DNA of 64,000 bases from Planctomycetota bacterium (GTDB lineage Bacteria; Planctomycetota; Phycisphaerae; Phycisphaerales; SM1A02), in assembly GCA_021414025.1 (NCBI GenBank), contig JAIOPG010000002.1:62001-126000 (forward strand). The letters run 5' to 3'. Of this stretch, positions 1-64,000 are shown piece after piece (within the stretch, counting starts at the first letter, position 1; each line of letters begins with the position of its first letter). Under the pieces are notes generated by a model. That model ran no database searches. It saw only the letters and a program-made list of their open reading frames with translations, and had not been told where the DNA came from. Made by a program: the position numbers and the translations under genes.

Positions 1-904
1 TTGCAGGGCCGCCCATGGTCGGGCGCGAAGCGCGCATCACCTCGAGCTCGGTCTTGTCTGCATCCCAGCCTTCCAAGATCGCCTTGGGGGCAATGGTGGG
101 ATCTGCACCGGCGCAAAGCCGGTTAATGTCGGCGACTCGCTTGGCTTCCGCCGCGAACAAGCGGCGCGATGCCTGGATGGACTCCCCCGCGGTCGATGGC
201 GCGGGGTTGTTCGGGGACGGCGGATTTCCACCTGCAGGAATACCGGCGGGTTCGGCGGCTGGATCCACCTCGGGATCGGTCCCTGCGGGATCGATCTCCG
301 GGTCAGTTCCGGCGGGGTTGGAGGCGGTGATTTTCTTTGAGGTCTTGAGCTGGGGCATGGGGTTCTTTCTGGTCGCGGCGACCTTTGCTGAGGCGCCGTC
401 ATCGGCACCGATTGAGACGAAGGAGATTTCCGCCAAGCTGGATTGCCTGGCGATGTAGACGGGGCCCTCGAATGTTTGTCCGTTGGCGGTGGCGCTGGCG
501 CCGGCCTCGACGAATTCAAGGGAGTGGACTGGAGCTTGGATCGATGCCTGCCACGGGTATCCGTTGGCTGAGCTGTTGGTAACCATTTCCGCGGCGGGCG
601 TGGCTCCGCTGATCAATCCGGAAACGGAGAGATCGGTCGCGGTCTTGCTCACCTTGTCGGTGTGACCAACGATCTGCATGCGATCGTGCTCAAGCCAGAC
701 CGGGAAAGTTTGCCCGTCGATCTGCAGGCCAGCCAAGTCGCAGACGCACGGGTAGTCCCAGTAAGCCATGTAGAGCAGGCCGCCGGAGTAGGCGAGCATG
801 TCGAACTTCTTGAGCTTGGAGTCGGTGCCGCCAGCGGAGACAATCGCCGTCGCCTTCAGGCCGGTCGAAACAATGCGCAGAATCGCGTCCTTTGGTGCCG
901 GCAT
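1..904 (-). CDS. Prohead protease, partial (runs off left edge)
   Basis: The frame is open from the ATG at 904 to base 1 (301 codons, no stop). The start overlaps the portal stop codon (TGATG), so it is translationally coupled. The first 180 residues resemble S78-type capsid maturation proteases: a conserved His in APVHSLEFVEAG and a Ser-rich segment (RQSSLAEISFVSIGAD) are the candidate catalytic residues. A Pro/Asp/Ala-rich linker with a repeated DPEIDPAGTDPEVDPA section follows, then a charged region that could be the scaffold. Position directly after the portal matches lambda gene C. The assignment rests on motif resemblance and gene order; the family (S78 or S49) is not certain. Confidence 0.6.
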   Translation of the reverse strand, partial: MPAPKDAILRIVSTGLKATAIVSAGGTDSKLKKFDMLAYSGGLLYMAYWDYPCVCDLAGLQIDGQTFPVWLEHDRMQIVGHTDKVSKTATDLSVSGLISGATPAAEMVTNSSANGYPWQASIQAPVHSLEFVEAGASATANGQTFEGPVYIARQSSLAEISFVSIGADDGASAKVAATRKNPMPQLKTSKKITASNPAGTDPEIDPAGTDPEVDPAAEPAGIPAGGNPPSPNNPAPSTAGESIQASRRLFAAEAKRVADINRLCAGADPTIAPKAILEGWDADKTELEVMRASRPTMGGPA

Positions 905-2502
905 CAGTTGTCCTCCGAAAGTTGTTCGGCTACATCAGCCGGGTCCACGGATGGCTGGTTGGTTCCCGGCAGCGGAAGCGGCGACAGCCCGAGCTTGGCG
1001 AGCCGCTTGACCTCGATGGCGCGCTGCTCGACCTCGGCCTCCCAATCCTTGCCCTGCCGCGCATACTCGGATGCAAGCGTGGTGGTGTTGGATTGCAGGC
1101 GGGTCTGTTGGGCGGTTGCTTCTTTGGCCGGATCGACGTGCTCGAAGCCCGGCCAGAACCACTCACGCGGCTTTCGCTTGAGCAGGCGGGCGCGGCGCGG
1201 GAGAAGATCAGTGACCAAAATCGCTTCGTCGAACCAGGCGTCAAAAACCGGGTTCAGCAAGGTGTCGCCGATGTGATGCTGCTCGACGCGGACGCACTTG
1301 TAGTAGGTCTGCTGGTCGAGCCTGCCCGAGGCATAGTTGTAGCCCGACGAATTTCCGGCGGAGATGTTGAACGGCATGTTCAGGCACCGCGCGATCTCGT
1401 TGAGCACTTCCTTCTTGAACTCGCCGTAGGTGGTGGTCGGCTGCTCGGCCTTGACCTGGCCCATCTTCCAGCCTGCGGGAAGCGTGAGCAGCATGTTGCG
1501 CTCGAGCTCGACCGTGTCCATGGCTCCGATGTCATCGGCGGCGCCATCAGGCGGCACGTCCGATTCAACAGTGCCGGCGAAGTTTGCCGCAGTCTCGGCG
1601 GCGGCGAGCACGGCGAGCGTGTATCGGCGCAGCATCGCAAACAAAGGCAGCGCCGGAGTGATGTCCGGGATGCCGCGGCCCTGGCCGGGTCGATCGCTGC
1701 GGTAATAGTGCAGCACCTTTGAGGCGTCGAACCAATCCCCGTCTTGAGAGAATGACGAGCCAGAACCCGGGTGGGCGGAGAGGATGAAGTATTTGGTCGG
1801 GTTACCGAACTTGTCGTACTTGATGCCGTCGACAGCGGACGGATCGCTGGCGAAATTCCCGGTGGGCTCTGCGCACTGATCCGCCTCGACCAGGCGGATG
1901 TCGAACTTCACCGGACTTTTCAGGTTGTCGTTGCGGGCAAGCACGGCGAAGCACTCGCCGCTTGACGCGCGGGCCATGCGCATCGTCCGCAGCTTTTCGC
2001 CGAGTCGGACGGCCGCGGCCCACTCGCTGAAAGCATCCTCGACGGCGCTGTTGACCCCTGCGTCCGGTGTCCGCAGTTGCAGGCGGGGACCGGCGCCGAT
2101 GGTGTCGTTGGCCAGGGTGAGCACCATGCCCTTGGCGTAGGAGTTGTTCTCGACCTCGTAGCGGGCGCGGGAGCGAAGCGTGCTACGGACGCCCGTGCTC
2201 AGCGCAGCGTTGACGGAGAGGCTGTCCGAATTGGCCCAATGCTTTCGGTTTTCCGGTGTGTTGGCGGCGCTGTCGAACCTCGCCTTGATGATTCCGCGGC
2301 GTGACCGCGCCGGGGCTGCATTTTTGGGCTGGCTGCTGGCGTGGAAGCTGCGCGGGGACGCCTTTTGCCGGATCGAGATTCGCGCGGTTGACGCGGAAAC
2401 CGTTCCGTGCTTCGCTCGGGCGATCGCAGGTGCGGACTTTGCCCGCATTTTTGAAACGCTGGCGCGTCGCTTCATGGCTTTACTGGATGCCTTCGTGGCC
2501 AT
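904..2502 (-). CDS. Phage portal protein, lambda gpB family
   Basis: This 532-residue protein would form the dodecameric portal ring at the capsid vertex through which DNA is packaged and ejected. Lambda-family portal features are visible: a basic N-terminal tail of about 75 residues, the RARYEVENNSYAKGMVLTLAN segment in two adjacent parts around residues 110-130, NDTIGAGPRLQLRTP, a GRGIPDITPAL turn, and a C-terminal part with MPFNISAGNSSGYNYASGRL. Length matches lambda gpB (533 residues). It lies between the gpW-like gene and the protease, the lambda order. The start at 2502 directly follows the gpW-like gene. Confidence 0.9.
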   Translation of the reverse strand: MATKASSKAMKRRASVSKMRAKSAPAIARAKHGTVSASTARISIRQKASPRSFHASSQPKNAAPARSRRGIIKARFDSAANTPENRKHWANSDSLSVNAALSTGVRSTLRSRARYEVENNSYAKGMVLTLANDTIGAGPRLQLRTPDAGVNSAVEDAFSEWAAAVRLGEKLRTMRMARASSGECFAVLARNDNLKSPVKFDIRLVEADQCAEPTGNFASDPSAVDGIKYDKFGNPTKYFILSAHPGSGSSFSQDGDWFDASKVLHYYRSDRPGQGRGIPDITPALPLFAMLRRYTLAVLAAAETAANFAGTVESDVPPDGAADDIGAMDTVELERNMLLTLPAGWKMGQVKAEQPTTTYGEFKKEVLNEIARCLNMPFNISAGNSSGYNYASGRLDQQTYYKCVRVEQHHIGDTLLNPVFDAWFDEAILVTDLLPRRARLLKRKPREWFWPGFEHVDPAKEATAQQTRLQSNTTTLASEYARQGKDWEAEVEQRAIEVKRLAKLGLSPLPLPGTNQPSVDPADVAEQLSEDN

Positions 2503-2712
2503 TTACTCTGGCCCCGGGGGGATGATTTTCGAGAAACGCAGCGACTTTCGCGGGTTTCCAGCGGCCTTTTTGGCGGCCAAGTGCTTGTCCGCCGCGATCA
2601 GGTCGGGGATGCTCTGACCCGTGACGCTGCCGGCATCGTTCGATGCGCTGGCCGGGCTGGCTGCGGTGTCGAGGATGGCTTGCTCAAGCGTGGTTGGGGG
2701 ATCTTCGCTCAT
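2503..2712 (-). CDS. gpW-like head-tail joining protein
   Basis: A 69-residue protein, close to the 68 residues of lambda gpW, lying exactly between terminase-side genes and the portal as gene W does. The C-terminal half (TGQSIPDLIAADKHLAAKKA, then basic residues and a final IIPPG) resembles gpW's helix plus basic tail. The start at 2712 is chosen because it overlaps the preceding stop codon (ATGA); a longer in-frame start at 2763 would overlap the upstream gene by 55 bases. gpW normally stabilises packaged heads and forms the tail attachment site. The identification is by size, position and a short similarity. Confidence 0.6.
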   Translation of the reverse strand: MSEDPPTTLEQAILDTAASPASASNDAGSVTGQSIPDLIAADKHLAAKKAAGNPRKSLRFSKIIPPGPE

Positions 2713-3002
2713 GTGAAGTTCGTCTTCATGCGTTTGACGTGACGGCGCTCGCGGCGCCTCCACGTGTTGATCGCGGTGGCAGCATTTCGATTCTCAAGGT
2801 GGGCCAACCAGGCGACCTGCAGAGCCTCGGCGCGGAGGCTGCGCTCGATCTTGCTGAGCTCGGTGAGAAGCTTCTGCAGGTTGTGGACCGGTGGAAGGTC
2901 ATTCACCGTATACAGACACGAGACCGACCCCAAACTTTCAATTTTTGGTCTTTTGGGTGAAAATTGTTTGTTTTGAATCACAAAAAGGCTACCGGTAGCC
3001 AT
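2709..3002 (-). CDS. Small phage protein of unknown function
   Basis: A 97-residue protein. The start at 3002 is preceded by a strong ribosome binding site (GGAGAGGAG) and its stop overlaps the gpW-like start. The N-terminal third is encoded by unusually AT-rich DNA (about 2930-2985), unlike its neighbours. The middle is a predicted amphipathic helix (HNLQKLLTELSKIERSLRAE) and the C-terminus is strongly basic (RRRERRHVKRMK). No family recognised. Sitting between terminase and the head-joining gene, it could be a small head or packaging accessory, but nothing in the sequence proves it. Confidence 0.6.
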   Translation of the reverse strand: MATGSLFVIQNKQFSPKRPKIESLGSVSCLYTVNDLPPVHNLQKLLTELSKIERSLRAEALQVAWLAHLENRNAATAINTWRRRERRHVKRMKTNFT

Positions 3003-3246
3003 CGGGCTCCTCTCCAACAGCCTCAAAGGTCACGAGACGGCGACCACAATGCCGGCACATTCGGACTCTACGAATTCGGTTGTTGCTGCACGGGCGCGTT
3101 TTCGTCACATCAAAATGCCTGCATCCGCAGCCCCGGCACTCCAGGCCAAATCCTTCCTCCTTCGGTTGAAGCTCCGCTGGCGCTGTGGTCAAGGGGCGGA
3201 GCTTGTTCACGGCCTTTGGAATCCGCGGCGCAGGTTTTGAACTCAT
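2989..3246 (-). CDS. NrdR-like zinc-ribbon protein
   Basis: An 85-residue protein with two CxxC pairs: CRGCGCRHFDVTKTRP, then IRRVRMCRHCGRRLVTFE. The pattern matches the N-terminal zinc ribbon of the NrdR repressor (CPxCG...IRRRRECxxCGRRFTTYE), but the ATP-cone domain that NrdR needs to sense nucleotides is absent. The N-terminus is a Lys/Pro-rich stretch. The start overlaps the terminase stop by ATGA. A DNA- or RNA-binding regulator or late-gene switch (compare Ogr/Delta-type zinc proteins) is plausible; function is inferred only from the fold. Confidence 0.7.
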   Translation of the reverse strand: MSSKPAPRIPKAVNKLRPLTTAPAELQPKEEGFGLECRGCGCRHFDVTKTRPCSNNRIRRVRMCRHCGRRLVTFEAVGEEPDGYR

Positions 3247-5435
3247 CGGTGAGCCCTCTTTTGTGCTTGAAGTTCGGAAAGTTTGGTTTTCTTGCGGGTT
3301 GCGGTGGCCCCGGCCTCTCCCTCAAGCGAGATTCCTTGCATGGACGCGGCGACGGCGCAGCCGACGAGGCAGTCCCACCAGTGGTTGTCGCGGCCCGGGC
3401 GGATCAGTTTCCACTCGTTGACGGTGCGGCCCTTCGCCGTGACAGGAACCGGCTTCTCGCTGGTCAGGTGCTCGGCGAGCATTTCGTGCTGCTGCGGTCG
3501 CCGACCGAACATGCTCAGCGAGCCTTTGTCGCCCTTGTTCGTGGCGAAGCGTCGGAACATGAACGACTTCCACCAGTTCACGTCGGTCACGATGTGGCGG
3601 ATGGATCGCTTTCCAGCGGAGAGCGGCATGCGCCAATGTGTGCCGACGCGCTCGCCCGGCCGCTTTTTGTATTCGCTGAACGGCGTGCTCGTGGCCCCGA
3701 TGAAGCGGCCGTGTGCGGGTGTGATCACGGCGGAGTGCGGAGATTGCTCGCACCAGCCGTAGACGGTGTCGGTGGAGTCGCCCCAATTCGCATCGACGAA
3801 GAGCCGGTCGATGCGTGCGATCGACTTGTCCTGGCGGATCCAGTCGCGGGCGAGCAGGTGCGCGCCGAGACCGTCCAGGCCGCCGCGGATCGCGCCCTCG
3901 AGCCCGGCACGCGGGAACGCTCGCTGCAGCGTCTTGCTGACCTGGGAGAGCGTGAAATTTTCCTTCTGTTGGTCGGGCCAGGTGCCGTAGTCGACGATCG
4001 CCCCGGTGAAGCCGTCGCTCCAGGCGCAGACCATCCACCACAGGCACGCCTTCTGCACGTCGATGAACGCCGTGATGCGCGTCGACCACAACGGAACGGT
4101 GCACCGCGGGATTCCGTTGACAAGCTGCACGATGAGGTCCGGATCGAGGCGGACTTCGGAGCTTGGGGCATCGTCTAGCGGCAGGGGGTCGTTCTGATAT
4201 TCGCTGAAGAAAACCTTTTCGTCGCGAAAACGCAGGTTCATGGCGCATTGCAACCCGCTGATTTCGTCATCTTCCTTTCGCTCTGGCCACGCGACCACGG
4301 CGCCGGCGTCCATTTCCTTGCGGTGCTTTCGGTAGAACTTGGTCGCCGGCTCTCCGGCGCCGTCGTTCTGCAGGCTTTCGTGACGGATCTCTCGGTACTG
4401 CTCCCACAAGTCCATCCGCTTGGGCCACTCATAGACCATTTTCATGCGCTCCCCGTGCCATTCCGGGTGCTTCTTGCGGTCGAGGATGGAGTCGGCCATG
4501 TCGCCGGGCGCGATCACGGTGCACGGCATGACGGCGCTGATCTTCTTGCCCGGTCCGGCCAGGCCGAGCACGGCGCCGGAGATGATCTTCTCGCGCTGGC
4601 GGTTCTGCGACAGGCTCATGGCGCTCTCGTCCGTTTGCGGATCGTCCAGGATCACCTGGTCGGGGCGGATCACTTCGCCGCTGGCGCACTTGTGGTACAT
4701 GCCGCGGATCTGGCCGGTCAATCCGGCGGTTCGAATGACGCCGCCGGCAGATTTCGAACCCGGGATGCTCGGAAGCACGATCTTGTTTCGCGTCCAGACC
4801 ATGTTCGTTGGGCGGCCCTCGCACAACTGGCCGCGGGCGCGGGCAGTGATGCCCTCAAGGCAGCGGACCGGATAGCACACCTCCGGGTAGTCCTCGAGCA
4901 GGAGATCGTTGTGCGCGAGCGAGTTTTTCATTGATTCAAGGCTGTTGTTGGCCTCTTCGGTCGTGGCTCCGATCGGAACAATGAACCGTCGATAGCCCTC
5001 CAGTATTCCCAGCAGCGCCCCGGCTTCGCACAGCCGCGTCTTGCCCTCGCCGCGCGGCTCGGCGACGGCGAAAAGACCTCCGCGGAAGACGGTGACTTCG
5101 ATTTTTTCGATTGTCTTGAGCTGGTTTCGGCACCACGCCAGATAGAAAATGGCGCGGAAGTAGGTCTCGCAAAACAGCTTCAGCGACTTGGAGCACGCCG
5201 CGCGGCGCTCGGGATTGAGGCACGGCGGGATCGGGCCGATGTCGCGCCCAGAGCGTGACTTGTCGCGGCTGCGCTGGGCCTCGCGCTGGCGGTGGACCTC
5301 ATAGTCCTCGCCGCTGTGGGTCCTCCCTCCTGCGATGTCCTTCAGCTTTTTGGTCATGGAAGCCAATCGCCGACGCGCTTCGTTTAGGCGAGCATGATCA
5401 ACCCCACGCGGCGGGCCTGAAGATCCTGCGGTCAC
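3243..5435 (-). CDS. Terminase large subunit, gpA family
   Basis: A 730-residue DNA-packaging motor with an N-terminal ATPase and C-terminal nuclease. The Walker A-like loop AEPRGEGKT lies near residue 130 and a Walker B-like VILDDPQTDESA follows. The C-terminal half carries TAFIDVQKACLWWMVCAWSD and IVDYGTWPD, typical of the gpA nuclease region that cuts concatemeric DNA at cos or pac sites. Charged N- and C-termini would contact the small subunit and portal. The start overlaps the preceding stop (ATGA). No separate small-subunit gene is recognised; the ParB proteins just upstream occupy the usual place. The longer companion frames here are shadows. Confidence 0.92.
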   Translation of the reverse strand: MTAGSSGPPRGVDHARLNEARRRLASMTKKLKDIAGGRTHSGEDYEVHRQREAQRSRDKSRSGRDIGPIPPCLNPERRAACSKSLKLFCETYFRAIFYLAWCRNQLKTIEKIEVTVFRGGLFAVAEPRGEGKTRLCEAGALLGILEGYRRFIVPIGATTEEANNSLESMKNSLAHNDLLLEDYPEVCYPVRCLEGITARARGQLCEGRPTNMVWTRNKIVLPSIPGSKSAGGVIRTAGLTGQIRGMYHKCASGEVIRPDQVILDDPQTDESAMSLSQNRQREKIISGAVLGLAGPGKKISAVMPCTVIAPGDMADSILDRKKHPEWHGERMKMVYEWPKRMDLWEQYREIRHESLQNDGAGEPATKFYRKHRKEMDAGAVVAWPERKEDDEISGLQCAMNLRFRDEKVFFSEYQNDPLPLDDAPSSEVRLDPDLIVQLVNGIPRCTVPLWSTRITAFIDVQKACLWWMVCAWSDGFTGAIVDYGTWPDQQKENFTLSQVSKTLQRAFPRAGLEGAIRGGLDGLGAHLLARDWIRQDKSIARIDRLFVDANWGDSTDTVYGWCEQSPHSAVITPAHGRFIGATSTPFSEYKKRPGERVGTHWRMPLSAGKRSIRHIVTDVNWWKSFMFRRFATNKGDKGSLSMFGRRPQQHEMLAEHLTSEKPVPVTAKGRTVNEWKLIRPGRDNHWWDCLVGCAVAASMQGISLEGEAGATATRKKTKLSELQAQKRAHR

Positions 5436-5908
5436 TGTTTGTAGCGCTGGGCGTGAAACGCGCCGAACTGGAAGTTTCGGCAGGTCAGAAATCTTTCTGG
5501 TAGGTGCGGGTACCGATCGCGGGCGACGCGATCGTCGAACCAGAGAGTGGCGGCCCCACTAGCCGTCACCATGTCGCCCAGGTACGTCGTGGCCTGGACA
5601 ATTTTTTCTGGATCGGTGGATGGTTCTACGACAAAATGAAAGTTGTGCTCCCACCGGTACGGGCTTGAAACGCCGCAGATGTAGAGGGCTTCGTGGCCAT
5701 GGAGCTCGATCTTGAGCTCGGTGTCGGTCAGGGTCCGCGGCGAGATCTCCTTCACGTACGGCCCGATCAGGCAGTTGGCGCAGTGGCAGGAAACGTCGAA
5801 GCCGCGGACGCGCTTGGCCCACAGGTAGCGGAATCCTGCCAGTCGCTGGCCCATCGCCGCGAATTGGATCGTGATCACCTTCCCTGGCGTCGCCTGAATT
5901 CCGGTCAT
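5432..5908 (-). CDS. Unknown protein between ParB-methyltransferase and terminase
   Basis: A 158-residue protein whose start overlaps the ParB-methyltransferase stop by ATGA and whose stop overlaps the terminase start the same way, so all three are co-translated. It contains a compact Cys/His cluster (VSCHCANCLIG, residues 39-49) that could bind a metal, and many aromatic residues (YRWEHNFHFVVEP). No family recognised. Its fixed place beside a methyltransferase makes a role in the same DNA-modification or packaging step possible, but this is only context. Confidence 0.75.
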   Translation of the reverse strand: MTGIQATPGKVITIQFAAMGQRLAGFRYLWAKRVRGFDVSCHCANCLIGPYVKEISPRTLTDTELKIELHGHEALYICGVSSPYRWEHNFHFVVEPSTDPEKIVQATTYLGDMVTASGAATLWFDDRVARDRYPHLPERFLTCRNFQFGAFHAQRYKQ

Positions 5909-7338
5909 GGTCCCGGCCTCGAGGCGAGGCCGAACGCGGCCAGAACATCGGCGGAGCGGCCGAGGGTGCGGCCCTTGTCGTTGATCGGGAGGTCGAACTC
6001 GCGGGCCAGGCTGGCGGCGATCGCGGCATCGGCGGGCTCGCGCTCCTTGCCGACCACCACCTGGAATCCGGTGGAGTGCGAGGTGTCGTAGGCGAGCTGG
6101 CGCCAGCCCATGCGGGCGCAGATCGCATCGACCGCGGCGCGGTCGTGGAACTTCTGGAAGAACCAGCTGCCGGAGCGGTACAACGCGGTCATGTTGTTTT
6201 CGTCGAGGAACTCGACGCGGCGCTGGCCGATGCCCTTGGTGCTGACCGTCCGCTTGTACGTCGCCTGGTCCTGCACGCGCTTGAGCGGGCGGCCGGAGAA
6301 GAAGATTGTGCCGCCTGGCCGCGTGAACGCGGACACGCAGTTCAGGACATCGTCCTCGGCCTGCTGTGAATCGACGGAATTCAGGACGTAGTCGCAGACC
6401 ACGGCATCGAAGCGCGGGGCTCGTGGGTGGGAGATGGCGAGGCAGAGCCGGTCGACCATGCGGTTGACGGCGCCGACATCGATTGTCTTTGCAGCGCCGG
6501 ACCGGCGGAAGAGCTCGAGGCCGAGGATCGGATGCCCTTCGCCCGTGAGCCGCTTCACGTAGTCGCCCTGGCCGCATCCGAAGTCGAGGACCTTGGCGCC
6601 CGGGTTCTTCTTCAGCCACGGAATGACGTGTTTTTCGTAGAGCGGGCTGTAGTTCTCGTTCGTCTTGCCGCGGAGCCGGTAGAGCTGCGCGAATGTCTGG
6701 ATGAAGGTCTGCCGCGGCAGGTGTTCGTAGGAGAAGGTGCCGTAGCTGGCGCCGAGGAACTCGCGGGCGCGTGCATCGATCTCCGGCGGCACGATGTAGG
6801 CGAGCAGCGGACGCTTGAGCACCTTGCAAGCGAGGGCGTACTGAGCCGCGTGGAAAACGCGGCCGTCCTGGTCGGCCACGCACGCGCCCCATGGCCCGAA
6901 GCGGTGCATCAGGACCATGATTTCCTTGCGGATCGTCGCCCCGGCGGAGCGCATATTGCCGCGGATCTGTGCAGGGTCGATCGTGACGAAGCCGCGCGTG
7001 CCGTTGAGCTGAGCCGGAATCGTGGCCTGCTCATCGCCCGAGTCCATGTCGGTGCCGTTGTGGAGCTGGTTGAATCGGATCTCGTCGTAGACCGTGGTAC
7101 CACAGGACAGGAAGAACACCGGCGCATGGAGCAGGCCCTGGGACAGCAGCGCCTTCACCCGCTGGTGGCCGGCGACGATGCGGCGGCCGCGGGCGATGAT
7201 GGGCTTGGCGCAGCCGATCAGGTTGAGGGACTCGGCAAGTCGTGCAGAAGATTCTGCGGAGATTTTCCGGGGGTTGTAGTCCGCGCCCTCGAGCTCGCGG
7301 ATGTCGAATGACGGATTGAGCCCGTGTTCATCCGGCAT
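5905..7338 (-). CDS. ParB domain fused to class I methyltransferase
   Basis: A 477-residue two-domain protein. Residues 1-115 look like the ParB/Srx nucleotide-binding domain: PRKISAESSARLAESLN, then IIARGRRIVAGHQRVKALL, equivalent to the ParB GxRRxxA(G)xxR boxes. A linker follows, then a SAM-dependent methyltransferase with motif I (AKVLDFGCGQGDYV) and FDAVVCDYVLN as the post-I/IV region. The start at 7338 is the first methionine after which the ParB domain is intact; it overlaps the upstream ParB gene by 11 bases. Phage ParB proteins often precede terminase. Whether the methyltransferase acts on phage DNA is unknown. Confidence 0.8.
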   Translation of the reverse strand: MPDEHGLNPSFDIRELEGADYNPRKISAESSARLAESLNLIGCAKPIIARGRRIVAGHQRVKALLSQGLLHAPVFFLSCGTTVYDEIRFNQLHNGTDMDSGDEQATIPAQLNGTRGFVTIDPAQIRGNMRSAGATIRKEIMVLMHRFGPWGACVADQDGRVFHAAQYALACKVLKRPLLAYIVPPEIDARAREFLGASYGTFSYEHLPRQTFIQTFAQLYRLRGKTNENYSPLYEKHVIPWLKKNPGAKVLDFGCGQGDYVKRLTGEGHPILGLELFRRSGAAKTIDVGAVNRMVDRLCLAISHPRAPRFDAVVCDYVLNSVDSQQAEDDVLNCVSAFTRPGGTIFFSGRPLKRVQDQATYKRTVSTKGIGQRRVEFLDENNMTALYRSGSWFFQKFHDRAAVDAICARMGWRQLAYDTSHSTGFQVVVGKEREPADAAIAASLAREFDLPINDKGRTLGRSADVLAAFGLASRPGP

Positions 7339-7939
7339 GGAGCTTCTCCAGCACGTGGCGGCAGAATCCGAAGGTGGTTCCGTTGGTGTCCGAGTAAGCC
7401 TTGATCGCGGCGTCGAACTCGGCGAATTCCTCTTCGTCGATCGGTATTTTCCAGTCGCCGAGCGTGAGATAGGCGATGTGAGCGCCGGAGGCTGATTCCC
7501 CATCGCCCGGCTCGATCGGCTCGAGGTCCTTGGCCTGGGCCTTCTCGGCAAGCTCGTCCAGCAGGGCCCGAACACCATCGCTTTCGGTCTCGATCTCGGC
7601 CAGCAGCTGCTCGAGCATGGCCGGATCCGCCTCGGCCATGGCCCCGATCGGGTCGTGCGTGGCGAGGATCTTGGCGGCCTCTTCCTCGGTGACATCGAGC
7701 ACCAGCACGGGGATCATCGCCGAGGACGCCGTGTCGGCGCGCAGGTGCCCGTCGATCAGTTCGAGGACGCCGTCGGCTCGCTCGCGGGCAAGGACGGCGC
7801 CGGCCCAGCCGATCTCTGCCAGCATGCCGCGCAGGGCATTCTCCTGGGCGGCGGGATGGCGGCGCCAGTTGCGAGGGTTCGGGGAGAGCTGGCTCGCGGG
7901 GACGCGGCGAAGCTCGCGGATGCGGTCGCGGATCAGCAT
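7328..7939 (-). CDS. ParB-like nuclease-domain protein
   Basis: A 203-residue protein with an N-terminal ParB/Srx domain: VPASQLSPNPRNWRRHP, then LELIDGHLRADTA, the box that binds nucleotide in ParB and sulfiredoxin. The second half is acidic and helical (AEADPAMLEQLLAEIETESD) and ends with a Cys/His segment. ATG 7939 is preferred to GTG 7957 because a GAGG ribosome binding site precedes it. It is the first gene of the late operon behind the promoter at 8016-8043. In other phages ParB-like proteins sit before terminase and may act with it on DNA ends; that role is inferred. Confidence 0.8.
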   Translation of the reverse strand: MLIRDRIRELRRVPASQLSPNPRNWRRHPAAQENALRGMLAEIGWAGAVLARERADGVLELIDGHLRADTASSAMIPVLVLDVTEEEAAKILATHDPIGAMAEADPAMLEQLLAEIETESDGVRALLDELAEKAQAKDLEPIEPGDGESASGAHIAYLTLGDWKIPIDEEEFAEFDAAIKAYSDTNGTTFGFCRHVLEKLHAG

Positions 7940-8015
7940 CCGACACCTCGCGAGCACGATTCAAATTTTTTTTGCAGCATCGCACACCGCAGACTTTCTG
8001 CAGGGCGACCAGAGC

Positions 8016-8043
8016 ACAATACAAATTTTCAAATCGGTGTCAA
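8016..8043 (-). promoter_or_regulatory. Late-operon promoter
   Basis: On the minus strand, TTGACA (8043-8038) and TATTGT (8021-8016) are separated by 16 bases. The -35 is perfect. Transcription would start near 8009 and give a leader of about 70 bases before the ParB start at 7939. The surrounding DNA is AT-rich, unlike the coding regions on both sides. Confidence 0.65.
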
Positions 8044-8073
8044 GGGTCCGGTGTTCACATTTTTGCGGCCTAT

Positions 8074-8113
8074 GTACTTTGTTCCCTTGAAATTTATCGG
8101 GGGAACAATGTAC
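8074..8113. promoter_or_regulatory. 13-bp inverted repeat, probable regulator site
   Basis: Arms at 8074-8086 (gtactttgttccc) and 8101-8113 (gggaacaatgtac) are inverted copies with one mismatch, separated by 14 bases. They lie about 30-70 bases upstream of the -35 of the late promoter and downstream of the 8142 gene. There is no U-tract, so it is more likely a protein-binding dyad than a terminator. A phage activator or repressor is the obvious candidate, but the binder is unknown. Confidence 0.5.
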
Positions 8114-8141
8114 GTAAATCCGTGCCGATGAAATCGGTGGG

Positions 8142-8495
8142 CTAGTCGGCGGGCTTTGTGGTCGTGAACACCTTCCGAGTCGAATTCCAATACAAGGCGG
8201 TTCCGTGCTTCAATTGTGAAGCAAGGTCATGGCTGATCGCCCCGCCGAGCTGGGATCCAACCGAGATCTCAAGTTGCGGGGACGGAGCCGCTGGCTTCTG
8301 AATCTCATCGAAAGCTTGGTTGATGTGAAATCGAAGCCCATCAACGGAAAGGATGTATTCGTTTGTCCGCACGGGAAGGGATGGATCCGACCACTGCTTC
8401 GTGGCCAGTTCTTCGGCCAACGTGAGCAGTTTCTCGACCTGGATTCTGAGTGGTTTGATTAATTCGTTCTGTGACATTTGCTGCCTCGCTTTCAT
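8142..8495 (-). CDS. Small helical protein, unknown
   Basis: A 117-residue protein with an SD-like AGGAAAAAGAG before its start. The sequence is helical in the first 40 residues (LRIQVEKLLTLAEELATKQW) and then has FHINQAFDEIQ and a Lys-rich tail. An internal Met at residue 7 could be the start. It stands alone between the XRE-ImmA gene and the late promoter. No family recognised. Position between a regulator and the late promoter would suit a regulatory or lysogeny-related protein, but this is not shown. Confidence 0.6.
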   Translation of the reverse strand: MKARQQMSQNELIKPLRIQVEKLLTLAEELATKQWSDPSLPVRTNEYILSVDGLRFHINQAFDEIQKPAAPSPQLEISVGSQLGGAISHDLASQLKHGTALYWNSTRKVFTTTKPAD

Positions 8496-8625
8496 AACTC
8501 TTTTTCCTGAAACAACTTCCCCAACAAACTCAATTGAACTCCCTGGCTCATCGTAGAGACCTAGGAAACGATTTTGGGGTTGGTAGTACCTTTTTGTCCC
8601 ACTTGGAGCTAAGACGCGGTGGGGA

Positions 8626-9678
8626 TCATCCCGTAATGCGTAGGTTGTTTGAGGGGACGAATCGGAGCCTGAAATCGCCCTCGCTCATGCGGGCTTGCCG
8701 TGCGAGTTCTGCAATCGTTCCATCCCGTTGATGCCGGACATCAATCAGTGCCTCAATAAATTTCGGCGTGTCATGTGGCAGCGGATTCGGTTCACCGCGG
8801 CGATATCCCAACTGACTGTACTGCACGCAAAAACGTTTATATTGAAATGGGGTGATACATTCCAAGCTGTGCGCTCGCCGCAAAAGGGATGCAATAGACA
8901 CTCGCCAGTACGGCTTCATGGATGCAAGTGTGGCAAGGCTCTTGATTCCGAACAAATACTGCTTGATCTCGCTGCTTGGCATCAGAAACTCACTGGCGAA
9001 TCGATTTGCTTCGTCCTCCATTGACTCTGATGCTGATCTGTGCATGGCCATGTGCCCAAGTTCATGTGCAAGCGAAAACTTGATTCGGTCGGCCGGGGCT
9101 TCGGAGTTCACGAAGAAAAGAGGCACCCCATCGTCGGGCCACTGGCTGATTGCGTCAATATCTGTTGTACCGAACGGGAATCGGAACACAATGCCTCCGG
9201 CGCCCTCTATGGCATCGGTGAGATTAATAATTGGTCCGGCTGGGAGGCTCCAGTTTCCGCGCACCATCCGCGCAATTTCTTCCGGGCTTGCCGTGGTTTC
9301 TTCAATGTCGTAGGCCCGAAACTCGTTCTTGGTTTGGATGTGTACATCGCGCAAAAGTGCCTTGGTTGCGATGCGGCGCAAATTCACCTCGGCCTGTAAT
9401 CGCCGAACATTCTTCTGTAATGAGGTGGACTTCTTTCGAAAGAAAATTGTGCTCAATCCAAGACCAGAGTATCGCTCGTCTTGAAAGAAGAACTCAATTG
9501 GAAATTCGGTGGCTGCAGATACCCGCTCGACCATTTCCGGTGCGGCATCATTCGTTAATTCCATACGAGAAATGAAGGCTTGAGACACTCCCGCCCGCTT
9601 GGCCAAATTGCCTTGCGTCATGTCTCGGATATCGCGGGCAAGGCGCAACATGTCAGAGTTGAATGGCCGATTAATCAT
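8626..9678 (-). CDS. XRE helix-turn-helix / ImmA-IrrE metallopeptidase regulator (RosmerTA antitoxin-like)
   Basis: A 350-residue protein. Residues 10-60 form an XRE DNA-binding domain (LAKRAGVSQAFISRMEL). A central COG2856 domain carries the zinc peptidase motif HELGHMAMH, with a downstream ANRFASEFLMP helix supplying a third ligand. This two-domain layout is used by phage and ICE regulators that cleave repressors (ImmA, IrrE) and by the antitoxin of RosmerTA systems. It overlaps the upstream partner (ATGA), so the two are made together. The C-terminal 80 residues are variable. A prophage repressor or abortive-infection antitoxin are both possible. Confidence 0.85.
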   Translation of the reverse strand: MINRPFNSDMLRLARDIRDMTQGNLAKRAGVSQAFISRMELTNDAAPEMVERVSAATEFPIEFFFQDERYSGLGLSTIFFRKKSTSLQKNVRRLQAEVNLRRIATKALLRDVHIQTKNEFRAYDIEETTASPEEIARMVRGNWSLPAGPIINLTDAIEGAGGIVFRFPFGTTDIDAISQWPDDGVPLFFVNSEAPADRIKFSLAHELGHMAMHRSASESMEDEANRFASEFLMPSSEIKQYLFGIKSLATLASMKPYWRVSIASLLRRAHSLECITPFQYKRFCVQYSQLGYRRGEPNPLPHDTPKFIEALIDVRHQRDGTIAELARQARMSEGDFRLRFVPSNNLRITG

Positions 9679-10280
9679 GCTTCCTTTGGCTTCCTGATCT
9701 TGAGTGTGAACTGCTGCTCGGCTGCAAGTGCGGCGGGCTGGTCCCGAGTCGGGCCGTCAAAGAAGTTCAGTTGTCCGCAATCATCCCCATAGACGCGCCA
9801 ATGCCACAACAGGTCTTCCCATGTGGATGTGGCAACGAAGTACAGACCAGTCGTTACGCCTGATTCTCTGGCGGTCGTGTAGCCAAAGGTCACCCAAGTG
9901 ATGGGTCTGGCGTTGTCCAAGACTGGCTCTTGGTGGTACATCCGTCGCTGCGCTTCGGTGTGGATGTTTCTCGGGATGAGTTGCTCGGTGAGCTTCTTGA
10001 AACGGATCCCCAGGGTCTCCTGCACGATGCCGAACTCTAACCTTCCCTTCTCGCACCAACGGACACGGAGATCGCTCATCTGTTGTCGGACAGAATGGTT
10101 GAAAAATTCATAAAGCAAACTTGCCCGAGATGATGAAGATGTTGCACGCGCAAAGAGCGGGTCCGAGGCGGACAAAGTCAATAAGTGCTCCGATGCCTTC
10201 CAATAGGAATCAATGAGAGGTTTCAGCAGTGGTTTCAAGAGCGGTTTTGCCTGATCAAGCTTGAGTAGTTGTGTTGCCAT
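9675..10280 (-). CDS. Partner of XRE-ImmA protein, possible RosmerTA-like toxin
   Basis: A 201-residue protein translationally coupled to the XRE-ImmA gene. The N-terminus has a short internal repeat (KPLLKPLLKPLID), then Ser-rich and helical segments, and a C-terminal beta-rich part with TWEDLLWHWRVYGDDCGQLNFFDGP. No catalytic motif is recognised. Size and order (about 200 residues, then about 350-residue HTH-COG2856 protein) match what I recall for RosmerTA toxin-antitoxin pairs; this is inference from layout. Its promoter is close enough to give a leaderless message. Confidence 0.65.
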   Translation of the reverse strand: MATQLLKLDQAKPLLKPLLKPLIDSYWKASEHLLTLSASDPLFARATSSSSRASLLYEFFNHSVRQQMSDLRVRWCEKGRLEFGIVQETLGIRFKKLTEQLIPRNIHTEAQRRMYHQEPVLDNARPITWVTFGYTTARESGVTTGLYFVATSTWEDLLWHWRVYGDDCGQLNFFDGPTRDQPAALAAEQQFTLKIRKPKEA

Positions 10281-10286
10281 ACCCGC

Positions 10287-10314
10287 ATTATGCCACTGGT
10301 GTCATGGAAATCAA
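10287..10314 (-). promoter_or_regulatory. Promoter of the two-gene XRE-ImmA cassette, likely leaderless
   Basis: Minus strand TTGATT (10314-10309) and CATAAT (10292-10287) with a 16-base spacer. Only six bases separate the -10 from the ATG at 10280, so transcription would start at the A of the start codon. The AT-rich stretch 10300-10345 is the only low-GC patch between this cassette and the integrase. Confidence 0.5.
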
Positions 10315-10376
10315 GTACAAATATTCAACATTTTATTCATGCCAGATCCTGACGTGGTGTGACTTGGTGTTCAGAT

Positions 10377-11408
10377 TCAGTCCGCTTGACCCAAAAAGGG
10401 AACTTCAACGCTATCCATCGCGGCACGCTGCGTCTCTTCCGGCCGCAAGTCGTAGCGGGCCGTGGTGGCCGGTGATGCGTGGCCGAGGATCTGCTGGACC
10501 GTGCTGATGTCGACGCGGGCCGAGAGGGCGTCGCCTGCAAAGGTGCGCCGCAAATCGTGCGGCGAGCAGCTGACACCCGCGATCTTTGCCCGGAACCGTA
10601 GCCGCTTGTAGATCAGCTGGGCTGTGATGGCCCTGTCTGCCTGCGCACCTCCGCCGCGGTGGATTGGGAAGAAGATCGGGCCCGGAAGCTTGCCGCGCCA
10701 ACGCTGGATCCAGCTTTCGACTGCCTTCAATGCTCCGCCGGTCAGATGGACAATCCGCTCCTTGTGGCCCTTGCCCTGGACCCTGAGGCGGCCGCGGGTC
10801 AGATCGAGATCGGCCATGCGTAGGACTGCGATCTCTGCTCGCCGCAGGCCGACGGCCATGAGGGCCAGCAGCGCGGCATCGCGTGCATCCGAGATTCCGG
10901 GTCCGCTGCACGCCTGGAAGAGCCGGGCCACCTCCGGCTTAGTGAGGTGGCGGCCGCGGGCAACGGTGGATCCGCTGACCGCCTGCAGTTCCTCGCGGGC
11001 TCGCTCGAGCCCCTCGGCGTCGATCCGCCTGGCCAGCCAGCACTGTTTCATCACGCCGCGGATGCTCATCAGGACACGGTTCACGGTGGCCACAGCCAGG
11101 CCGCGGGAGAGTAGGGCGGCCCGGAGCTCTCCGAAGCGGGACTTGCCCAGCAGGTGCCACTTGAGTTCACAGGCCGCGGCGAATCTGGAAACTGATCCGA
11201 AGGTGCGATCGGCGCCGCCCGGGGTCTTGAACCGGGCAGGGACAAGAATCTGGGCGGCCAGGGCGATGGCGGAAGCGGCGGCTCGCCGCCCTTCGTGGGT
11301 GGACATGGTCCTGACGAACGCCGCGGCCGGCGATGCCACGGCGAGCTTGACCAGGGCCTCGTCCAGGTCGCTCAAACCGTCCGATTTCGATGGCTTGGAC
11401 TGGCTCAT
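10377..11408 (-). CDS. Tyrosine recombinase / phage integrase
   Basis: A 343-residue site-specific recombinase. The SAM-like N-terminal DNA-binding domain covers roughly residues 60-170; the catalytic domain has Arg I (LMAVGLRRAEIAVLRMADL), the HxxR box (SPHDLRRTFAGDAL), and the final His and Tyr (ILGHASPATTARYDLR), so all key residues are present. The start at 11408 (MSQSKPSK) leaves a 91-base gap from the methyltransferase; an upstream ATG at 11459 is also possible. It would excise and integrate the prophage, though it lies far from the presumed attachment site. Its sequence is not closely like the integrase of the second element. Confidence 0.9.
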   Translation of the reverse strand: MSQSKPSKSDGLSDLDEALVKLAVASPAAAFVRTMSTHEGRRAAASAIALAAQILVPARFKTPGGADRTFGSVSRFAAACELKWHLLGKSRFGELRAALLSRGLAVATVNRVLMSIRGVMKQCWLARRIDAEGLERAREELQAVSGSTVARGRHLTKPEVARLFQACSGPGISDARDAALLALMAVGLRRAEIAVLRMADLDLTRGRLRVQGKGHKERIVHLTGGALKAVESWIQRWRGKLPGPIFFPIHRGGGAQADRAITAQLIYKRLRFRAKIAGVSCSPHDLRRTFAGDALSARVDISTVQQILGHASPATTARYDLRPEETQRAAMDSVEVPFLGQAD

Positions 11409-11499
11409 AAATCCGCCGCCGTTGAGGGGATGGAAACATCTATTCTCGAAACCTTCCATATGTAGAGCGTTTTCCCGATGCTTCTGATAGGTGATCGGG

Positions 11500-12777
11500 C
11501 TAGGCACATCGCTTTTTTCCTTTTCGTGCCTCGGGCTGGTCCTGAATGAACCGTTCAGTGAAGAGGTTCCGGTGCTCGGCGAGCCGTTCGTAGGCAAGTT
11601 TGATCGTGTCTGGGTTCAGTTCAATTCCGACGAACCGGCGACCATGCTTGAGGGCGACGGCGCCAGTGACCGCGGTGCCGGCGAATGGGTCTAGCACCAA
11701 GCACGGGACGGGCTGCTGGTGGTGGCCACAGCCTGGCTTCCACCCGACCGTTTCCGTGTGCGTGACGTGCCTGCCCGGATCTCGCGGGCCTTCGACAGCT
11801 GAATTGCCGGTTGACTTGGTCTGCCTGCCTGGCCGGGTGGCGACACGGGTCTTTTTCTTGATCCCGACCCATGGCGCCCCGCACTTCGGGCAGCAGCCGC
11901 GATCGCTGGTGCCGGCGAGGATGCAAGGCTCGACGAGTTTGGGTGGGAAGGTGGCAAAGTGGGCGCCGCGGTATGGCAGGGTCGCGACCTGCCACACGCT
12001 GCGCTTGTTGCGTGATGTCCCTTCCCACGGGACCGAGCCTGCGACATTGCCGGAGGTTTGGCCTTGATCGTCGACAGGAATGCCGCGCATCGCGGCTGGC
12101 TTTCGCTTGAGGTTGCCGGACCTGATGGTGTGATTTTCGGGCCGATCAGATTTGAGGTTCACCGAAATCTCTTTGATTGCCTCGGCGTCGAAAAAGTACC
12201 GTCTGCTTTTGCTCAGCAGGAACATGTACTCGTGCGACTTTGTGCACCGATCGCGTACGCTTTCCGGCATGGGGTTGGTCTTGAACCAGATGATGTCCTG
12301 GCGGAGCCACCACCCATCGGCCTGCAGGGCAAAGGCGAGGCGCCACGGAATCCCGATCAGATCTTTGGGCTTGAGGTCTTGGCACGCAACGACGCTCGAG
12401 CTTCTCCGGCCAGATCCGGATCCGCGGCCGGTTCGCTTCGATCGAACAACGGAAATCTTCTTGTGGCGCACAGCTTGACCGCCGGCTCGGTGTGACAGGG
12501 TTCCATTTTCCTGAATGTTCGGCTTCCGCGCACCTTGGCCGTTGTAGGTGTCGCCGATATTCAGCCAAAGCGTGCCGTCATTGCGAAGCACGCGATGGAC
12601 CTCTCGAAAAACCGTCACCATGCGATCGATGTAGGCATCGGGCGTTTCCTCCAGGCCGAGCTGCCCATCGACGCCGTAGTCGCGAAGGCCAAAGTAGGGT
12701 GGCGAAGTGATGCAGGTCTGAACGCTATTGGCCTTCATGGTCCGCAAGACCTGGATGCAGTCGCCCTGGTGGATCAT
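11500..12777 (-). CDS. DNA methyltransferase, N4-cytosine/N6-adenine type (beta order)
   Basis: A 425-residue enzyme with catalytic motif IV first (TSPPYFGLRDYG) and SAM-binding motif I near the C-terminus (LVLDPFAGTAVTGAVAL, then FVGIELN), the beta-class arrangement. SPPY suggests N4-cytosine methylation but N6-adenine is possible. Between them lie a Ser/Arg-rich insertion and a CPKCG/CGHHQQP zinc-like cluster, typical of phage-borne members. The start at 12777 overlaps the upstream stop by ATGA. No restriction endonuclease gene is next to it, so it is probably an orphan enzyme protecting phage DNA. Confidence 0.88.
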   Translation of the reverse strand: MIHQGDCIQVLRTMKANSVQTCITSPPYFGLRDYGVDGQLGLEETPDAYIDRMVTVFREVHRVLRNDGTLWLNIGDTYNGQGARKPNIQENGTLSHRAGGQAVRHKKISVVRSKRTGRGSGSGRRSSSVVACQDLKPKDLIGIPWRLAFALQADGWWLRQDIIWFKTNPMPESVRDRCTKSHEYMFLLSKSRRYFFDAEAIKEISVNLKSDRPENHTIRSGNLKRKPAAMRGIPVDDQGQTSGNVAGSVPWEGTSRNKRSVWQVATLPYRGAHFATFPPKLVEPCILAGTSDRGCCPKCGAPWVGIKKKTRVATRPGRQTKSTGNSAVEGPRDPGRHVTHTETVGWKPGCGHHQQPVPCLVLDPFAGTAVTGAVALKHGRRFVGIELNPDTIKLAYERLAEHRNLFTERFIQDQPEARKGKKRCA

Positions 12778-13259
12778 CGCTTGAAACGCTGCCGCGCGAC
12801 CAGGATGCGGGCACAATTCTGACATTGCCTGCCCGGGCGATGTTCTTGCAGGCTTGCGAACGCCTCCACATCGGATGCGTTGCACAAAGTTTTTCGCGGT
12901 GATGACCAGAAATGCGCCTTCTTGTTCCCGTGGCTCGCGAGCCACAGTCCTGGAGATCTCGGGGTTGCCGCCGGGTTCGGGGTCGCTGATCTAGCGATGT
13001 CGATTCCTTTCTCGGCCAGGGCAAGTGTCCAGAAATTGCGCATCTCAAGCGTGCAGTGCTCCATCGCGTCCACCCAGGTGGGCCAGCGCTTGTGAGCCAT
13101 CTGGAACTTCATTTGGTAAAAAATGCTCTGCTGATTGTGCGGGAGGTGAGGATCGTGGGCCGTAGCACACTCGGGGCATGTACCAGGCGCTGCCGGCAAC
13201 AGCATCATCGCCGGCGGAGGATCCATGCGCGTCGATGATGACTCGTTCGGATTCGTCAT
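12774..13259 (-). CDS. Conserved phage protein with Cys/His pairs, unknown
   Basis: A 161-residue protein. CPECATAHDPHLPHNQQS at residues 28-45, followed by FYQMKFQMAHKRWPTWVDAM, is a block I recognise from hypothetical proteins in many temperate phages; no function is assigned to it. The second half, with CQNCARI near the end, differs. It overlaps both neighbours by ATGA and sits between MazG-like and methyltransferase genes, so it belongs to the nucleotide/DNA metabolism block. Confidence 0.75.
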   Translation of the reverse strand: MTNPNESSSTRMDPPPAMMLLPAAPGTCPECATAHDPHLPHNQQSIFYQMKFQMAHKRWPTWVDAMEHCTLEMRNFWTLALAEKGIDIARSATPNPAATPRSPGLWLASHGNKKAHFWSSPRKTLCNASDVEAFASLQEHRPGRQCQNCARILVARQRFKR

Positions 13260-13855
13260 TCTGATGCCTCTTTGCAGATCCTTTCCGGGAAACCTTCCCG
13301 AACGCTGATGGCGTTGAACTTCTTGACCACAGCTTCACCGAGACTCTTGCCCAGCCTGGCCGCGCACAGGTCCGCATAGATCACGGCGTCCGCCAGCTCC
13401 TCCATGATCTTTTCCTCGGCATCTTGCAAACCGGCCGGCACATTGCCGTGTTGCTGGATCGAGCTCAGAATGCGGCGATGCTTTTTCCCGGCGTTCAACG
13501 CTTCGCCAGCTTCACCACCGAAGGCCAGTAGCCAGTCGTTGACGCTCCAATCTTCCAGTCCGCCCGGATGCCATCTCATGGCCCGTTCGACATTGACGGA
13601 GCGCAGCGCATTAAAAGACAGGGATTCATCATGCTTGAGGCGCTCGCGGAGTGTGTAGATTTCGTCGCGCATCTTCGTTTCCAGACCGCAACTGCAAAGG
13701 CCGAGCTTCGGAGAGTGGACATTGCACCCATCCGCGTGCCGATACTCGGCGCAAAGCAAGATTTTCGAGGCCGTTGCGTTGATTTGATCTGTAGACAGCG
13801 GTTGATCCTGTTTGCAGGTACACCACGATTGGCCGTGTATTGGGCAGTCGCTCAT
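13256..13855 (-). CDS. MazG-like nucleotide pyrophosphohydrolase domain protein
   Basis: A 199-residue protein. The N-terminal 60 residues hold Cys clusters (CPIHGQSWCTCK and LCSCGLETK). The C-terminal 110 residues resemble phage MazG-like/DUF550 proteins: EAGEALNAGKK and EELADAVIYADLCA supply the ExxE and ExxD metal-binding pairs. Such enzymes hydrolyse NTPs or dNTPs, or blunt (p)ppGpp signalling during infection. The Cys-rich N-terminus is an unusual addition. Its start lies immediately beside the stop of the preceding small gene. Confidence 0.7.
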   Translation of the reverse strand: MSDCPIHGQSWCTCKQDQPLSTDQINATASKILLCAEYRHADGCNVHSPKLGLCSCGLETKMRDEIYTLRERLKHDESLSFNALRSVNVERAMRWHPGGLEDWSVNDWLLAFGGEAGEALNAGKKHRRILSSIQQHGNVPAGLQDAEEKIMEELADAVIYADLCAARLGKSLGEAVVKKFNAISVREGFPERICKEASE

Positions 13856-13963
13856 TTATGGAATCCTCTTGATGACAACGGAACATGCGTAAAGGCAAAA
13901 CACGAATGTGGACACGGCTCCGATGACCAGCAGAAATCTGTATGCCAACTTTTCAATTCTCAT
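13856..13963 (-). CDS. Small membrane protein (35 residues)
   Basis: The start at 13963 (MRIEKLAYRF) overlaps the upstream stop by ATGA. About 20 hydrophobic residues (LLVIGAVSTFVFCLYACSVV) form one membrane segment, with basic residues at both ends. Such small phage membrane proteins can act in lysis control or superinfection exclusion, but nothing specific is visible. Confidence 0.5.
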   Translation of the reverse strand: MRIEKLAYRFLLVIGAVSTFVFCLYACSVVIKRIP

Positions 13964-14196
13964 TTCTTGCCTTTCCGCCCGCGACTGGAGGGCATGGCCG
14001 GATCGCTCTTGCGGGCGTATTTGAACACCGATGCGCGCCACTCTTCGCAGAGTCGAACAAGATCATCGAGCGGGATTCCAGGCAATTCGATTCGACGCTG
14101 GATTTCCTCCGAACCCGTGTCGTGCTTGTTCTTTGACGCTGTGTAGTAGGTTGCTCTAGGAACCTCAAACGCTTGCGGTTTCAGTTCGATCTTCAT
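13960..14196 (-). CDS. Small basic protein, unknown
   Basis: A 78-residue protein coupled to both neighbours. The middle part (GIPLDDLVRLCEEWRASVFKY) is amphipathic and the C-terminus is a run of basic residues (SSRGRKGKK). The start MKIELKPQAFEVPRATYYTA is immediately adjacent to the upstream stop. It could be a small DNA-binding or terminase-like accessory; no family recognised. Confidence 0.6.
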   Translation of the reverse strand: MKIELKPQAFEVPRATYYTASKNKHDTGSEEIQRRIELPGIPLDDLVRLCEEWRASVFKYARKSDPAMPSSRGRKGKK

Positions 14197-14403
14197 TTAG
14201 TTTTCCTTATCTGCCTGTTGAATGACATCCTTCGTCAATCGCAGCACCGCCGACTTGTCGCGAATGTGGCGCAACACCAGCGGCCCGTGCTTGACCTCGT
14301 AGTCTCGGATGATCGCGACCAGCATGTCCGCGTTGATCGGAAGCGGAACTTCGCCGACGATCACGAACTCGGGCTTGCGGTAGTCGAGCTTCCGATCAGC
14401 CAT
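14197..14403 (-). CDS. Small protein, unknown
   Basis: A 68-residue protein (MADRKLDYRKPEFVIVGEVP...) with mixed strand and helix, directly abutting the next gene and overlapping the previous one by 8 bases. No motif or family recognised; supported by tight packing in the operon and a start context shared with its neighbours. Confidence 0.6.
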   Translation of the reverse strand: MADRKLDYRKPEFVIVGEVPLPINADMLVAIIRDYEVKHGPLVLRHIRDKSAVLRLTKDVIQQADKEN

Positions 14404-14620
14404 TGAGCGTCCCGCGGTGATTGATCTGAGTGACCCTGGCTCCCTTGCCGTCCCCGAACTTCTCCCTGATCACGCGCTTCGCCTTGGCGAGCGCCTGCGT
14501 CATGGATTCGGTCTTGGTAGTGATCCACAGGCCGCGAGAGTGGCTGTGGTCGCGCGTGACGCGCCACAGATGGAGTCCGTTGAGCCTGCTGCGTTTTTGA
14601 TTCTTCGCTGTAGCGTCCAT
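14396..14620 (-). CDS. Small basic protein, unknown
   Basis: A 74-residue, strongly basic protein. ESMTQALAKAKRVIREKFGD is a clear amphipathic helix, and the N-terminus is Lys/Arg-rich. It overlaps the downstream gene by 8 bases. Charge suggests nucleic-acid binding; no family recognised. Confidence 0.6.
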   Translation of the reverse strand: MDATAKNQKRSRLNGLHLWRVTRDHSHSRGLWITTKTESMTQALAKAKRVIREKFGDGKGARVTQINHRGTLNG

Positions 14621-14653
14621 GCTTCCTGCTTTCTGCCTTTCGGCGTTGGTGAC

Positions 14654-15109
14654 TCATCCCGCGGTCAACAGCAACTGCTTTCCCTTGCCCGTCCGGTAGG
14701 CGTCCTCGATGCCAGGCATGATCCGATCGCCGACGGTGTCGCCTTCGGGCAGCACCGTGTAGGCCATGAACTCCTGCTCGAAGGTCGCGACGCCGCTCTC
14801 AACGGCTTCCAGCTTCGCCTTCACCACGAGGGCGAGGGCACGCCATCGCTGGCGAATAGCCTGCTCCATGGCCGCCTGCACGAGCCCGGGCTTGCTCCGC
14901 CTGCGTCCGGCGTCGGTTACGGTGAACTTTTCGCGATCGGGCATCGGAAGCCGCAGCCTGATTTTCCTGTTCGACGAGACGAACATGATCTCGGCGCCGG
15001 CGGAGCTGTTCATGTAGGCGAATGTCGACGCGCCGTAGCGGGCGAGGATCTGCTCGATCTCGTTGCGGGACTTCTCACAGCTCACGCTGGTCGTGCTGGC
15101 GTACTTCAT
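14654..15109 (-). CDS. Conserved phage protein (YASTTSVSCEKSRNEIE family), unknown
   Basis: A 151-residue protein. The opening, KYASTTSVSCEKSRNEIE followed by ILARYGASTFAY, is a block I recognise from hypothetical proteins in temperate phages; function is unassigned. The middle has basic RKIRLRLPMPDREKFTV and a helical ALALVVKAKLEAVESG. ATG 15109 overlaps the upstream stop by ATGA and is preferred to the ATG 39 bases earlier. It lies in the replication/early block. Confidence 0.75.
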   Translation of the reverse strand: MKYASTTSVSCEKSRNEIEQILARYGASTFAYMNSSAGAEIMFVSSNRKIRLRLPMPDREKFTVTDAGRRRSKPGLVQAAMEQAIRQRWRALALVVKAKLEAVESGVATFEQEFMAYTVLPEGDTVGDRIMPGIEDAYRTGKGKQLLLTAG

Positions 15110-15336
15110 GGCAGTTGCTTCTCCATTTTCGTTTTTAATTTTTGCCATCGCTTCAACCGGGCATAGGCCCGCTTGAATGGTTCGCGGACACCGTCAAGCT
15201 CGAGGTACGGAAGGTTGAATCCCTCCCAGTGTTTCATGGCTTCATCGAACGACTGGTATGACTTCCACGCTCCGACTCCATTGCGGATCACGAATGCGAA
15301 CCGCCACGGCTCGCGCTTGAACTTGACATTGCTCAT
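15106..15336 (-). CDS. Small aromatic-basic protein, unknown
   Basis: A 76-residue protein starting MSNVKFKREPWRF, with many Trp, Phe and Lys residues and a basic C-terminal helix (FKRAYARLKRWQKLKTKMEK). The start overlaps the upstream stop by ATGA, which decides against a longer frame. Likely nucleic-acid binding from charge; no family recognised. Confidence 0.6.
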   Translation of the reverse strand: MSNVKFKREPWRFAFVIRNGVGAWKSYQSFDEAMKHWEGFNLPYLELDGVREPFKRAYARLKRWQKLKTKMEKQLP

Positions 15337-15821
15337 ACGAAAATTCCTTCCTGTTCCGATGCGGCCGCTATTCGTGCGAGTGCGGCGTCCACAAACCCGA
15401 TCACGCTGCGCGGCCATGAAGCCGGATCGGATTCAGTCGGTTCGGTGAGCGTGATTCCGGACTCGCGGATGTTTTGAAACGCCGCCCGGATTGCGTCGGG
15501 GCTCGATCGCTTGATCCTCGCGATTGATTCCTGTCGCTCAGAATCGCAAATCGTTTCGTGTGCGAGTCTCGCGGCGAGCGCCTTATTTTCGCCGTGACCA
15601 GCCATTCGCCTGGCGAAACGCTTGCACTCCTGCAGCAGCTCGTCGCTGGTGATGAAAGTCCGAGTCAGAGCGCGGCGAAGGTAATGAGTCGCATCGATCA
15701 CAATCTGATCTTCGAATTCGGCCAGCGCGTCGAGCGCGGTCTGGTATTTCATCGAAGTCGGTTTGGCCCACTTGGCTGAAGAGAACAACTCGAGCACAAT
15801 TTTCAGTGTCTCGGCTTGCAT
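15333..15821 (-). CDS. Phage helical protein, unknown (downstream of DUF1376 gene)
   Basis: A 162-residue, almost wholly helical protein starting MQAETLKIVLEL. The start overlaps the stop of the DUF1376 gene (TAATG). ALTRTFITSDELLQECKRFARRM and IRAAFQNIRESGI are typical of small replication accessory proteins such as helicase loaders, and its position directly after a DUF1376 protein would suit that, but no diagnostic motif is visible. Confidence 0.6.
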   Translation of the reverse strand: MQAETLKIVLELFSSAKWAKPTSMKYQTALDALAEFEDQIVIDATHYLRRALTRTFITSDELLQECKRFARRMAGHGENKALAARLAHETICDSERQESIARIKRSSPDAIRAAFQNIRESGITLTEPTESDPASWPRSVIGFVDAALARIAAASEQEGIFV

Positions 15822-16777
15822 TACGCCGCCTCCTTCGGATCGAGATATTTGCCGTCGCTGAACCAGGTCTTTGGCTCGGCGATGAACCGCTTCTCGCGGC
15901 CGCGGCACGCCTTCGCATAGGCTCGCACCCGTTCGATCAGGAGCTCGATCGCCTCGACCGGATTCTCCAGGTCGTTGGCGTCGGCGATGCGCCAGCACGC
16001 TTGGCGGATCAGCTCGAACGCCGCGATTTTCCCGGTTTGCTTCGGATATTCGGCCCACACACGCTCGCACTCGCTGTCCGGGATCTCGAATCTCTGCCCA
16101 TGGCCTTGGCCATCACGCGCGCACTCACTCCCGCCGGCGGAGCCGGAGAGAGAGTGTTTTATATCTCTTCCCTTCTCCTTCCCTTCCCTTCTCTTCTCCT
16201 TGGACTCAGTTACTGAGTCTGTCACAGACTCTGTAACTGAGTCTGTTGAGCAGGGTTCAAGCGTCAGTGACAGACGCTTAATTTCGGATTCAAGCCGATC
16301 CGACTCCGTCTGTGACTTCGACTCGCGCAGGTGCTTCTGCAGGGCCGCGATCCGGGCCTTGAGCGTCTTGAACCGCTGGGCCTGCTTCGCCTGGTAGGCC
16401 GTGTTCACGCCCTCGGCGACCGTGGCGTGGTACAGGCGTCCGTCGTTGGATTGGTTCCAGCCGCGGAGAGCGTTCTTGGCCACCTTGCGCCACGCCTTCA
16501 GATCTCGTCCAAGCTCGGCCAGGCGGCACAGCTCGACCTCGTCGGATGGAAGGCTCCCTGCGGGCACCTGGTCCCACGACCTCAGCCAAAGTGTCACACC
16601 GGCCCGCCATTCCGAATCGCTGCTCTTGGCGTGGAACGACGATCCAAACAGTCTCGCCCGGAAGATCGGCGTGTGCGGAAAATCGCGCAGATCGCAATTG
16701 CACGTGGTCAGCGGCGACGGCAATTCGGTGGCGTCGGTGCTCGTCTGCTGGGGTTCCTTGGTGTCCATGTTTTGCAT
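15821..16777 (-). CDS. DUF1376 replication-associated protein
   Basis: A 318-residue protein. Residues 45-125 match the DUF1376 pattern of phage replication proteins (FHAKSSDSEWRAGVTLWLRS, VELCRLAELGRDLKAW, then NDGRLYHATVAEG). A long coiled coil follows (FKTLKARIAALQKHLRESKS), then a short tandem repeat TDSVTESVTDSVTES encoded by repeated DNA near 16198-16245, a basic linker, and a C-terminal domain (ERVWAEYPKQTGKIAAF) like that of replication initiators. ATG 16777 follows AAGGAT; an ATG nine bases later also fits. Probable initiator or helicase-loading partner. Confidence 0.7.
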   Translation of the reverse strand: MQNMDTKEPQQTSTDATELPSPLTTCNCDLRDFPHTPIFRARLFGSSFHAKSSDSEWRAGVTLWLRSWDQVPAGSLPSDEVELCRLAELGRDLKAWRKVAKNALRGWNQSNDGRLYHATVAEGVNTAYQAKQAQRFKTLKARIAALQKHLRESKSQTESDRLESEIKRLSLTLEPCSTDSVTESVTDSVTESKEKRREGKEKGRDIKHSLSGSAGGSECARDGQGHGQRFEIPDSECERVWAEYPKQTGKIAAFELIRQACWRIADANDLENPVEAIELLIERVRAYAKACRGREKRFIAEPKTWFSDGKYLDPKEAA

Positions 16778-16791
16778 CGCTGATCCTTGCC

Positions 16792-17001
16792 CTATGTCTG
16801 GCTGGAACGCGTCCATGCGCTCCGGCACGCTCCGCGTGCTTGCCAGCCCGACCCGCTGGCGGTCATGGCTCTGGCGTCACAGTTCCCATGTAACGCGGTC
16901 AACGAGCGGTGCCCCGAGGTCCGGCTCCGACGCCGGACCTCGGATGCATCGCCGTTCCCTTGGGTGTCGCCCTGCGGGTTTGAGAGATTGATTCGGTTCA
17001 T
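16792..17001 (-). CDS. Possible small Ser/Arg-rich protein
   Basis: A 69-residue frame whose start overlaps the C5 methyltransferase stop by ATGA and which ends just before the DUF1376 gene. Composition is biased (Ser, Arg, Gly) with no motif, so it may be a shadow frame; coupling to the upstream gene and the otherwise empty 220-base gap are the only support. Confidence 0.35.
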   Translation of the reverse strand: MNRINLSNPQGDTQGNGDASEVRRRSRTSGHRSLTALHGNCDARAMTASGSGWQARGACRSAWTRSSQT

Positions 17002-18845
17002 GCGGCCACCTGCAATCGCATCGACGGCGGCATGAACGCGCCCAGCACCACCGCCGCGAGCTTCGGACAGACGCTGTTGCCGGCCATGCGTGTCTGCGCG
17101 GTCTTGGTGAGCGCTTTCCCGTTGAATTGGATCTCGATCAGGTAGTCATCGCGGAAGCCCTGGGCGCTGTAGAGCTCGCGCGGGACGAGCATCCGCATGC
17201 CGATGTCGACGATCCGGAAGACGGATCCGGCAGCCAGGACCAGCCCGAACCGAAGGCGCCCGCGCTCGGTGGCGAGCGGATCTTGCCACTCGTCCTCGGT
17301 TGGTTCGCCGAAGTGGGCCCACAGGAGCTCGAGCACGGCGCGGCGCTTCGGGCCTTCCTCGGCCTCGATGCGGCCGAGCTGCAGTTCGATGAGCCGCTGC
17401 TGGCAGCCCTTGCCCATGATGGTCGAGACCGGATCCTCGAGCGACCGTCCGATGCTGCCTTTCGCCGCGGCCTGCTCCATGTAGGCGGCACCCAGGCCAA
17501 AGCGATCCTTTGTGGTGACCGTGTCCAATGGATCGGAAGGGTTTGCGGCGACTCCGGTGCCGAAATACTTGTCGATGATCGGGGCCACGATCTTCTGGTG
17601 AGCGCCTCCGCTCATGACCGTGGTGAGTGGCTGATCCATCTCGCGGCCAACGCAATCGAAATTGTGCTGCGACATGTAGGCCGCGACCACTTGCGATTTT
17701 CCGCCTCCACCGTCGCTCATGACCGTGGGGTGAGGCTCTTCGATGTCGCATCCGCTGACCGTGGTTCCGAACTGGCGCCCGAGGAACACGCCGACTAGGT
17801 CGCCGCCGTTTCCGCTTGGCACAGTGGTAGGGGCCGGCGCCTCGATGTCCAGTGCCCGCGGCTCCTGGCCAGCGCGCTCGCCATAGCGCGGCTTCAAGAA
17901 CGCCGAAGCCAAGCATTTGTCGTTGGAGCTGGTGACCGTGCGCAGCGGTTCGTCGACCGACCACACATTTGGAGCGCGGCCGGTCGTGGTGCTGTGCGCC
18001 GGCGAAACGATGAACGGCCGCGGGCTCTTGATCACGTAGCGGCAGATTCCTTTGGCGATCCGGGCCAGCGTCTTGGGCTTGAGCTCCTTGCGTCGACCGA
18101 AGATCGACGGAATCGGCAGGCTCCAGTCGATGATCGAAGCCGCCGAGCGGTGGGGCTTGAGCCGGGATCCGTCGAGACCCAGGCCGCAAGCCTCCACCTT
18201 CGCGCGTGGCGCATGCGTCGGCTCCGGCCACGCCGCCGAGTAGTCCTCGCTCATCGCCACCAAGAAGAGTCGCTTGCGTGTCGTTGGAACGCCGTAGTCG
18301 GCGGCGACGAGCTCGCGCCATTCGATGCGAGTAAAACCAAGCGATCGCAGGTTGGCGGTCCAGGCGTGGAAGGTCTCGCCCTTGCGGCTCTTCTGCACCT
18401 TGCCAGCCTTGTCGCCGTAGCGGTGCAGCGGGCACCATTCCCGGAATTCTTCGACATTCTCCAATGCGATCATCCGCGGGACGTGGCCTGTTGAGCGATT
18501 GATCGCCGCCGCCCATCGGAGCACCTCCCACGCGAGGCCGCGGATGTTCTTGTCCTTCGGGCGGCCTCCGGCTGCCTTGGAGTGGTGCTTGCAGTCCGGC
18601 GACGCCCACAGGATCCCGACTCTCCGGCCCGGGAAGTTCGCCAGCGCATCGCCGATGTCCACCTTGCGGATGTCCTCGCACAGGTGCATGGTTCCTGGGT
18701 GATTGGCCTTGTGCAGCGCGATCGCCTCGGCGTCGTGGTTGACGGCGAGGTCGGGATCTCGACCCAGCGCGGCGCGGATGCCCTCGCTGGTGCCGCCGCC
18801 ACCGGCGAAGAGGTCGATGATGAGGTCCTGCGCCTCGCCAATCAT
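16998..18845 (-). CDS. C5-cytosine DNA methyltransferase, large phage type
   Basis: A 615-residue enzyme. Motif I is IIDLFAGGGGTSEGI (residues 9-23), and the catalytic Cys is in ASPDCKHHSKAAGG, the S-P-D-C variant in place of the usual PPCQ. Motif VI is IALENVEEF and motif VIII TTRKRLFLVA. The long middle part holds repeated short units of the form PTTVMSGG / PVSTIMGKG, seen in this phage family. C-terminal motifs include LYSAQGFRDDY and AGNSVCPKLAAVVLG. It overlaps the clamp-like gene by ATGA. It is probably an anti-restriction modifier; no endonuclease is adjacent. Confidence 0.9.
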   Translation of the reverse strand: MIGEAQDLIIDLFAGGGGTSEGIRAALGRDPDLAVNHDAEAIALHKANHPGTMHLCEDIRKVDIGDALANFPGRRVGILWASPDCKHHSKAAGGRPKDKNIRGLAWEVLRWAAAINRSTGHVPRMIALENVEEFREWCPLHRYGDKAGKVQKSRKGETFHAWTANLRSLGFTRIEWRELVAADYGVPTTRKRLFLVAMSEDYSAAWPEPTHAPRAKVEACGLGLDGSRLKPHRSAASIIDWSLPIPSIFGRRKELKPKTLARIAKGICRYVIKSPRPFIVSPAHSTTTGRAPNVWSVDEPLRTVTSSNDKCLASAFLKPRYGERAGQEPRALDIEAPAPTTVPSGNGGDLVGVFLGRQFGTTVSGCDIEEPHPTVMSDGGGGKSQVVAAYMSQHNFDCVGREMDQPLTTVMSGGAHQKIVAPIIDKYFGTGVAANPSDPLDTVTTKDRFGLGAAYMEQAAAKGSIGRSLEDPVSTIMGKGCQQRLIELQLGRIEAEEGPKRRAVLELLWAHFGEPTEDEWQDPLATERGRLRFGLVLAAGSVFRIVDIGMRMLVPRELYSAQGFRDDYLIEIQFNGKALTKTAQTRMAGNSVCPKLAAVVLGAFMPPSMRLQVAA

Positions 18846-19519
18846 TCGGCGTCCTTTTTGAGCGGCATCACCACGTACTTGATGACGGTTCCATATTTTG
18901 CAGTCCAGGTGAACAACGATGGTCCTTCGCCATCACCGCAGGTGCTGATGCTGCATTCGACATTGGCTCGACCATTCATCACGGTTCCCGCTTCCATGGC
19001 GATTTCACCGATGTCCCCGAGGAACATTGAGCTCAGGTGCCCGATCCCGATCTTCACTTCCTTTGGGATCACGGCCATCCACGGTGGCGGAATCCCCGGC
19101 AGCAAAAAGCTTCCCGTCAAAGATTCGTCACCGCATCCGATGATTGCCCGACCCGGAATTGTCCCGAGCGTGATGGACACTGAGCATCCAATCTCGCTGT
19201 CATCGACCTGGCATGAAAATGAGTCAGAGATCCATTCAGCGGCGTGCTGGTTAATGATCACGTCATCGGTGCAGCGCGGTTTCTCCGTGAGTTGAGCCAC
19301 ACACAGACGACGGCCGTCCGTCCCGATGACGAAACCGCGATGATCAATCATGATGCCACCGGATTGATATTTTGCGTCGCTACGATCAACGATACCGCAG
19401 CAGATCATGCACGCTCTGATCGCGGCCACGAGCGCGCGGCCGTTGTTGAATATGAGCATCCGTTGTGCAGACGGCTCGGGTTCAGACACCGGTTGCAATG
19501 GTGTTCCTTGGTTCTCCAT
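18842..19519 (-). CDS. Short DNA sliding clamp-like protein (DnaN domains 2-3)
   Basis: A 225-residue protein with local resemblance to the bacterial beta clamp: FVIGTDGRRLCVAQL matches the ATDGHRLA box of domain 2, SLTGSFLLPGIPPPWMAVIPK resembles the GRFPDYRRVIP linker when split around residue 150, and the very end (IKYVVMPLKK) matches the clamp C-terminus YVVMPMRL. Normal clamps have about 370 residues in three domains; here domain 1 would be absent. A phage processivity clamp or a decoy for the host polymerase are both possible. Similarity is short, so the call is moderate. Confidence 0.55.
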   Translation of the reverse strand: MENQGTPLQPVSEPEPSAQRMLIFNNGRALVAAIRACMICCGIVDRSDAKYQSGGIMIDHRGFVIGTDGRRLCVAQLTEKPRCTDDVIINQHAAEWISDSFSCQVDDSEIGCSVSITLGTIPGRAIIGCGDESLTGSFLLPGIPPPWMAVIPKEVKIGIGHLSSMFLGDIGEIAMEAGTVMNGRANVECSISTCGDGEGPSLFTWTAKYGTVIKYVVMPLKKDAE

Positions 19520-19522
19520 GGT

Positions 19523-19927
19523 TCAGGCCACTCCGCGTCGGGTGCGAATTCTCCGCCACAGCTCCGAACACTTGCGGGCGAGCGTCCATTGCTGCACCGT
19601 GCCGGCCACGTCGCTTTCGTGGATCGCGCGGGCGGTTTCACCCTGGCCCATGATCACCAGCGGCGTCTTCGTTCCGTGCTCGAACACCCGCTTGCGTTGC
19701 CCGATCGATCCGGCCAGGATGCCCTCGCAGACCCTCAGGACCTCCTGCGGGAACTCCTTCATCCCCGAGATTTTTGAGGGGTCGATGTTCTCGATGACAT
19801 CGACCAGACGGGTCGAGACCACGACCCGGATCGTCCTGGCGGAACGGGGATCGAACTCAAAAAACTGGATTGAATCCATTACCAAGCGCCCCAGACCGCA
19901 AAAGTCCTTGTTACTCGAATTTTCCAT
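19523..19927 (-). CDS. First gene of early operon, unknown
   Basis: A 134-residue protein starting MENSSNKDFCGLG; an ATG 12 bases earlier is possible. The middle (RTIRVVVSTRLVDVIENIDP) looks like alternating strand and helix and the C-terminus is basic (KCSELWRRIRTRRGVA). No family recognised. It is the most upstream prophage gene, next to the presumed attachment site. Confidence 0.6.
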   Translation of the reverse strand: MENSSNKDFCGLGRLVMDSIQFFEFDPRSARTIRVVVSTRLVDVIENIDPSKISGMKEFPQEVLRVCEGILAGSIGQRKRVFEHGTKTPLVIMGQGETARAIHESDVAGTVQQWTLARKCSELWRRIRTRRGVA

Positions 19928-19981
19928 GCCGCCGTCCAATCTGATCGGCCAAGCGGTCGATCGATAGAATCAGGCGTTCAA

Positions 19982-20015
19982 TCGGGTCGGAAGTACAAAT
20001 CCTGTTGCCCCGACT
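19982..20015 (+). other. tRNA 3'-end remnant, probable prophage attachment site
   Basis: The segment gggtcggaagtacaaatcc followed by tgttgccccgacta has the order of a tRNA T-arm, acceptor 3' strand and discriminator, and is closest to tRNA-Pro (expected T-loop TTCAAAT, here TACAAAT). No 5' half of a tRNA lies upstream and the T-stem no longer pairs well, so this is not a working tRNA. Because a strong terminator follows at once, the most economical reading is that the chromosome's tRNA gene was split by the prophage, with the intact copy beyond the left edge. Confidence 0.5.
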
Positions 20016-20020
20016 AAACT

Positions 20021-20056
20021 ACAAACGCCCGCGAGCGAACGCTCACGGGCGTTTGT
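20021..20056. terminator. Strong hairpin terminator
   Basis: Sixteen-base arms (20021-20036 and 20041-20056) with one mismatch close a GAAC loop, flanked by A/T-rich tails on both sides, so it can work in both directions. It sits just after the tRNA remnant and ahead of the converging propeller lipoprotein gene. Confidence 0.85.
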
Positions 20057-20123
20057 GTTTGTTGTTCGGCCGAGAAGGGCAAGATCGCACTCGTCATCGG
20101 AAGTGCGTTTGCTTACTGCTCAC

Positions 20124-21314
20124 CTACCGCCACGAGCCATCCTTTGTGACTCGGACAAACGACTCGCCGTCATGCCGAAAGAGGCCGTGCGTTCCGCTCA
20201 GCCACAGCCGTCCGCTGCTGTCTTCCAGGATGGTGAACGCGAGCGACGTGATGTCGTCCTGCTCCTTCAACTCCGTGAATGCGTTGCCGTCGTATCGGTA
20301 CAAAGGAGATCGCTTGGCGGAGAACCACACATTCCCAGATCGACCTTCGTGAATGCACCAGATCTCCTTGCCTTCGACGACGCCTTGCTGTGTGAAGTTG
20401 GTGAAGTTCTTTCCATCAAACCGACTTATTCCCCCGTGAATCGTCCCGAACCAGATGTTCCCCGACTTGTCTTCGAGAATACTGCCGACGGCGTTGTTCG
20501 GCAGACCGTCGCGCTCGGATATGTTTGCCAAGGCCTTTCCGTCGTAGATGTACGCTCCTCCGTTGGTGCCGAGCCACACCCGCCCTTTGCGGTCCACCGT
20601 GATGCAATGCACGAACTTGCCGCTGGTCACGCCTCGGGTCGGATCGGGCTGGGCTTCCGGAAATGAGAAGGGGGAGAACGTTTTTCCGTCGAATCGGCAG
20701 ACGCCCTCGATGGTGCCGATCCATATCACGCCGCTCGCGTCAACGGCCATGCTCCAGACATCGCGGCTGATCAGGCCGTCCTTTTCGCCATAGCTCGTGA
20801 ATGATTTGCCATCAATCCGGGTGATGCCACCGTCTGTTCCACACCATATATTGCCGGCCTTATCTTCGACGATCTTCTTGATGGTGACACCGCGGCCCAG
20901 ATCATCTTTGATGTCATAGCTGGTCAAAGCGCTTCCGTCGTTGCGGAACAGGTCGCATTCGCCGCCGATCCACAAAGTGCCGCGTGAATCCTGAAACACT
21001 GCTCGAACGACACCGCGAATTTCAGACGTCGGCGCGACGTCGATAACGAGAGAAGTCGGGCGGGGCTGCACGTCTTGCGTGTGAGGAGATCGGGCAGCGT
21101 CTTGAACAGATCGCGTTTGATTGGGCGTTGTCGCAGAACGACTGATCGTGTCGGATCTTTGTGCGGATTCCGGCAGTTTGGTGCACCCGACGGTCAACAA
21201 TGTGACGCCAACAACAGAAGCAACGATTGACCAACGCACGTTGAAGACTCTCACGCTGGAGCATACACGGCGCAGCAGTGGGTTCCCATCAAAACCCGCG
21301 TTTCTGGCTCCCAA
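20124..21314 (-). CDS. Propeller lipoprotein with two-component-regulator-type repeats
   Basis: A 396-residue exported protein. The N-terminus is a signal with a lipobox (VTLLTVGC, Cys near residue 44). The rest is made of seven-bladed-propeller repeats of the Reg_prop type: segments such as IDGKSFTSYGEKDGL followed by VWSMAVDASGVIWIGT recur about every 45 residues. These domains are the sensor part of hybrid histidine kinases; here no kinase is attached, so it may be a periplasmic or outer-membrane ligand-binding protein. The start could be a little downstream because a long N-terminus precedes the signal. Confidence 0.75.
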   Translation of the reverse strand: MGARNAGFDGNPLLRRVCSSVRVFNVRWSIVASVVGVTLLTVGCTKLPESAQRSDTISRSATTPNQTRSVQDAARSPHTQDVQPRPTSLVIDVAPTSEIRGVVRAVFQDSRGTLWIGGECDLFRNDGSALTSYDIKDDLGRGVTIKKIVEDKAGNIWCGTDGGITRIDGKSFTSYGEKDGLISRDVWSMAVDASGVIWIGTIEGVCRFDGKTFSPFSFPEAQPDPTRGVTSGKFVHCITVDRKGRVWLGTNGGAYIYDGKALANISERDGLPNNAVGSILEDKSGNIWFGTIHGGISRFDGKNFTNFTQQGVVEGKEIWCIHEGRSGNVWFSAKRSPLYRYDGNAFTELKEQDDITSLAFTILEDSSGRLWLSGTHGLFRHDGESFVRVTKDGSWR

Positions 21315-21432
21315 AGGCGGATTGCCTCCACAAAAAATTCAAACCGTGTCCTGTCACCCCGACTCAGTGAACGGCCTCGCGTCAGCGGGTCGTTTTGCGG
21401 AACGGGGGGATTCGGGCAATCCGTCGACATGT

Positions 21433-24201
21433 TCACGGGATCGCTTTGGAAAGCGCCGATTGGTGGAGCACTTCGGACCAGTTCAGGACCACGCGGATCT
21501 TGGCGGGCTGCGTCTCCCACGCCGCCGGCTCGACCATGACAAAGCTCCCGTCGGGCAGCGCGTCGTACACGCCCCACAACCCGGTGGTCGCAATGCGGGC
21601 CAGGTCGAAGAGCCGGACCGGCGGCGAAGACCGGAGTCCGTCCGTCGTGTCGATGTCCACGGCGTGCATCACCTCGCGTGGGTCAATGAAAAAAATCCTC
21701 TTCCCGTCGCGTGACCATCGCGGTTCGGATCCTCCCGCGGTTGTGATTTGCAGCCGAGGACCGTTCCCCCCGAACGTGCGCAGGAAAATTTCGGATCGCC
21801 CCGATTCGCCCGACACGAACGCAAGAAGCTTGCCGTCCGGCGAGAGATGGAACGAATGTTCCCCGTCGTGAGCTCCCGGAATCGGCTCCATGGGTTTCGG
21901 CTCGGATTGATTCAATTGAAATTGGAAATTTTTTATGACCGGATCCTTCGTGGTTCCGCGCTGGCTGAGGAGAAGCGTCGAACCGTCCGGGGTCATGCAG
22001 GATGGAAAAATTTCCTCGCTTGAGATGCCGAGGGACGCGGCGGCAGAGCCGCCAACACCGCCCGCCACCGGCTTTTTCACGACTTCGGCCCGCTGGCCGG
22101 GGATGGATTGCATGAAGATCATGGCCGCACTGTCGGGAGTCCACACCGGAGACCAGCTCTCGCCTATTTTATTGACGAGCGTCAACGAACGACGTTCGAG
22201 ATTGCACGACCACAGCTCCACGCGTTGGCGCAGCGTGACGACGGCGACATTTTGTCCATCGGGCGAAACACTTAGTCCGCCGACGATCGAATCCGCATTG
22301 TCCATCAGAGGGGTGGATTTTCCCGCGGCGTCCACGCGCACAAGCCTTCGCCCCGGCCCGCTCCGGCCGCCCGCCACATAAGCCATCGTGCTCCCGTTGC
22401 TGGACGAGGCCGCCCAGACCGCGGCATCGGCCCAGCGCGATGTGCGGACCGCGTCGACGACCTGGACTTCTTCTCCGGTGACCACGCATTGGACGGGGTC
22501 GAATGCAACGGCGATCAGGGTGGATTCGCGGAGAAACACAATGTGGTTGGGCGCGATGAATCGCGCGTCGGTGGCGTTCTTGATGATCTGGCGCTTGGCG
22601 CCATCCTGAAGCGACACCGCCACCACGGAGTAGCTCTGCAGCGTGTCGCCGTCCCACACGCTGGCCAGCACATAAGACGCCCCCGGCACGGCGACCACCC
22701 GGTTGTAGCCGAGCACGGAGGCGGACCCATCGGAAGTGCGCTCGGATGGCCCGGCGGCGGAGAGCAGCGCCGGTTTTCCTCCATCGCTGCTCACGCGCCA
22801 CACGCCGTCGAAGTTTCCGATGACGATGGATCCATCGTCGAGCCAGGCCGTGCTGCCAAGGCTCGATTCACAAATGGCCAGAGGCGGGCCGCCAGCGATC
22901 GGTAATTTCATCAATTGCTTTTGAACGAAGAACCCGAGCCAACGGCCATCGGGAGAAAAGAAGGGAAGGATGGCCTCCTCGGTTCCCGGAAGAGGCGTGG
23001 ACTCTGCGGAGCCGAGAGTGCGAAGGAAGAGCTTTGAGGTGCCTTCGGATTCCGCTTGGAACACGATTTTGTCACCGGCCGGGCTGATGCACAGCGAAGC
23101 CATTCCTTCACCGAAGGCAGCGAGCGTGTACCCGGGGGGCGGTTCGATGTCGAAGCGCACGATTGGCCTGGTGGGCGAGCTGGATTCGCCGCGCGAAAGG
23201 ATCAGCCCAAGTCCGCTTCCGAGCAGCAGCACCGCCGCGGCCAGTGTCCACAGCAGCCAGCGCAATGCGCTTGAGGGTCGCCCCGCGGCCGCGCCCAGGC
23301 CCGCGCCGGAGAGATGCAGGCTCGTTCCGGTGGGATCCGCAATGCTGGCATCAAGGTCAATGCGCGCATCGCCGATGTCGTGGAGCCGCTGCTTGCGATC
23401 CTTCGTCAGACAGCGACGCAAGAGCATCTGCACCAGCGGCGGTGTGCCCGGCGGCAGCAGGGGCCAGCTCGGCTCCCGGTGCAGAATCGCGCCCAGTGAA
23501 TCCGTGACGGTTTCGCCGGCGAACGGGCCGATGCCGGTCAGCATCTCGTAGACCACGCACCCGAAGGAGAAGATGTCGGAGCGCTTGTCGACGGACTTGC
23601 CGCGGGCCTGCTCGGGGCTCATGTATCCGGCGGTGCCAAGGATCACGCCGGGAATGGTCGGGCTGTGCTGTGGTCGGGTTAGCGTGGGCGAGTCCGCGAA
23701 CCCCTGCGCCGAGGTGGACGACACCGGGCCATCCTCGGTCCGCGCCAAACCGAAGTCCAGCACTTTCACCACGCCGTCGGGGGTGATCATCACATTGGCG
23801 GGCTTCAGATCGCGGTGGACGATTCCCTTTTCATGCGCGGCCTCAAGAGCTTCGGCGATCTGCCTGGCGATGGCCAGGGACTCATCGACTGGAATCGCGC
23901 CGCGCTTGAGCTGGTCGGCCAGCGTCTCGCCTTCGATGAACTCCAGGATCAAATATCGATGGCCCCCGATTTCCTCGAGCCCGTAGATGGCGCCGATGCC
24001 CGGATGGTTGAGCGAGGCGAGCACTTTGGCCTCGCGCTGGAAGCGGGCAAGGCGGTCGAGGTCGGAGGACAAATGAGCCGGCAGCGACTTCATCGCCACC
24101 TGGCGGTCAAGGCGCGAGTCCATCGCAAGATAGACCTCGCCCATGCCGCCGCGGCCGAGCTCACGCAGAATCTGGAAGGAGCCGATGGTTTGCGGTGGCA
24201 T
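21433..24201 (-). CDS. Membrane Ser/Thr protein kinase with WD40-like propeller
   Basis: A 922-residue kinase. Residues 1-270 are a PknB-type kinase with all key motifs: GRGGMGEVYLA, VAMKSL, catalytic HRDLKPANV, DFGLA, and SPEQARG. One membrane segment (WLLWTLAAAVLLLGSGLGLI) lies near residues 315-335, and about 580 extracytoplasmic residues form a PD40/TolB-like propeller (ISPAGDKIVFQAE, FFSPDGRWLGFF, LSPDGKLLAFVS). The layout suits a sensor kinase whose propeller detects an envelope ligand. Such kinases are numerous in planctomycetes. A relic of a second copy of its 5' end lies at 25029-25102. Confidence 0.93.
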   Translation of the reverse strand: MPPQTIGSFQILRELGRGGMGEVYLAMDSRLDRQVAMKSLPAHLSSDLDRLARFQREAKVLASLNHPGIGAIYGLEEIGGHRYLILEFIEGETLADQLKRGAIPVDESLAIARQIAEALEAAHEKGIVHRDLKPANVMITPDGVVKVLDFGLARTEDGPVSSTSAQGFADSPTLTRPQHSPTIPGVILGTAGYMSPEQARGKSVDKRSDIFSFGCVVYEMLTGIGPFAGETVTDSLGAILHREPSWPLLPPGTPPLVQMLLRRCLTKDRKQRLHDIGDARIDLDASIADPTGTSLHLSGAGLGAAAGRPSSALRWLLWTLAAAVLLLGSGLGLILSRGESSSPTRPIVRFDIEPPPGYTLAAFGEGMASLCISPAGDKIVFQAESEGTSKLFLRTLGSAESTPLPGTEEAILPFFSPDGRWLGFFVQKQLMKLPIAGGPPLAICESSLGSTAWLDDGSIVIGNFDGVWRVSSDGGKPALLSAAGPSERTSDGSASVLGYNRVVAVPGASYVLASVWDGDTLQSYSVVAVSLQDGAKRQIIKNATDARFIAPNHIVFLRESTLIAVAFDPVQCVVTGEEVQVVDAVRTSRWADAAVWAASSSNGSTMAYVAGGRSGPGRRLVRVDAAGKSTPLMDNADSIVGGLSVSPDGQNVAVVTLRQRVELWSCNLERRSLTLVNKIGESWSPVWTPDSAAMIFMQSIPGQRAEVVKKPVAGGVGGSAAASLGISSEEIFPSCMTPDGSTLLLSQRGTTKDPVIKNFQFQLNQSEPKPMEPIPGAHDGEHSFHLSPDGKLLAFVSGESGRSEIFLRTFGGNGPRLQITTAGGSEPRWSRDGKRIFFIDPREVMHAVDIDTTDGLRSSPPVRLFDLARIATTGLWGVYDALPDGSFVMVEPAAWETQPAKIRVVLNWSEVLHQSALSKAIP

Positions 24202-24260
24202 GTGCCGAGAGTGTACGAGCGGGAGTCTTTCGGATCTTGCAGGTCACCGACTCGGACAAT

Positions 24261-24959
24261 TCACTTGAGGTCGAAGAGCAAGGCTTCGGTTGGCGCCGAG
24301 GCAATCATGGAAAGCGACCCGGCATGCTCGGTGCTCGCCCCGTCTCCGGTTTTCAATTCCACGCCATTGATTGACATCGCCCCCTGGGCAATCTGCAGCC
24401 ATGCGCCGCGGCCGGGCCCAAGTTCATGCGCGACGGATTGCCCGGGCTTGAGCCGAATGCGATGGATGTGCGCGTCCTGGTGAATCGTCGCCGAGCCATC
24501 GCGTCCATCGGGCGAGATGACGAGCACCTTGGGAAAATCCCGTTGTTCGGCCTTCGGATGCCACTCGGTGTAGCCCGGTTCAAGGCCGCGCTCGCGTGGC
24601 TGGATCCAGATCTGCAGGAGACGCATCGGTTGACCCGGCGACGGATTGAATTCGCTATGCGTGACTCCTTTGCCCGCGCTCATGAGCTGGATCTGTCCCG
24701 GCTCGAGCACGCGGCCATTGCCCATGCTGTCCTTGTGCTCGAGAGCTCCCTCGAGGATGTAGCTGAAGATCTCCATGTCGCGGTGGGGATGCGTGCCGAA
24801 GCCCTTGCCCGGCGCGACCCAGTCATCGTTGATCACGCGCAGCGAGCGGAACCCCATGTGCAAAGGATCGTGATAGTCGGCGAATGAGAACGTGTGGCTC
24901 GACTTCAGCCAGCCATGGTCGGCATGTCCGCGATCTTTTGCGAGTCTCACTTGAATCAT
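24261..24959 (-). CDS. Pirin family protein
   Basis: A 232-residue bicupin. The N-terminal cupin carries the metal ligands of pirin and YhhW: His57 and His59 in GTHPHRDMEIFSY, His101 and Glu103 in THSEFN. Bacterial pirins can oxidise flavonoids such as quercetin or bind metabolic enzymes. The C-terminal cupin (LKPGQSVAHELGPGRGAWLQ) lacks metal ligands, as usual. It is flanked by the full kinase gene and a relic of a similar kinase 5' end. Confidence 0.93.
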   Translation of the reverse strand: MIQVRLAKDRGHADHGWLKSSHTFSFADYHDPLHMGFRSLRVINDDWVAPGKGFGTHPHRDMEIFSYILEGALEHKDSMGNGRVLEPGQIQLMSAGKGVTHSEFNPSPGQPMRLLQIWIQPRERGLEPGYTEWHPKAEQRDFPKVLVISPDGRDGSATIHQDAHIHRIRLKPGQSVAHELGPGRGAWLQIAQGAMSINGVELKTGDGASTEHAGSLSMIASAPTEALLFDLK

Positions 24960-25028
24960 GGTTGTTCTGGGTTAACGTGGCACCGAAATCGCGGAAAGCC
25001 AGTTTTGCACGAGCACCAGCGATTCGGT

Positions 25029-25102
25029 CATGCCGCCGCGACCGAGTTCGCGCAGGATCTGGAAGGAGCCGATGGTCTGCGGAGGCATGTGTGGAGAGTG
25101 TA
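25029..25102 (-). pseudogene. Relic of a Ser/Thr kinase gene start
   Basis: These 74 bases match 24142-24215, the first codons and leader of the kinase gene, at about 66 of 74 positions. The encoded start MPPQTIGSFQILRELGRGGM is the same as in the intact kinase; similarity stops immediately after GGM, where the frame continues into unrelated sequence and ends. It is either the remains of a deleted paralogue or a partial duplication that flanks pirin. Confidence 0.8.
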
Positions 25103-25243
25103 ATGCTCGGCCTACACCGCGTGCATGAAAATCGGATGGTCGGCGACTCGTGCGTTCCAAATAACTTCAGAGCCACGCGCCAGATGCAATGCACGGTGTC
25201 CTAAGATGCGACTGCAAGCTGCGTCGAACCAACGTGGGCGCCA

Positions 25244-27559
25244 TCAACTGTGCGATGCTTCGCTTGCGGCACTTGGTTCCAATCGCCCCTTGGACTGCGA
25301 GAGCGCAGTCAGAAAATCGGCGGCCCAGCGGTAAATGTTGAATTCCTCGATGCGCATCCGCATTCGCGTCATGCGCTGGCGTCGCTCCCTTGGGTCCATG
25401 TCGATGGCCTGGTGGATTGCATCGGCGAACTCCTCGGTGTCATAGGGATTGATGATGATCGCCTCGGGCAGGTCTCGCGCCGCTCCGGCGAATTCCGAAA
25501 GCACCAGCACGCCCTCCTCGCTCTCCGGGGATTCGGCATCGCCGGATTCGGCCTTGGCCGCGACGAATTCCTTTGCGACCAGATTCATGCCGTCGTGCAG
25601 CGAGCTGACGATGCAGACCGAAGCCATCTTGAGGAACGCGTAGACCATCGGGCCTTCGTGGTGGTCCACCAGGAAGTGGATCGGCTTCCAGCCGTCGGCG
25701 TGAAACTTCCAGTTGATCGCATCCGCGAGCTCCTCCAGCTCCGTGACCAGGTCCCGGTATCGCGGGATGTGCGTGCGGCTGGGGGCGCCCAGCTGGACGA
25801 AAGTGAATTTGCCGCGGTGTTGCGGGTATTTTTCAAAGAGCCGCTCGATGGCGCGGAGCCGTTCGGCGATGCCCTTGGTGTAGTCGATGCGATCGACCCC
25901 GACGCCGATCGCGCAGCTTCCAAGCTGTTGTTGCTGGCGGAGCAGGGCAATCTCGGCCGCGAGCAGCTCCCCCGACGCGACGCCGCGCTCGGACCACCGC
26001 TGCACGCTGATCGGGAACGGCCGGACCAGGGTGGAATGCCCCTTGATCTCAGCGGAGAACCGATCCCAGTCGAGCTTGGCCTCGACCATCCGGTCCACGG
26101 TGTCGAGAAAATTGTTGCAATGCTGCTGGAGGTGGAACCCCAGCAGGTCCGCCCCGAGCATTCCCTGAAGCAATTCAACGCGGTAGGGACAAATCCGAAA
26201 CGCCTCGGCATTGGGCCAGGGGATGTGCCAGAAAAGTCCGACGCGAAGGTCGGGCCGTGCGGACTTGAGCATGCCGGGCACGAGTGCGAGCTGGTAATCC
26301 TGGACCATCACGACCGCTTTTTCGGAACCGATTTCTTCAAGCACAGCGGCGGCGAACCGCTGGTTGGCACGCACATACTGATCCCAGTCGCCGGTGCGGA
26401 AGACGGGGCGTTCATGGGTGAGATGGCAGAGCGGCCAGAGTCCTTCGTTTGAAAAACCGTAGTAGTAGCCCTGCTCCTCCTCTTTCGTGATCCAAACACG
26501 CTTCAGCGTGTAGCGGGGGTTGCTTGGCGGAACCGGCACGCAACCTGAGGCGTCGGTGGTTTGTCGATCGGCATCGCCGGCGCCGTGGGCGACCCACAAA
26601 CCACCGGTGGCGCGAAGGACGGGATCCAGTCCGGTCACCAAACCGCTCGCCGGTCGGACCAGTGTGGGTTTGCCGTCGCGAAGCTGGTGCATGTAGGGCT
26701 CGCGGTTGCTGACGACCACCAGCGGCTGCCCGCCGAGCGCGTCGATGGCGTGGGCGCGAAGCCGATCGCGCGTCCAAGCCTTGTCGGAGCGGACGACTTC
26801 CTGTGCTTCTTCGCGCTCTTTGCTGCGGGCAGCGCGAAACGAAGCGGCCAAGTGCACTGTTTCGTCGGCGAGTCGGCCCACGGGCAGGCCGCGCGGCGGC
26901 AGTTCGGGCGTGTTGCCGAACCGAAGGCGGCGCATCCATTCGGCGAGCTTGTGAAGCGGACGCTCAAACACCAGCCACGCCAGTCCCGTGGTGATGAAGA
27001 ACATGCCCAGGCCGATTCCGACCGACCAAAGCAATCCACTCAGGATGCCGCGGGTCATGCGCTCCTCAAGGTAGAGAGCATCGTGAAGCACGACGACCGC
27101 GCCCTTGAGATCGCCCTTCTCGTCGATGAGCGGCTGCACAAGCACATGCGTGCTGCCGCCGCCGTCGTGTTGAATCTTGGTCGATTCCAATTTCGAGGCG
27201 AGCCCTTGTTTGACGGAGTCCGTGAACGAATCGGAAATCTCGGCGAGACCCTGGCCGCACGCGATCATTTTTCCATCCGGCCGGTGGAGCGCCATGCCAA
27301 GCAGTCGCGAGTGTCCGTCAAAGCGGTCGTCAATCACGGAAGCAGCCCTCGCATCATCGCCATCAAGTGCGAGTCGAGCCATGGGTGCCACGCGATGACC
27401 AAGAAGCTGGGCTCGACGCGTGAGATCCTGGAGTCCCCGGTGGTGCTCGCCCTCGACTTGGATCCAGAACACCAGTCCGGTGGCGATGGCCGAGAACGCC
27501 GCAATGACCAGCCCGAAGCGGAGGGATTTTGAGATGAAGGGGTTTCGTGTCTTGGTCAT
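25244..27559 (-). CDS. otsA: Membrane-anchored trehalose-6-phosphate synthase
   Basis: A 771-residue enzyme that makes trehalose-6-phosphate from UDP-glucose and glucose-6-phosphate. The C-terminal 480 residues are a complete GT20 domain: VVVSNREPYMHQL, PASGLVTGLDPVL, FWHIPWPNAEAF, GVDRIDYTKGIAERLRAIE, and SSLHDGMNLVAKEF. Unusually, residues 1-250 form a receptor-like module: membrane segment 13-33, a periplasmic domain of about 135 residues, a second segment near 171-196, then a HAMP-like linker. Synthesis may be tied to an envelope signal. The start at 27559 overlaps the upstream stop (ATGA), coupling it to the phosphatase. Confidence 0.93.
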   Translation of the reverse strand: MTKTRNPFISKSLRFGLVIAAFSAIATGLVFWIQVEGEHHRGLQDLTRRAQLLGHRVAPMARLALDGDDARAASVIDDRFDGHSRLLGMALHRPDGKMIACGQGLAEISDSFTDSVKQGLASKLESTKIQHDGGGSTHVLVQPLIDEKGDLKGAVVVLHDALYLEERMTRGILSGLLWSVGIGLGMFFITTGLAWLVFERPLHKLAEWMRRLRFGNTPELPPRGLPVGRLADETVHLAASFRAARSKEREEAQEVVRSDKAWTRDRLRAHAIDALGGQPLVVVSNREPYMHQLRDGKPTLVRPASGLVTGLDPVLRATGGLWVAHGAGDADRQTTDASGCVPVPPSNPRYTLKRVWITKEEEQGYYYGFSNEGLWPLCHLTHERPVFRTGDWDQYVRANQRFAAAVLEEIGSEKAVVMVQDYQLALVPGMLKSARPDLRVGLFWHIPWPNAEAFRICPYRVELLQGMLGADLLGFHLQQHCNNFLDTVDRMVEAKLDWDRFSAEIKGHSTLVRPFPISVQRWSERGVASGELLAAEIALLRQQQQLGSCAIGVGVDRIDYTKGIAERLRAIERLFEKYPQHRGKFTFVQLGAPSRTHIPRYRDLVTELEELADAINWKFHADGWKPIHFLVDHHEGPMVYAFLKMASVCIVSSLHDGMNLVAKEFVAAKAESGDAESPESEEGVLVLSEFAGAARDLPEAIIINPYDTEEFADAIHQAIDMDPRERRQRMTRMRMRIEEFNIYRWAADFLTALSQSKGRLEPSAASEASHS

Positions 27560-30108
27560 GCCGGGCTCCTTTGCTGAGATGTGCCCGCCCGATCCAGCGC
27601 CATGGCGGCGTCGATCAAGGCGAGGTGCGAATAGGCCTGGGCCAGATTTCCGACGGCGCTTCCGTGCCGAGGTTCGAACTGCTCCGTCAAAATTCCCGGG
27701 CCTTTGACCAGCGCCGAGAAATCCTTGAACAACGAAGCCGCCTCGTCGATGCGACCGAGCGTGACGAGCGACTCGACCAGCCATCCCGTGCAGATGTGCA
27801 TGCCGCCTTCCGCGCCGGGAAGCCCATCGTCGATGCGGTACCGGCGCACCGTCGGCCCGCAGCGCAACTGGCCCGACACCACGTTCACAGTTGCGATCCA
27901 CCTGGGATCCTTCGGATCGATGAGTCCCGTCAGGCCAATCTTCAGCACGGCTGCGTCGGGGTAGTCGTGGTCGTAGGCGCCGGAGTACGCGCCAAGCGTT
28001 TGACTCCATCCCCGGACCAGGACCTCCTCGCGGATTGAATTTCCAAGGGCGATCCATTCCGGATTGCGCGATCCGCAGACCGCCTCCTCGACCACAAGCG
28101 CCCGGTCGATCGTGTGCCAGCACATGATCTTGGAATGGACGTGGTGCCTTCGCTCCAACCGCATTTCCCAGATTCCATGGTCGGGCTCTCTCCAGCGGCT
28201 CTCGACCGCGCGGACCATCGACCGCACCAGCCGCCAGTGGTCCGGCGCGATCGGAGCGCCCCGCTCGACGAGCATGGCAACCAGATTCACGATGGGGCCG
28301 AAGACATCCAGCTGCACCTGGTTCGCGGCGGCGTTCCCGATGCGCACGGGCCTGCTCTGCGCAAACCCCGCGAGGTGGCTGAGTTCGGCCTCGGGAGGAA
28401 GGTGTCCGCCGGAAAGGCTGTAGATGGGATGCAGCCGCTCCGGAGTCTCGCAGTGATCCACGACTTCGAGCATCCAGTCCAGGAACTTGAGCGCATGCCC
28501 CGTGTTGCCCAGCCGAACAAGAGCCGCCGCGGTCTTCGATGCATCCCTCGGCCAGCAGTAGCGGTAGTCCCAGTTGCGAATGCCGCCGAGCTGCTCGGGC
28601 AGGCTGGTTGTTGCGGCGGCGGCGATGGCGCCCGTCGGTCCGTAGCAGAGCGCCTTGAGGACGAGCGCGCTGCGCTTGACGATTTCGGGGCATTGGGCCG
28701 GAAGCCTGAGCGTGCCCGCCCAGCCGGACCAGAAGCGGCGACTTTGCTCCCGCCGCTGGAGTTCTTCCTCCGCCAACGCGTTCATGCTGGCGGTTCCATA
28801 GCGCAGTTCAAGCACGACCGGTCCCTCGGAGGGATGGACCATGGCTTCGGCGGCATGGTGAACACCTTCACCGACAATGGTCCATGGCACGCCGGGGGAG
28901 CGCAGGACGATCGGGTCGTTGGACCCTTCGATGGCAAGTCCGTTTTCACGCGCCCGAAGTTGCGTCGCAATCCGGCCGTATTCGAGGCGCGGGGCGAATC
29001 GGATGCGAGCTGCGGACGTGCCTTCGATGAGGCGCACCAGGTCGGTCCGGCCGGCTTTCTGGAACGCCCGCCCAGCGGAGCAGTCGAGATAATCGGTCAC
29101 GCGCAGGTTCGACCATTCGGTCACAAGGACGAAGGAATCTCCGTCGTAGCCGCAGCGCAGCGGTTCGCCGCCTCCGGCGGGGGCGACCTCAAAGAACCCC
29201 GCCGTTGGATCGCCGACAAGTTCGGCAAAGATTGCAGTGGAATCCAGTCGTGGAAGACAGAGCCAGGAGATCCTCGCGCCCGGCGACACGACGGCCATCG
29301 TTCGCTGATCCGACAGGATCGCGCATTGGTCGAGCGCAACGAGGTTCCGCTCCCTGATCCAGCGCGCCCGCAGCGCAGCGAGCTCTCGCAGGATCTCGGC
29401 GACATCGGCAATGCCCGGAACCCGGTCCCGCGCAGCGGTTTCACCCGGCCCAACTTTGACCGCCACGTCGTTGGCGTCGAGCGATTTGAAGACATCCTCG
29501 TCGGTGAGGTCATCCCCCAGAAAAATCACGGACGTTGCTCCGGTGGCAAAGCGGACCCGGCGGACCGAATCTCCCTTGTTGGTCTCGACAACCGCGAACT
29601 CAACGACTTTGCTGCCGTGACGGACATACACCCCGGACAGAACCTCGCACTGGGACACGGCCTCGGCGATCGCCGCGTCGCCGCTATCGCCGGTCGCGCC
29701 GCGGACGTGCAGCGCCGCGCCGGCGGGCTTGAGCTCGAAAGACGCGCCCTTGGTTTTGCGAGCGACATCGGCCAGGATCCCGGCAACCTGTCCAAGCCGG
29801 TCCCGCTGCTCTGGGGAAAGGGGCACACCGGGGTTCTTCCATTCCGCTCCGTGCGATCCGATCATCATCACCGATCGGCCGAGGGGGACCAACGCGGCGA
29901 GGTCCTTCAGCGACCGGCCCGACACGATTGCAGCCCAGGTGCCTTCGAGCTCTGCCAACGCGCGAAGAGAATCCAGTGACGCCTCGTTCGGAATCGTGCG
30001 TGCCGGGTCTGCGGCAATTTCCGCGAGAGTCCCGTCGTAGTCGCAGGCCACGAGCAGCTGCGGGGTCCGGGCGAGCGAGGTCAGGCGGTTGAAAAGATCC
30101 TCTTGCAT
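27556..30108 (-). CDS. Trehalose-6-phosphate phosphatase fused to GH15 glucoamylase/trehalase
   Basis: An 850-residue fusion. Residues 15-235 are a HAD phosphatase: CDYDGTLAE (nucleophile Asp23, Asp25), IVSGRSLKDL, and FLGDDLTDEDVF. From about 250 a GH15 domain follows: AILSDQRTMAVVSPGARISW, then GGIRNWDYRYCWPRDAS, the active-site loop, and further ALIDAAMALD at the end. GH15 enzymes of this type include trehalases and glucoamylases, so one protein may both make and hydrolyse trehalose or cut a related glucan. It is the first gene of the operon with the synthase. Confidence 0.9.
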   Translation of the reverse strand: MQEDLFNRLTSLARTPQLLVACDYDGTLAEIAADPARTIPNEASLDSLRALAELEGTWAAIVSGRSLKDLAALVPLGRSVMMIGSHGAEWKNPGVPLSPEQRDRLGQVAGILADVARKTKGASFELKPAGAALHVRGATGDSGDAAIAEAVSQCEVLSGVYVRHGSKVVEFAVVETNKGDSVRRVRFATGATSVIFLGDDLTDEDVFKSLDANDVAVKVGPGETAARDRVPGIADVAEILRELAALRARWIRERNLVALDQCAILSDQRTMAVVSPGARISWLCLPRLDSTAIFAELVGDPTAGFFEVAPAGGGEPLRCGYDGDSFVLVTEWSNLRVTDYLDCSAGRAFQKAGRTDLVRLIEGTSAARIRFAPRLEYGRIATQLRARENGLAIEGSNDPIVLRSPGVPWTIVGEGVHHAAEAMVHPSEGPVVLELRYGTASMNALAEEELQRREQSRRFWSGWAGTLRLPAQCPEIVKRSALVLKALCYGPTGAIAAAATTSLPEQLGGIRNWDYRYCWPRDASKTAAALVRLGNTGHALKFLDWMLEVVDHCETPERLHPIYSLSGGHLPPEAELSHLAGFAQSRPVRIGNAAANQVQLDVFGPIVNLVAMLVERGAPIAPDHWRLVRSMVRAVESRWREPDHGIWEMRLERRHHVHSKIMCWHTIDRALVVEEAVCGSRNPEWIALGNSIREEVLVRGWSQTLGAYSGAYDHDYPDAAVLKIGLTGLIDPKDPRWIATVNVVSGQLRCGPTVRRYRIDDGLPGAEGGMHICTGWLVESLVTLGRIDEAASLFKDFSALVKGPGILTEQFEPRHGSAVGNLAQAYSHLALIDAAMALDRAGTSQQRSPA

Positions 30109-30464
30109 GAATCCCCTAGGCCGATCGGCGTGATCCGTCGAGAGGCGATTCCGGGCGTCCCTGTTCCGGATGGATCAAGGTCGGTCGAAGTGAGGGAGCC
30201 TTCGTGGTGGATTCGCCATCAGGGGCATGATGCATGGACGTCGCATCGTCGATGGACTCGATCGACCAAGAGGGACTCCGCACACGCTTCGCATCAAGCG
30301 GGCATCCCGGGGGGCCGTTCGAGAGCAGCCAGTGCAGCCATGTGTAGCATGTAAACGAATCCACGCCCGATCCTAATTCGGTCCAACCTCCCGGACCAAT
30401 AGATTAAACCTGTTGTGAGCCAAGGCCGTCGGCGTACTCCGTTCGTTCCATCCTTGATTCCGCC
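30109..30464. other. Intergenic region between trehalose operon and nhaR-like gene
   Basis: This 356-base gap separates divergent genes and should hold both promoters. I see no convincing -35/-10 pair and no coding sequence; short open frames here lack start signals or composition of genes. A moderately AT-rich stretch (30370-30420, before the regulator) is the likeliest site for its promoter and operator. Confidence 0.5.
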
Positions 30465-31361
30465 ATGAACCACAACCACCTGTACTACTTCTGGCTCGTC
30501 GGCAAGCATTGCAATCTCACCAAGGTCGCCCGGAAACTTGGATTGGCCCAGCCGACGGTGAGCGCCCAGATTCATGCTCTCGAAGCGCAGCTCGGCACAT
30601 CGCTGCTGGCGCGAAGCGGACGCAACATCGAGCTCACGGAGGCGGGGCAGATCGTGTATCAGCACGCCGACGAGATGTTCCGGATTTCCGAGGAGATTCC
30701 CGACGCGCTGGCAGGCCGGTTCACGGGCCAGGCGCGAGTGCTGCATGTGGGAACTTCGGATTTTGTGCCGAAGCCGATCATTCGAAAACTACTCGAGCCG
30801 CTTCTTCAGGAGGATCCCGATGTGAGGCTGGTGTGCCGCGAGTGGAGAATCGACGAGCTTCTCGCGGAGCTTGGCCTCTTCCACCTCGATCTGGTGATCG
30901 CGGACCGGCCCCATCCCGCCAGCGGAAAAGTCCGGACCATCAGCCATCCGGTTCTTGAATCCGACATCGCCCTCTACGCCAGGCCGGCGATGGCGCGCAA
31001 ACTCCGGCGGGGCTTTCCGCGGTCCCTTCATGGCGCACCGATGTACCTGCCGGTCCGGAGCACCATGCTGCGCGAATCGTTGGACCGCTGGTTCGAGGCC
31101 AGCCGCGTCGTGCCGACCGTGCTTGCCGAATTCGAGGATCGTGAGTTGATGAAGACCTTCGGGAGCGGCGGACTGGCCGCGTTTCCGGCGAACGCAACGA
31201 TCGAAGCGGAGGTGAAATCGCAATTCGGAGTCATGCGCGTCGGGCGGATCCACGGGGTGCGCGAGACGTATTACGCGATTGCCGCGCATCGTCGCGTCAT
31301 GCACCCGGTCGTCCAGCGTCTGCTTGCCCGCGCGACGAAGCTGCTTCACGGCGAACCCTAG
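30465..31361 (+). CDS. nhaR: LysR-type regulator, NhaR-like
   Basis: A 298-residue regulator. The winged helix at residues 5-60 is MNHNHLYYFWLVGKHCNLTK followed by LGLAQPTVSAQIHALEAQLG, the wording of NhaR proteins, which activate the Na+/H+ antiporter gene nhaA under sodium or alkaline stress and, in E. coli, a polysaccharide operon. The C-terminal domain (residues 90-290) binds the effector. No nhaA lies nearby; the divergent trehalose genes, also osmotic-stress related, are candidate targets. Confidence 0.85.
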   Translation: MNHNHLYYFWLVGKHCNLTKVARKLGLAQPTVSAQIHALEAQLGTSLLARSGRNIELTEAGQIVYQHADEMFRISEEIPDALAGRFTGQARVLHVGTSDFVPKPIIRKLLEPLLQEDPDVRLVCREWRIDELLAELGLFHLDLVIADRPHPASGKVRTISHPVLESDIALYARPAMARKLRRGFPRSLHGAPMYLPVRSTMLRESLDRWFEASRVVPTVLAEFEDRELMKTFGSGGLAAFPANATIEAEVKSQFGVMRVGRIHGVRETYYAIAAHRRVMHPVVQRLLARATKLLHGEP

Positions 31362-31397
31362 CGGCTTGCGGCAACCGGACACCAGACTCGAAGCATC

Positions 31398-31934
31398 TCA
31401 CAGCCAGCGCGGAACCGACTGCTTGTAATCGCGAAACGCATCGCCGAAGCGGGCTTCCAGGGCCCGCTCCTCGCGCGGCACCTTGACGGCGTTGGTCCAG
31501 AGCCACAGGACGATCGACACGCCCAGGATCAGCAGGCTTCCGTAGAAGATCGACCATCCCAGGAAAAGGGTCACTCCGGAGACGAACATTGGATTGCGCG
31601 AGATGGCGAAGGGGCCGTGGGTCATGAGAATCTGCGAGGTCCATTCCAGTTCCACAAACTCGGGCAGGTCGGAGACCTTGGCCAGCATTGCGCTGAACAC
31701 CCAGATGAGCCCGGCGACGCCGATCGCGATCGGAATCAGCCCGAGCAGGTTCCCAGTCGCGGGGTCGTTCTCCGTCCAGCCGAAACGCGGCGTGAGCGAC
31801 GAGAGAAGCCACGGCACCACGCACGCCATGACCGGATAGAGCAGCGCGACGACCAGCAGCATCAGGTAGACCGCCCAGCGGGGAGTTCGCTTGCGGAGCG
31901 AGGAATCCCTTCCCGGGACCTCGTGGTTTCTCAT
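31398..31934 (-). CDS. Isoprenylcysteine methyltransferase-like membrane protein
   Basis: A 178-residue integral membrane protein of the ICMT/PEMT-like family: several hydrophobic segments, then the SAM-binding signature THGPFAISRNPMFVSGVTLF and a C-terminal EERALEARFGDAFRDYKQ (family EExxLxxxFGxxYxxY). Family members methylate isoprenoid or lipid substrates, but the bacterial substrate is usually unknown. The start at 31934 overlaps the upstream stop (TGATG), so it is coupled to the DUF1801 gene. Confidence 0.85.
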   Translation of the reverse strand: MRNHEVPGRDSSLRKRTPRWAVYLMLLVVALLYPVMACVVPWLLSSLTPRFGWTENDPATGNLLGLIPIAIGVAGLIWVFSAMLAKVSDLPEFVELEWTSQILMTHGPFAISRNPMFVSGVTLFLGWSIFYGSLLILGVSIVLWLWTNAVKVPREERALEARFGDAFRDYKQSVPRWL

Positions 31935-32443
31935 CACCTGCCCTGCTTTGAAGCGGCGGTTTTCTTGGCCATCGCTTTCTTCGCGGGACGGCGGGGGCGC
32001 TGCTTGGCCGACACCGACTTGATGATGGTTCGACCCTTCCCGGTTTTGGGAAGCGGCGTCTTGGCGATGGCGCATGCGGCGCGGATCAGGGCTTCCACCG
32101 CAGGCATCGCCAGCGTCGCGGCGCTCTCCAGGCGAATGAAGCGATTCTGATTGCCGGCGCCAAGCAAGATCTTCTTCGGATCGGGCAGCGAAGCGCCGTA
32201 GTAGAACGAGAGCGCGACTCCCTTGGGCGAGATGGCCAGCGAGACCACACAGTCCGAGGCGCGCTCGGTTGCGCTGAAGCCGAGAGCGAGGAACTGGTAA
32301 TTGTCGTAGACCAGCTCGAGGGCAGTGGGCAGGCGCTTGCGCAGCGCGGCGCGGGTCGATCGCGCCAACGCGGCGGTCGTCGGCTCATACTTGTCGATGA
32401 ACTTCCTCAACTGCCCGGCCGGAGTTTCCGCAGTCGGCTTCAT
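31934..32443 (-). CDS. DUF1801-like protein
   Basis: A 169-residue cytoplasmic protein. ETPAGQLRKFIDKYEP, LRKRLPTALELVYDNY, VVSLAISPKGVALSFYYGASL and ILLGAGNQNRFIRL match the DUF1801 fold (YdhG-like, related to iron chaperone frataxin-like proteins). The C-terminal 40 residues are rich in Lys, Arg and Ala, an extension also found in high-GC bacteria that may bind nucleic acid. A long upstream frame extension overlaps the diguanylate cyclase region and is not used. Confidence 0.75.
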   Translation of the reverse strand: MKPTAETPAGQLRKFIDKYEPTTAALARSTRAALRKRLPTALELVYDNYQFLALGFSATERASDCVVSLAISPKGVALSFYYGASLPDPKKILLGAGNQNRFIRLESAATLAMPAVEALIRAACAIAKTPLPKTGKGRTIIKSVSAKQRPRRPAKKAMAKKTAASKQGR

Positions 32444-32518
32444 GGCCCCGATACTAGACCGAACCTCGCATTCCGCTATCCTCCGGCCTCGGATACGCTC
32501 GCTTGTGCCCATCGCGAC

Positions 32519-33589
32519 ATGCCAGAATCCATGCCCAACCATCCGCTGTGTGAGCTCTTTCAGATCACGCCCCACGAGATCGAAGCGCAGCGGGCCTTCC
32601 TTGGAATCACGGCGGAGGACGAGACCCGTCTGGCCCGGATCCATGAGGTCATTCGCGACGATCTCGACGCCATCGTCAGCGAGTTCTACGACCATCTGCT
32701 GCGCCACGGCGAATTGGAGCGGTTCCTGGGCGATCCGCCGGTTCTGGATCGGCTCAAGGCGGCGCAGAAAAAATACCTGCTCAGCATGGGGTTGCAATCG
32801 AATCGACTTGACTATTTCGAGGGCCGGCTCCAGATCGGCGTGAATCTTGAGCGGGCCGGGCTGCAGCAGAACTGGTATCTCGGCGCCTCATCGGTTCTCT
32901 TTGACATCATCGGCCGCCGCCTGGCCGCCATCGGCGGATTGAAATCCGGCGAGCTCATGGCACTGATGACCACGCTGAAGAAGATCCTCACGCTGGACTC
33001 AGGACTGGTGGTGGAGACCTACTACAAGACCGCGACGCAGCAGCTTGAGAACGCCCTGCAACAGCTCACCGAAGTCCAGCACTCGCTGCAGAAGGTTTCG
33101 CGCCTGGACGGCCTGACGCAGGTCAACAGCCGGCGCTTCCTGATGGAGGCGCTGGAGCAGGAGTGGCACCGCAGCGGACGCTTCCACCGTCCCTTCACCG
33201 TGCTCTTCGTCGACCTCGACCACTTCAAGCAGGTCAACGACAAGCACGGCCATGGCTTCGGCGATTTCGTGCTGCAGCAGGTGGTGCAGGTCATGCACAA
33301 TTTGCTGCGGCCGGCGGACATCCTGGGCCGCTATGGCGGCGAGGAGTTCGTCATCGGGCTGGTCGAAGCCGACGAGAAGATCGCCGAGCAGATCGCCGAG
33401 CGCATCCGCAAGAAAATTTCCGAAAGCTCCTTCCAGCGCGAGGAGCACAAGGCCTCCGTCACCGTCAGCATCGGCGTGGCCGCCAAGGCCGAGGGAGTGG
33501 AGCGGCTCGAAGTCCTGATCGAGAGGGCGGACCGTGCCCTCTATAAGGCCAAGGACGCCGGTCGCAACCGGGTGTGCGCCTACCGATAG
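32519..33589 (+). CDS. Globin-domain diguanylate cyclase lacking proximal His
   Basis: A 356-residue c-di-GMP synthase. Residues 10-165 are a globin-coupled sensor domain (LDAIVSEFYDHLL; GLQQNWYLGAS at 115-123). In haem-binding members the F-helix reads VGxxHxRIGL; here it is IGVNLERAGL, so Leu110 stands where the haem ligand His should be. A coiled coil (170-190) leads to the GGDEF domain with intact GGEEF (273-277) and an RxxD inhibitory site (264-267). The catalytic side looks active; the sensor probably does not bind haem. ATG 32531 is an alternative start. Confidence 0.92.
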   Translation: MPESMPNHPLCELFQITPHEIEAQRAFLGITAEDETRLARIHEVIRDDLDAIVSEFYDHLLRHGELERFLGDPPVLDRLKAAQKKYLLSMGLQSNRLDYFEGRLQIGVNLERAGLQQNWYLGASSVLFDIIGRRLAAIGGLKSGELMALMTTLKKILTLDSGLVVETYYKTATQQLENALQQLTEVQHSLQKVSRLDGLTQVNSRRFLMEALEQEWHRSGRFHRPFTVLFVDLDHFKQVNDKHGHGFGDFVLQQVVQVMHNLLRPADILGRYGGEEFVIGLVEADEKIAEQIAERIRKKISESSFQREEHKASVTVSIGVAAKAEGVERLEVLIERADRALYKAKDAGRNRVCAYR

Positions 33590-33607
33590 GTGGTACAAAT
33601 AAACACC

Positions 33608-34600
33608 ATGAATGAGATCGATCACGCATCCGGGACCCCTTCATTCAAAAGCCGCACTTCGGGCCTGATCTTCTTTGGAATTGTCACCCTTCTGCTGGGC
33701 GGGCTCTGCGCGCTCTTCGCCCTCATGATGCTCGTGGCGCAAACGCTGGTGGGGATGGCCGGCAAGACGCCGCCGCCGACGCAACCCGCGTGGCCGGTCT
33801 CGGTCATGTACGGCGCCATGGCCGTGGTCCTGATCTGGCTGGGCATCGGCTCCATCCGGGCTCGTCGCTGGGCAAGGGCGCTGCTGCTCATTCTTTCCGT
33901 GGTGTGGTTGATTTCGGGAATCTTCATCCTCGGCGGTTTGATGCTGGTCTTCCCGCAGTTCATGGAGGCGATGCAGTCCGCCGGTTCGTCCAATCAACAG
34001 AAGTTGCCGCCGGAAGCGCTGCTGGTGATGGCCGTCGTCATGGGGGCAGTCTTCGCGGTGATCTTCCTCATCCTGCCGTTGAGCTACTTTCTTTTCTACC
34101 GCAGCCGCCATGTGAAGGCGACCTGCGAGGCGCGCGATCCGGTGCAGCGATGGACCGACCGCTGCCCGCTGCCCGTGCTGGCGGTCAGCCTCTGGCTGGG
34201 AACCACGGCGCCCATGATGCTGCTCATGCCGCTGGCCTACCGCAGCGTGTTTCCCTTCTTCGGCGACTTTCTCTCGGGTGCGGCAGGCACCTTGGCGTAT
34301 GTGGTGATGGCCGTCATCTTCGGCTGGGCGGCCCGCGCCACCTACAAGCTCGATGTGCGGGCATGGTGGCTGGTGGTGGCCGGCAGTGTGCTGATGGCCA
34401 TCTCCAACGCGATCACCTATTCGCGCCACAATTTGGAAGACGTCTACCGCCTGATGGAATTGACTCCGGAGCAGATCGAGCAGGCGAAGCAGTTCGCGTG
34501 GTTCAGCGGCGACTCGCTGGTCTGGAGTTCGCTGATCTTCGTGCTGCCGCTCCTGGGCTACATGCTCCTGGTGAAGAAGTACTTCCGTCGCACTGCGTGA
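33608..34600 (+). CDS. Membrane protein of unknown function
   Basis: A 330-residue protein with about seven hydrophobic segments (for example residues 20-45, 62-78, 86-110, 135-160, and four nearer the C-terminus) joined by short loops; the segment after residue 35 contains TPPPTQPAWPVSV, probably periplasmic. No transporter or enzyme motif recognised. It follows the cyclase gene by 18 bases on the same strand, so it may be co-transcribed and could be linked to c-di-GMP control. Confidence 0.8.
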   Translation: MNEIDHASGTPSFKSRTSGLIFFGIVTLLLGGLCALFALMMLVAQTLVGMAGKTPPPTQPAWPVSVMYGAMAVVLIWLGIGSIRARRWARALLLILSVVWLISGIFILGGLMLVFPQFMEAMQSAGSSNQQKLPPEALLVMAVVMGAVFAVIFLILPLSYFLFYRSRHVKATCEARDPVQRWTDRCPLPVLAVSLWLGTTAPMMLLMPLAYRSVFPFFGDFLSGAAGTLAYVVMAVIFGWAARATYKLDVRAWWLVVAGSVLMAISNAITYSRHNLEDVYRLMELTPEQIEQAKQFAWFSGDSLVWSSLIFVLPLLGYMLLVKKYFRRTA

Positions 34601-34607
34601 GAGCCTG

Positions 34608-35864
34608 TCATTTTCTTTGCAGGACCAGATGGACGAACCTCTGCTCCGCACCGCCGGGCGCGAGATGCACGGAGCGTCGGGCGGCGACGGGTTTGAAGTG
34701 CTCTGCGAAAAAATCCTCGATCTCGCGCTCGCCATGTCGCTTGATCTCCAGCCCGCTGCATTTCAAGGGGCCGTCATCCGCGAAAACGCTCAGCACCAGA
34801 AAGCCGCCCGCCGCCAGCGCCTGCACGGCCCGATCCCGGTAGCTCGTCCGGTCCGCCTCGTCGGCGAGGAAGTGGAAGACGGCGCGGTCGTGCCAGAGGC
34901 TGAATCGGCTTCCGCCAAAGTCATGCGCGAGCAGATCGCCCTCGATCCAGTGAACGGCTGTGGCACGCGAACCCATCCGCGACTGGGCGATCTCCAGGGC
35001 CGCACTCGAGAGATCCATCACGGTGACATTCGTAAAACCCATCCCCACGAGGTCGTCGACCAGCGTCGAGGCGCCGCCGCCCACGTCAAGGAGTGGCGAC
35101 CCTTTGGGGAGGTTGAGATCGCGAATCCGTTCGATGGATGTCTGGACATGATCGGCGTACCAGCTGACCTGTCGGTGGTCCTTCGTCCTGTAGATCTGCT
35201 CCCAATGGTGCTTCCGGTCCATGGCGCGACGAGTCCACTCCACCATCCATCGTGCGGATCGAATCGCCTCCTCGTTCGTGCCCTGTTCCCGGATGCGGAG
35301 CGCCTGCTCGAACTGCGCCATGGCTTCCTCGAGCCTGCCGACCCTGTGCAGCGCGTAGCCGACATTGTTTCGCACAGAGGCTTCCCACTTCTTGGCCGCG
35401 GGTTGTGCGGACGCCTGGACGATGGCGAGCGCCTTTTGTCCCCATGTGAGCTGGTCGGCCGCAGCGGTGTCGACAAAAGCAAGCATGTGGATCGAGTCGA
35501 TGGCCAATCCGTCCAATCCACCGGCGGTCGCGTGTTGCAACGCCTTCTCATACCAGGCCCGGGCTTGCTCCCTCTCCTCCGCGGTCGTCGATTCCGGCGG
35601 GTGCGCCGCCGACGCCAGGGTCCTTCCAAACTCAAGCGCGTGGCGAGCCTTCGCCTCGAAGCCCGCGGCGGCCACCTTGGGTTCAAGGTCCTTCAGCAGT
35701 TCCCGCGCCGGGACGAATTGCTTTCGCAGGCCGAACGTTCGGGCGATCTGGGTTTGCAGGATCAAGGCGTCGTCGCCCGACGCGTTTTCAAGCGCGTCGC
35801 GGAATCGCCTCTCGCTGAGCGCCGGATCGGAAAATTCCCACAGCGGTGCGACATCAATGGCCAT
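34608..35864 (-). CDS. TPR-region protein fused to SAM methyltransferase
   Basis: A 418-residue protein. Residues 1-210 are TPR-like helical repeats (RNNVGYALHRVGRLEEAMAQ then FEQALRIREQG). From about 215 a small-molecule type methyltransferase follows: HHWEQIYRTKDHRQVSWY, motif I SPLLDVGGGASTLVDDLV, then VTVMDLSSAALEIA and WIEGDLLAHDFG. HWExIYxTK-type enzymes act on small molecules such as thiopurine or tellurite-like substrates. The N-terminal fusion is unusual and suggests a partner protein. It converges on the preceding membrane gene, seven bases apart. Confidence 0.85.
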   Translation of the reverse strand: MAIDVAPLWEFSDPALSERRFRDALENASGDDALILQTQIARTFGLRKQFVPARELLKDLEPKVAAAGFEAKARHALEFGRTLASAAHPPESTTAEEREQARAWYEKALQHATAGGLDGLAIDSIHMLAFVDTAAADQLTWGQKALAIVQASAQPAAKKWEASVRNNVGYALHRVGRLEEAMAQFEQALRIREQGTNEEAIRSARWMVEWTRRAMDRKHHWEQIYRTKDHRQVSWYADHVQTSIERIRDLNLPKGSPLLDVGGGASTLVDDLVGMGFTNVTVMDLSSAALEIAQSRMGSRATAVHWIEGDLLAHDFGGSRFSLWHDRAVFHFLADEADRTSYRDRAVQALAAGGFLVLSVFADDGPLKCSGLEIKRHGEREIEDFFAEHFKPVAARRSVHLAPGGAEQRFVHLVLQRK

Positions 35865-35950
35865 GGCGATCGGCTTCGTCGGCTTCCCATTCCGAAAGTT
35901 CGGGAACAGAGTTGTGAGCCCGGTCGATGTTCAATGGCTTCCCGGCGCCG

Positions 35951-36265
35951 CTAGATCGGCTCGAAGTGCGAGAACATGTTCTGGAATTCGGCGATGTTCG
36001 CCGGCGTCTCGTACCAGCACACCGCCTCGTATTTCTTCCACAGAGCCAGAACCGCCGGGTTGGTGTGTGCTCCGGCGATCGCTTCCTTGGAGACCCACTC
36101 GAAGACTTCGATGATGATTCCGTCCGCGGTGCGCATCACGATCGGCTTGCGGGCCGTGACCAGGCCCTCGGCGTCAAGCGAACGATGGTGATCGCGCACC
36201 AGCTCAAGCAATTCTTGTTCGCACCCCGGACGCGGTTTGAAGCAGGCGACGGCGATTGATCCCAT
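35951..36265 (-). CDS. ABM-domain (antibiotic biosynthesis monooxygenase-like) protein
   Basis: A 104-residue single-domain protein: SIAVACFKPRPGCEQELLEL, then a helix (VRDHHRSLDAEG), a strand IIIEVFEWVSKEAI and AVLALWKKYEAV. The alternating pattern is that of the dimeric alpha+beta barrel seen in ABM and EthD proteins. Such small stand-alone proteins often degrade quinones or haem or simply bind them; no specific residue set is recognisable here. ATG 36265 is used because the longer frame runs into the promoter region of the next gene. Confidence 0.65.
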   Translation of the reverse strand: MGSIAVACFKPRPGCEQELLELVRDHHRSLDAEGLVTARKPIVMRTADGIIIEVFEWVSKEAIAGAHTNPAVLALWKKYEAVCWYETPANIAEFQNMFSHFEPI

Positions 36266-36458
36266 GATGGATCCATCGTAACGGACACGCCTGGGGCAAG
36301 GACCCGTGCATTGTTCCAAAGGCCTCATGCGTGGTACCATGAAGCAGCGGCATGACGTTGCGTCGCCGCCGGCGATGGTCGGCGGTTCGTTGGGGCCGAA
36401 GAAGAATCTGGAATGATGTAGTGCGGTGACCACTCTCGAAAGATCGGAGGTTGCGCGT

Positions 36459-37289
36459 ATGGATCATGTTCAAAAGCAACTCAAGCAATTGGAGTCGGCG
36501 GTTCTGCAGCTTCAGGCCGACAAGGTCGCGTTGCGCGCCGAGCTGGACAAGTTGAAGGCGGGTTCCTTCGAAAACATCACCTGCAAGTCCTGGAAGATCG
36601 TGGACCAGCACGGCACCATGCGGATCAACGCCACCACGCTGCCCAACGGCCAGGCCGTGCTGCAGCTCTACGACATTTTCAACAAGCCGCGGATCGCCGC
36701 GGTCACGCTTCCCGACGGCACCGCGAGCGTGGTGTGGTTCGACAAGGACGGGGATGTCCGGATCGACGCGGTCACGCTTCCCGACGGCGCCGCCGTCGTC
36801 CGCTGGTGCGACAAGGAAAAGAAGTTGCGGATGAGCTCGGGAACCCACGCCGACGGCCACGCGGGCGTGTCCTGGCTCGACAAGCATGGGAAGGAGCGGA
36901 TCATCGCGGTCACCCGCGCCGACGGCCACGCGGGAGTGGGCTGGAGCGACAAGGCGGGGAACAAGCGGATCAGCGCGTCGACCGACACCGACGGCGCCGC
37001 GGTGGTGCGATGGCGCGACAAGGACAAGAAGATGCGGCTCAACGCGGGAACCTACGCCGATGGCCAGGCGGGCGTGGCCTGGCTCGACACGGAGGGCAAG
37101 TTGAGAATCCTCGCGGAGACGCTTGCCGATGGAACTCCCAGGTTTCCCTCGAAGGACCTGCTTCCCAACGCGCATCCGGCGGCGCATCAGCATGCGGCCG
37201 GGCAAAATCCGCCTCCGCCACCATTGCACGCGTCGGTTCAATCGCCGCAGCCCGCGGCGCATGCGACTGAAACCACCAAGCATGCCTGA
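36459..37289 (+). CDS. Coiled-coil protein with tandem ~23-residue DG repeats
   Basis: A 276-residue protein; start at ATG 36459 behind GGAGG, though GTG 36426 is in frame. Residues 3-40 form a coiled coil (LKQLESAVLQLQADKVAL). Residues 50-235 comprise about eight repeats of 22-23 residues of the form DKxGxxRIxAxTxxDGxAxVxW, each predicted as a beta hairpin, giving a solenoid or propeller-like fibre. The C-terminus is His/Pro/Ala-rich. No signal peptide is seen. No family assigned; trimeric fibre proteins use similar short repeats. Confidence 0.8.
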   Translation: MDHVQKQLKQLESAVLQLQADKVALRAELDKLKAGSFENITCKSWKIVDQHGTMRINATTLPNGQAVLQLYDIFNKPRIAAVTLPDGTASVVWFDKDGDVRIDAVTLPDGAAVVRWCDKEKKLRMSSGTHADGHAGVSWLDKHGKERIIAVTRADGHAGVGWSDKAGNKRISASTDTDGAAVVRWRDKDKKMRLNAGTYADGQAGVAWLDTEGKLRILAETLADGTPRFPSKDLLPNAHPAAHQHAAGQNPPPPPLHASVQSPQPAAHATETTKHA

Positions 37290-37332
37290 CACGCTGGAGT
37301 TCCGCCGGCATCAAGCCTTGTATCATCGCGGG

Positions 37333-38370
37333 ATGAACTTCAAGACTTCATTGTCAGCGTTGTTGATGGCGTGTTCGGTGGTTGTGGCGGCACCCTCGGC
37401 GCCTCCAGCAACCGCTCCTTCGAAGCCCGGCACCAATGCCGCGGCCCCCGCGAAGCCTGAAACAACTCCTCCCGCCGTTCCCGCCACAGCCGGCGCCGCC
37501 GGCGACCTGGCCTGGGCCGAGGTGCTGGAGGCCAAGCCCGATCCCAAGGTCGTCACCGATGCTGACCTGCTCAGCCGCATCGCCGCCACCGGCCTGCCCT
37601 GGCGGGTGAAGGACAAGGCAAGCGGCATCGAGATGCTGCTGGTGCCGCCGGGAAAGTTCATGATGGGCGCCAGTCCCGGCGACGACGAGTCTGCCGAGAT
37701 GGAGAAGTTTCTTGCCGAGAAATATCCCGAGTACAAGTACACCGAGCATCCCGCTCACGAGGTCACCATCACCAAGCCCTTCTACCTCGGCCGCACCGAA
37801 GTGACGCAGGACCAGTGGCGGAAAGTGATGCTGAACAATCCAAGCAAGTTCTTGATCTCCGACAAGATGAAGAGCGATTCGGCAAGCCTGAAGAAAAAGG
37901 ATCAGGAGCTGGTTCTGCCCGTGGAGCAGGTTTCATGGGATGACTGCCAGAAATTCTGCGAGAAGACCGGCCTGCGGCTGCCCACCGAGGCGCAGTGGGA
38001 GTACGCCTGCCGGGCCGGGAATCCCAAATCCCGTTACGGCGAAATCGAATCGATCGCATGGAGCGAAGAAAATGCCGCGGACAGGACTCATCCCGTGGGA
38101 CTGAAGGCCTCGAACGCACTGGGTTTCCAGGACATGATCGGCAATGTGTGGGAGTGGTGCTCGGACTGGTACCAGGGGGACTACTACTCGGCCTGCGCTT
38201 CGGGCGTGGTGGATCCCGCGGGGCCGGAAAAGGGCGAATGGAATGGGCATGTGTTGCGCGGCGGCTCCTGGGACAGTCGCTCGGTGGGATGCCGCGCGTC
38301 GATGCGCCGTTACTTTGCGCCCACCCTGACCGTCAACTACCTCGGGTTCCGCGCCGCGAGGACACCCTAG
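37333..38370 (+). CDS. Exported formylglycine-generating enzyme family protein (SUMF1-like)
   Basis: A 345-residue protein. A signal peptide (residues 1-20) is followed by a Pro/Ala-rich linker and an FGE-sulfatase domain from about residue 98: EMLLVPPGKFMMGASPGD, YLGRTEVTQDQWRKVM, LPVEQVSWDDCQKFC, LRLPTEAQWEYACRAG, and at the end RGGSWDSRSVGCRASMRRY then NYLGFRAART. Family members activate sulfatases or, in Gram-negative surfaces, serve as accessory or Ser/Thr-kinase-linked proteins. Catalytic Cys pair is not clearly present, so a non-enzymatic role is possible. Confidence 0.85.
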   Translation: MNFKTSLSALLMACSVVVAAPSAPPATAPSKPGTNAAAPAKPETTPPAVPATAGAAGDLAWAEVLEAKPDPKVVTDADLLSRIAATGLPWRVKDKASGIEMLLVPPGKFMMGASPGDDESAEMEKFLAEKYPEYKYTEHPAHEVTITKPFYLGRTEVTQDQWRKVMLNNPSKFLISDKMKSDSASLKKKDQELVLPVEQVSWDDCQKFCEKTGLRLPTEAQWEYACRAGNPKSRYGEIESIAWSEENAADRTHPVGLKASNALGFQDMIGNVWEWCSDWYQGDYYSACASGVVDPAGPEKGEWNGHVLRGGSWDSRSVGCRASMRRYFAPTLTVNYLGFRAARTP

Positions 38371-38371
38371 T

Positions 38372-38587
38372 TTGAATTTCGACCCGACCTCGCTCGCCAT
38401 CAACATCTTCGCGGGCATTGTCGGCTTGGCGTACATCATCTACGGCAAGAAGGAACAGAAACTGATTCCGCTGGTGTCGGGCTTCGGCCTGATCGTGCTG
38501 CCCTACGTCATCGAAAGCAACACCATTCTCATCGCGGTGTGCGCGGGCCTGGCCATTGCACCCTTTGTCATTCGCCTCGAAGGGTGA
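38372..38587 (+). CDS. Small two-segment membrane protein
   Basis: A 71-residue protein read from TTG 38372, immediately after the previous stop. FAGIVGLAYIIYGKKEQKLI and two further hydrophobic stretches form two or three membrane segments; this short type (conserved YGKK motif) is common in bacteria and annotated as an uncharacterised or amino-acid-transport-like protein. Function unknown. Confidence 0.7.
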   Translation: MNFDPTSLAINIFAGIVGLAYIIYGKKEQKLIPLVSGFGLIVLPYVIESNTILIAVCAGLAIAPFVIRLEG

Positions 38588-38647
38588 CGCGATCCCCGGC
38601 GTGAATGCGCTTCCGCCGCATCACATGAATGCGATTCAAAAAAGAAG

Positions 38648-38675
38648 CGAGGGACGGACTGAGCCGTCCCTCGCG
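38648..38675 (-). terminator. Intrinsic terminator of the PEP-CTERM gene
   Basis: A perfect 11-base stem (38648-38658 and 38665-38675) with a six-base loop, followed on the minus strand by TTCTTTTTTG. It lies just past the end of the leftward PEP-CTERM gene. Confidence 0.9.
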
Positions 38676-38703
38676 GGGTTGCACATGAATGGTCGACCGC
38701 GAC

Positions 38704-39381
38704 TCAGGCGCGGCGGCGACGCATGGTGAGCAGGCCGCCCATGCCCACCAAGGCCAGCGAGCCGGGGCCCGGGACATTGCCCGAAACCTCGACGATGTAA
38801 TCCTGGTAGGAGGGGCTTTGCAGACCGACCAGGTTCGCGCTTCCGCCCGAGCCGACCGCGGCGAGCAGATTCGCCAGGTAGACGCCGGCGGCGCCGGAAT
38901 AACCCGTGGCCTGGAAGGCGCCGCTGCCGACGCCCAGGGGGCCGCCGAAGTCCGTGATGGTTTCCCAGACGGCCAGCTGGAAGGCGCAGGCGTAGGCGGC
39001 GTTGGCGCTGAACTGAGCTCCATTGGCGAACGCGTAGAGGTCGGCGATCGCCGCTGCCTTGGCCGCGCCCATGGGAGCGGCGTTGGGAATCAGGTCGATG
39101 GCGACCACGCTGTAGGGGCTCGGTCCGCCCGGGCTGAACTGGTAGACGTCGCCGCAATAGACCAGGTAGCTGCCGTTGGCGAAGGCCGACGTGTTGCTGC
39201 TGTTGGTCACGTTGAGGACCTGCTGGCCGGAGTAGACGCCGCCGCTGTAGCCGGGCGACAGGATGCTGACGACTTCGCAAGCGCCCATGCCGATCTCCTG
39301 CACATCAACTGTGGTCGCCCATGCGCCGGCGCAGATTGAGGAGGCGAGGAGAAGGGAGGCGGAACGAATCATTGGTTTCAT
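38704..39381 (-). CDS. PEP-CTERM exported protein
   Basis: A 225-residue protein. A signal peptide (cleavage near ICAGAWA, residues 17-23) is followed by a Gly/Ser/Ala-rich beta domain with PGGPSPYSVVAIDLIP. The C-terminus has the sorting tag VPGPGSLALVGMGGLLTM followed by Arg residues, the PEP-CTERM pattern read by exosortase. The family is found in matrix-forming bacteria. It has its own terminator (38648-38675) and an upstream 210-base gap. Cargo function unknown. Confidence 0.85.
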   Translation of the reverse strand: MKPMIRSASLLLASSICAGAWATTVDVQEIGMGACEVVSILSPGYSGGVYSGQQVLNVTNSSNTSAFANGSYLVYCGDVYQFSPGGPSPYSVVAIDLIPNAAPMGAAKAAAIADLYAFANGAQFSANAAYACAFQLAVWETITDFGGPLGVGSGAFQATGYSGAAGVYLANLLAAVGSGGSANLVGLQSPSYQDYIVEVSGNVPGPGSLALVGMGGLLTMRRRRA

Positions 39382-39591
39382 GGTGTGGCTTCTTTGCAAA
39401 AGGGGAACCGGTCGAAAGGAACGAAACAGCCGGTCACGACTGCCACACACAGATGCCATCGAAATGACGCAAGAGAAATGAAATGAAAGGTTTTAAATGA
39501 GAAACGGGTTATTTTCCCCGGAATTCCCGTCAATTCAGTCCATAACTCACGAACGCATAGGGTTCTTTTCGGACTTTGAAAATCGCGGCGT

Positions 39592-40482
39592 TTATCCGTT
39601 GTCCAGCGAGCGAATCAGCGCGTTGATCCTCGCGCGGCGCATGCTGGCCACGGTGCCGATGATGCCGCCGCCAATGCCAAGCAGTGAGCCCGCGGTGGCG
39701 CCGCCGATGGCGAGCACCATCGTTTGCTCGCGGCTGCCGGGCGCCACCCAGGCCAGGGCCACCATCGCAAGACCAAAGAACAAATTGCCGCCGACGCCAA
39801 AGAGCAGCATCATGGCGTGCGCCTTGAATTGGCGCAGCGCGGCATAGCTGCGCACAAGCTCGGGACTGGATCGCGCGTCCAAGGGCTCGGGTTCGCGGCG
39901 AAGCATTCCCAGGCTGCCATGCAGAACCGTGAAGGTCAGGGTCAGAAGCGTCACTTGGATGGCCAGCGCCTTCAGCCACAGGGATTGTGCCGCTTCGTCA
40001 AAGGGGCCAGGTCCGGGCAGACCAATCGCTTCGAAAAAGGCCGCGAAGGATGCACTCCATGGTCGCAGCGCAATTCCCAGCAGGCAAGCTGCACCAAGGG
40101 CGATGGAGAGGGTCCACAGCGAACGGGGGGCCAGGGGCGATTGATCGCGCGGCACCAGTGAAGCGCGCCGCACAGTCGAGCCGACGGGGTGCGCATGCGC
40201 CAGGTCGGGATTTCGAGCCGCCAATGCCGGCATCGCAATGCCGAACCACAGTGGAAAGAAAAAGCAGAAGTCGATGAAGAGAAAGCGAACGTGGCCGAGC
40301 CAGAGCAATAGATGCCCGCCGAGGCAGATGATGGTGGCGACCAGGAGGGCCAGCGCGAGGCCGCGGGCACGCGCGAGAGAGTCCGTTGTGACGGCGTCGG
40401 CGGGTCCGCGTGGCGAGCAAAGGACGAACACCAAGGGAAAGGCAATCATGGCCACGGGAAAAAAGAGGTCAAACCATCTCAT
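39592..40482 (-). CDS. Multi-pass membrane protein in GntR operon
   Basis: A 296-residue membrane protein starting MRWFDLFFPVAMIAFPLVF. About seven hydrophobic segments are seen, the last ones glycine-rich (GATAGSLLGIGGGIIGTVA). It is coupled to the GntR gene by an ATGA overlap. YtrA-type GntR operons usually carry an ABC transporter; none is present here, so this protein is presumably the regulated function. No family recognised. Confidence 0.8.
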   Translation of the reverse strand: MRWFDLFFPVAMIAFPLVFVLCSPRGPADAVTTDSLARARGLALALLVATIICLGGHLLLWLGHVRFLFIDFCFFFPLWFGIAMPALAARNPDLAHAHPVGSTVRRASLVPRDQSPLAPRSLWTLSIALGAACLLGIALRPWSASFAAFFEAIGLPGPGPFDEAAQSLWLKALAIQVTLLTLTFTVLHGSLGMLRREPEPLDARSSPELVRSYAALRQFKAHAMMLLFGVGGNLFFGLAMVALAWVAPGSREQTMVLAIGGATAGSLLGIGGGIIGTVASMRRARINALIRSLDNG

Positions 40483-40949
40483 GGGCGGTCTCCTGTGCGA
40501 GGGGCGGATGAATCGGATGCGGCGCCTGGCCAATAGCGGGGGATCATTCGTTCCACGCAGGAACGAACATCGTCAGGTGAAAAGCCTGAAAGCTTGGCAT
40601 CCGTGAGCATGCGGCCGATGGCTTCATTCAGCGCGGTGGTGATCGATGAAGTGGATGCGGACTTTGCGCTTTCCTTGCGGGCGGCGGCGGAGCGATCTCC
40701 CGCGGGAGCCTCGCAAACGGCCGTGACGCGCGTTCCGCGACCACGGGCGGCGACGGCGAGACCTGAAGTCTCAAGTTCGCGGTAGGCGCGGGCGACGGTG
40801 TTCAAGTTGACGCCCAGATCCGATGCCAGTTGGCGGACAGGCGGGAGCTCGTCGCCAAGCTTCAATTGGCCGCTGGCGATCAGGTGTCGAATGCCCGCGA
40901 CAATCTGATCACCCAGTGGAATTGGCGAATCCAGGCTGATTTCAAGCAT
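40479..40949 (-). CDS. GntR-family regulator, YtrA type
   Basis: A 156-residue repressor. The winged helix is MLEISLDSPIPLGDQIVAGI then IASGQLKLGDELPPVRQLA and LGVNLNTVARAYRELETSGL. The rest is short and lacks a large effector domain, as in the YtrA subfamily. It would bind the perfect dyad at 40955-40979 in its own promoter and so repress itself and the downstream membrane gene. The message is probably leaderless (see promoter entry). Confidence 0.9.
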   Translation of the reverse strand: MLEISLDSPIPLGDQIVAGIRHLIASGQLKLGDELPPVRQLASDLGVNLNTVARAYRELETSGLAVAARGRGTRVTAVCEAPAGDRSAAARKESAKSASTSSITTALNEAIGRMLTDAKLSGFSPDDVRSCVERMIPRYWPGAASDSSAPRTGDRP

Positions 40950-40954
40950 GGATT

Positions 40955-40983
40955 CATAGTATCATACTTTGATACTATGTCAA
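40955..40983 (-). promoter_or_regulatory. GntR promoter with perfect operator
   Basis: Minus strand TTGACA (40983-40978), 16-base spacer, TACTAT (40961-40956). A perfect inverted repeat with 10-base arms (catagtatca at 40955-40964, tgatactatg at 40970-40979) fills the whole space between -35 and -10. Six bases separate the -10 from ATG 40949, so transcription would start at the A of ATG. Confidence 0.85.
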
Positions 40984-40997
40984 GTGGATTCTGGAAT

Positions 40998-42194
40998 TTA
41001 TCGAAGGGGCTGAGCTTCGGCGTCTTTGACGTCCAGATTCACGCTGACATTGCCGATGTCCCAGTCTGATGTGGTCTCGATGAGCACCATGGGGGTGCCC
41101 AATACGGAGATGCACTGCTCGCCCTGCAATGCATCGCATCCGACCGCAAGGCACATGTGCGGCGTGTCGGCATTCATGCAGTAGACCAGTGCCACGGGGG
41201 TCTGGATATCGATGCTGCGAATCAATGTCGCCAGGAGCAGGCTCTTGGAGTCGCAGTCGCCGCCATCGAGCAGCACTTCCGCCGGGGTGCGCAGGCCGCA
41301 GCGGGCCTTGCCGTCCTTGACGAAGTCGTTGCGGCCATCGTCCACCTTGCGGTAGGGAACGGCGTTCTGCACATAGCTGGCCAGCGCCTCGATGCGCTGA
41401 CGCGCGGACAAGGAGACCCTCGTCCCGTGCCAGTAGGCGTCGATGATGGATTTGGCCACCGGTCGCAACGCGGCGGCCGAACGGTCGAGAATCCATTGAT
41501 GGTCCGGTGCGATGCGCTCCGCCGAGCAGAGGATGCCGTGCTGCGCGAAGGACTGCGCGACCGCGTATTCGATCGCGGCAAGCGAGCCATCGCCGGGCCG
41601 ATAGGCCACTTTGTCCAGCACCTGCTCGGGATAGCCGAAATAGTGCTCAAGCGCGTCGGCCCAGGCCTGGTCGATCGAGGCCGAAATGCGGAAGGTTTCG
41701 GCAGCGCATCCGTTGCGGAGGAACTTGGTGTCTCCGTCGCGTCGCACGATGCACGCCTGATCGTCGCTCCACTGGTCGAAAGGCAGGCTGCGGATTCGGT
41801 GTCGCGGAGAAGTGAAATCGCGCTGGGATTCATACCAGGCGCGCAGGTCCGCGTTCTCCGGCATGGAGAGCGCCCGCTCGATCGCCGCAGCCGACGGGAT
41901 GGTCGCGCTTCCGCTCTCGTTGCCGACAGCCGGCACCGTGGTGGCGCCGCCAGGCGAAACGGGCGCTGTTGGTTCGATGGCCCGCGGGGATGAGCGCGTG
42001 ATGGCTCCCTTGCGCACCGGACGGCGCGGAGGAGATCGGACACCGCTCGGCGTCGACAAGGGTTTCGTGCCGGCCGGGGCGCTGGGCGGAGGAGCGCTGG
42101 CGGCCGCGGCGGGTTGGATCGGCTCGATGAAGAGGAACAACGAGGCGGCGCCTGCGAGGAGCGAGGTGGCAAAAGTGCGCGTGGTGAATTTCAT
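40998..42194 (-). CDS. Transglutaminase-like cysteine protease/peptidase, exported
   Basis: A 398-residue protein starting MKFTTRTFATSLLAG, behind GAGGAG. A signal peptide (about residues 1-32) is followed by a Pro-rich linker, an all-helical middle and a C-terminal domain with the nucleophile Cys in LLDGGDCDSKSLLLATL and a likely catalytic His in CMNADTPHMCLAV. This is the transglutaminase-like fold, typical of putative cell-wall or protein-modifying enzymes. Its start lies 56 bases from the left repeat of the tRNA-Tyr element. Confidence 0.8.
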   Translation of the reverse strand: MKFTTRTFATSLLAGAASLFLFIEPIQPAAAASAPPPSAPAGTKPLSTPSGVRSPPRRPVRKGAITRSSPRAIEPTAPVSPGGATTVPAVGNESGSATIPSAAAIERALSMPENADLRAWYESQRDFTSPRHRIRSLPFDQWSDDQACIVRRDGDTKFLRNGCAAETFRISASIDQAWADALEHYFGYPEQVLDKVAYRPGDGSLAAIEYAVAQSFAQHGILCSAERIAPDHQWILDRSAAALRPVAKSIIDAYWHGTRVSLSARQRIEALASYVQNAVPYRKVDDGRNDFVKDGKARCGLRTPAEVLLDGGDCDSKSLLLATLIRSIDIQTPVALVYCMNADTPHMCLAVGCDALQGEQCISVLGTPMVLIETTSDWDIGNVSVNLDVKDAEAQPLR

Positions 42195-42249
42195 GGAACT
42201 CCTCGTTTGGCAACGGAGCAGCTCAGGCGTGATTGCCCGCAAAACCAAA

Positions 42250-42275
42250 GAATGGGCGGTGGGGGATTCGAACCT
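42250..42275. other. attL: left copy of 26-bp core
   Basis: Identical to 49679-49704. It is a tRNA-Tyr 3'-end fragment (T-arm and acceptor strand), not a working gene. It lies 56 bases upstream of the transglutaminase-like gene. Similarity ends sharply on both sides. Confidence 0.92.
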
Positions 42276-42485
42276 ATAGCGAATTCATCGGGAAATGTAG
42301 AAGAATCACTTTCGGGCGGCGCAAATTGCGGCGCACTTGGGAGCGATTCCATTACTCCAACAGTGACAAATGCCCCCACTGACCCGGACTTGGCAGCGGT
42401 TGTAACCGCCTGGCCTGACCTTCCCCCAGCGTTGCGGGCGGGCATAGTGGCGATGGTGAGAGGGGTTGGTTCGCCGGCAATTTAG
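42276..42485 (+). pseudogene. Stored C-terminal tail of the element's integrase
   Basis: Starting at the first base after the core, 69 codons read open in frame with the integrase and end at TAG 42483-42485. The peptide has a GGANCGALGSDS segment and ends DPDLAAVVTAWPDLPPALR then AGIVAMVRG, a tail I recognise from planctomycete integrases. In the integrated state no gene starts here; in the excised circle the 26-base core joins these codons to the integrase after ...GGGGFEP, giving 496 residues. That in-frame match is direct sequence evidence. Confidence 0.85.
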
Positions 42486-42585
42486 ACAGCGGCCAAGCCG
42501 CTACCATTGGGTGTCGTTGGGACGGCGTCTCAACTGGTTTGCATTGCCCATCGCGATGTCTGCCTACCAATAAGGTGCTTTGTTC

Positions 42586-43677
42586 ATGGATAACTTGCCT
42601 TCACCTCCCTGCTCGACCGAATCGCAATGTCCGACCGCGTGCGGTCCAGGCGAATGCCAGCGAACAAGCAAAGTTCGCACATTGCTGGTCACAGGTGCGG
42701 CGGTGGTGATCCTGGGCGTGTTGGTCTGGCAGGGAGTCACATCGGGCGGCAACCCTGATCCGCTGGCGGAGAACATTTCGCCCGCCGCCGCCGTGATGAA
42801 CACCGGCATCCTTGTCTTCCGCGAGGGACTGGAAGCGATCCTCGTGCTCGCCGCGCTGACAGCCAGCCTCGTGCGCTCGGGCCGCGGATACGCCAAGCCG
42901 GTGGCGCTGGGTGCGGGCCTGTCGATTCTCGCGTCGGTGGCCACATGGTTCATCGTGGTCGCGATCATCGACAGCATTAACGCCCCCGCCCTTCATGTGC
43001 AGGCGGCGACTGGCCTGCTCGCGATCGTGGTCCTGCTGGTCATCATGAACTGGTTCTTCCACAAACTTTACTGGGCTGGGTGGATCTGCATGCACGAGCG
43101 CCGCAAGCAGGCGATCATTCACGAGCCGGCACGCAGCGAGCGCGCGATCTTCTGGGGTCTGGTGCTGCTGGGCGTGACGGCGGTGTACCGCGAAGGTTTC
43201 GAGATCGTGCTGTTCCTGCAGAGTCTGCGCCTGCGCGCGGGCGAATCGCCGGTGCTGCTTGGAACAGCGATCGGGCTTGGACTCACAGGGATCGTGGCCG
43301 TGCTGACATTTGTCGCGCAGCGCAAGTTGCCCTATCGCAAAATGCTCATAGCCACCGGCATCATGCTCGGTGCCGTTTTGCTCGTCATGGTCGGCGAGAG
43401 CGCACAGGAACTGCAGCAAGCCGGATGGATCAAGACGACTCCGGTCGGGCTGCCGCTGCCCGAATGGATGGGCATGTGGTTCGCGATTTTCCCGAATGTG
43501 GAAGGGCTTGCGGCACAGGCCATCGCGGCGTTGTTAGTCATTGGATCGTACTTCCTCGCCAAGCGCAGCGGCGGTGGGCGCAGAGGTCGTGGCGAGAAAA
43601 TTCGCACGACCCCTCTAGTGGTCTCAGCCCGCATGTCGTCGGGAAATTCCATGACGATGTCGGCTGCCACGCCATAA
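42586..43677 (+). CDS. FTR1-family iron permease-like protein
   Basis: A 363-residue protein; ATG 42586 follows AAGGTG. About seven membrane segments; two REGxE motifs typical of FTR1/EfeU iron permeases, FREGLEAILVLAAL near residue 80 and YREGFEIVLFLQSL near 200, which bind Fe(III) during transport. The N-terminus has an odd Cys-rich start (CSTESQCPTACGPGECQ) before the first segment. EfeO and EfeB partners are absent. GC content resembles the chromosome, unlike the rest of the element, so it may be captured cargo. Confidence 0.88.
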   Translation: MDNLPSPPCSTESQCPTACGPGECQRTSKVRTLLVTGAAVVILGVLVWQGVTSGGNPDPLAENISPAAAVMNTGILVFREGLEAILVLAALTASLVRSGRGYAKPVALGAGLSILASVATWFIVVAIIDSINAPALHVQAATGLLAIVVLLVIMNWFFHKLYWAGWICMHERRKQAIIHEPARSERAIFWGLVLLGVTAVYREGFEIVLFLQSLRLRAGESPVLLGTAIGLGLTGIVAVLTFVAQRKLPYRKMLIATGIMLGAVLLVMVGESAQELQQAGWIKTTPVGLPLPEWMGMWFAIFPNVEGLAAQAIAALLVIGSYFLAKRSGGGRRGRGEKIRTTPLVVSARMSSGNSMTMSAATP

Positions 43678-43764
43678 ATAAAGCAATGCTTAGATGCCCA
43701 AAACGGTCTACAGCATCTCAGCAATGGATTGCCCCGCTGAAGAGTTTCTTATCCGCAACCGCTC

Positions 43765-43871
43765 TCGACTTTGGTCCATGCGGAGGCTGTCCAAGCGACC
43801 TTGACGGCTCTGGTGAAGTAGATGATGCTGATGGCGGATCGATGCTTCTCGACTTCGGCCCCTGCCAATAG
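43765..43871 (+). pseudogene. Dockerin-like C-terminal fragment
   Basis: About 35 codons end in TAG: ALDFGPCGGCPSDLDGSGE then VDDADGGSMLLDFGPCQ. This matches the end of the secreted protein at 59392-60201 (DLDGSGEVDGGDLG...LDFGPC), including Asp residues of a calcium loop. No start codon, signal or N-terminal domain precedes it, so it is a gene fragment inside the element. Confidence 0.75.
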
Positions 43872-44559
43872 ACAAATCGCAAGGCACGAACCCTTGCAAT
43901 GGCAACATTGGTCAATACCCTATTGGGGTAGGGGCGGGTGCACTTTATAGGTCAAAATGCGGCTCACCCGTGCAATGTCTGCAAGTGGAACGGGTCCTTC
44001 CACGCAAATAATGCTTTTGGGGTCTCTACGATGAGCCATGAAGCGGTATCGAGTTTGTTGGGGGCAAGCCCGAATTATTGCACTTGAAAGGCGCAACTCT
44101 TACAATCCCTCCAGGGGGGTGGGGGGGAACCATGTAAAGAGCGCGCTTTCAGTGGGGGTAGGGGAAGCCGCGCACAGCCGGGGAGGGCAAAAAATAAATC
44201 CGATTCTCCCTGCCACCGTGGATGCCTCTCACTGCGCGCGTGAAAGGATAACGAAGGTTCTTTTTTTGCATTTTCAGCGGGAAATGTTCACGCTTAGCAC
44301 AACTTGAGAGGCGAAATTTCACCTTCAATGGCTTCCTGGACGGTGTGATTCATGGTCGAATCAGGGTATGCGATCAATTTGCCTGGTATCCATTTCATGC
44401 ACTTTTTCTAATTTCAGATATCGCCTATTGCATCCCCGTTGACTCGCCATAAAATCACTGAAATGAGGTAGCGGATTGATCGTCCGCGAACGGCTGGGCG
44501 TGGTTGCGGCGATTCACTCTCCCCGCTGCCACGCCTGGCCGGCCACTAAAGGAGAGTGC
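43872..44559. other. Non-coding stretch of the element
   Basis: No convincing gene is seen. A small frame at 44038-44307 has poor composition and crosses a G-rich run (ggggggtgggggggaacc near 44114). A six-base dyad lies at 44346-44363 (tgattc ... gaatca) and a hairpin (gtggaa...ttccac) near 43986-44004. One TATGCG copy occurs near 44367. The stretch may include the origin or operators of the element. Confidence 0.5.
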
Positions 44560-45642
44560 ATGACACCTAGCGAATGGGACGATTTACGCGAGGATGCGCG
44601 GGAATTTTCCAAGACGAATCCAAAGATGCAGCACACGCTTGTTTTTATCCCAAGTCAAGGGGTGCCGGGCGCGCAGGAATTATTAACCGCATCGTTCGAC
44701 GATGCGCGTGACATTCGGAGCACGCTGCGCTTGCTTGGTATTCCTTGTCCCGGTGACGACGAAGCAGGTATCAAAGGGTTGAAAATGTGGCATCGCCACG
44801 GCCACGGATCGGTTCACACCTTGCTTTGGCCCATTGAGCCGCATACGGAATCCAGCGCCGACTGGAAACGACTGTGGGAAACGCTCTGGGGTTTGATCGG
44901 CAGTCGCGTCGCTACGGTCCTGCCCGACGCCTTTGCCGTTGGCGTCAGTGATGCGCCGACAATCGAGAATGGCGCGTCCGATCCGTCCTGGTTGCTGCAT
45001 TGGCTAGCGTGGCCGGGGCATTTGAATCATCGGCTCGCCAAAGTGAGGTGGCGAGTGTTCCCTTTGAAAAATGGTGCATCTATGACTTTGGATGAACGCT
45101 TCCCCAGCGGGTGTCCGAGCAAAATCTTTGCGAACAGGACTAAGACCGAATTGCAACATGTTCTCCAGCAATACGGTGTCCGAGGGTCGCCACTGGAAAA
45201 TTCCCAACTTACCGATTGGTGGTCAAGCACGATCGACGCCGGCCCCACGCTGGTCGCGGCGATTGATTGGTTGCGGCCGCGTTTGAGTCCCAAAGCGGAT
45301 GGACTGCCCACAGGGAACGAAGGCCGCCAGTTGCCTGAACTGGGGCCGCATGATCGGCAAGCGTGGCAATTGTCAATGATGCAAGGGATGACTCAAGGCA
45401 AAATCGCAGAAGCATTGAACAAGGAACACCGTAAGACCTACAACCAAGGGCAAGTGTCGAGGATGATTGCCCGCGCCAAAGTCCACGCGGAAGCAAATGG
45501 GGTGGACAAATTGGCCGAACAAGTAGCAGGGAAGATCAAACGGCCCATGACGGTTGACCCTGGGCGGCTGAATCTAGGGCCTAGAGTCGATAAGCGAAAC
45601 CCGCGCCCGAGCGATCGGGCGAGGGAAAATGACGACGACTAA
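44560..45642 (+). CDS. Unknown protein with C-terminal helix-turn-helix
   Basis: A 360-residue protein; ATG 44560 follows a strong AAAGGAGAG. The first 250 residues are rich in Trp and His (GLKMWHRHGHGSVHTLLWPI) with no recognised fold; a short Leu/Asp section and TPR-less helices follow. Residues 295-340 (MQGMTQGKIAEALNKEH, YNQGQVSRMIARAKVHAE) look like a sigma- or resolvase-type helix-turn-helix. The end is basic and Asp-rich (RENDDD). Possibly the element's initiator or master regulator, since TATGCGCT repeats begin just past its end. Confidence 0.7.
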   Translation: MTPSEWDDLREDAREFSKTNPKMQHTLVFIPSQGVPGAQELLTASFDDARDIRSTLRLLGIPCPGDDEAGIKGLKMWHRHGHGSVHTLLWPIEPHTESSADWKRLWETLWGLIGSRVATVLPDAFAVGVSDAPTIENGASDPSWLLHWLAWPGHLNHRLAKVRWRVFPLKNGASMTLDERFPSGCPSKIFANRTKTELQHVLQQYGVRGSPLENSQLTDWWSSTIDAGPTLVAAIDWLRPRLSPKADGLPTGNEGRQLPELGPHDRQAWQLSMMQGMTQGKIAEALNKEHRKTYNQGQVSRMIARAKVHAEANGVDKLAEQVAGKIKRPMTVDPGRLNLGPRVDKRNPRPSDRARENDDD

Positions 45643-45652
45643 TAGCGCGTGA

Positions 45653-45720
45653 TATGCGCTTAAAAACCCTCGTTTCTTTCGGGGTATGCGCTTGTATGCG
45701 CTGTAATTCTTGAATATGCG
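45653..45720. repeat. TATGCGCT direct repeats, iteron-like
   Basis: Copies at 45653-45660, 45685-45692 and 45695-45702, plus a TATGCG-at copy at 45715-45722, all in the same direction, 10-32 bases apart. They sit between the HTH gene and the first excisionase-like gene, in AT-rich DNA. Such arrays are binding sites of Rep or Xis proteins. Which protein binds is not known. Confidence 0.65.
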
Positions 45721-45768
45721 ATGACTCCAAAGGGAAGCCAATTCGGTTTCCCATTAGGAGCATTTTCA

Positions 45769-45969
45769 ATGAATCAGGAATTTGATCTGTTGACGGCCCG
45801 AGAGTTGGCAAAGCGTTTGCGCGTTTCAACCGATACGGTCCGAGCGTGGGCGAGGCGGGGAGTCATCCCTTCATTGCGGCTGTCACCCAAAGTCATTCGT
45901 TACAAATCCGAAGAAGTGCTGTCCGCGCTTTCGATCAGGTCGGCAAAGGCGGTGTGCCGTGGACAATGA
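45769..45969 (+). CDS. Excisionase-like MerR-type helix-turn-helix protein
   Basis: A 66-residue protein; ATG 45769 follows TAGGAG. LLTARELAKRLRVSTDTVRAW and RRGVIPSLRLSPKVIRY match the winged helix of excisionases and small MerR-like proteins. It probably bends DNA at the attachment site for excision, or acts in replication control. The next gene starts before its stop. Confidence 0.8.
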   Translation: MNQEFDLLTARELAKRLRVSTDTVRAWARRGVIPSLRLSPKVIRYKSEEVLSALSIRSAKAVCRGQ

Positions 45970-46171
45970 ATCAAAAAAGCAAGTTTCTCCAACCCTTGCA
46001 CTTCGCCCAAGGGAAGCGGCCCGTGCGCTGGGAATTGGTCAAAGGAAACTTTGGGAACTGACCAAGACTGGGGTGATTCCATCCGTGCGGATAGGTACAT
46101 GCGTCCTCTACCAAGTTTCGCAATTGGAAGCGTGGCTGACTGCGCGAGCGAGCAAGGCAGGTCAAGAATGA
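45959..46171 (+). CDS. Second excisionase/helix-turn-helix protein
   Basis: A 70-residue protein read from GTG 45959, overlapping the previous gene by 11 bases. LRPREAARALGIGQRKLWEL and TGVIPSVRIGTCVLYQVSQL again show the Xis-type fold, related to but distinct from its neighbour. Two excisionase-like proteins in tandem suggest one for excision and another for gene control. Its stop overlaps the primase start. Confidence 0.75.
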   Translation: MDNESKKQVSPTLALRPREAARALGIGQRKLWELTKTGVIPSVRIGTCVLYQVSQLEAWLTARASKAGQE

Positions 46172-48138
46172 AAGCCTCTCAAGGTGATTGGCTTGCCGTG
46201 AACAAGTCACTTCCATGTCCGATCTGTGGCAAGCCGGATTGGTGCGCTCAATCGGAAAATGGCGCTGTGCGCTGCATGAGAATCAGCGATCCGCCGGCTG
46301 GTTGGCAATTAGTGAAGCGAAATGATGACGGCGGCACGGTGTATCGGCGTGATGGTGAGCCGGATCGACATGCAAACCTTGCCGGCGTGAAAACCAAACC
46401 GGCTAAGAATTCCAGGACTTATTCGACACTAGAAGCAGCGATTGAAGCGGCAACGAAATTTACAGGCGGAGAATTTGTGAAACATTGGTCCTATGAACGC
46501 AGCGAAGGCATAGAAGCATTCATTGTTTGCCGGTTCAATCTGAAAGATGGGTCAAAGCAATTCCGCCCGATTCACAAGTGCGACGATGGCAAATTCATCA
46601 TTGCCGATCCCCCTGGTTTGTTGCCGCTGTATCGCTTGCCGGAATTGCAAGACGCGGCGAGAGTCTATGTATGCGAAGGTGAAAAAGCGGCGGAAGCGGC
46701 ACGGTCAATCGAATTGATCGCAACCACTTCCGCGCATGGATCAAAGAGCGCAGCGAAATCAGACTGGCAACCACTTGCCGGCAAAGATGTAGTGATTCTG
46801 CCGGATAACGATTCCGCCGGCGAGATTTACGCTGCGAATGTGGCGGGCATTCTGCATGGTTTGGGATGCACTGTGCGAATTGTGACCCTGCCGGATTTGC
46901 CAAAGGGAGGCGATATTTTCGACTGGATCGAAGCGCGGGAATGCATCGAATCAGAATCACTGCGCGACGAAGTGGCGTGTTTGGCCGGGGCAGCGCCTGT
47001 CTGGCAACCATCCGAAAATCAATCGCAATCGCAATATGGACGATCTGAACCAATCATTGTGAGGCTTTCGGATGTGGAGCCTGAACAGGTCGCATGGCTT
47101 TGGCCCGGTCGAATCGCACTTGGAAAACTAACGCTGATTGCTGGCGATCCGGGTTTAGGGAAATCATTTCTTACCTTGGACATGGCGGCGAGAGTTTCGA
47201 ATGGGATGCCTTGGCCCGATCGACCCAATGAAGCCAATCCAAGTGGCGGCATTGTGTTACTGAGCGCAGAAGATGATCTAGCGGACACAATCCGGCCACG
47301 GCTTGACGCAGCGAATGCGAATGTGAGCCGAATTCAGGCGCTGAAGGCAATCCGTTCAGTTGGCGGCACTGAGCGCATGTTTAACCTTTCCCGTGACCTG
47401 CCAAATTTGGAAGTGGCGATCAAATTGGTAGGAGATTGCAGGCTTGTAGTGATTGACCCTGTAACGGCGTACTTGGGTGGCGTGGATTCGCATAAGAATG
47501 CAGAGATTCGCGGATTGTTGGCCCCGCTTGGTGAATTGGCGGCGCGGCATCGGGTTGCGGTGGTTGCGGTAACGCACTTGAACAAGAGCGGATTCGGTCC
47601 GGCGATCTACCGGGCTATGGGTTCGCTCGCGTTTGCTGCTGCTGCGCGTGCGGCATGGGCAGTAAGCAAAGACAAAAACGACCCGCTCAGGCGGTTGCTA
47701 CTGCCAATCAAAAATAACATCGCGCCGGATACCGGCGGATTGGCATATCGGATCGAACCTGTGGGTTTGATCGGTTGCCCAGTGGTAGCGTGGGAAGCAG
47801 ACCCGGTGGCGTTAAGCGCCGATGATGCCTTGGCAAGCGATCGCATTGAAGGCGGTAATAGAAACGAACGAAATGATGCTGTGGATTGGTTACGCAAAGC
47901 ATTGGCTGACGGCCCAATGCTGGCGGAAGAAGTGAAGCAGCAGGCCGAACAAAACGGTATTAGTGCGGCAACCCTTCGACGCGCCAAGCGTGAAGCCGGG
48001 GTAGAGGCAAAGCGAGAGGGGTTTGGTCCAGGTGCGAAATGGTACTGGATGCTTCCCGAACACCATAGATGCTCACCCCAACTCATAGATGCTCACCCTA
48101 AAACAGTGAGCACCAATGGAGAAATTGAGCATCTATGA
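46168..48138 (+). CDS. Toprim primase fused to RepA-like helicase
   Basis: A 656-residue protein coupled to the gene before it (ATGA). An N-terminal zinc ribbon (CPICGKPDWCAQSENG) is followed by a Toprim domain (VYVCEGEKAAEAAR; VVILPDNDSAGEIYA), then a hexameric RepA/DnaB-type ATPase: LTLIAGDPGLGKSFLTLDMA (Walker A) and LVVIDPVTAYLGGVDS (Walker B), with AVTHLNKSG as the sensor. The C-terminus has a winged-helix-like segment. It likely primes and unwinds the element for plasmid-like replication after excision. Confidence 0.9.
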   Translation: MKASQGDWLAVNKSLPCPICGKPDWCAQSENGAVRCMRISDPPAGWQLVKRNDDGGTVYRRDGEPDRHANLAGVKTKPAKNSRTYSTLEAAIEAATKFTGGEFVKHWSYERSEGIEAFIVCRFNLKDGSKQFRPIHKCDDGKFIIADPPGLLPLYRLPELQDAARVYVCEGEKAAEAARSIELIATTSAHGSKSAAKSDWQPLAGKDVVILPDNDSAGEIYAANVAGILHGLGCTVRIVTLPDLPKGGDIFDWIEARECIESESLRDEVACLAGAAPVWQPSENQSQSQYGRSEPIIVRLSDVEPEQVAWLWPGRIALGKLTLIAGDPGLGKSFLTLDMAARVSNGMPWPDRPNEANPSGGIVLLSAEDDLADTIRPRLDAANANVSRIQALKAIRSVGGTERMFNLSRDLPNLEVAIKLVGDCRLVVIDPVTAYLGGVDSHKNAEIRGLLAPLGELAARHRVAVVAVTHLNKSGFGPAIYRAMGSLAFAAAARAAWAVSKDKNDPLRRLLLPIKNNIAPDTGGLAYRIEPVGLIGCPVVAWEADPVALSADDALASDRIEGGNRNERNDAVDWLRKALADGPMLAEEVKQQAEQNGISAATLRRAKREAGVEAKREGFGPGAKWYWMLPEHHRCSPQLIDAHPKTVSTNGEIEHL

Positions 48139-48171
48139 ACCCAATGAGCCTTCGATCAATGAGGAAATCCA

Positions 48172-48420
48172 ATGACACTACTTGACAAACAGAAAGCAAG
48201 TGATACAATTGAGCCTATGAAGATCAGCGATGCAGTACGCAAAGCAATCGAAACGAGCGGCATGAGCCGGTACGAACTCGCAAAGCGAAGCGGGGTTTCG
48301 CAAGCGGCACTCTCAAAGTTTGTTAATGGCCGGGGTATGCATATCGCGATCCTGGACAAAATCGCCGGCCCGCTGGGTCTACGGCTGACAGTCAAAAAAT
48401 CCAAACGAAAGGCAGGGTGA
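48172..48420 (+). CDS. XRE-type helix-turn-helix protein
   Basis: An 82-residue protein; ATG 48172 follows GAGGAAA, though an internal ATG at 48217 would give 67 residues. ELAKRSGVSQAALSKFVNG is a clear Cro/CI helix-turn-helix, and the C-terminus is basic (KKSKRKAG). It ends just before the integrase start and could repress integrase or replication. No toxin partner is adjacent. Confidence 0.85.
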   Translation: MTLLDKQKASDTIEPMKISDAVRKAIETSGMSRYELAKRSGVSQAALSKFVNGRGMHIAILDKIAGPLGLRLTVKKSKRKAG

Positions 48421-48423
48421 GTC

Positions 48424-49815
48424 ATGGCAAGCATTTCACGCGATGCAAACGGTACAAAGCGGGTTTTATTTACGGATGACCAAGGCAAGCGCCGCACAAT
48501 TCGGCTGGGCTTGGTATCGACCAAGGCGGCTGAGTCATTCAAACTGCGCGTTGAGGCGCTACGAACCGCTCGAACCACTGGAACACCACTAGACGGGGAA
48601 TTGTCCGCATGGCTGCGCGACCTGCCAGACTCGATGCACACTCGCCTGGTGGGGGTTGGGCTTGTTGAATCACGCGAGAGCGCTGCGACTATCTCGCTGG
48701 ACAATCTTTTGCATCAATTCGATGCGACGGCAATAGTCAAAGACGGCACGCGGGCCGCATATCGACAAACCACGGGAAGCCTGCGCGATTACTTCGGCGG
48801 TCAAGTACCCATTGCCAAGTTGACTACTGCGGATGCGGACGGCTGGCGTAAATCAATTTCCGAATCAAAACTTGCCGTTGCAACCGTTGCCAAGCGTGTG
48901 CATGTCGCCAAGGCAATCTTCAATAAAGCGATCAAATGGGGCATGATTCCAAAAAGCCCATTTGCTGATTTGCGGGCTGGGATGCAGTCAAACCAAGAGC
49001 GGGCGTTTTATGTCACTCGCGAAATGATGACGGCGATACTTGCTGAGTGTCCCGATGACCAATGGAGGGGGATTCTGACGCTTTGCCGCTATGCGGGGCT
49101 TCGCTGCCCGTCCGAATTGGTCGGTTTGAAATGGAGCGATGTGAATTGGGAACTTAGCCGCTTGACGGTTCGAAGCCCCAAGACTGCTGGACACGAAGGC
49201 CATGCCATGCGGTTTGTCCCCATTTCACAAGAGGTCATGCCGATTCTGCAAGCACTGTTTGACGATGCCGAGCCGGGAGCCGAAGCGATCATTCCAAGAT
49301 TGCCCAATTCATCGGCCAACTTACGAACGACTTTCACCAAAATCATCATTCGGGCGGGTCTTAAACCTTGGCCACGGCTTATCCAAAATTTGCGGGCATC
49401 TTGCGCGACTGATTGGGTGGAACGAGTCCCAGCCCATTCAGCCGCACGCTGGCTAGGTCATAGTCCGATGATCGCAGCGCAGCACTACCTTCAAGTTCGG
49501 GATGCCCATTTTGACCTTGTGACGGGCGGCGCAAAAAGCGGCGCACTCAATGTCCAAAATGCGGCGAAGCACCCGTCCGCACACGGACGCGCCGAATCGC
49601 TGAAACAATCAAATGTGTCTTGTTTCTCCGATGCTTTGCGAACAGATACGAAAGTGCGCAGCAGCACGCAAAAACTGGGAATGGGCGGTGGGGGATTCGA
49701 ACCTCCGAAGGCTAAGCCAGCAGATTTACAGTCTGCCCTCGTTGACCACTTGAGTAACCGCCCTGAAATGTCATGCAAACGCCGACGCGAACGTTCAAAC
49801 ATACCGTTCCTTTGA
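48424..49815 (+). CDS. Tyrosine integrase of the tRNA-Tyr element (tail swapped on integration)
   Basis: A 463-residue recombinase in the integrated state. Catalytic residues: Arg227 (YAGLRCPSELVGL), Arg324 in QNLRASCATDW (an Asn replaces the usual His), His346 in WLGHSPMI and Tyr355 in AAQHYLQV. Residues 420-427 are encoded by the attachment core itself (MGGGGFEP), and residues 428-463 come from antisense tRNA-Tyr and flanking DNA, so the natural tail is missing; it is stored at 42276-42485. In the excised circle the protein would be 496 residues. The start follows an AGGCAGGGTGA site. Confidence 0.93.
   Translation: MASISRDANGTKRVLFTDDQGKRRTIRLGLVSTKAAESFKLRVEALRTARTTGTPLDGELSAWLRDLPDSMHTRLVGVGLVESRESAATISLDNLLHQFDATAIVKDGTRAAYRQTTGSLRDYFGGQVPIAKLTTADADGWRKSISESKLAVATVAKRVHVAKAIFNKAIKWGMIPKSPFADLRAGMQSNQERAFYVTREMMTAILAECPDDQWRGILTLCRYAGLRCPSELVGLKWSDVNWELSRLTVRSPKTAGHEGHAMRFVPISQEVMPILQALFDDAEPGAEAIIPRLPNSSANLRTTFTKIIIRAGLKPWPRLIQNLRASCATDWVERVPAHSAARWLGHSPMIAAQHYLQVRDAHFDLVTGGAKSGALNVQNAAKHPSAHGRAESLKQSNVSCFSDALRTDTKVRSSTQKLGMGGGGFEPPKAKPADLQSALVDHLSNRPEMSCKRRRERSNIPFL
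49679..49704. other. attR: right copy of 26-bp core
   Basis: Identical to 42250-42275 and made of the tRNA-Tyr 3' end (plus three bases beyond it). It lies in frame inside the integrase gene and ends exactly on a codon boundary (GAA CCT at 49699-49704). Confidence 0.92.
49682..49763 (-). tRNA. tRNA-Tyr (GTA)
   Basis: The minus strand forms a full class II tRNA of 82 bases: acceptor GGGCGGT/ACCGCCC with discriminator A, anticodon loop CTGTAAA (anticodon GTA) closed by GCAGA/TCTGC, a long variable arm (GGCTTAGCC), and T-loop TTCGAAT closed by GGAGG/CCCCC with one weak pair. No CCA is encoded. The gene is the integration target of the element and is intact. Confidence 0.95.
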
Positions 49816-49866
49816 TCCGCTGGCAACGACGACGCCCGCGGCGAGCCACACGGCCGTTGGCGGCAT

Positions 49867-50736
49867 TCAGCCTGCGGACGAAGCCTTGGCTTCCACCCGA
49901 AAAGTCCTCAGCCAGGCCACCTTGGCCCGCGGCGGATGGCGCTTCGATTTGCGCCGGTCAATCGCCTTGTGCACCAGCCACAGTCCGATCACGACCGCCA
50001 AAGTCACTCCAACCGCGACCATGATCTGATGAAAGATGTCGGTCACGCCGGCCTTGGCCGCGGCATGAAAAGCCAGCCAGCCGATGGCCATCTGCAGCGG
50101 CGCGGAGAAGAGCACGCAGATCCCCTCGACCAGCATGAATTTCCAGGTCGCCATGTGGAGCACACCGCACATGGTGATCACCGGCGTCCGGGTGCCGGGA
50201 ATGAACCGCGCCGCGATCAGCACCACCACGCCGCGCTGGTCGATCTGGTGCTTCACCTCCAGCAGACGCCGCGGATGGAACATGCGCTTGAAGAAGCGGC
50301 TGTGCACGATGCGGGTCCCGAAGGTGCGGCACATCAGGAACCAGCCCAGGTCGCCCAGCACGATGCCGGCATAGGCGGCCAGTGCCAGCTCCCAGAAGAA
50401 CCGCGGATCGTTGGCGGAGATCCAACCCGCCGGGATCAGGATCAGGTCTTCGCTCAGGTGCAGGCCGACGCCGCTGATGATGAAGGCAAAGAAGACCGTG
50501 ATCGCTCCGTAGCGGTCGATGCCCTCGGCGATCCACTTGGGCATTTGCGGGGCGGGAGCGCCGCCCTGATGTTCATCCGACGGAGCCTGCGGATTGGCAA
50601 CGGCGGGGGGCGGGCTTGCAGCCGGTGCCTGCCCCTGATGAACCGCGAGTTCGGCCGGCGAAATCGCGCTCGTCCCCATCGCGGCGAAAAAGAAAAAGAC
50701 GGCGGCCAGACATGCGATGTGGAACGAGCACTTCAT
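49867..50736 (-). CDS. DedA-family membrane protein
   Basis: A 289-residue protein. An N-terminal signal-like segment is followed by a Pro/Gln-rich linker and, from about residue 75, the DedA/SNARE-associated (VTT) domain: FFAFIISGVGLHLSEDLILI, then LGWFLMCRTFGTRIVH and ARFIPGTRTPVITMCGVLHM, the conserved re-entrant loops. DedA proteins flip undecaprenyl phosphate or phospholipids. The Pro-rich exported extension before the domain is not typical. Confidence 0.88.
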   Translation of the reverse strand: MKCSFHIACLAAVFFFFAAMGTSAISPAELAVHQGQAPAASPPPAVANPQAPSDEHQGGAPAPQMPKWIAEGIDRYGAITVFFAFIISGVGLHLSEDLILIPAGWISANDPRFFWELALAAYAGIVLGDLGWFLMCRTFGTRIVHSRFFKRMFHPRRLLEVKHQIDQRGVVVLIAARFIPGTRTPVITMCGVLHMATWKFMLVEGICVLFSAPLQMAIGWLAFHAAAKAGVTDIFHQIMVAVGVTLAVVIGLWLVHKAIDRRKSKRHPPRAKVAWLRTFRVEAKASSAG

Positions 50737-50785
50737 TCGTGGTCCACAGTGTAGGCCGCCGTCTTCAAATTTATGGAGAAGGGAT

Positions 50786-53332
50786 CTAAGCCTTCTTCAC
50801 ATCCGTCGGGATCCGCATGCTGTAGAAGCTGCGATAGACGAAGATCAGCGCGATGACGAAGAACACGCCGCCGATCCAGTTCTTGTAGGGCTGCACCTGC
50901 TCCTGCACCGCGATTTCCACCGCGAGCAGACCGAACAGCGTGGTGAACTTGATGACCGGGTTGAGGCTGACGGAGCTGGTGTCCTTGAAGGGATCGCCAA
51001 CGGTGTCGCCGACCACGGTCGCCGCGTGAAGGTCAGTGCCCTTCATGCGCATGTCCACTTCCACGATCTTCTTGGCGTTGTCCCAGGATCCGCCGGCGTT
51101 GGCCATGAAGATCGCCTGGAAGAATCCGAAGAACGCGATGGCCACCAGGTAGCCGATGAAGAAGTAGGGATTGAAGAAGGGCAGGGCCAGGGACATGCAA
51201 AACACCACGATGAAGATGTTGAACATGCCCTTCTGGGCGTAGACCGTGCAGATGCGGACGACTTCCTTGCTGTCCTCGATGCTGGCGGTGGCCTTCTCGA
51301 GGTTGATGTTCTCCTTGATGAAGACCACGGCGCGGTAGGCGCCCGTCACCACGGCCTGGGTGCTGGCACCGGTGAACCAGTAGATCACCGAGCCGCCGAC
51401 CAGGAGTCCCAGCAGGATTTCCGGCCGCACGATGGAGAGCTTGCTCACCACGTCGCCATAGAGCTTGTCGAGCATCAGGATGATGCCGAACACCATCGTG
51501 GTTGCACCGACCACCGCGGTGCCGATGAGCACGGGCTTGGCGGTGGCCTTGAAGGTGTTGCCGGCGCCGTCGCCCTTCTCAAGAAGGTGCTTGGCGTTCT
51601 CGAAGCTCGGCTCGAAGCCGAAGTCGCGCTTCACTTCCTCGCGGATGTTGGGAATCTTCTCGATCTGGCTCAGCTCGAAGACGCTCTGGGCGTTGTCGGT
51701 GACCGGACCGAAGCTGTCCACCGCGATCGTGACCGGACCCATGCCCAGGAATCCGAAGGCGATGAGACCGAAGGCAAAGATCGGAGCCGCGAAGTCATAC
51801 TTCGCCGGCATCAGGTGCTGGATGTCCGGGTTGTTGCTCGCCCACCAGCCCAGGGCCATGAGCGACGCGAGGACCAGACCCTTCCAGAACGCGGAGAAGT
51901 TGCCCGCCACGAAACCGGAGAGCACGTTCAAGCTGGCGCCGCCCTGGGCGCTGGCCTGAACCACTTCCTTGACGTGCCGGCTGTTGGTGCTGGTGAAGAC
52001 CTTGGTGAACTCGGGGATCAGGGCGCCGGCGACGGTGCCGAGGCTGATGATCACCGAAAGAATCCACCACAGGCTGGAGTAGCTGTAGGTGGCGGTGTCG
52101 ACCACGGTGCCGACGACGGCCTGGCCGGAACTGTTGACCGCAACCGCGGCCTGTTCGCCCAGGACCACTGTCTCGCTGAACTGGCCAAGCAGGGCCCAGC
52201 TGGCGAGGAAGGTCACGCCGATCGAGACGATCGAGGTGATCCACACCAGGCTGGTCAGCGGGGCTTCCTCATCGAAATCCTTCTTGGTGCCGAAGCGTGC
52301 GGAGCACATGATTTCATTGATGAAGTAGCTCAGCAAGCTGGTCACGATCATCAAGGCCCGCATGGCGAAGAGCCACACGATGAGCTTGGCGCAGATGGTC
52401 TGTCCCAGCTGGCCGTTGCTGTCGCCGATGGCCAAGGCCAGGAAGGCGATCAGCGCCACGCCGGTGACGCCGTAGGTTTCGAAACCGTCAGCGGTCGGGC
52501 CGACCGAGTCGCCCGCGTTGTCGCCGGTGCAGTCCGCGATGACGCCGGGGTTCTTCGGATCATCCTCGGGAAGCTTGAAGACGATCTTCATGAGATCGGC
52601 GCCGATGTCAGCGATCTTGGTGAAGATGCCGCCGCAGATGCGAAGTGCGCTGGCGCCCAGACTCTCGCCGATGGCGAAGCCGATGAACGCCGGGCCCACC
52701 AGGGCGGTCGGCAGGTACTTCAGAATCATGATCATGAAGAACAGTTCGACGCTGACCAGCAGCAAACCGACGCTCATGCCGCTGCGCAAAGGAATCGCAA
52801 GCACCGGCAGGCCCTGGCCCTTCAGACTGGCGAAAGCGGTGCGGCTGTTGGCGATGGTGTTGATGCGGATGCCGAACCAAGCCACGCCGTAAGAGCCGAG
52901 AATGCCCAGCACGCTGGCGGAAAGAATCACGAAGATCGAGAAGGCATCCTTGTGCTCGAGGTAGCCGAAGTAGTAGAAAATGCAGGCGCCGATGAGGATC
53001 CAGAGCAGGGCCAGGAACTTGCCCTGCTGCCAGAGGTAGCTCTTGCAGGTCTCCCAGATGATGTTGGAGACATCCGCCATGCTCTTGTGCACCGGAAGCC
53101 TCTTGGTCTGGCCATACTGGTACCAGCCGAAGATGCCCGCCAGAACGCAGACCAGCAGGCCCATCATCATCAGGTAGTTGCCTTGGATTACCGAGCTGCC
53201 GAACTTGAAGTTGGCAAGGTCGACGGAGGGCACCTTCAGGTCCGCCTCACCGGCGAATGCGGGGGTGGCGAACAGGGCAAGCAGCGCGAAAGTGGCGATC
53301 AGGTTCAGGCTCCGGCGGAGTCGGTTCATCAT
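50786..53332 (-). CDS. hppA: Membrane-bound proton-translocating pyrophosphatase
   Basis: An 848-residue pump that hydrolyses pyrophosphate to move protons. About 16 membrane segments. Recognisable loops: GGIFTKIADIGADL, PEDDPKNPGVIADCTGDNAG (canonical DNVGDNVG), TSTNSRHVKEVVQ, and IAVDSFGPVTDNAQ. GNTFKA around residue 560 has Lys at the site that marks K+-independent, H+-type enzymes (GNTTKA). The first 30 residues look like a cleaved signal peptide (LLALFATPAFAG) and the protein is longer than the usual 700 or so, an oddity. It uses the PPi made in biosynthesis to drive the proton gradient. Confidence 0.95.
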   Translation of the reverse strand: MMNRLRRSLNLIATFALLALFATPAFAGEADLKVPSVDLANFKFGSSVIQGNYLMMMGLLVCVLAGIFGWYQYGQTKRLPVHKSMADVSNIIWETCKSYLWQQGKFLALLWILIGACIFYYFGYLEHKDAFSIFVILSASVLGILGSYGVAWFGIRINTIANSRTAFASLKGQGLPVLAIPLRSGMSVGLLLVSVELFFMIMILKYLPTALVGPAFIGFAIGESLGASALRICGGIFTKIADIGADLMKIVFKLPEDDPKNPGVIADCTGDNAGDSVGPTADGFETYGVTGVALIAFLALAIGDSNGQLGQTICAKLIVWLFAMRALMIVTSLLSYFINEIMCSARFGTKKDFDEEAPLTSLVWITSIVSIGVTFLASWALLGQFSETVVLGEQAAVAVNSSGQAVVGTVVDTATYSYSSLWWILSVIISLGTVAGALIPEFTKVFTSTNSRHVKEVVQASAQGGASLNVLSGFVAGNFSAFWKGLVLASLMALGWWASNNPDIQHLMPAKYDFAAPIFAFGLIAFGFLGMGPVTIAVDSFGPVTDNAQSVFELSQIEKIPNIREEVKRDFGFEPSFENAKHLLEKGDGAGNTFKATAKPVLIGTAVVGATTMVFGIILMLDKLYGDVVSKLSIVRPEILLGLLVGGSVIYWFTGASTQAVVTGAYRAVVFIKENINLEKATASIEDSKEVVRICTVYAQKGMFNIFIVVFCMSLALPFFNPYFFIGYLVAIAFFGFFQAIFMANAGGSWDNAKKIVEVDMRMKGTDLHAATVVGDTVGDPFKDTSSVSLNPVIKFTTLFGLLAVEIAVQEQVQPYKNWIGGVFFVIALIFVYRSFYSMRIPTDVKKA

Positions 53333-53514
53333 CTAAGTGGTTCCTTGTAAAAGTTATGGAATCTCCCGTGGATTCCGTGGGCTAGAAGAGTAACGGCAGC
53401 GGGGCGATAGGGCAAATGAGGGGAAAATGAGGTTTGGAGCATGGTTCTCAGACGCTGGAGCGAGCCCAGTTTGACCTGAATGCCCGAAATTACGACTTCC
53501 GCTAGGGTGGGGGC

Positions 53515-54513
53515 ATGTTTGCCAATCGGCTGGCCAAAAGGCTGCGGCAACTCAGGAAGTGGGCGGCCAAGGCGGAGATCGACGCCTTTCGGCTCTATGA
53601 ACGGGACATCCCCGAGTACCCCGCGGTGGTCGACTGGTATGGCGGCGAAGTGGTGGCATGGCTCCACCCCCGCACCAAGGATGAGACCGAGGCTCAGCAG
53701 GACATTCACGAGGCCCATTGCATTGAGGAGATCTGCTCGGCTCTGGAAATCCCGCGGGAGAAACTTTTCGTGAAGGAAAGGCGGCGGCAGAAGAACCGCC
53801 GCGAGGGCGCCGAGGAGGGGCAGGGGCAGTACCAGAAAGTCGCCGCCCAAAGCGCGCTGCGGGTGATGCGCGAGCAGGGGCTTCGCTTCGAAGTGAACCT
53901 GAGCGACTATCTGGACACCGGCTTATTCCTCGATCACCGCACCACTCGCGACATGGTTCGGCAGCGATCCAAGGGGCTGCGCGTGCTGAATCTCTTCGCC
54001 TACACCGGAAGCTTCACCTGCTATGCGATCGATGGCGGAGCGGTGGCCACGACCACGGTGGACATGAGCGCCACCTACCAGGCGTGGGCGCTTCGCAATC
54101 TGCGGCTCAACGGTTGGGACGCCGGCACGACCCACCGTCTGGTCGAGGCCGACTGTCTGGCGTGGCTGGACAAGGGACCGAAGTCGGGCGAGTGCTATGA
54201 CCTGATCGTCTGCGACCCGCCGACATTTTCAAATTCGAAAAAGATGGAGGCCTCCAGCTTCAGCATCGATCGCGACTGGCCGGGGCTCCTCGGCAGTCTG
54301 CCCGCGTGGCTCTCTGAAAGCGGGACGATCTGGTTCAGCAGCAACTCGCGCAAGATCGAACTCGAACCGGGCCGGCTGCCCGCGGGATTCGCGGCGCGCG
54401 ACCTGTCCAAGCGATCGCACGCCTTCGAGTTCCGCGAAGGATGCGGGCACCGGCTTTGGATGATCGCGCGTCAGGCCACCTTCGATTCGTGGCAGGCGAA
54501 GCGCGGCAAATGA
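53515..54513 (+). CDS. RlmK-like 23S rRNA methyltransferase
   Basis: A 332-residue SAM enzyme. SDYLDTGLFLDHRTTRDM, VLNLFAYTGSFTCYAID (motif I), VDMSATYQAWALRNLRLNG and IVCDPPTFSNSKKM (catalytic motif) match the RlmK half of E. coli RlmKL, which makes m7G2069 in 23S rRNA. The RlmL half is absent here; the N-terminal part is shorter and helical. It stands divergent from hppA across a 182-base gap. Alternative: another class I rRNA methyltransferase of the same superfamily. Confidence 0.8.
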   Translation: MFANRLAKRLRQLRKWAAKAEIDAFRLYERDIPEYPAVVDWYGGEVVAWLHPRTKDETEAQQDIHEAHCIEEICSALEIPREKLFVKERRRQKNRREGAEEGQGQYQKVAAQSALRVMREQGLRFEVNLSDYLDTGLFLDHRTTRDMVRQRSKGLRVLNLFAYTGSFTCYAIDGGAVATTTVDMSATYQAWALRNLRLNGWDAGTTHRLVEADCLAWLDKGPKSGECYDLIVCDPPTFSNSKKMEASSFSIDRDWPGLLGSLPAWLSESGTIWFSSNSRKIELEPGRLPAGFAARDLSKRSHAFEFREGCGHRLWMIARQATFDSWQAKRGK

Positions 54514-54514
54514 A

Positions 54515-55690
54515 TCAGGGCTTTTTTGCGGGATCGACCGGCGGAATCACATGCAGGATGAACTCGGGATGGTCGGGCAGATTCTCCACGAAGGGCTTGG
54601 TGTCAGGCTTGCCATCCTCGATCTTGAAGCGAAGCAATTGCTTGGTCAGGCGGCTACCCACATAGAGCCACTTCGCACTGACCACAAGTCCGGATGGAGC
54701 CTTCAAGCCCGATTCGCCCGCCTTGACGAAGACACTGCACACGCCCGTGTCCATGTCGAGTCGAAAGACTTCGCCGGTTCCATCGTCACCGATGAAAAGA
54801 CTCTTGCCATCCTGCGTGAAGGTCAGCTGGATCGGCTTCTTGAGGCCGTTGGATTCTCCGGCGACGATCTTCACCCGATCACCGGTCTTTCGGTCATAGC
54901 AACTCACGCGCGAGCCGTCGCGGTCGGCGACATAGAGATAGCCGTCCGGCCCGAAGCAGATGCCGCGCACCGCGGCCAAGCCCACCGGACTGGTCTGCGA
55001 ATTCGCGATGAAGACGCCGGGGGCAAGATTCTTGAAACCTGCAAGCGAGGTTGGCGGAGGCATCGGCGTGCCCGCGTTGTCGCGGCCCGGCCCCGCGTAG
55101 CGCGTGACGGTGTTGGTGTCCTGGTTGCTCACATAGATGTCGCCCTCGGGTGAGATCGCGACCGCGTAGCTGTGCAGCATGGCGGGATTCGCAGGTCCCT
55201 GCTTCACGAAGTCGCCCATGTAGGGACGCACGCCGTTCGCCTCGGGCGGGCCGAAGTGAAGAATGCGCGAATCCTTCATGAAGGCGTTGATGGCGAGAAT
55301 GCTCTGATCGGGAAGGATCGCCATGCCGCGCAGATCGTGCGGAACTGGGCCCGCGGGGCCGTTGGGAATGGGTCCGAGGACCGATCCTTTCAACTGGCCT
55401 TCGCCCGTGATTGCCTGGATGGTTTGCGGCTTCCCGTCCTCCCCGTGCATGGTCATCAGCCAGGCGATTTCCGTGGGCGCCGGCTCATGGTCGTGCCCGG
55501 ACTTCCCCGGCACGCCGGACTTGTCCTTGTCTTTCTTGTCCTTGTCCTTGTCTTTGTCCTTGTGCTTGTCGGTTTGGCCCGGCGCGTTCGCGTCGTTCTG
55601 TCGAAGCGCGAAGGAAGGATTGGCCAGCGCGAGCGCGACCAGAAGTGGCGCAAGGACAAGGGCGCGGTTCAATGTGGCGGCCTGGAACAT
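54515..55690 (-). CDS. Exported beta-propeller (NHL/SMP-30-like) protein
   Basis: A 391-residue protein; ATG 55690 follows GGAGACC. A signal peptide (ALANPSFA, residues 22-29) is followed by a highly charged low-complexity run (HKDKDKDKDKKDKDKS) from repeated DNA, and a propeller of about six repeats with SPEGDIYVSNQDTNTVTRY, FGPDGYLYVADRDGSRVSCY and FTQDGKSLFIGDDGTGEV. Similar to NHL or gluconolactonase-like domains; may bind a ligand or act as a lactonase. It converges on the RlmK gene with one base between. Confidence 0.8.
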   Translation of the reverse strand: MFQAATLNRALVLAPLLVALALANPSFALRQNDANAPGQTDKHKDKDKDKDKKDKDKSGVPGKSGHDHEPAPTEIAWLMTMHGEDGKPQTIQAITGEGQLKGSVLGPIPNGPAGPVPHDLRGMAILPDQSILAINAFMKDSRILHFGPPEANGVRPYMGDFVKQGPANPAMLHSYAVAISPEGDIYVSNQDTNTVTRYAGPGRDNAGTPMPPPTSLAGFKNLAPGVFIANSQTSPVGLAAVRGICFGPDGYLYVADRDGSRVSCYDRKTGDRVKIVAGESNGLKKPIQLTFTQDGKSLFIGDDGTGEVFRLDMDTGVCSVFVKAGESGLKAPSGLVVSAKWLYVGSRLTKQLLRFKIEDGKPDTKPFVENLPDHPEFILHVIPPVDPAKKP

Positions 55691-55768
55691 GAGGTCTCCT
55701 TGGAAATTGACTCCATCGGCAAAGTCGGCCTTGAAAAGATACCCTATAAAGGAAGAGGTCATCAATCC

Positions 55769-56566
55769 ATGAAATTTGTCCGCACCCTACTCGTCCTGGT
55801 CCCCGTGCTGCTGCTGGCCCATCTTGCCTTCGCCGAGAAGGATGTCGCCGCACTGCTCACCGACACACAGAACAATCAGCCCGCCGTGCCGACCAACAAC
55901 GGCTCCTTCCATGACATGACCAGCTCGTTCGAGCGGTTCTTCCACACCTGGTTCATCGTCAAGCTCTTCGCCAGCCTGCTGCTGAGCGTGCTGCTGGCGA
56001 TGCTCATTGCCCAGCATCCGCGCCGCAGCACCCGGCTGAACCCGCTCTCGGACCACGAGGAGCGCAAGTCGCTGGTGGTCCTGGCGGTCGTCGGAGCCGT
56101 GGTGGCCGAGCTGGTCCAGGTGAACTCGGCGATGGCCTTGGTCATCTTCGGCATCGGCGGATTGATCCGCTTCCGCACGGTGCTGGACAACCCGAAGATC
56201 ACGGGCAAGGCCATTTTGTGCGTGCTGCTGGGGCTTTCCTGCGGACTCGGCCAATGGGCCACGGCCGTCTTCGTGACCGTCTTCGCCTGGCTGCTGATCC
56301 TCTGGCTGGAGATGCACCTGAGCGCCCGCGTGAAGATCCGCGTCGGCGAGAAGGGCAATCTGCAGGACACCTACAAGGCCGCGGTCGATGCGCTGAAGAT
56401 GATGCACTGCCGCGTGAAGAGCTCCTCCATCATGATTGAGAAGCGCCAGGTGATTGCGCTGGTCTTCATCCCCAGCGGCACGGACCCGAAGGAGCTCGAG
56501 ACGCTGTTGGAGGCCAAGCTGCCGCGCTCCTCCTCTGCGACCAGCGTGGAAATCGAAGTCGAGTGA
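55769..56566 (+). CDS. Exported membrane protein (DUF4956-like)
   Basis: A 265-residue protein. A signal-like first segment (residues 5-22), a second membrane segment near 60-80 and three more around 98-165 (SMALVIFGIGGLIRFRTVLD) are followed by a cytoplasmic region of about 100 residues (KIRVGEKGNLQDTYKAAVDA). The IRFRTVL segment resembles DUF4956 proteins linked to polyphosphate or adhesion in other bacteria. Function unknown. It precedes the ABC genes by 46 bases and may share their transcript. Confidence 0.75.
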   Translation: MKFVRTLLVLVPVLLLAHLAFAEKDVAALLTDTQNNQPAVPTNNGSFHDMTSSFERFFHTWFIVKLFASLLLSVLLAMLIAQHPRRSTRLNPLSDHEERKSLVVLAVVGAVVAELVQVNSAMALVIFGIGGLIRFRTVLDNPKITGKAILCVLLGLSCGLGQWATAVFVTVFAWLLILWLEMHLSARVKIRVGEKGNLQDTYKAAVDALKMMHCRVKSSSIMIEKRQVIALVFIPSGTDPKELETLLEAKLPRSSSATSVEIEVE

Positions 56567-56612
56567 GCCGCTTCCGAAGGCGGCCGATTCCGCGTCCGCG
56601 GGGTTTCCTCCG

Positions 56613-57410
56613 GTGACGGCGTCCGAATCTGCCGTCGGGCTCGGCGTCAAGGTTCGCGCGGTGGCACATGCCTTCGACGGCGCTGCGTCGATCGAGCATG
56701 CCGATTTTGCGGTGAGCCCAGGCGGGTTTCTGGCGATCGTCGGGGATTCCGGTGGAGGCAAGACCACGCTGCTGCGATTGATCGGCGGATTGCTCGGCGC
56801 CACCAGCGGCACCATCGAGTACGTCGACGGACAAGGCGGCCGCGTTTCGCCCGGGGTGCGCGACATCAGCTTCTGCTTCCAGGAAGGGCGGCTGCTGCCC
56901 TGGCGCAATGTGCTGGACAACGTGGCGCTGCCGCTGGAATTGGCAGGCGCTTCCGCTTCCGAGCGGCGAGGAGCCGCGCGGGAAATGCTGGCCACGATGC
57001 GATTGGCGGACGCGGAGTGCAAGATGCCGGCGCAACTCTCGGGCGGCATGCGCATGCGCGTCGCCATGGCCCGGGCGCTGGTTACTCACCCGAAGCTCCT
57101 GCTGTTGGACGAGCCCTTTGGCGCCCTCGACGAGGTCACCCGCCTGGCGCTGGACGAGGAGCTTCGCCGGCTCTGGCGTCAAAGCGGGACCACCGCGATT
57201 CTGGTGACGCACTCCATCCAGGAGGCAGTCTCGTTGGCGCAGATGGTCGTGGTGATGAAGGGCAAGCCGGGGCGGACACTGCCCCCGACGCCGATTCGAC
57301 TTTCCATGACCGAGGGCTGGCGAACGTCGATGGAGTTCGTCTCCCTCTGCCAAAATGTCTACCAACAGATGACGCGGAACTGCGGCGAACCGGTTGGAGG
57401 CGTGCGATGA
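56613..57410 (+). CDS. ABC importer ATP-binding protein (SsuB/ThiZ-like)
   Basis: A 265-residue ATPase read from GTG 56613. Walker A is FLAIVGDSGGGKTTLLRLIGG, split at residue 40-60; the Q-loop is ISFCFQEGRLLPWRNVLDNV, the signature QLSGGMRMRVAMARAL, Walker B LLLLDEPFGALDEVTR, and the H-loop AILVTHSIQEAVSLA. The family serves nitrate, sulfonate, taurine or pyrimidine import. It is followed by the permease (46 bases) and binding protein, giving a complete importer. Confidence 0.92.
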   Translation: MTASESAVGLGVKVRAVAHAFDGAASIEHADFAVSPGGFLAIVGDSGGGKTTLLRLIGGLLGATSGTIEYVDGQGGRVSPGVRDISFCFQEGRLLPWRNVLDNVALPLELAGASASERRGAAREMLATMRLADAECKMPAQLSGGMRMRVAMARALVTHPKLLLLDEPFGALDEVTRLALDEELRRLWRQSGTTAILVTHSIQEAVSLAQMVVVMKGKPGRTLPPTPIRLSMTEGWRTSMEFVSLCQNVYQQMTRNCGEPVGGVR

Positions 57411-57456
57411 CCCGCATCATCGCGGCTGTGCTTCGATGCGGGGAAGGAGGCGTCCG

Positions 57457-58236
57457 ATGAAAAATCTTCTTCGCGTGGCGCTGCCCCCGATCTTCACGGC
57501 ATTGGCGCTGCTGCTGGCGTGGGAAGTCGCGGTGCGGGTGTTTCACCCTGCGGCCTACCTGCTGCCTTCACCGTTCATGATTCTCAACGCCGCGTGCGGT
57601 GAATCGCACCAGCTCATGCGCGCCACGCTGTCGACCGCGGCCAGCGCCGGCCTCGGATTCCTGATCGCGGCAATCCTGGGCATGGCCTTTGCGAGCCTGC
57701 TGGGTCAGAGCCGCTTCCTCCAGCGCGGCCTCTATCCGCTGGCGTCGCTTTTTCAGATGGTGCCACTGGTGGCCATTGCGCCGCTGCTGGTGATCTGGCT
57801 GGGCTACGGCCTGAAGGCCACCATGGCCAGCGCCGCCATCGTCGCGGTCTTTCCGGTGCTGGCCAACACGCTCGACGGCCTGCGCTCGACCGATCCCGCG
57901 CTGCAGGAATTGTTCTCGATCTATCACGCCCGGCGATTTACGCGCTGGTGGAAGCTGGAACTGCCCAGCGCCGCGCCCGGCATCTTCACGGGCCTGCGCA
58001 TCGCGGCAGGGCTGGCCGTGATCGGCACGGTGGTGGGAGAATTCGTCTCGGGTTATGCCGGAGAGGACGCGCCTCTGGGCATGGTGGTGCTGGCGGCGAT
58101 GCGCAGCGCTCGCACCGACCTGGTCTTCGCCGCCGTCGCCTTGTCGGCGATGGTCGGCTTTCTGCTCTTCGGCATCGTGAGCCTGATTGGATGGCTCTCG
58201 CTTCGAAAGTGGCATGCGTCTACGCTCTCGCGATGA
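57457..58236 (+). CDS. ABC importer permease (SsuC/ThiX-like)
   Basis: A 259-residue permease; ATG 57457 follows GGAAGGAGG. Six membrane segments and the EAA loop (ALQELFSIYHARRFTRWWKL then ELPSAAPGIFTGLRIA) that contacts the ATPase. Belongs to the nitrate/sulfonate/pyrimidine permease family. In operon with ATPase and binding protein. Confidence 0.92.
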   Translation: MKNLLRVALPPIFTALALLLAWEVAVRVFHPAAYLLPSPFMILNAACGESHQLMRATLSTAASAGLGFLIAAILGMAFASLLGQSRFLQRGLYPLASLFQMVPLVAIAPLLVIWLGYGLKATMASAAIVAVFPVLANTLDGLRSTDPALQELFSIYHARRFTRWWKLELPSAAPGIFTGLRIAAGLAVIGTVVGEFVSGYAGEDAPLGMVVLAAMRSARTDLVFAAVALSAMVGFLLFGIVSLIGWLSLRKWHASTLSR

Positions 58237-58270
58237 GCCCGCGCCGGCTCACCGCAATGAAAGGATCCGC

Positions 58271-59302
58271 ATGAAATACTTCGCGTGCGCTCGATGCCTC
58301 CTCGCGATCCTCTGCCTCGTCGTGACCGCATGCGACGATAAGAGCGCGCCGACCACTGCCGCGGGCAACCGCAAGATCCGGCTGCAATTGAACTGGGTGC
58401 CGGAGCCGGAGTTCGGCGGCATCTATGCGGCGGAACAAGACGGGTTGTTCAAGGCCGAGGGTCTCGAGGTTGAGATCATCAAGGGGGCGTCCGGCACCAG
58501 CGTGCCGCAGCTGATCGCGCAGGGTGCGTGCGAGGCGGGCGTGGTGAGCGGCGACCAGGTGCTGACGCTGCGCGAGCAGGGCGGCGACATCGTGGCGACC
58601 TACTCCATCTTCGAGCGCTCTCCGATGGGATTCATGGTGCGGCAGGCGTGCAGCGCCGACAGCCTGGAGAAAGTGTGGAAGGGTTCCGGCACCATCGCCC
58701 TGGAGCCGGGCATGCCCTTCCTGAAGTGGCTCGAGAAAACCTACGGTCCTTCGACGCGGAAAATGATTCCCTACGGCGGCTCACTCGTCGTCTTCCAGAA
58801 CGATCCGGAGACGGCGTCGCAGTGCTTCGTCACCGCCGAACCGGTGGAGATGGATCTGAAGAAGATTCCGGTGAAGGTTTTCGACATCGCGGAGAGCGGC
58901 TACGACCCCTTGACCGCGGTGGTCTGCAGTTCCAGCTCCTGGTTGCAGGCGAACCGCGAGAGCGCGGAAAAACTGGCGCGGGCCATGCGGGCGGGGTGGA
59001 CCCACTACATGAACGATCCCGCGAAATACAACCCCGCCATCGCCAGGCTGAATCCCTCGATGACGCTTGAGGCCATGAACATCGCCGCAGAGCGCATGCG
59101 CAAGTATGTGCTGGGGCCTTGGACGCTGGCCCACGGCTTGGGTTCCATGGATCCGCAGCGGTGGAAAACCATGGTGAGCCAGATGCAAACCTTGGGGCAG
59201 TTGACCAAGAGCGTGGCGCCCGCAGAAGTGATGTTGGAGCTTCTGCCGGCCGAGCCGTACGCGTCATCAGCAGGCGCATCGCAGTCGCCGGCGACGAAGT
59301 GA
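58271..59302 (+). CDS. Substrate-binding lipoprotein, NMT1/ThiY-like
   Basis: A 343-residue protein. A lipoprotein signal (LAILCLVVTAC, Cys near residue 20) is followed by IRLQLNWVPEPEFGGIYAAE and DGLFKAEGLEVEIIKGASG, the opening of NMT1/THI5-like proteins, which bind hydroxymethylpyrimidine precursors, nitrate or sulfonates. The wording is nearest ThiY of the thiamine-pyrimidine importer, but no TPP riboswitch is seen ahead of the operon, so the substrate is open. Confidence 0.88.
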   Translation: MKYFACARCLLAILCLVVTACDDKSAPTTAAGNRKIRLQLNWVPEPEFGGIYAAEQDGLFKAEGLEVEIIKGASGTSVPQLIAQGACEAGVVSGDQVLTLREQGGDIVATYSIFERSPMGFMVRQACSADSLEKVWKGSGTIALEPGMPFLKWLEKTYGPSTRKMIPYGGSLVVFQNDPETASQCFVTAEPVEMDLKKIPVKVFDIAESGYDPLTAVVCSSSSWLQANRESAEKLARAMRAGWTHYMNDPAKYNPAIARLNPSMTLEAMNIAAERMRKYVLGPWTLAHGLGSMDPQRWKTMVSQMQTLGQLTKSVAPAEVMLELLPAEPYASSAGASQSPATK

Positions 59303-59391
59303 CGGTTGATGCTCCGCAAAGAAGCCGGTGGTGAGCGGGTGTTCATCCCAATCCGCCCACCACGCGGCTTCGTGTGAAGACTTCCAAAAAC

Positions 59392-60201
59392 TCACGGGCA
59401 GGATCCGAAGTTCAAGAGCACCAGGCCAAGGTCGCCTCCGTCAACTTCGCCCGAGCCGTCTAGATCGGTTGTGCAGCCAGGGCAAGGACCGAAGTCAAGG
59501 AGCACGAGACCGAGGTCGCCTCCATCCACTTCGCCCGAACCGTCCAGATCGAAGGGGCATGGAGCGGCGAGAAGGTTCGCCTCGGCCCAGGCGTAGATGG
59601 GTTCGAACTCTTCCGGGGCAAGCCCATCGTTGAAGACAATCCAGTAGGGCTCGCTGACCGCCGCGCTGGAGTCGGTTGAATAGAGTTCCATTTTGATCAG
59701 ATAGGCGCCGGTGTCTGGGAGAGGTGCGGTGTCTGCAGCGATCTCCATGTTGAGGTGCTTGTGGATGCCGCCGTTGCTCTGCACTTGCAGATCAAAGCCG
59801 TTGACTGCGCTCTCTCGAATGTCGAATTGAAGCGTCAGGTAGCTCATGTGCATCTGCAGTCCGGTGGCCGGCACAAAGTCGCTGCCGTCCCATCGCCTGA
59901 GTCCGTCCAGAGCGTTCCATCCCATGCGGGTGCCGGGGTCAAAGGATCCCGGCGGGGCTTCATAACCGGGCTCCGAGGTGGAATGCTCGACGCCGGACTC
60001 CCCGAATTCCGCGGGGAAAACGCGCCGCGGCCGCGTGTCGCCAGAATCGTCGGGAATGTATTCGCGGGTTTCGATCACGCCGCCGATACGGACGGGAACA
60101 ATGTCGCCCAGATCCTGGGCATGAACGGTCGCGGCAAGGAACGATGCAACCGCAACGAAGAGTGATCCGACGAAATGTGATGTGTGCGAGGAAGTTTTCA
60201 T
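59392..60201 (-). CDS. Secreted protein with twin dockerin-like repeats
   Basis: A 269-residue protein. Signal peptide (cleavage after ATVHAQ, near residue 29), a beta-rich domain (residues 30-205) with many Trp and Asp, and a C-terminus with two dockerin-type calcium loops: CPFDLDGSGEVDGGDLG and TTDLDGSGEVDGGDLGL, each ending in a Cys-containing LDFG/LNFG segment. In planctomycetes such tails are common on exported proteins; whether they dock to cohesins is unknown. It sits three bases after the prepilin gene. Confidence 0.85.
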   Translation of the reverse strand: MKTSSHTSHFVGSLFVAVASFLAATVHAQDLGDIVPVRIGGVIETREYIPDDSGDTRPRRVFPAEFGESGVEHSTSEPGYEAPPGSFDPGTRMGWNALDGLRRWDGSDFVPATGLQMHMSYLTLQFDIRESAVNGFDLQVQSNGGIHKHLNMEIAADTAPLPDTGAYLIKMELYSTDSSAAVSEPYWIVFNDGLAPEEFEPIYAWAEANLLAAPCPFDLDGSGEVDGGDLGLVLLDFGPCPGCTTDLDGSGEVDGGDLGLVLLNFGSCP

Positions 60202-60203
60202 GA

Positions 60204-60995
60204 TTACTTTTTCTGCCACGAAGATTGTGGCTTGAAGGAGACGGAGGGATCGAAATGATTGAACGATGCATTGAAGTAAAGCGAAGCGAATGAATCCGTT
60301 GAAACATGCCCGTCGGCAAACCCCCACGGGCTGACGGCGTCGCCGGCGCCGACCTTGCCGGCGGCGGCGTTGGTCTGCACCTGCGTGGAGGCGATGGCGT
60401 AGGCGCCGGGGCTGTCGCCCCACTCCTCGACGTGGACGTGGTCCGCCCCGGCGAAGTCGCCGGTCTCGGTCATGCAAAGAGTGTGCACGGTCGCCGCCGG
60501 ATTCCTGATGCGTGACATCCGGTTGGTCAGGCGCGCAGGATCGATGGCGCCCCACGGCGAAAACTCCGTTGCCAAGTGATCGTTGATTCCGTAGCTCGTC
60601 TTGCGGAATCGCTTGGTCGATCCCTGCACCGGAATGCCCTGGCCGCCGTCGGCCACGGACCAGTTCGGGCTTTGATCCAGCGGACTTTTGATCGCGGCCG
60701 TCTGTTCGAAATAGGGCTGGAGCGTGGTCACGAAACTCTCGCCAATGCCCTGATCTCCGCCGCCGTGCGGCAGACGAGCATCGGCGAGATAGCCCTTGTT
60801 GGCCTCCGCGTAGGCCAGATGCGCGAGCTCCAAGCTGCGGATCTGCGACAGACTTTTTGTGACGCGGGAGGATTTCATCACCCCGTTGATCGATGGAACC
60901 AGCAGTCCGATCAGGATGGCCAGCACGGCGATCACCACCAGCAATTCAACAAGCGTGAAGCCGCTGAAAAATCGGCGAACTCGAGGAGTGCGCAT
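60204..60995 (-). CDS. Prepilin-type N-terminal cleavage protein (DUF1559-like)
   Basis: A 263-residue pseudopilin. Residues 11-35 contain the type IV prepilin signal: GFTLVELLVVIAVLAIL with Glu at +5, cut by prepilin peptidase after Gly. The rest is a globular domain (residues 40-263) ending in WGFADGHVSTDSFASLYF, the H-x-G-x-x-H-type end of DUF1559 planctomycete proteins. They are numerous in planctomycetes and thought to be surface or secretion-pilus related. Coupled to the dockerin protein. Confidence 0.85.
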   Translation of the reverse strand: MRTPRVRRFFSGFTLVELLVVIAVLAILIGLLVPSINGVMKSSRVTKSLSQIRSLELAHLAYAEANKGYLADARLPHGGGDQGIGESFVTTLQPYFEQTAAIKSPLDQSPNWSVADGGQGIPVQGSTKRFRKTSYGINDHLATEFSPWGAIDPARLTNRMSRIRNPAATVHTLCMTETGDFAGADHVHVEEWGDSPGAYAIASTQVQTNAAAGKVGAGDAVSPWGFADGHVSTDSFASLYFNASFNHFDPSVSFKPQSSWQKK

Positions 60996-61116
60996 CGAAT
61001 CATCCTTTCGTAGGAGGATCTTGAAGATGAAGATTTCAAGAGGTGAACGAACAACGCAGAAAATGCGCGGCGCAAGTGCGACGCAATTTCACGGGAACCG
61101 CTTCAGGCGGCGTTGT

Positions 61117-61506
61117 TCAGATGGAGGGGGGCGGGTTGGCCAGCGCAACCCGCGGCGACTCGATGTCGCAGGCCTGACCGATGCTGATCTCGTCGCGGGC
61201 GTACTCGGCCTGAGCGACAATCATCGTTTCGCAATTCAATCCGGCGTCATTCGTGGCGGCGGCGAGCTCGTCGCAGACTCCGCAGTGATGGCTCTGCAAC
61301 GGATTCGGGGCCTGGTGATGATCGCTGGAATCTTCAAAACATGCAGCGATTTCCCCTGCAATTGGCCCCGAAATCGTTTCGCCGGCGTGGGTACAGGAGG
61401 CGTGGTCCGTTTGGCCGGCGTGCGACATCGCATGCATCGACCGCAGGGCGGAGGTTCCCGCGAGCAGCATGGCCAGGCAAAAGATTCGCGCGAAATCACG
61501 CAGCAT
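61117..61506 (-). CDS. His/Cys-rich exported protein (DUF2946-like)
   Basis: A 129-residue protein starting MLRDFARIFCLAMLLAG; signal peptide to about residue 25. Metal-type residues are dense: SMHAMSHAGQTDHASCTHAG, CFEDSSDHHQAPNP and HHCGVCDEL. DUF2946-like proteins often accompany copper or zinc transport genes, but none is nearby. It lies upstream of the prepilin gene on the same strand, 121 bases apart. A longer start at 61635 would overlap the methylase gene and is not used. Confidence 0.65.
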   Translation of the reverse strand: MLRDFARIFCLAMLLAGTSALRSMHAMSHAGQTDHASCTHAGETISGPIAGEIAACFEDSSDHHQAPNPLQSHHCGVCDELAAATNDAGLNCETMIVAQAEYARDEISIGQACDIESPRVALANPPPSI

Positions 61507-61592
61507 TGCAGCCCATAGTAGACATCCATTCTCGATCAAGGCAAGAACGAATTTGGAAAATGAGCCCAAGGAAATTGCAATAGACTCGCGCC

Positions 61593-62381
61593 ATGAAGCC
61601 ATCGCCCCGGCCGGCGCTGAAGTTATTCGCGACAACGCTCTGGGAATACCCGAGCCAGCACTTCGACGCCGTGGACAAGGACGGGTTCCGCGTCACCATG
61701 CAGGGGGACAAGGACTATATGGGTGCCACGCCGTCGTGGGTTCTGTGGCAGTTGCTCAACCGCTACACACGCGAGGGGGACAGCGTGCTGGATCCAATGT
61801 GCGGTTCCGGCACCACGATTGATGTGTGCAATCTTTTGAAGCGGAAGCCGGTCGCATTCGATCTGGCGCCCTTCCGCGAGGACATCGTTCAGGCCGACGC
61901 CCGCAAGCTTCCGCTGGAGGACTCAAGCGTGGATTTCGCCTTCGTTGACCCGCCCTATTCGACCCACGTGAACTATTCCGAGGATCCGCGCTGCATCGGC
62001 AAGCTCGACGCCGGCGATGAATCGGGCGGGCGCGACTACTACGCGGCGATGAAGCTGGTGCTGCGGCAGATGCACCGGATCCTGCGCAACCGCCGCTACA
62101 TGGCGATCTACGTCAGCGATTCCTGGCGCAAGCGCCGCGGCGAGAAGGGCAAGGGGGGCGGCATCTTTATGCCCATCGGCTTCGAGCTCTTCGCCCAGAT
62201 GCGCGAACTCTTCCAGCCCGTCGACATCATCTGCGTGGCCCGCAAGAATTCCAAACTGGAGAGCGGGGAGTTCCGCCGCGCCGCCGAGGACGGCAACTTC
62301 TTCCTGCGCGGTTTCAACTACCTCATGATCGGCAAGAAGGTGGACGACGAGGCGCCGACCGCCAGGAAGCCCAAGCCTTGA
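61593..62381 (+). CDS. Orphan DNA methylase (N4/N6 type)
   Basis: A 262-residue enzyme with SAM motif first (SVLDPMCGSGTTIDVCNLL, residues 63-81) and a catalytic motif VDPPYSTHVNYSED (residues 112-125). The order with motif I ahead of DPPY is the alpha/gamma type, and DPPY suggests N6-adenine or N4-cytosine. RNA or small-molecule methylation cannot be excluded. No restriction enzyme lies beside it. Position on the chromosome outside the mobile elements suggests a resident regulator of DNA methylation. Confidence 0.8.
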   Translation: MKPSPRPALKLFATTLWEYPSQHFDAVDKDGFRVTMQGDKDYMGATPSWVLWQLLNRYTREGDSVLDPMCGSGTTIDVCNLLKRKPVAFDLAPFREDIVQADARKLPLEDSSVDFAFVDPPYSTHVNYSEDPRCIGKLDAGDESGGRDYYAAMKLVLRQMHRILRNRRYMAIYVSDSWRKRRGEKGKGGGIFMPIGFELFAQMRELFQPVDIICVARKNSKLESGEFRRAAEDGNFFLRGFNYLMIGKKVDDEAPTARKPKP

Positions 62382-62447
62382 ACCGCGCGGGTCCTTGCGT
62401 TCGAATTCTGAATTGAACTCGAGAGTGTTCGCAGCGCCTTGGCGCCT

Positions 62448-64000
62448 TCATTCGCCGGAGTGGAACAACGGCGTCTTGACCCAGTGGGTCAGCTTGTGCC
62501 ATGCGTCGGAGTTGGTTCCCGCCATCAGCGCCACTTCCCGCAGCGCCCGCACATTGATCTCCTCGCGCACGTTGAGCAGGATCGCCAGGGCCGGGGCGCG
62601 GCGCTGGAGCTGGTCGAAGTTGTCCTTGGAGATGGTGAAATCATCGTTGGCCCAGAGCTTGCGGGCCTCGATGATCTGGTTCAGCAGCTCGTCCAGGGCG
62701 CTCTGGCGGGTCTGCAGCAAGACATCGGCTTGGTCTCGGGTTTCGTCCTGCGGCAGCTCCGCGACCATCTGGTTGAGCATGTCCTCGGCGGGGTGGCGGT
62801 CGTAGAAAATTTCCGGATAGGCGAAGCGCCAGTAGGCGCGCTTCAATTCGCGGGCATCATCGGTGGCGAGGGAGCTGCAGGTGCCGCGCAAAATCTCCTC
62901 CTGCACCTCGACGCGGGCCCGCGCGGTCGGCTCGACGCTTTTGGCCGCCGCGGCAAGGATCTCGCGCAGCCGCGTTTCACCGGCCGCCTGGTCCTGGTCG
63001 TTGAACTTGAAGTCGGTGATCAGCTTCTTCATGTTGAGTACGAAGCTGCGCAGCGCGTCGATGGTGGCCACCCGCAGACGGTCGGAGCTCTCCACCAGCG
63101 GCACGGCGGCGTCGATGATCGCCGCATCGGTGATGGCGTTGGCCTCGGGGGAGAGCTGGGCCTGGGCGAAGGCTGCGGGCAGGTCGATGGTGGCCTCGCG
63201 GTCGATCGCCACCAGCGAGCCCGCGGGGATCTTCCGCCAGTCGATGCTCGACGCCGTCACCGCGCGCTCGATGCGCAGGCGCTCGACGCGGGGATCGTTG
63301 GGGTCCAGTCCCAGCACGGCCGCGAGCTCGGCGATGGTCTGGTCCTCGATCTCGGTCAAGGCGTTGCGCGCCGAGTCGACCTCGGTCACCAGCGTGCGCA
63401 GGCGCCGCTGTGCCTCCGGGATCGAGATGTCGGAGGATGAGGCCTCCTTCATCCGATCTTCGGCGTCCTTGATTTTCTTGGAGCGCTCCTGGAAGGCCTG
63501 ATTCCACTTGTCCACGCTGTCGGCCAGCAGCGTCATGGAGACCGCGGTCTCGGTGTCAGAGTGGGGCTGCAGCGGACGCAGCCGGCTCTCCACCCAGGGC
63601 TCGAAATCCGGGGGCAGGAAAAGCGCGAAGGTCTCGGCGCTCTTGCGGATGGGCCAGCCATCCGGCGCGGCCTCGGGCGGCGGCGGCGGAATCAGCGCGA
63701 AAATATCGCCGAGCACCTCGCTGGGAAGCAATCCCGCAATGCTGGAGCGAAGCTGCTCGCCGGATTGCTTGCGCAGCGGCTCCAGCAACTTGCGGTAGGG
63801 CTCGCCGGCCGCCTTGATCATGGCCATGTTGCGCTGCTTGAGCAGTTCCTGCCGCGCGTCCTTGGCCAGCTTGGCGCGGGGATCGTCCTTGCCGCGCATC
63901 ATGGCGTTGGCGATCCGCAGGGCGATGTCGCGGTCGTCCTTCTCCCACGCCAGCACGATCTTGGCGATCTCCACGCGCTGCGCCTGGTCGAGGTTGGGCA
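62448..64000 (-). CDS. Large helical protein, partial (runs off right edge)
   Basis: Open to the edge of the window; at least 517 codons. An in-frame Met at 63974 exists but the frame continues (PNLDQAQRVEIAK), so the true start is beyond 64000. Predominantly helical with coiled-coil stretches (WNQAFQERSKKIKDAEDRM; EAQRRLRTLVTEVDSARNAL), one Pro-rich segment (LIPPPPPEAAPDG) and no membrane segment or motif. Function unknown; the content suggests a structural or periplasmic scaffold. Confidence 0.75.
   Translation of the reverse strand, partial: PNLDQAQRVEIAKIVLAWEKDDRDIALRIANAMMRGKDDPRAKLAKDARQELLKQRNMAMIKAAGEPYRKLLEPLRKQSGEQLRSSIAGLLPSEVLGDIFALIPPPPPEAAPDGWPIRKSAETFALFLPPDFEPWVESRLRPLQPHSDTETAVSMTLLADSVDKWNQAFQERSKKIKDAEDRMKEASSSDISIPEAQRRLRTLVTEVDSARNALTEIEDQTIAELAAVLGLDPNDPRVERLRIERAVTASSIDWRKIPAGSLVAIDREATIDLPAAFAQAQLSPEANAITDAAIIDAAVPLVESSDRLRVATIDALRSFVLNMKKLITDFKFNDQDQAAGETRLREILAAAAKSVEPTARARVEVQEEILRGTCSSLATDDARELKRAYWRFAYPEIFYDRHPAEDMLNQMVAELPQDETRDQADVLLQTRQSALDELLNQIIEARKLWANDDFTISKDNFDQLQRRAPALAILLNVREEINVRALREVALMAGTNSDAWHKLTHWVKTPLFHSGE

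What the first reader, a model, noticed from the sequence alone, without database searches (positions are those of the whole stretch)
36459..37289. Cytoplasmic-looking protein built of about eight 23-residue DG repeats
Repeats DKxGxxRIxAxTxxDGxAxVxW with a leading coiled coil and a His/Pro-rich tail resemble short fibre-forming hairpins, yet no signal peptide is visible. The repeat DNA is itself tandem, so copy number may vary between strains. No family comes to mind.
Basis: seen in the sequence. Interest (0 to 1): 0.5.

Follow-up and report, generated by a model that had tools for sequence, protein, structure and literature searches.

The report
Soluble coiled-coil protein with open beta-sheet
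A planctomycete bacterium carries a gene for a protein predicted to be a short coiled coil followed by one long, flat, open beta-sheet made of eight similar hairpins, probably a small scaffold that holds a partner along a conserved tryptophan-lined face; most of its relatives look anchored in the membrane, but this one does not.

Summary
The ORF at 36459-37289 encodes 276 aa: an N-terminal coiled coil, a cap strand, seven regular 23-residue repeats plus a degenerate eighth, and a disordered His/Pro-rich tail, with no hydrophobic segment. AlphaFold2 predicts every repeat as a beta-hairpin, all joined into one open meander sheet, with or without an alignment. The closest solved structures are engineered OspA self-assembly mimics (same 23-residue period), the TCP/G-box domain of centriole protein CPAP, and MORN repeats. 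The protein belongs to a family that has no model above cut-off in Pfam or NCBIfam; a profile finds it in 32 of 294 Planctomycetota genomes. Of 75 distinct members, 63 have a hydrophobic (membrane or signal) stretch; this one is in the minority without. One face of the sheet is conserved and hydrophobic (I-A-T / A-V-W), the other variable except for an Arg ladder. My reading: a coiled-coil oligomer whose sheet is a binding platform, or packs face to face with a second copy. The structure is a good prediction; oligomer, partner and function are inferred; fibre formation is not shown. In one relative, a soluble plus anchored gene pair sits between the end repeats of an 8.3-kb tRNA-integrated element. 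Moderate interest: a natural, apparently free-standing beta-sheet.

The parts
36446..36450 (+). Shine-Dalgarno-like GGAGG, 8 nt before the ATG
   Evidence: read
36459..37289 (+). gene of the 276-aa coiled-coil / hairpin-repeat protein
   Evidence: in-frame relatives in other genomes
36462..36560 (+). coiled coil, residues 2-34
   Evidence: heptads; helix 2-34 in both models
36576..36602 (+). cap strand ITCKSWKIV, residues 40-48, with Cys42 invariant in 16 aligned members
36603..37154 (+). eight 23-residue units, residues 49-232 (unit 8 degenerate)
   Evidence: strands
37143..37160 (+). C-terminal cap FPSKDL (LPTKDL in relatives), residues 229-234
   Evidence: P230 and D233 invariant
37161..37286 (+). 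His/Pro-rich tail, residues 235-276, predicted disordered
37333..38370 (+). neighbour: FGE-sulfatase (SUMF1-like) gene, 43 nt downstream; link to the repeat gene only suggestive

Best explanation
The gene makes a soluble, presumably cytoplasmic, rod-like scaffold or adaptor. (1) The N-terminal coiled coil joins two or three chains (coil predicted, oligomer inferred). (2) Each 23-residue unit folds as a beta-hairpin, and the units join edge to edge into one open meander sheet of about 16 strands (predicted). (3) The sheet is two-faced: one face repeats I, A, T, A, V, W in nearly every unit, the other is variable except for one conserved Arg (shown from sequence, on the predicted strand register). 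(4) The conserved face is the working surface: it holds an extended, possibly proline-rich, segment of a partner, as CPAP's TCP domain and MORN4 do, or packs on the same face of a second chain (inferred). The protein is a version, without the membrane segment, of a family whose members mostly have one; the coil, cap and repeats are kept, so the sheet stays in the cytoplasm (inferred).
For: AlphaFold2 with 11 rows: mean pLDDT 84.5, pTM 0.61, 88-97 by block over residues 51-230, helix 2-34, 16 strands. Single-sequence control: same helix and 15 of the 16 strands, pLDDT 69.2. Foldseek PDB: engineered OspA 2fkj E 3.0e-11, MORN1 6t6q E 3.0e-6. VIA: OspA mutant 6kk9 Z 15.3 (rmsd 4.2, 175 aligned), 2fkj Z 15.2 (4.2, 197), CPAP G-box 4lzf Z 14.1 (6.0, 154), MORN1 6t6q Z 12.6 (6.5, 188). 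Faces: in 112 units of the close group, in-face positions 8/10/12/18/20/22 carry 2.86/2.63/3.07/2.17/1.95/3.68 bits, out-face 9/11/19/21/23 carry 0.77/0.90/0.94/0.84/0.75, R7 4.01; in 196 further units 1.08-1.64 against 0.42-0.69. Heptads in the window protein and seven relatives without hydrophobic segment. Hydropathy is bimodal: 63 of 75 distinct members at 1.43 or more, 12 at 0.95 or less, none between. Binding by such sheets: CPAP TCP domain and a proline-rich STIL motif (PMC3776556, passages); MORN4 groove and the myosin 3a tail (PMC7725318, passage).
Against: No partner, expression or localisation data. No oligomer was modelled. In the single-sequence control only one of five models was good (69.2; the others 44-51). 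The TCP domain is described with both faces hydrated and as mainly monomeric, so the hydrophobic face here is a departure. In-face position 6 is weakly conserved (0.62 bits), and the 112 units include near-identical orthologues, which inflates the bits. The tail is not conserved, which weakens a tail-to-sheet idea. The eight units show no third-codon-position excess (258/217/257 differences at positions 1/2/3). The window protein's own sequence match to OspA is only E 0.4.
Confidence: 0.45

Rival explanations
1. Fibre former: the sheets stack edge to edge or face to face into filaments, as the first reader suggested and as the OspA mimics were designed to imitate.
For: Nearest solved structures are engineered self-assembly mimics with the same period; both sheet edges are open in the model; coiled coil could seed assembly.
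Against: The similar natural TCP domain is predominantly monomeric and judged unlikely to self-associate that way. Conserved caps at both ends of the array look like stoppers. No assembly data.
Confidence: 0.15
2. Cytoplasmic partner of an anchored paralogue: soluble and anchored forms join through their matching coiled coils, linking a cytoplasmic sheet to one outside the membrane.
For: Two tandem gene pairs, one copy with and one without hydrophobic helix (L052 7809-9236, L054 446-1495), with similar N-terminal heptads; the window's genome has two paralogues that read as TM-bearing (L003, L004).
Against: The window gene stands alone, its paralogues lie on another contig; pairs may simply be fresh duplications (84% identical 51 bp around the L054 starts); topology of the anchored form is inferred.
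Confidence: 0.15
3. A decaying copy of an envelope protein that lost its membrane segment and has no function.
For: Most members have a hydrophobic segment (63 of 75); no close orthologue in the genus; no third-position excess among units.
Against: Open frame with good ribosome site, eight units without indel, in-face residues kept in units 1-7 with one Leu for Trp; regular heptads in place of the helix; further helix-less members elsewhere, one clade of six weakly rejected (p-AU 0.033).
Confidence: 0.12
4. A phage- or element-derived structural or accessory protein.
For: In L054 the gene pair lies between the end repeats of a tRNA-Gly element with integrase and helicase/primase; orphan terminase-small-subunit-like genes near copies in L052; the longest relative scores PHROG families of unknown function down to E 1.2e-8, summed over repeats with no stretch passing alone; one unannotated phage record at E 4e-3; phage proteins among fold matches in BFVD.
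Against: No match for the window protein or for L054 in 50,697 phage records; three viral-contig scans confirmed no relative (these find close relatives only); the window gene lies outside the window's own element.
Confidence: 0.08

Closest known systems
Engineered OspA peptide self-assembly mimics (PDB 2fkj, 6kk9, 3eex)
   Same: 23-residue hairpin period and open single-layer meander; Z about 15; the relative L006 matches 8xwg by sequence at E 5.7e-7 in register
   Different: Long arrays there are designed; the sheet is held between two globular ends. The window protein itself reaches only E 0.4, profile A1 E 0.0018. Two tandem arrays of one period inflate each other's scores: likeness, not descent.
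TCP / G-box domain of CPAP and Sas-4
   Same: Free-standing open meander sheet; Z 12.1-14.1
   Different: Eukaryotic centriole proteins; no Tcp10_C match listed for the window protein; TCP faces both hydrated, one face here hydrophobic
MORN repeats
   Same: Elongated twisted sheet of hairpins with a conserved aromatic groove; Z 12.6
   Different: No YEGEW, GxG or LxY pattern in the units (by eye); no MORN match listed for the window protein, though one of 16 relatives scores MORN_2 at E 6.3e-4
Rhs / YD repeats
   Same: Weak profile similarity: window protein RHS_repeat E 0.016, 3 of 16 relatives, best E 2.8e-4; Foldseek E down to 1.0e-7
   Different: TM-scores only 0.13-0.19; window protein below the curated cut-off; open sheet, no toxin or large cocoon
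Planctomycete proteins with D..G..R......DG repeats (uncurated)
   Same: Same unit: D1, G4, R7, G16 and alternating hydrophobic positions
   Different: Most carry a hydrophobic TM or signal stretch; the window protein has none

Membership tests
D..G..R......DG 23-residue repeat family (uncurated, defined here) | tandem 23-residue units with D1, G4, R7, G16 and hydrophobic in-face positions | tested here: met
D..G..R......DG 23-residue repeat family (uncurated, defined here) | N cap with Cys42 and C cap P..D of the close subgroup | tested here: met
   C42, P230 and D233 among nine invariant columns of 16 rows
D..G..R......DG 23-residue repeat family (uncurated, defined here) | hydrophobic membrane or signal stretch (common but not defining: 63 of 75) | tested here: not met
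   maximum hydropathy 0.76; shared with eight other members with a complete N-terminus
OspA (Borrelia lipoprotein) | single-layer meander sheet | tested here: met
   predicted model only
[quoted passage not shown] caps) | tested here: not met
   no signal; model has coil, sheet and disordered tail
CPAP TCP / Tcp10_C | Pfam Tcp10_C profile match | tested here: inconclusive
   not among the 3 families listed at E up to 10, but HMMER's filters drop most weak matches
CPAP TCP / Tcp10_C | binds a proline-rich motif on the sheet | not testable with these tools
   needs a binding assay
MORN repeat | YEGEW, GxG and LxY motifs per repeat | tested here: not met
   units compared by eye with the motifs quoted in PMC7725318
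Rhs/YD repeat | RHS_repeat profile above curated cut-off | tested here: not met
   16 bits, cut-off 22
Filament-forming protein | self-assembly into filaments | not testable with these tools
   needs EM or light scattering

The most novel reading that the evidence does not exclude
A natural bacterial two-faced single-layer beta-sheet 'ruler' whose length is set by repeat number, made in paired forms: one anchored with its sheet outside the membrane, one soluble with its sheet in the cytoplasm, joined through matching coiled coils, and spread in part as cargo of small tRNA-integrated elements.
Probability: 0.12. Interest if true: 0.7.

Novelty: new variant of a known kind. Interest (0 to 1): 0.42.

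Why it matters
Open beta-sheets that stand without globular caps are unusual in nature; the CPAP paper presents its TCP domain as an unusual, novel architecture (passages). A bacterial family of regular 23-residue hairpins with up to 19 units (motif count) would supply natural examples of many lengths, with the same period as the designed OspA mimics, so that sheet length, stability and face chemistry could be compared in natural proteins. It also gives boundaries to an uncurated planctomycete family and shows that forms with and without a membrane segment coexist.

Tried and rejected
Phage origin (kept as a weak rival): no match for the window protein or L054 in 50,697 phage records; L052's protein hits one unannotated phage record at E 4e-3; three viral-contig scans confirmed no relative. 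PHROG matches of the window protein are E 0.031 or worse; some relatives do better, best E 1.2e-8, but no single stretch passes. Plasmids: 4 distant records, 23-27% identity, three Candidatus Manganitrophus and one Isosphaeraceae. PADLOC: no hit for the window protein at E 0.1, weak ones (E 0.01 or worse) for two L054 proteins. Other weak Pfam matches of single relatives, e.g. AIDA E 6.7e-5, were not followed. BFVD's best fold matches are MORN proteins of giant viruses, with some phage proteins of unknown role.

Cargo of the window's own element: rejected, the gene lies outside it; no direct repeats flanking the gene among those listed for 30000-56000.

Tree of members with and without hydrophobic segment: 78 columns, 1 of 18 inner branches starred; in that run my pattern cut L011 at the wrong place. 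Repeat with L011 cut at the cap and L035 and L031 dropped (long branches): 19 rows, one clade p-AU 0.033. Repeated loss is likely, not shown.

FGE-sulfatase link: of 92 loci with a repeat gene (many are copies of one place), 12 hold an FGE ORF in the stretch held = six places: window, G005:C85, G006:C115, G008:C29, G008:C66, G032:C6. Close neighbours only in the window, G005, G006 and G032; five other orthologues of the G005/G006 type (L011, L014, L016, L017, L032) show none in the stretch held. FGE genes are multi-copy, up to 11 matches per genome: suggestive only.

First motif pattern was wrong and found two unrelated ORFs; one search read minus-strand loci on the wrong strand; both redone. 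Groups were set by a pattern that misfiled a few rows (L013, L009, L033 fell in the second group); its unit counts are motif counts and are zero for eight members where the pattern fails. First genome-contig scan with the window protein found nothing.

Literature: listings showed no title about this family; many subscription papers are not in that library.

Full report
WHAT IS THERE. The ORF at 36459-37289 (+) starts with an ATG 8 nt after GGAGG and encodes 276 aa. Residues 2-34 form a coiled coil, 40-48 a cap strand, 49-232 eight 23-residue units without indels, 229-234 a C cap (FPSKDL), 235-276 a His/Pro-rich tail. The period is far from chance: 74 identities at lag 23, at most 23 in 5000 shuffles.

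FAMILY. No Pfam or NCBIfam family reaches its cut-off. The window's genome has two diverged paralogues on contig C7 (E 3.7e-16 and 1.8e-12); a fourth match at E 0.09 is not counted. Of 61 close genomes, the own one included, 20 match at E 0.001; of 294 across the phylum, own included, 32 match a profile at E 1e-6. The eight loci of named records are titled Planctomycetaceae (2), Phycisphaerales (1), Betaproteobacteria (1, perhaps a misbinned MAG) and uncultured bacterium (4). L052 is the record of the contig that genome-search runs G008:C29, a genome of the window's genus, so the window is taken to be a planctomycete. In 16 aligned close members C42, D49, R55, P230 and D233 are among nine invariant columns. 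More distant members begin with what reads by eye as a signal peptide, a lipoprotein signal or a TM helix, followed by the same D..G..R......DG unit. Unit number runs up to 19 by motif count.

WITH AND WITHOUT A HYDROPHOBIC SEGMENT. The maximum 19-residue hydropathy anywhere in the ORF is 1.43 or more in 63 of 75 distinct ORFs and 0.95 or less in 12, none between; near-orthologues are counted separately. Of the 12, L033, L041 and L073 run into a contig end at their start, leaving nine: the window protein, L006 (302 aa), L054 (110 aa), L009, L010, L018, L030, L051 and L070 (true starts of L030 and L070 unsure). Eight of the nine were tested for heptads; shuffles reach the observed a/d count 0 to 107 times in 5000, weakest for L051; L070 was not tested. 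Two tandem pairs join a form with and a form without the segment (L052 and L054). The L054 pair shares a 51-bp stretch, 84% identical, around its starts, a sign of local duplication. One clade of six segment-less members is weakly rejected, p-AU 0.033.

STRUCTURE. AlphaFold2 with 11 rows: mean pLDDT 84.5, pTM 0.61, blocks of 88-97 over residues 51-230, strands at unit positions 6-12 and 18-23. Without alignment the same helix and 15 of 16 strands appear at pLDDT 69.2 in the best of five models, the others at 44-51. Foldseek ranks engineered OspA first (2fkj, E 3.0e-11), then Rhs cores (E from 1.0e-7, TM 0.13-0.19) and MORN1 (E 3.0e-6). VIA: OspA mutants Z 15.3 and 15.2, CPAP G-box 14.1, MORN1 12.6; the tool warns that repeats give middling to high Z easily, and a shared fold shows no function. 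Against viral models the best match is a MORN protein of a pandoravirus, E 1.6e-7. By sequence the window protein reaches OspA only at E 0.4, profile A1 at E 0.0018, relative L006 at E 5.7e-7; in that search 2ol6, an OspA of 250 residues without the long designed array, is at E 0.025. I read this as convergence on one period.

TWO FACES. On the predicted register, in-face positions 8, 10, 12, 18, 20, 22 are mostly I, A, T, A, V/L, W with 1.95-3.68 bits in 112 units; out-face 9, 11, 19, 21, 23 carry 0.75-0.94 bits; R7 is 97% Arg. Position 6 is in-face but weak (0.62 bits), W22 is 62% Trp, and near-identical orthologues inflate the bits. The 196 other units show the same order at lower contrast. 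A conserved hydrophobic face on an open sheet asks for a partner. Proteins of like form do bind there: the TCP domain binds a proline-rich STIL motif and is described as a free-standing sheet, predominantly monomeric (PMC3776556, passages); MORN1 proteins dimerise through C-terminal repeats, and MORN4 binds the myosin 3a tail in its groove (PMC7725318, passages).

MECHANISM. Most likely the coiled coil joins chains and the tryptophan-lined face holds a partner segment or a second sheet. Shown: sequence anatomy, family, face conservation. Predicted: coil, sheet. Inferred: cytoplasmic site, oligomer, binding. A tail acting as ligand is speculative: only short Pro-rich ends (such as PPKKP) recur in relatives.

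CONTEXT. Upstream on the other strand are an unassigned ORF and a TPR-methyltransferase gene found in 1 of 16 genomes of the genus, its own. An FGE-sulfatase gene (PF03781) starts 43 nt downstream. Repeat genes stand close beside FGE genes in four genomes, but FGE genes are multi-copy. In L054 the pair lies between exact 47-bp repeats, 8.26 kb apart, one in tRNA-Gly; the other copy starts at the first base of the contig, so a circular or misassembled form is not excluded. In the window a different element at tRNA-Tyr (42235-49704) lies about 5 kb away and does not include the gene.

VERDICT. Real, well formed and uncurated; a new variant of a known fold type. The fibre idea is possible but unshown. 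Interest 0.42.

Noticed in passing
window 42235-49704: Integrated element at tRNA-Tyr (49682-49763, -): 41-bp end repeats 88% identical, integrase 48424-49815, primase/AAA gene 46051-48138, GC near 0.54 against about 0.62 around it.
   Followed up: partly
L054 1-8311: 8.26-kb element at tRNA-Gly between exact 47-bp repeats (left one at the contig's first base) with DnaB-like helicase/primase and integrase; it carries a pair of repeat genes with and without hydrophobic segment and a coiled-coil-like protein whose gene has 21- and 33-nt repeats.
   Followed up: partly
L052 1444-1917 and 9403-9711; L055 977-1279: Orphan Sf6-terminase-small-subunit-like gene (PF20901, first copy tested) with a similar second copy, and a DUF5681-like gene (below cut-off), beside repeat genes.
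   Followed up: no
L026 8928-9674, L052 4061-4522 and 11014-11487, L053 3300-3692: Small exported-looking proteins containing MKQ.[SN]TG near the start; those of L026 and L052 end in PPPPIDC.INAPR; repeatedly near repeat genes; no Pfam hit for the two tested.
   Followed up: no
window 37333-38370 and genomes of the genus: FGE-sulfatase (SUMF1-like) genes are expanded, with 11 matches at E 1e-40 in one 2.2-Mb genome.
   Followed up: partly
window 38707-39459 (-): Secreted-looking protein with a PEP-CTERM-like end, read by eye; no Pfam hit at E 0.001.
   Followed up: no
MT835648.1 16824-17504 (-): An unannotated phage record from human faeces matches the longest relative over 82% of its length at 27% identity, E 4e-3.
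   Followed up: no
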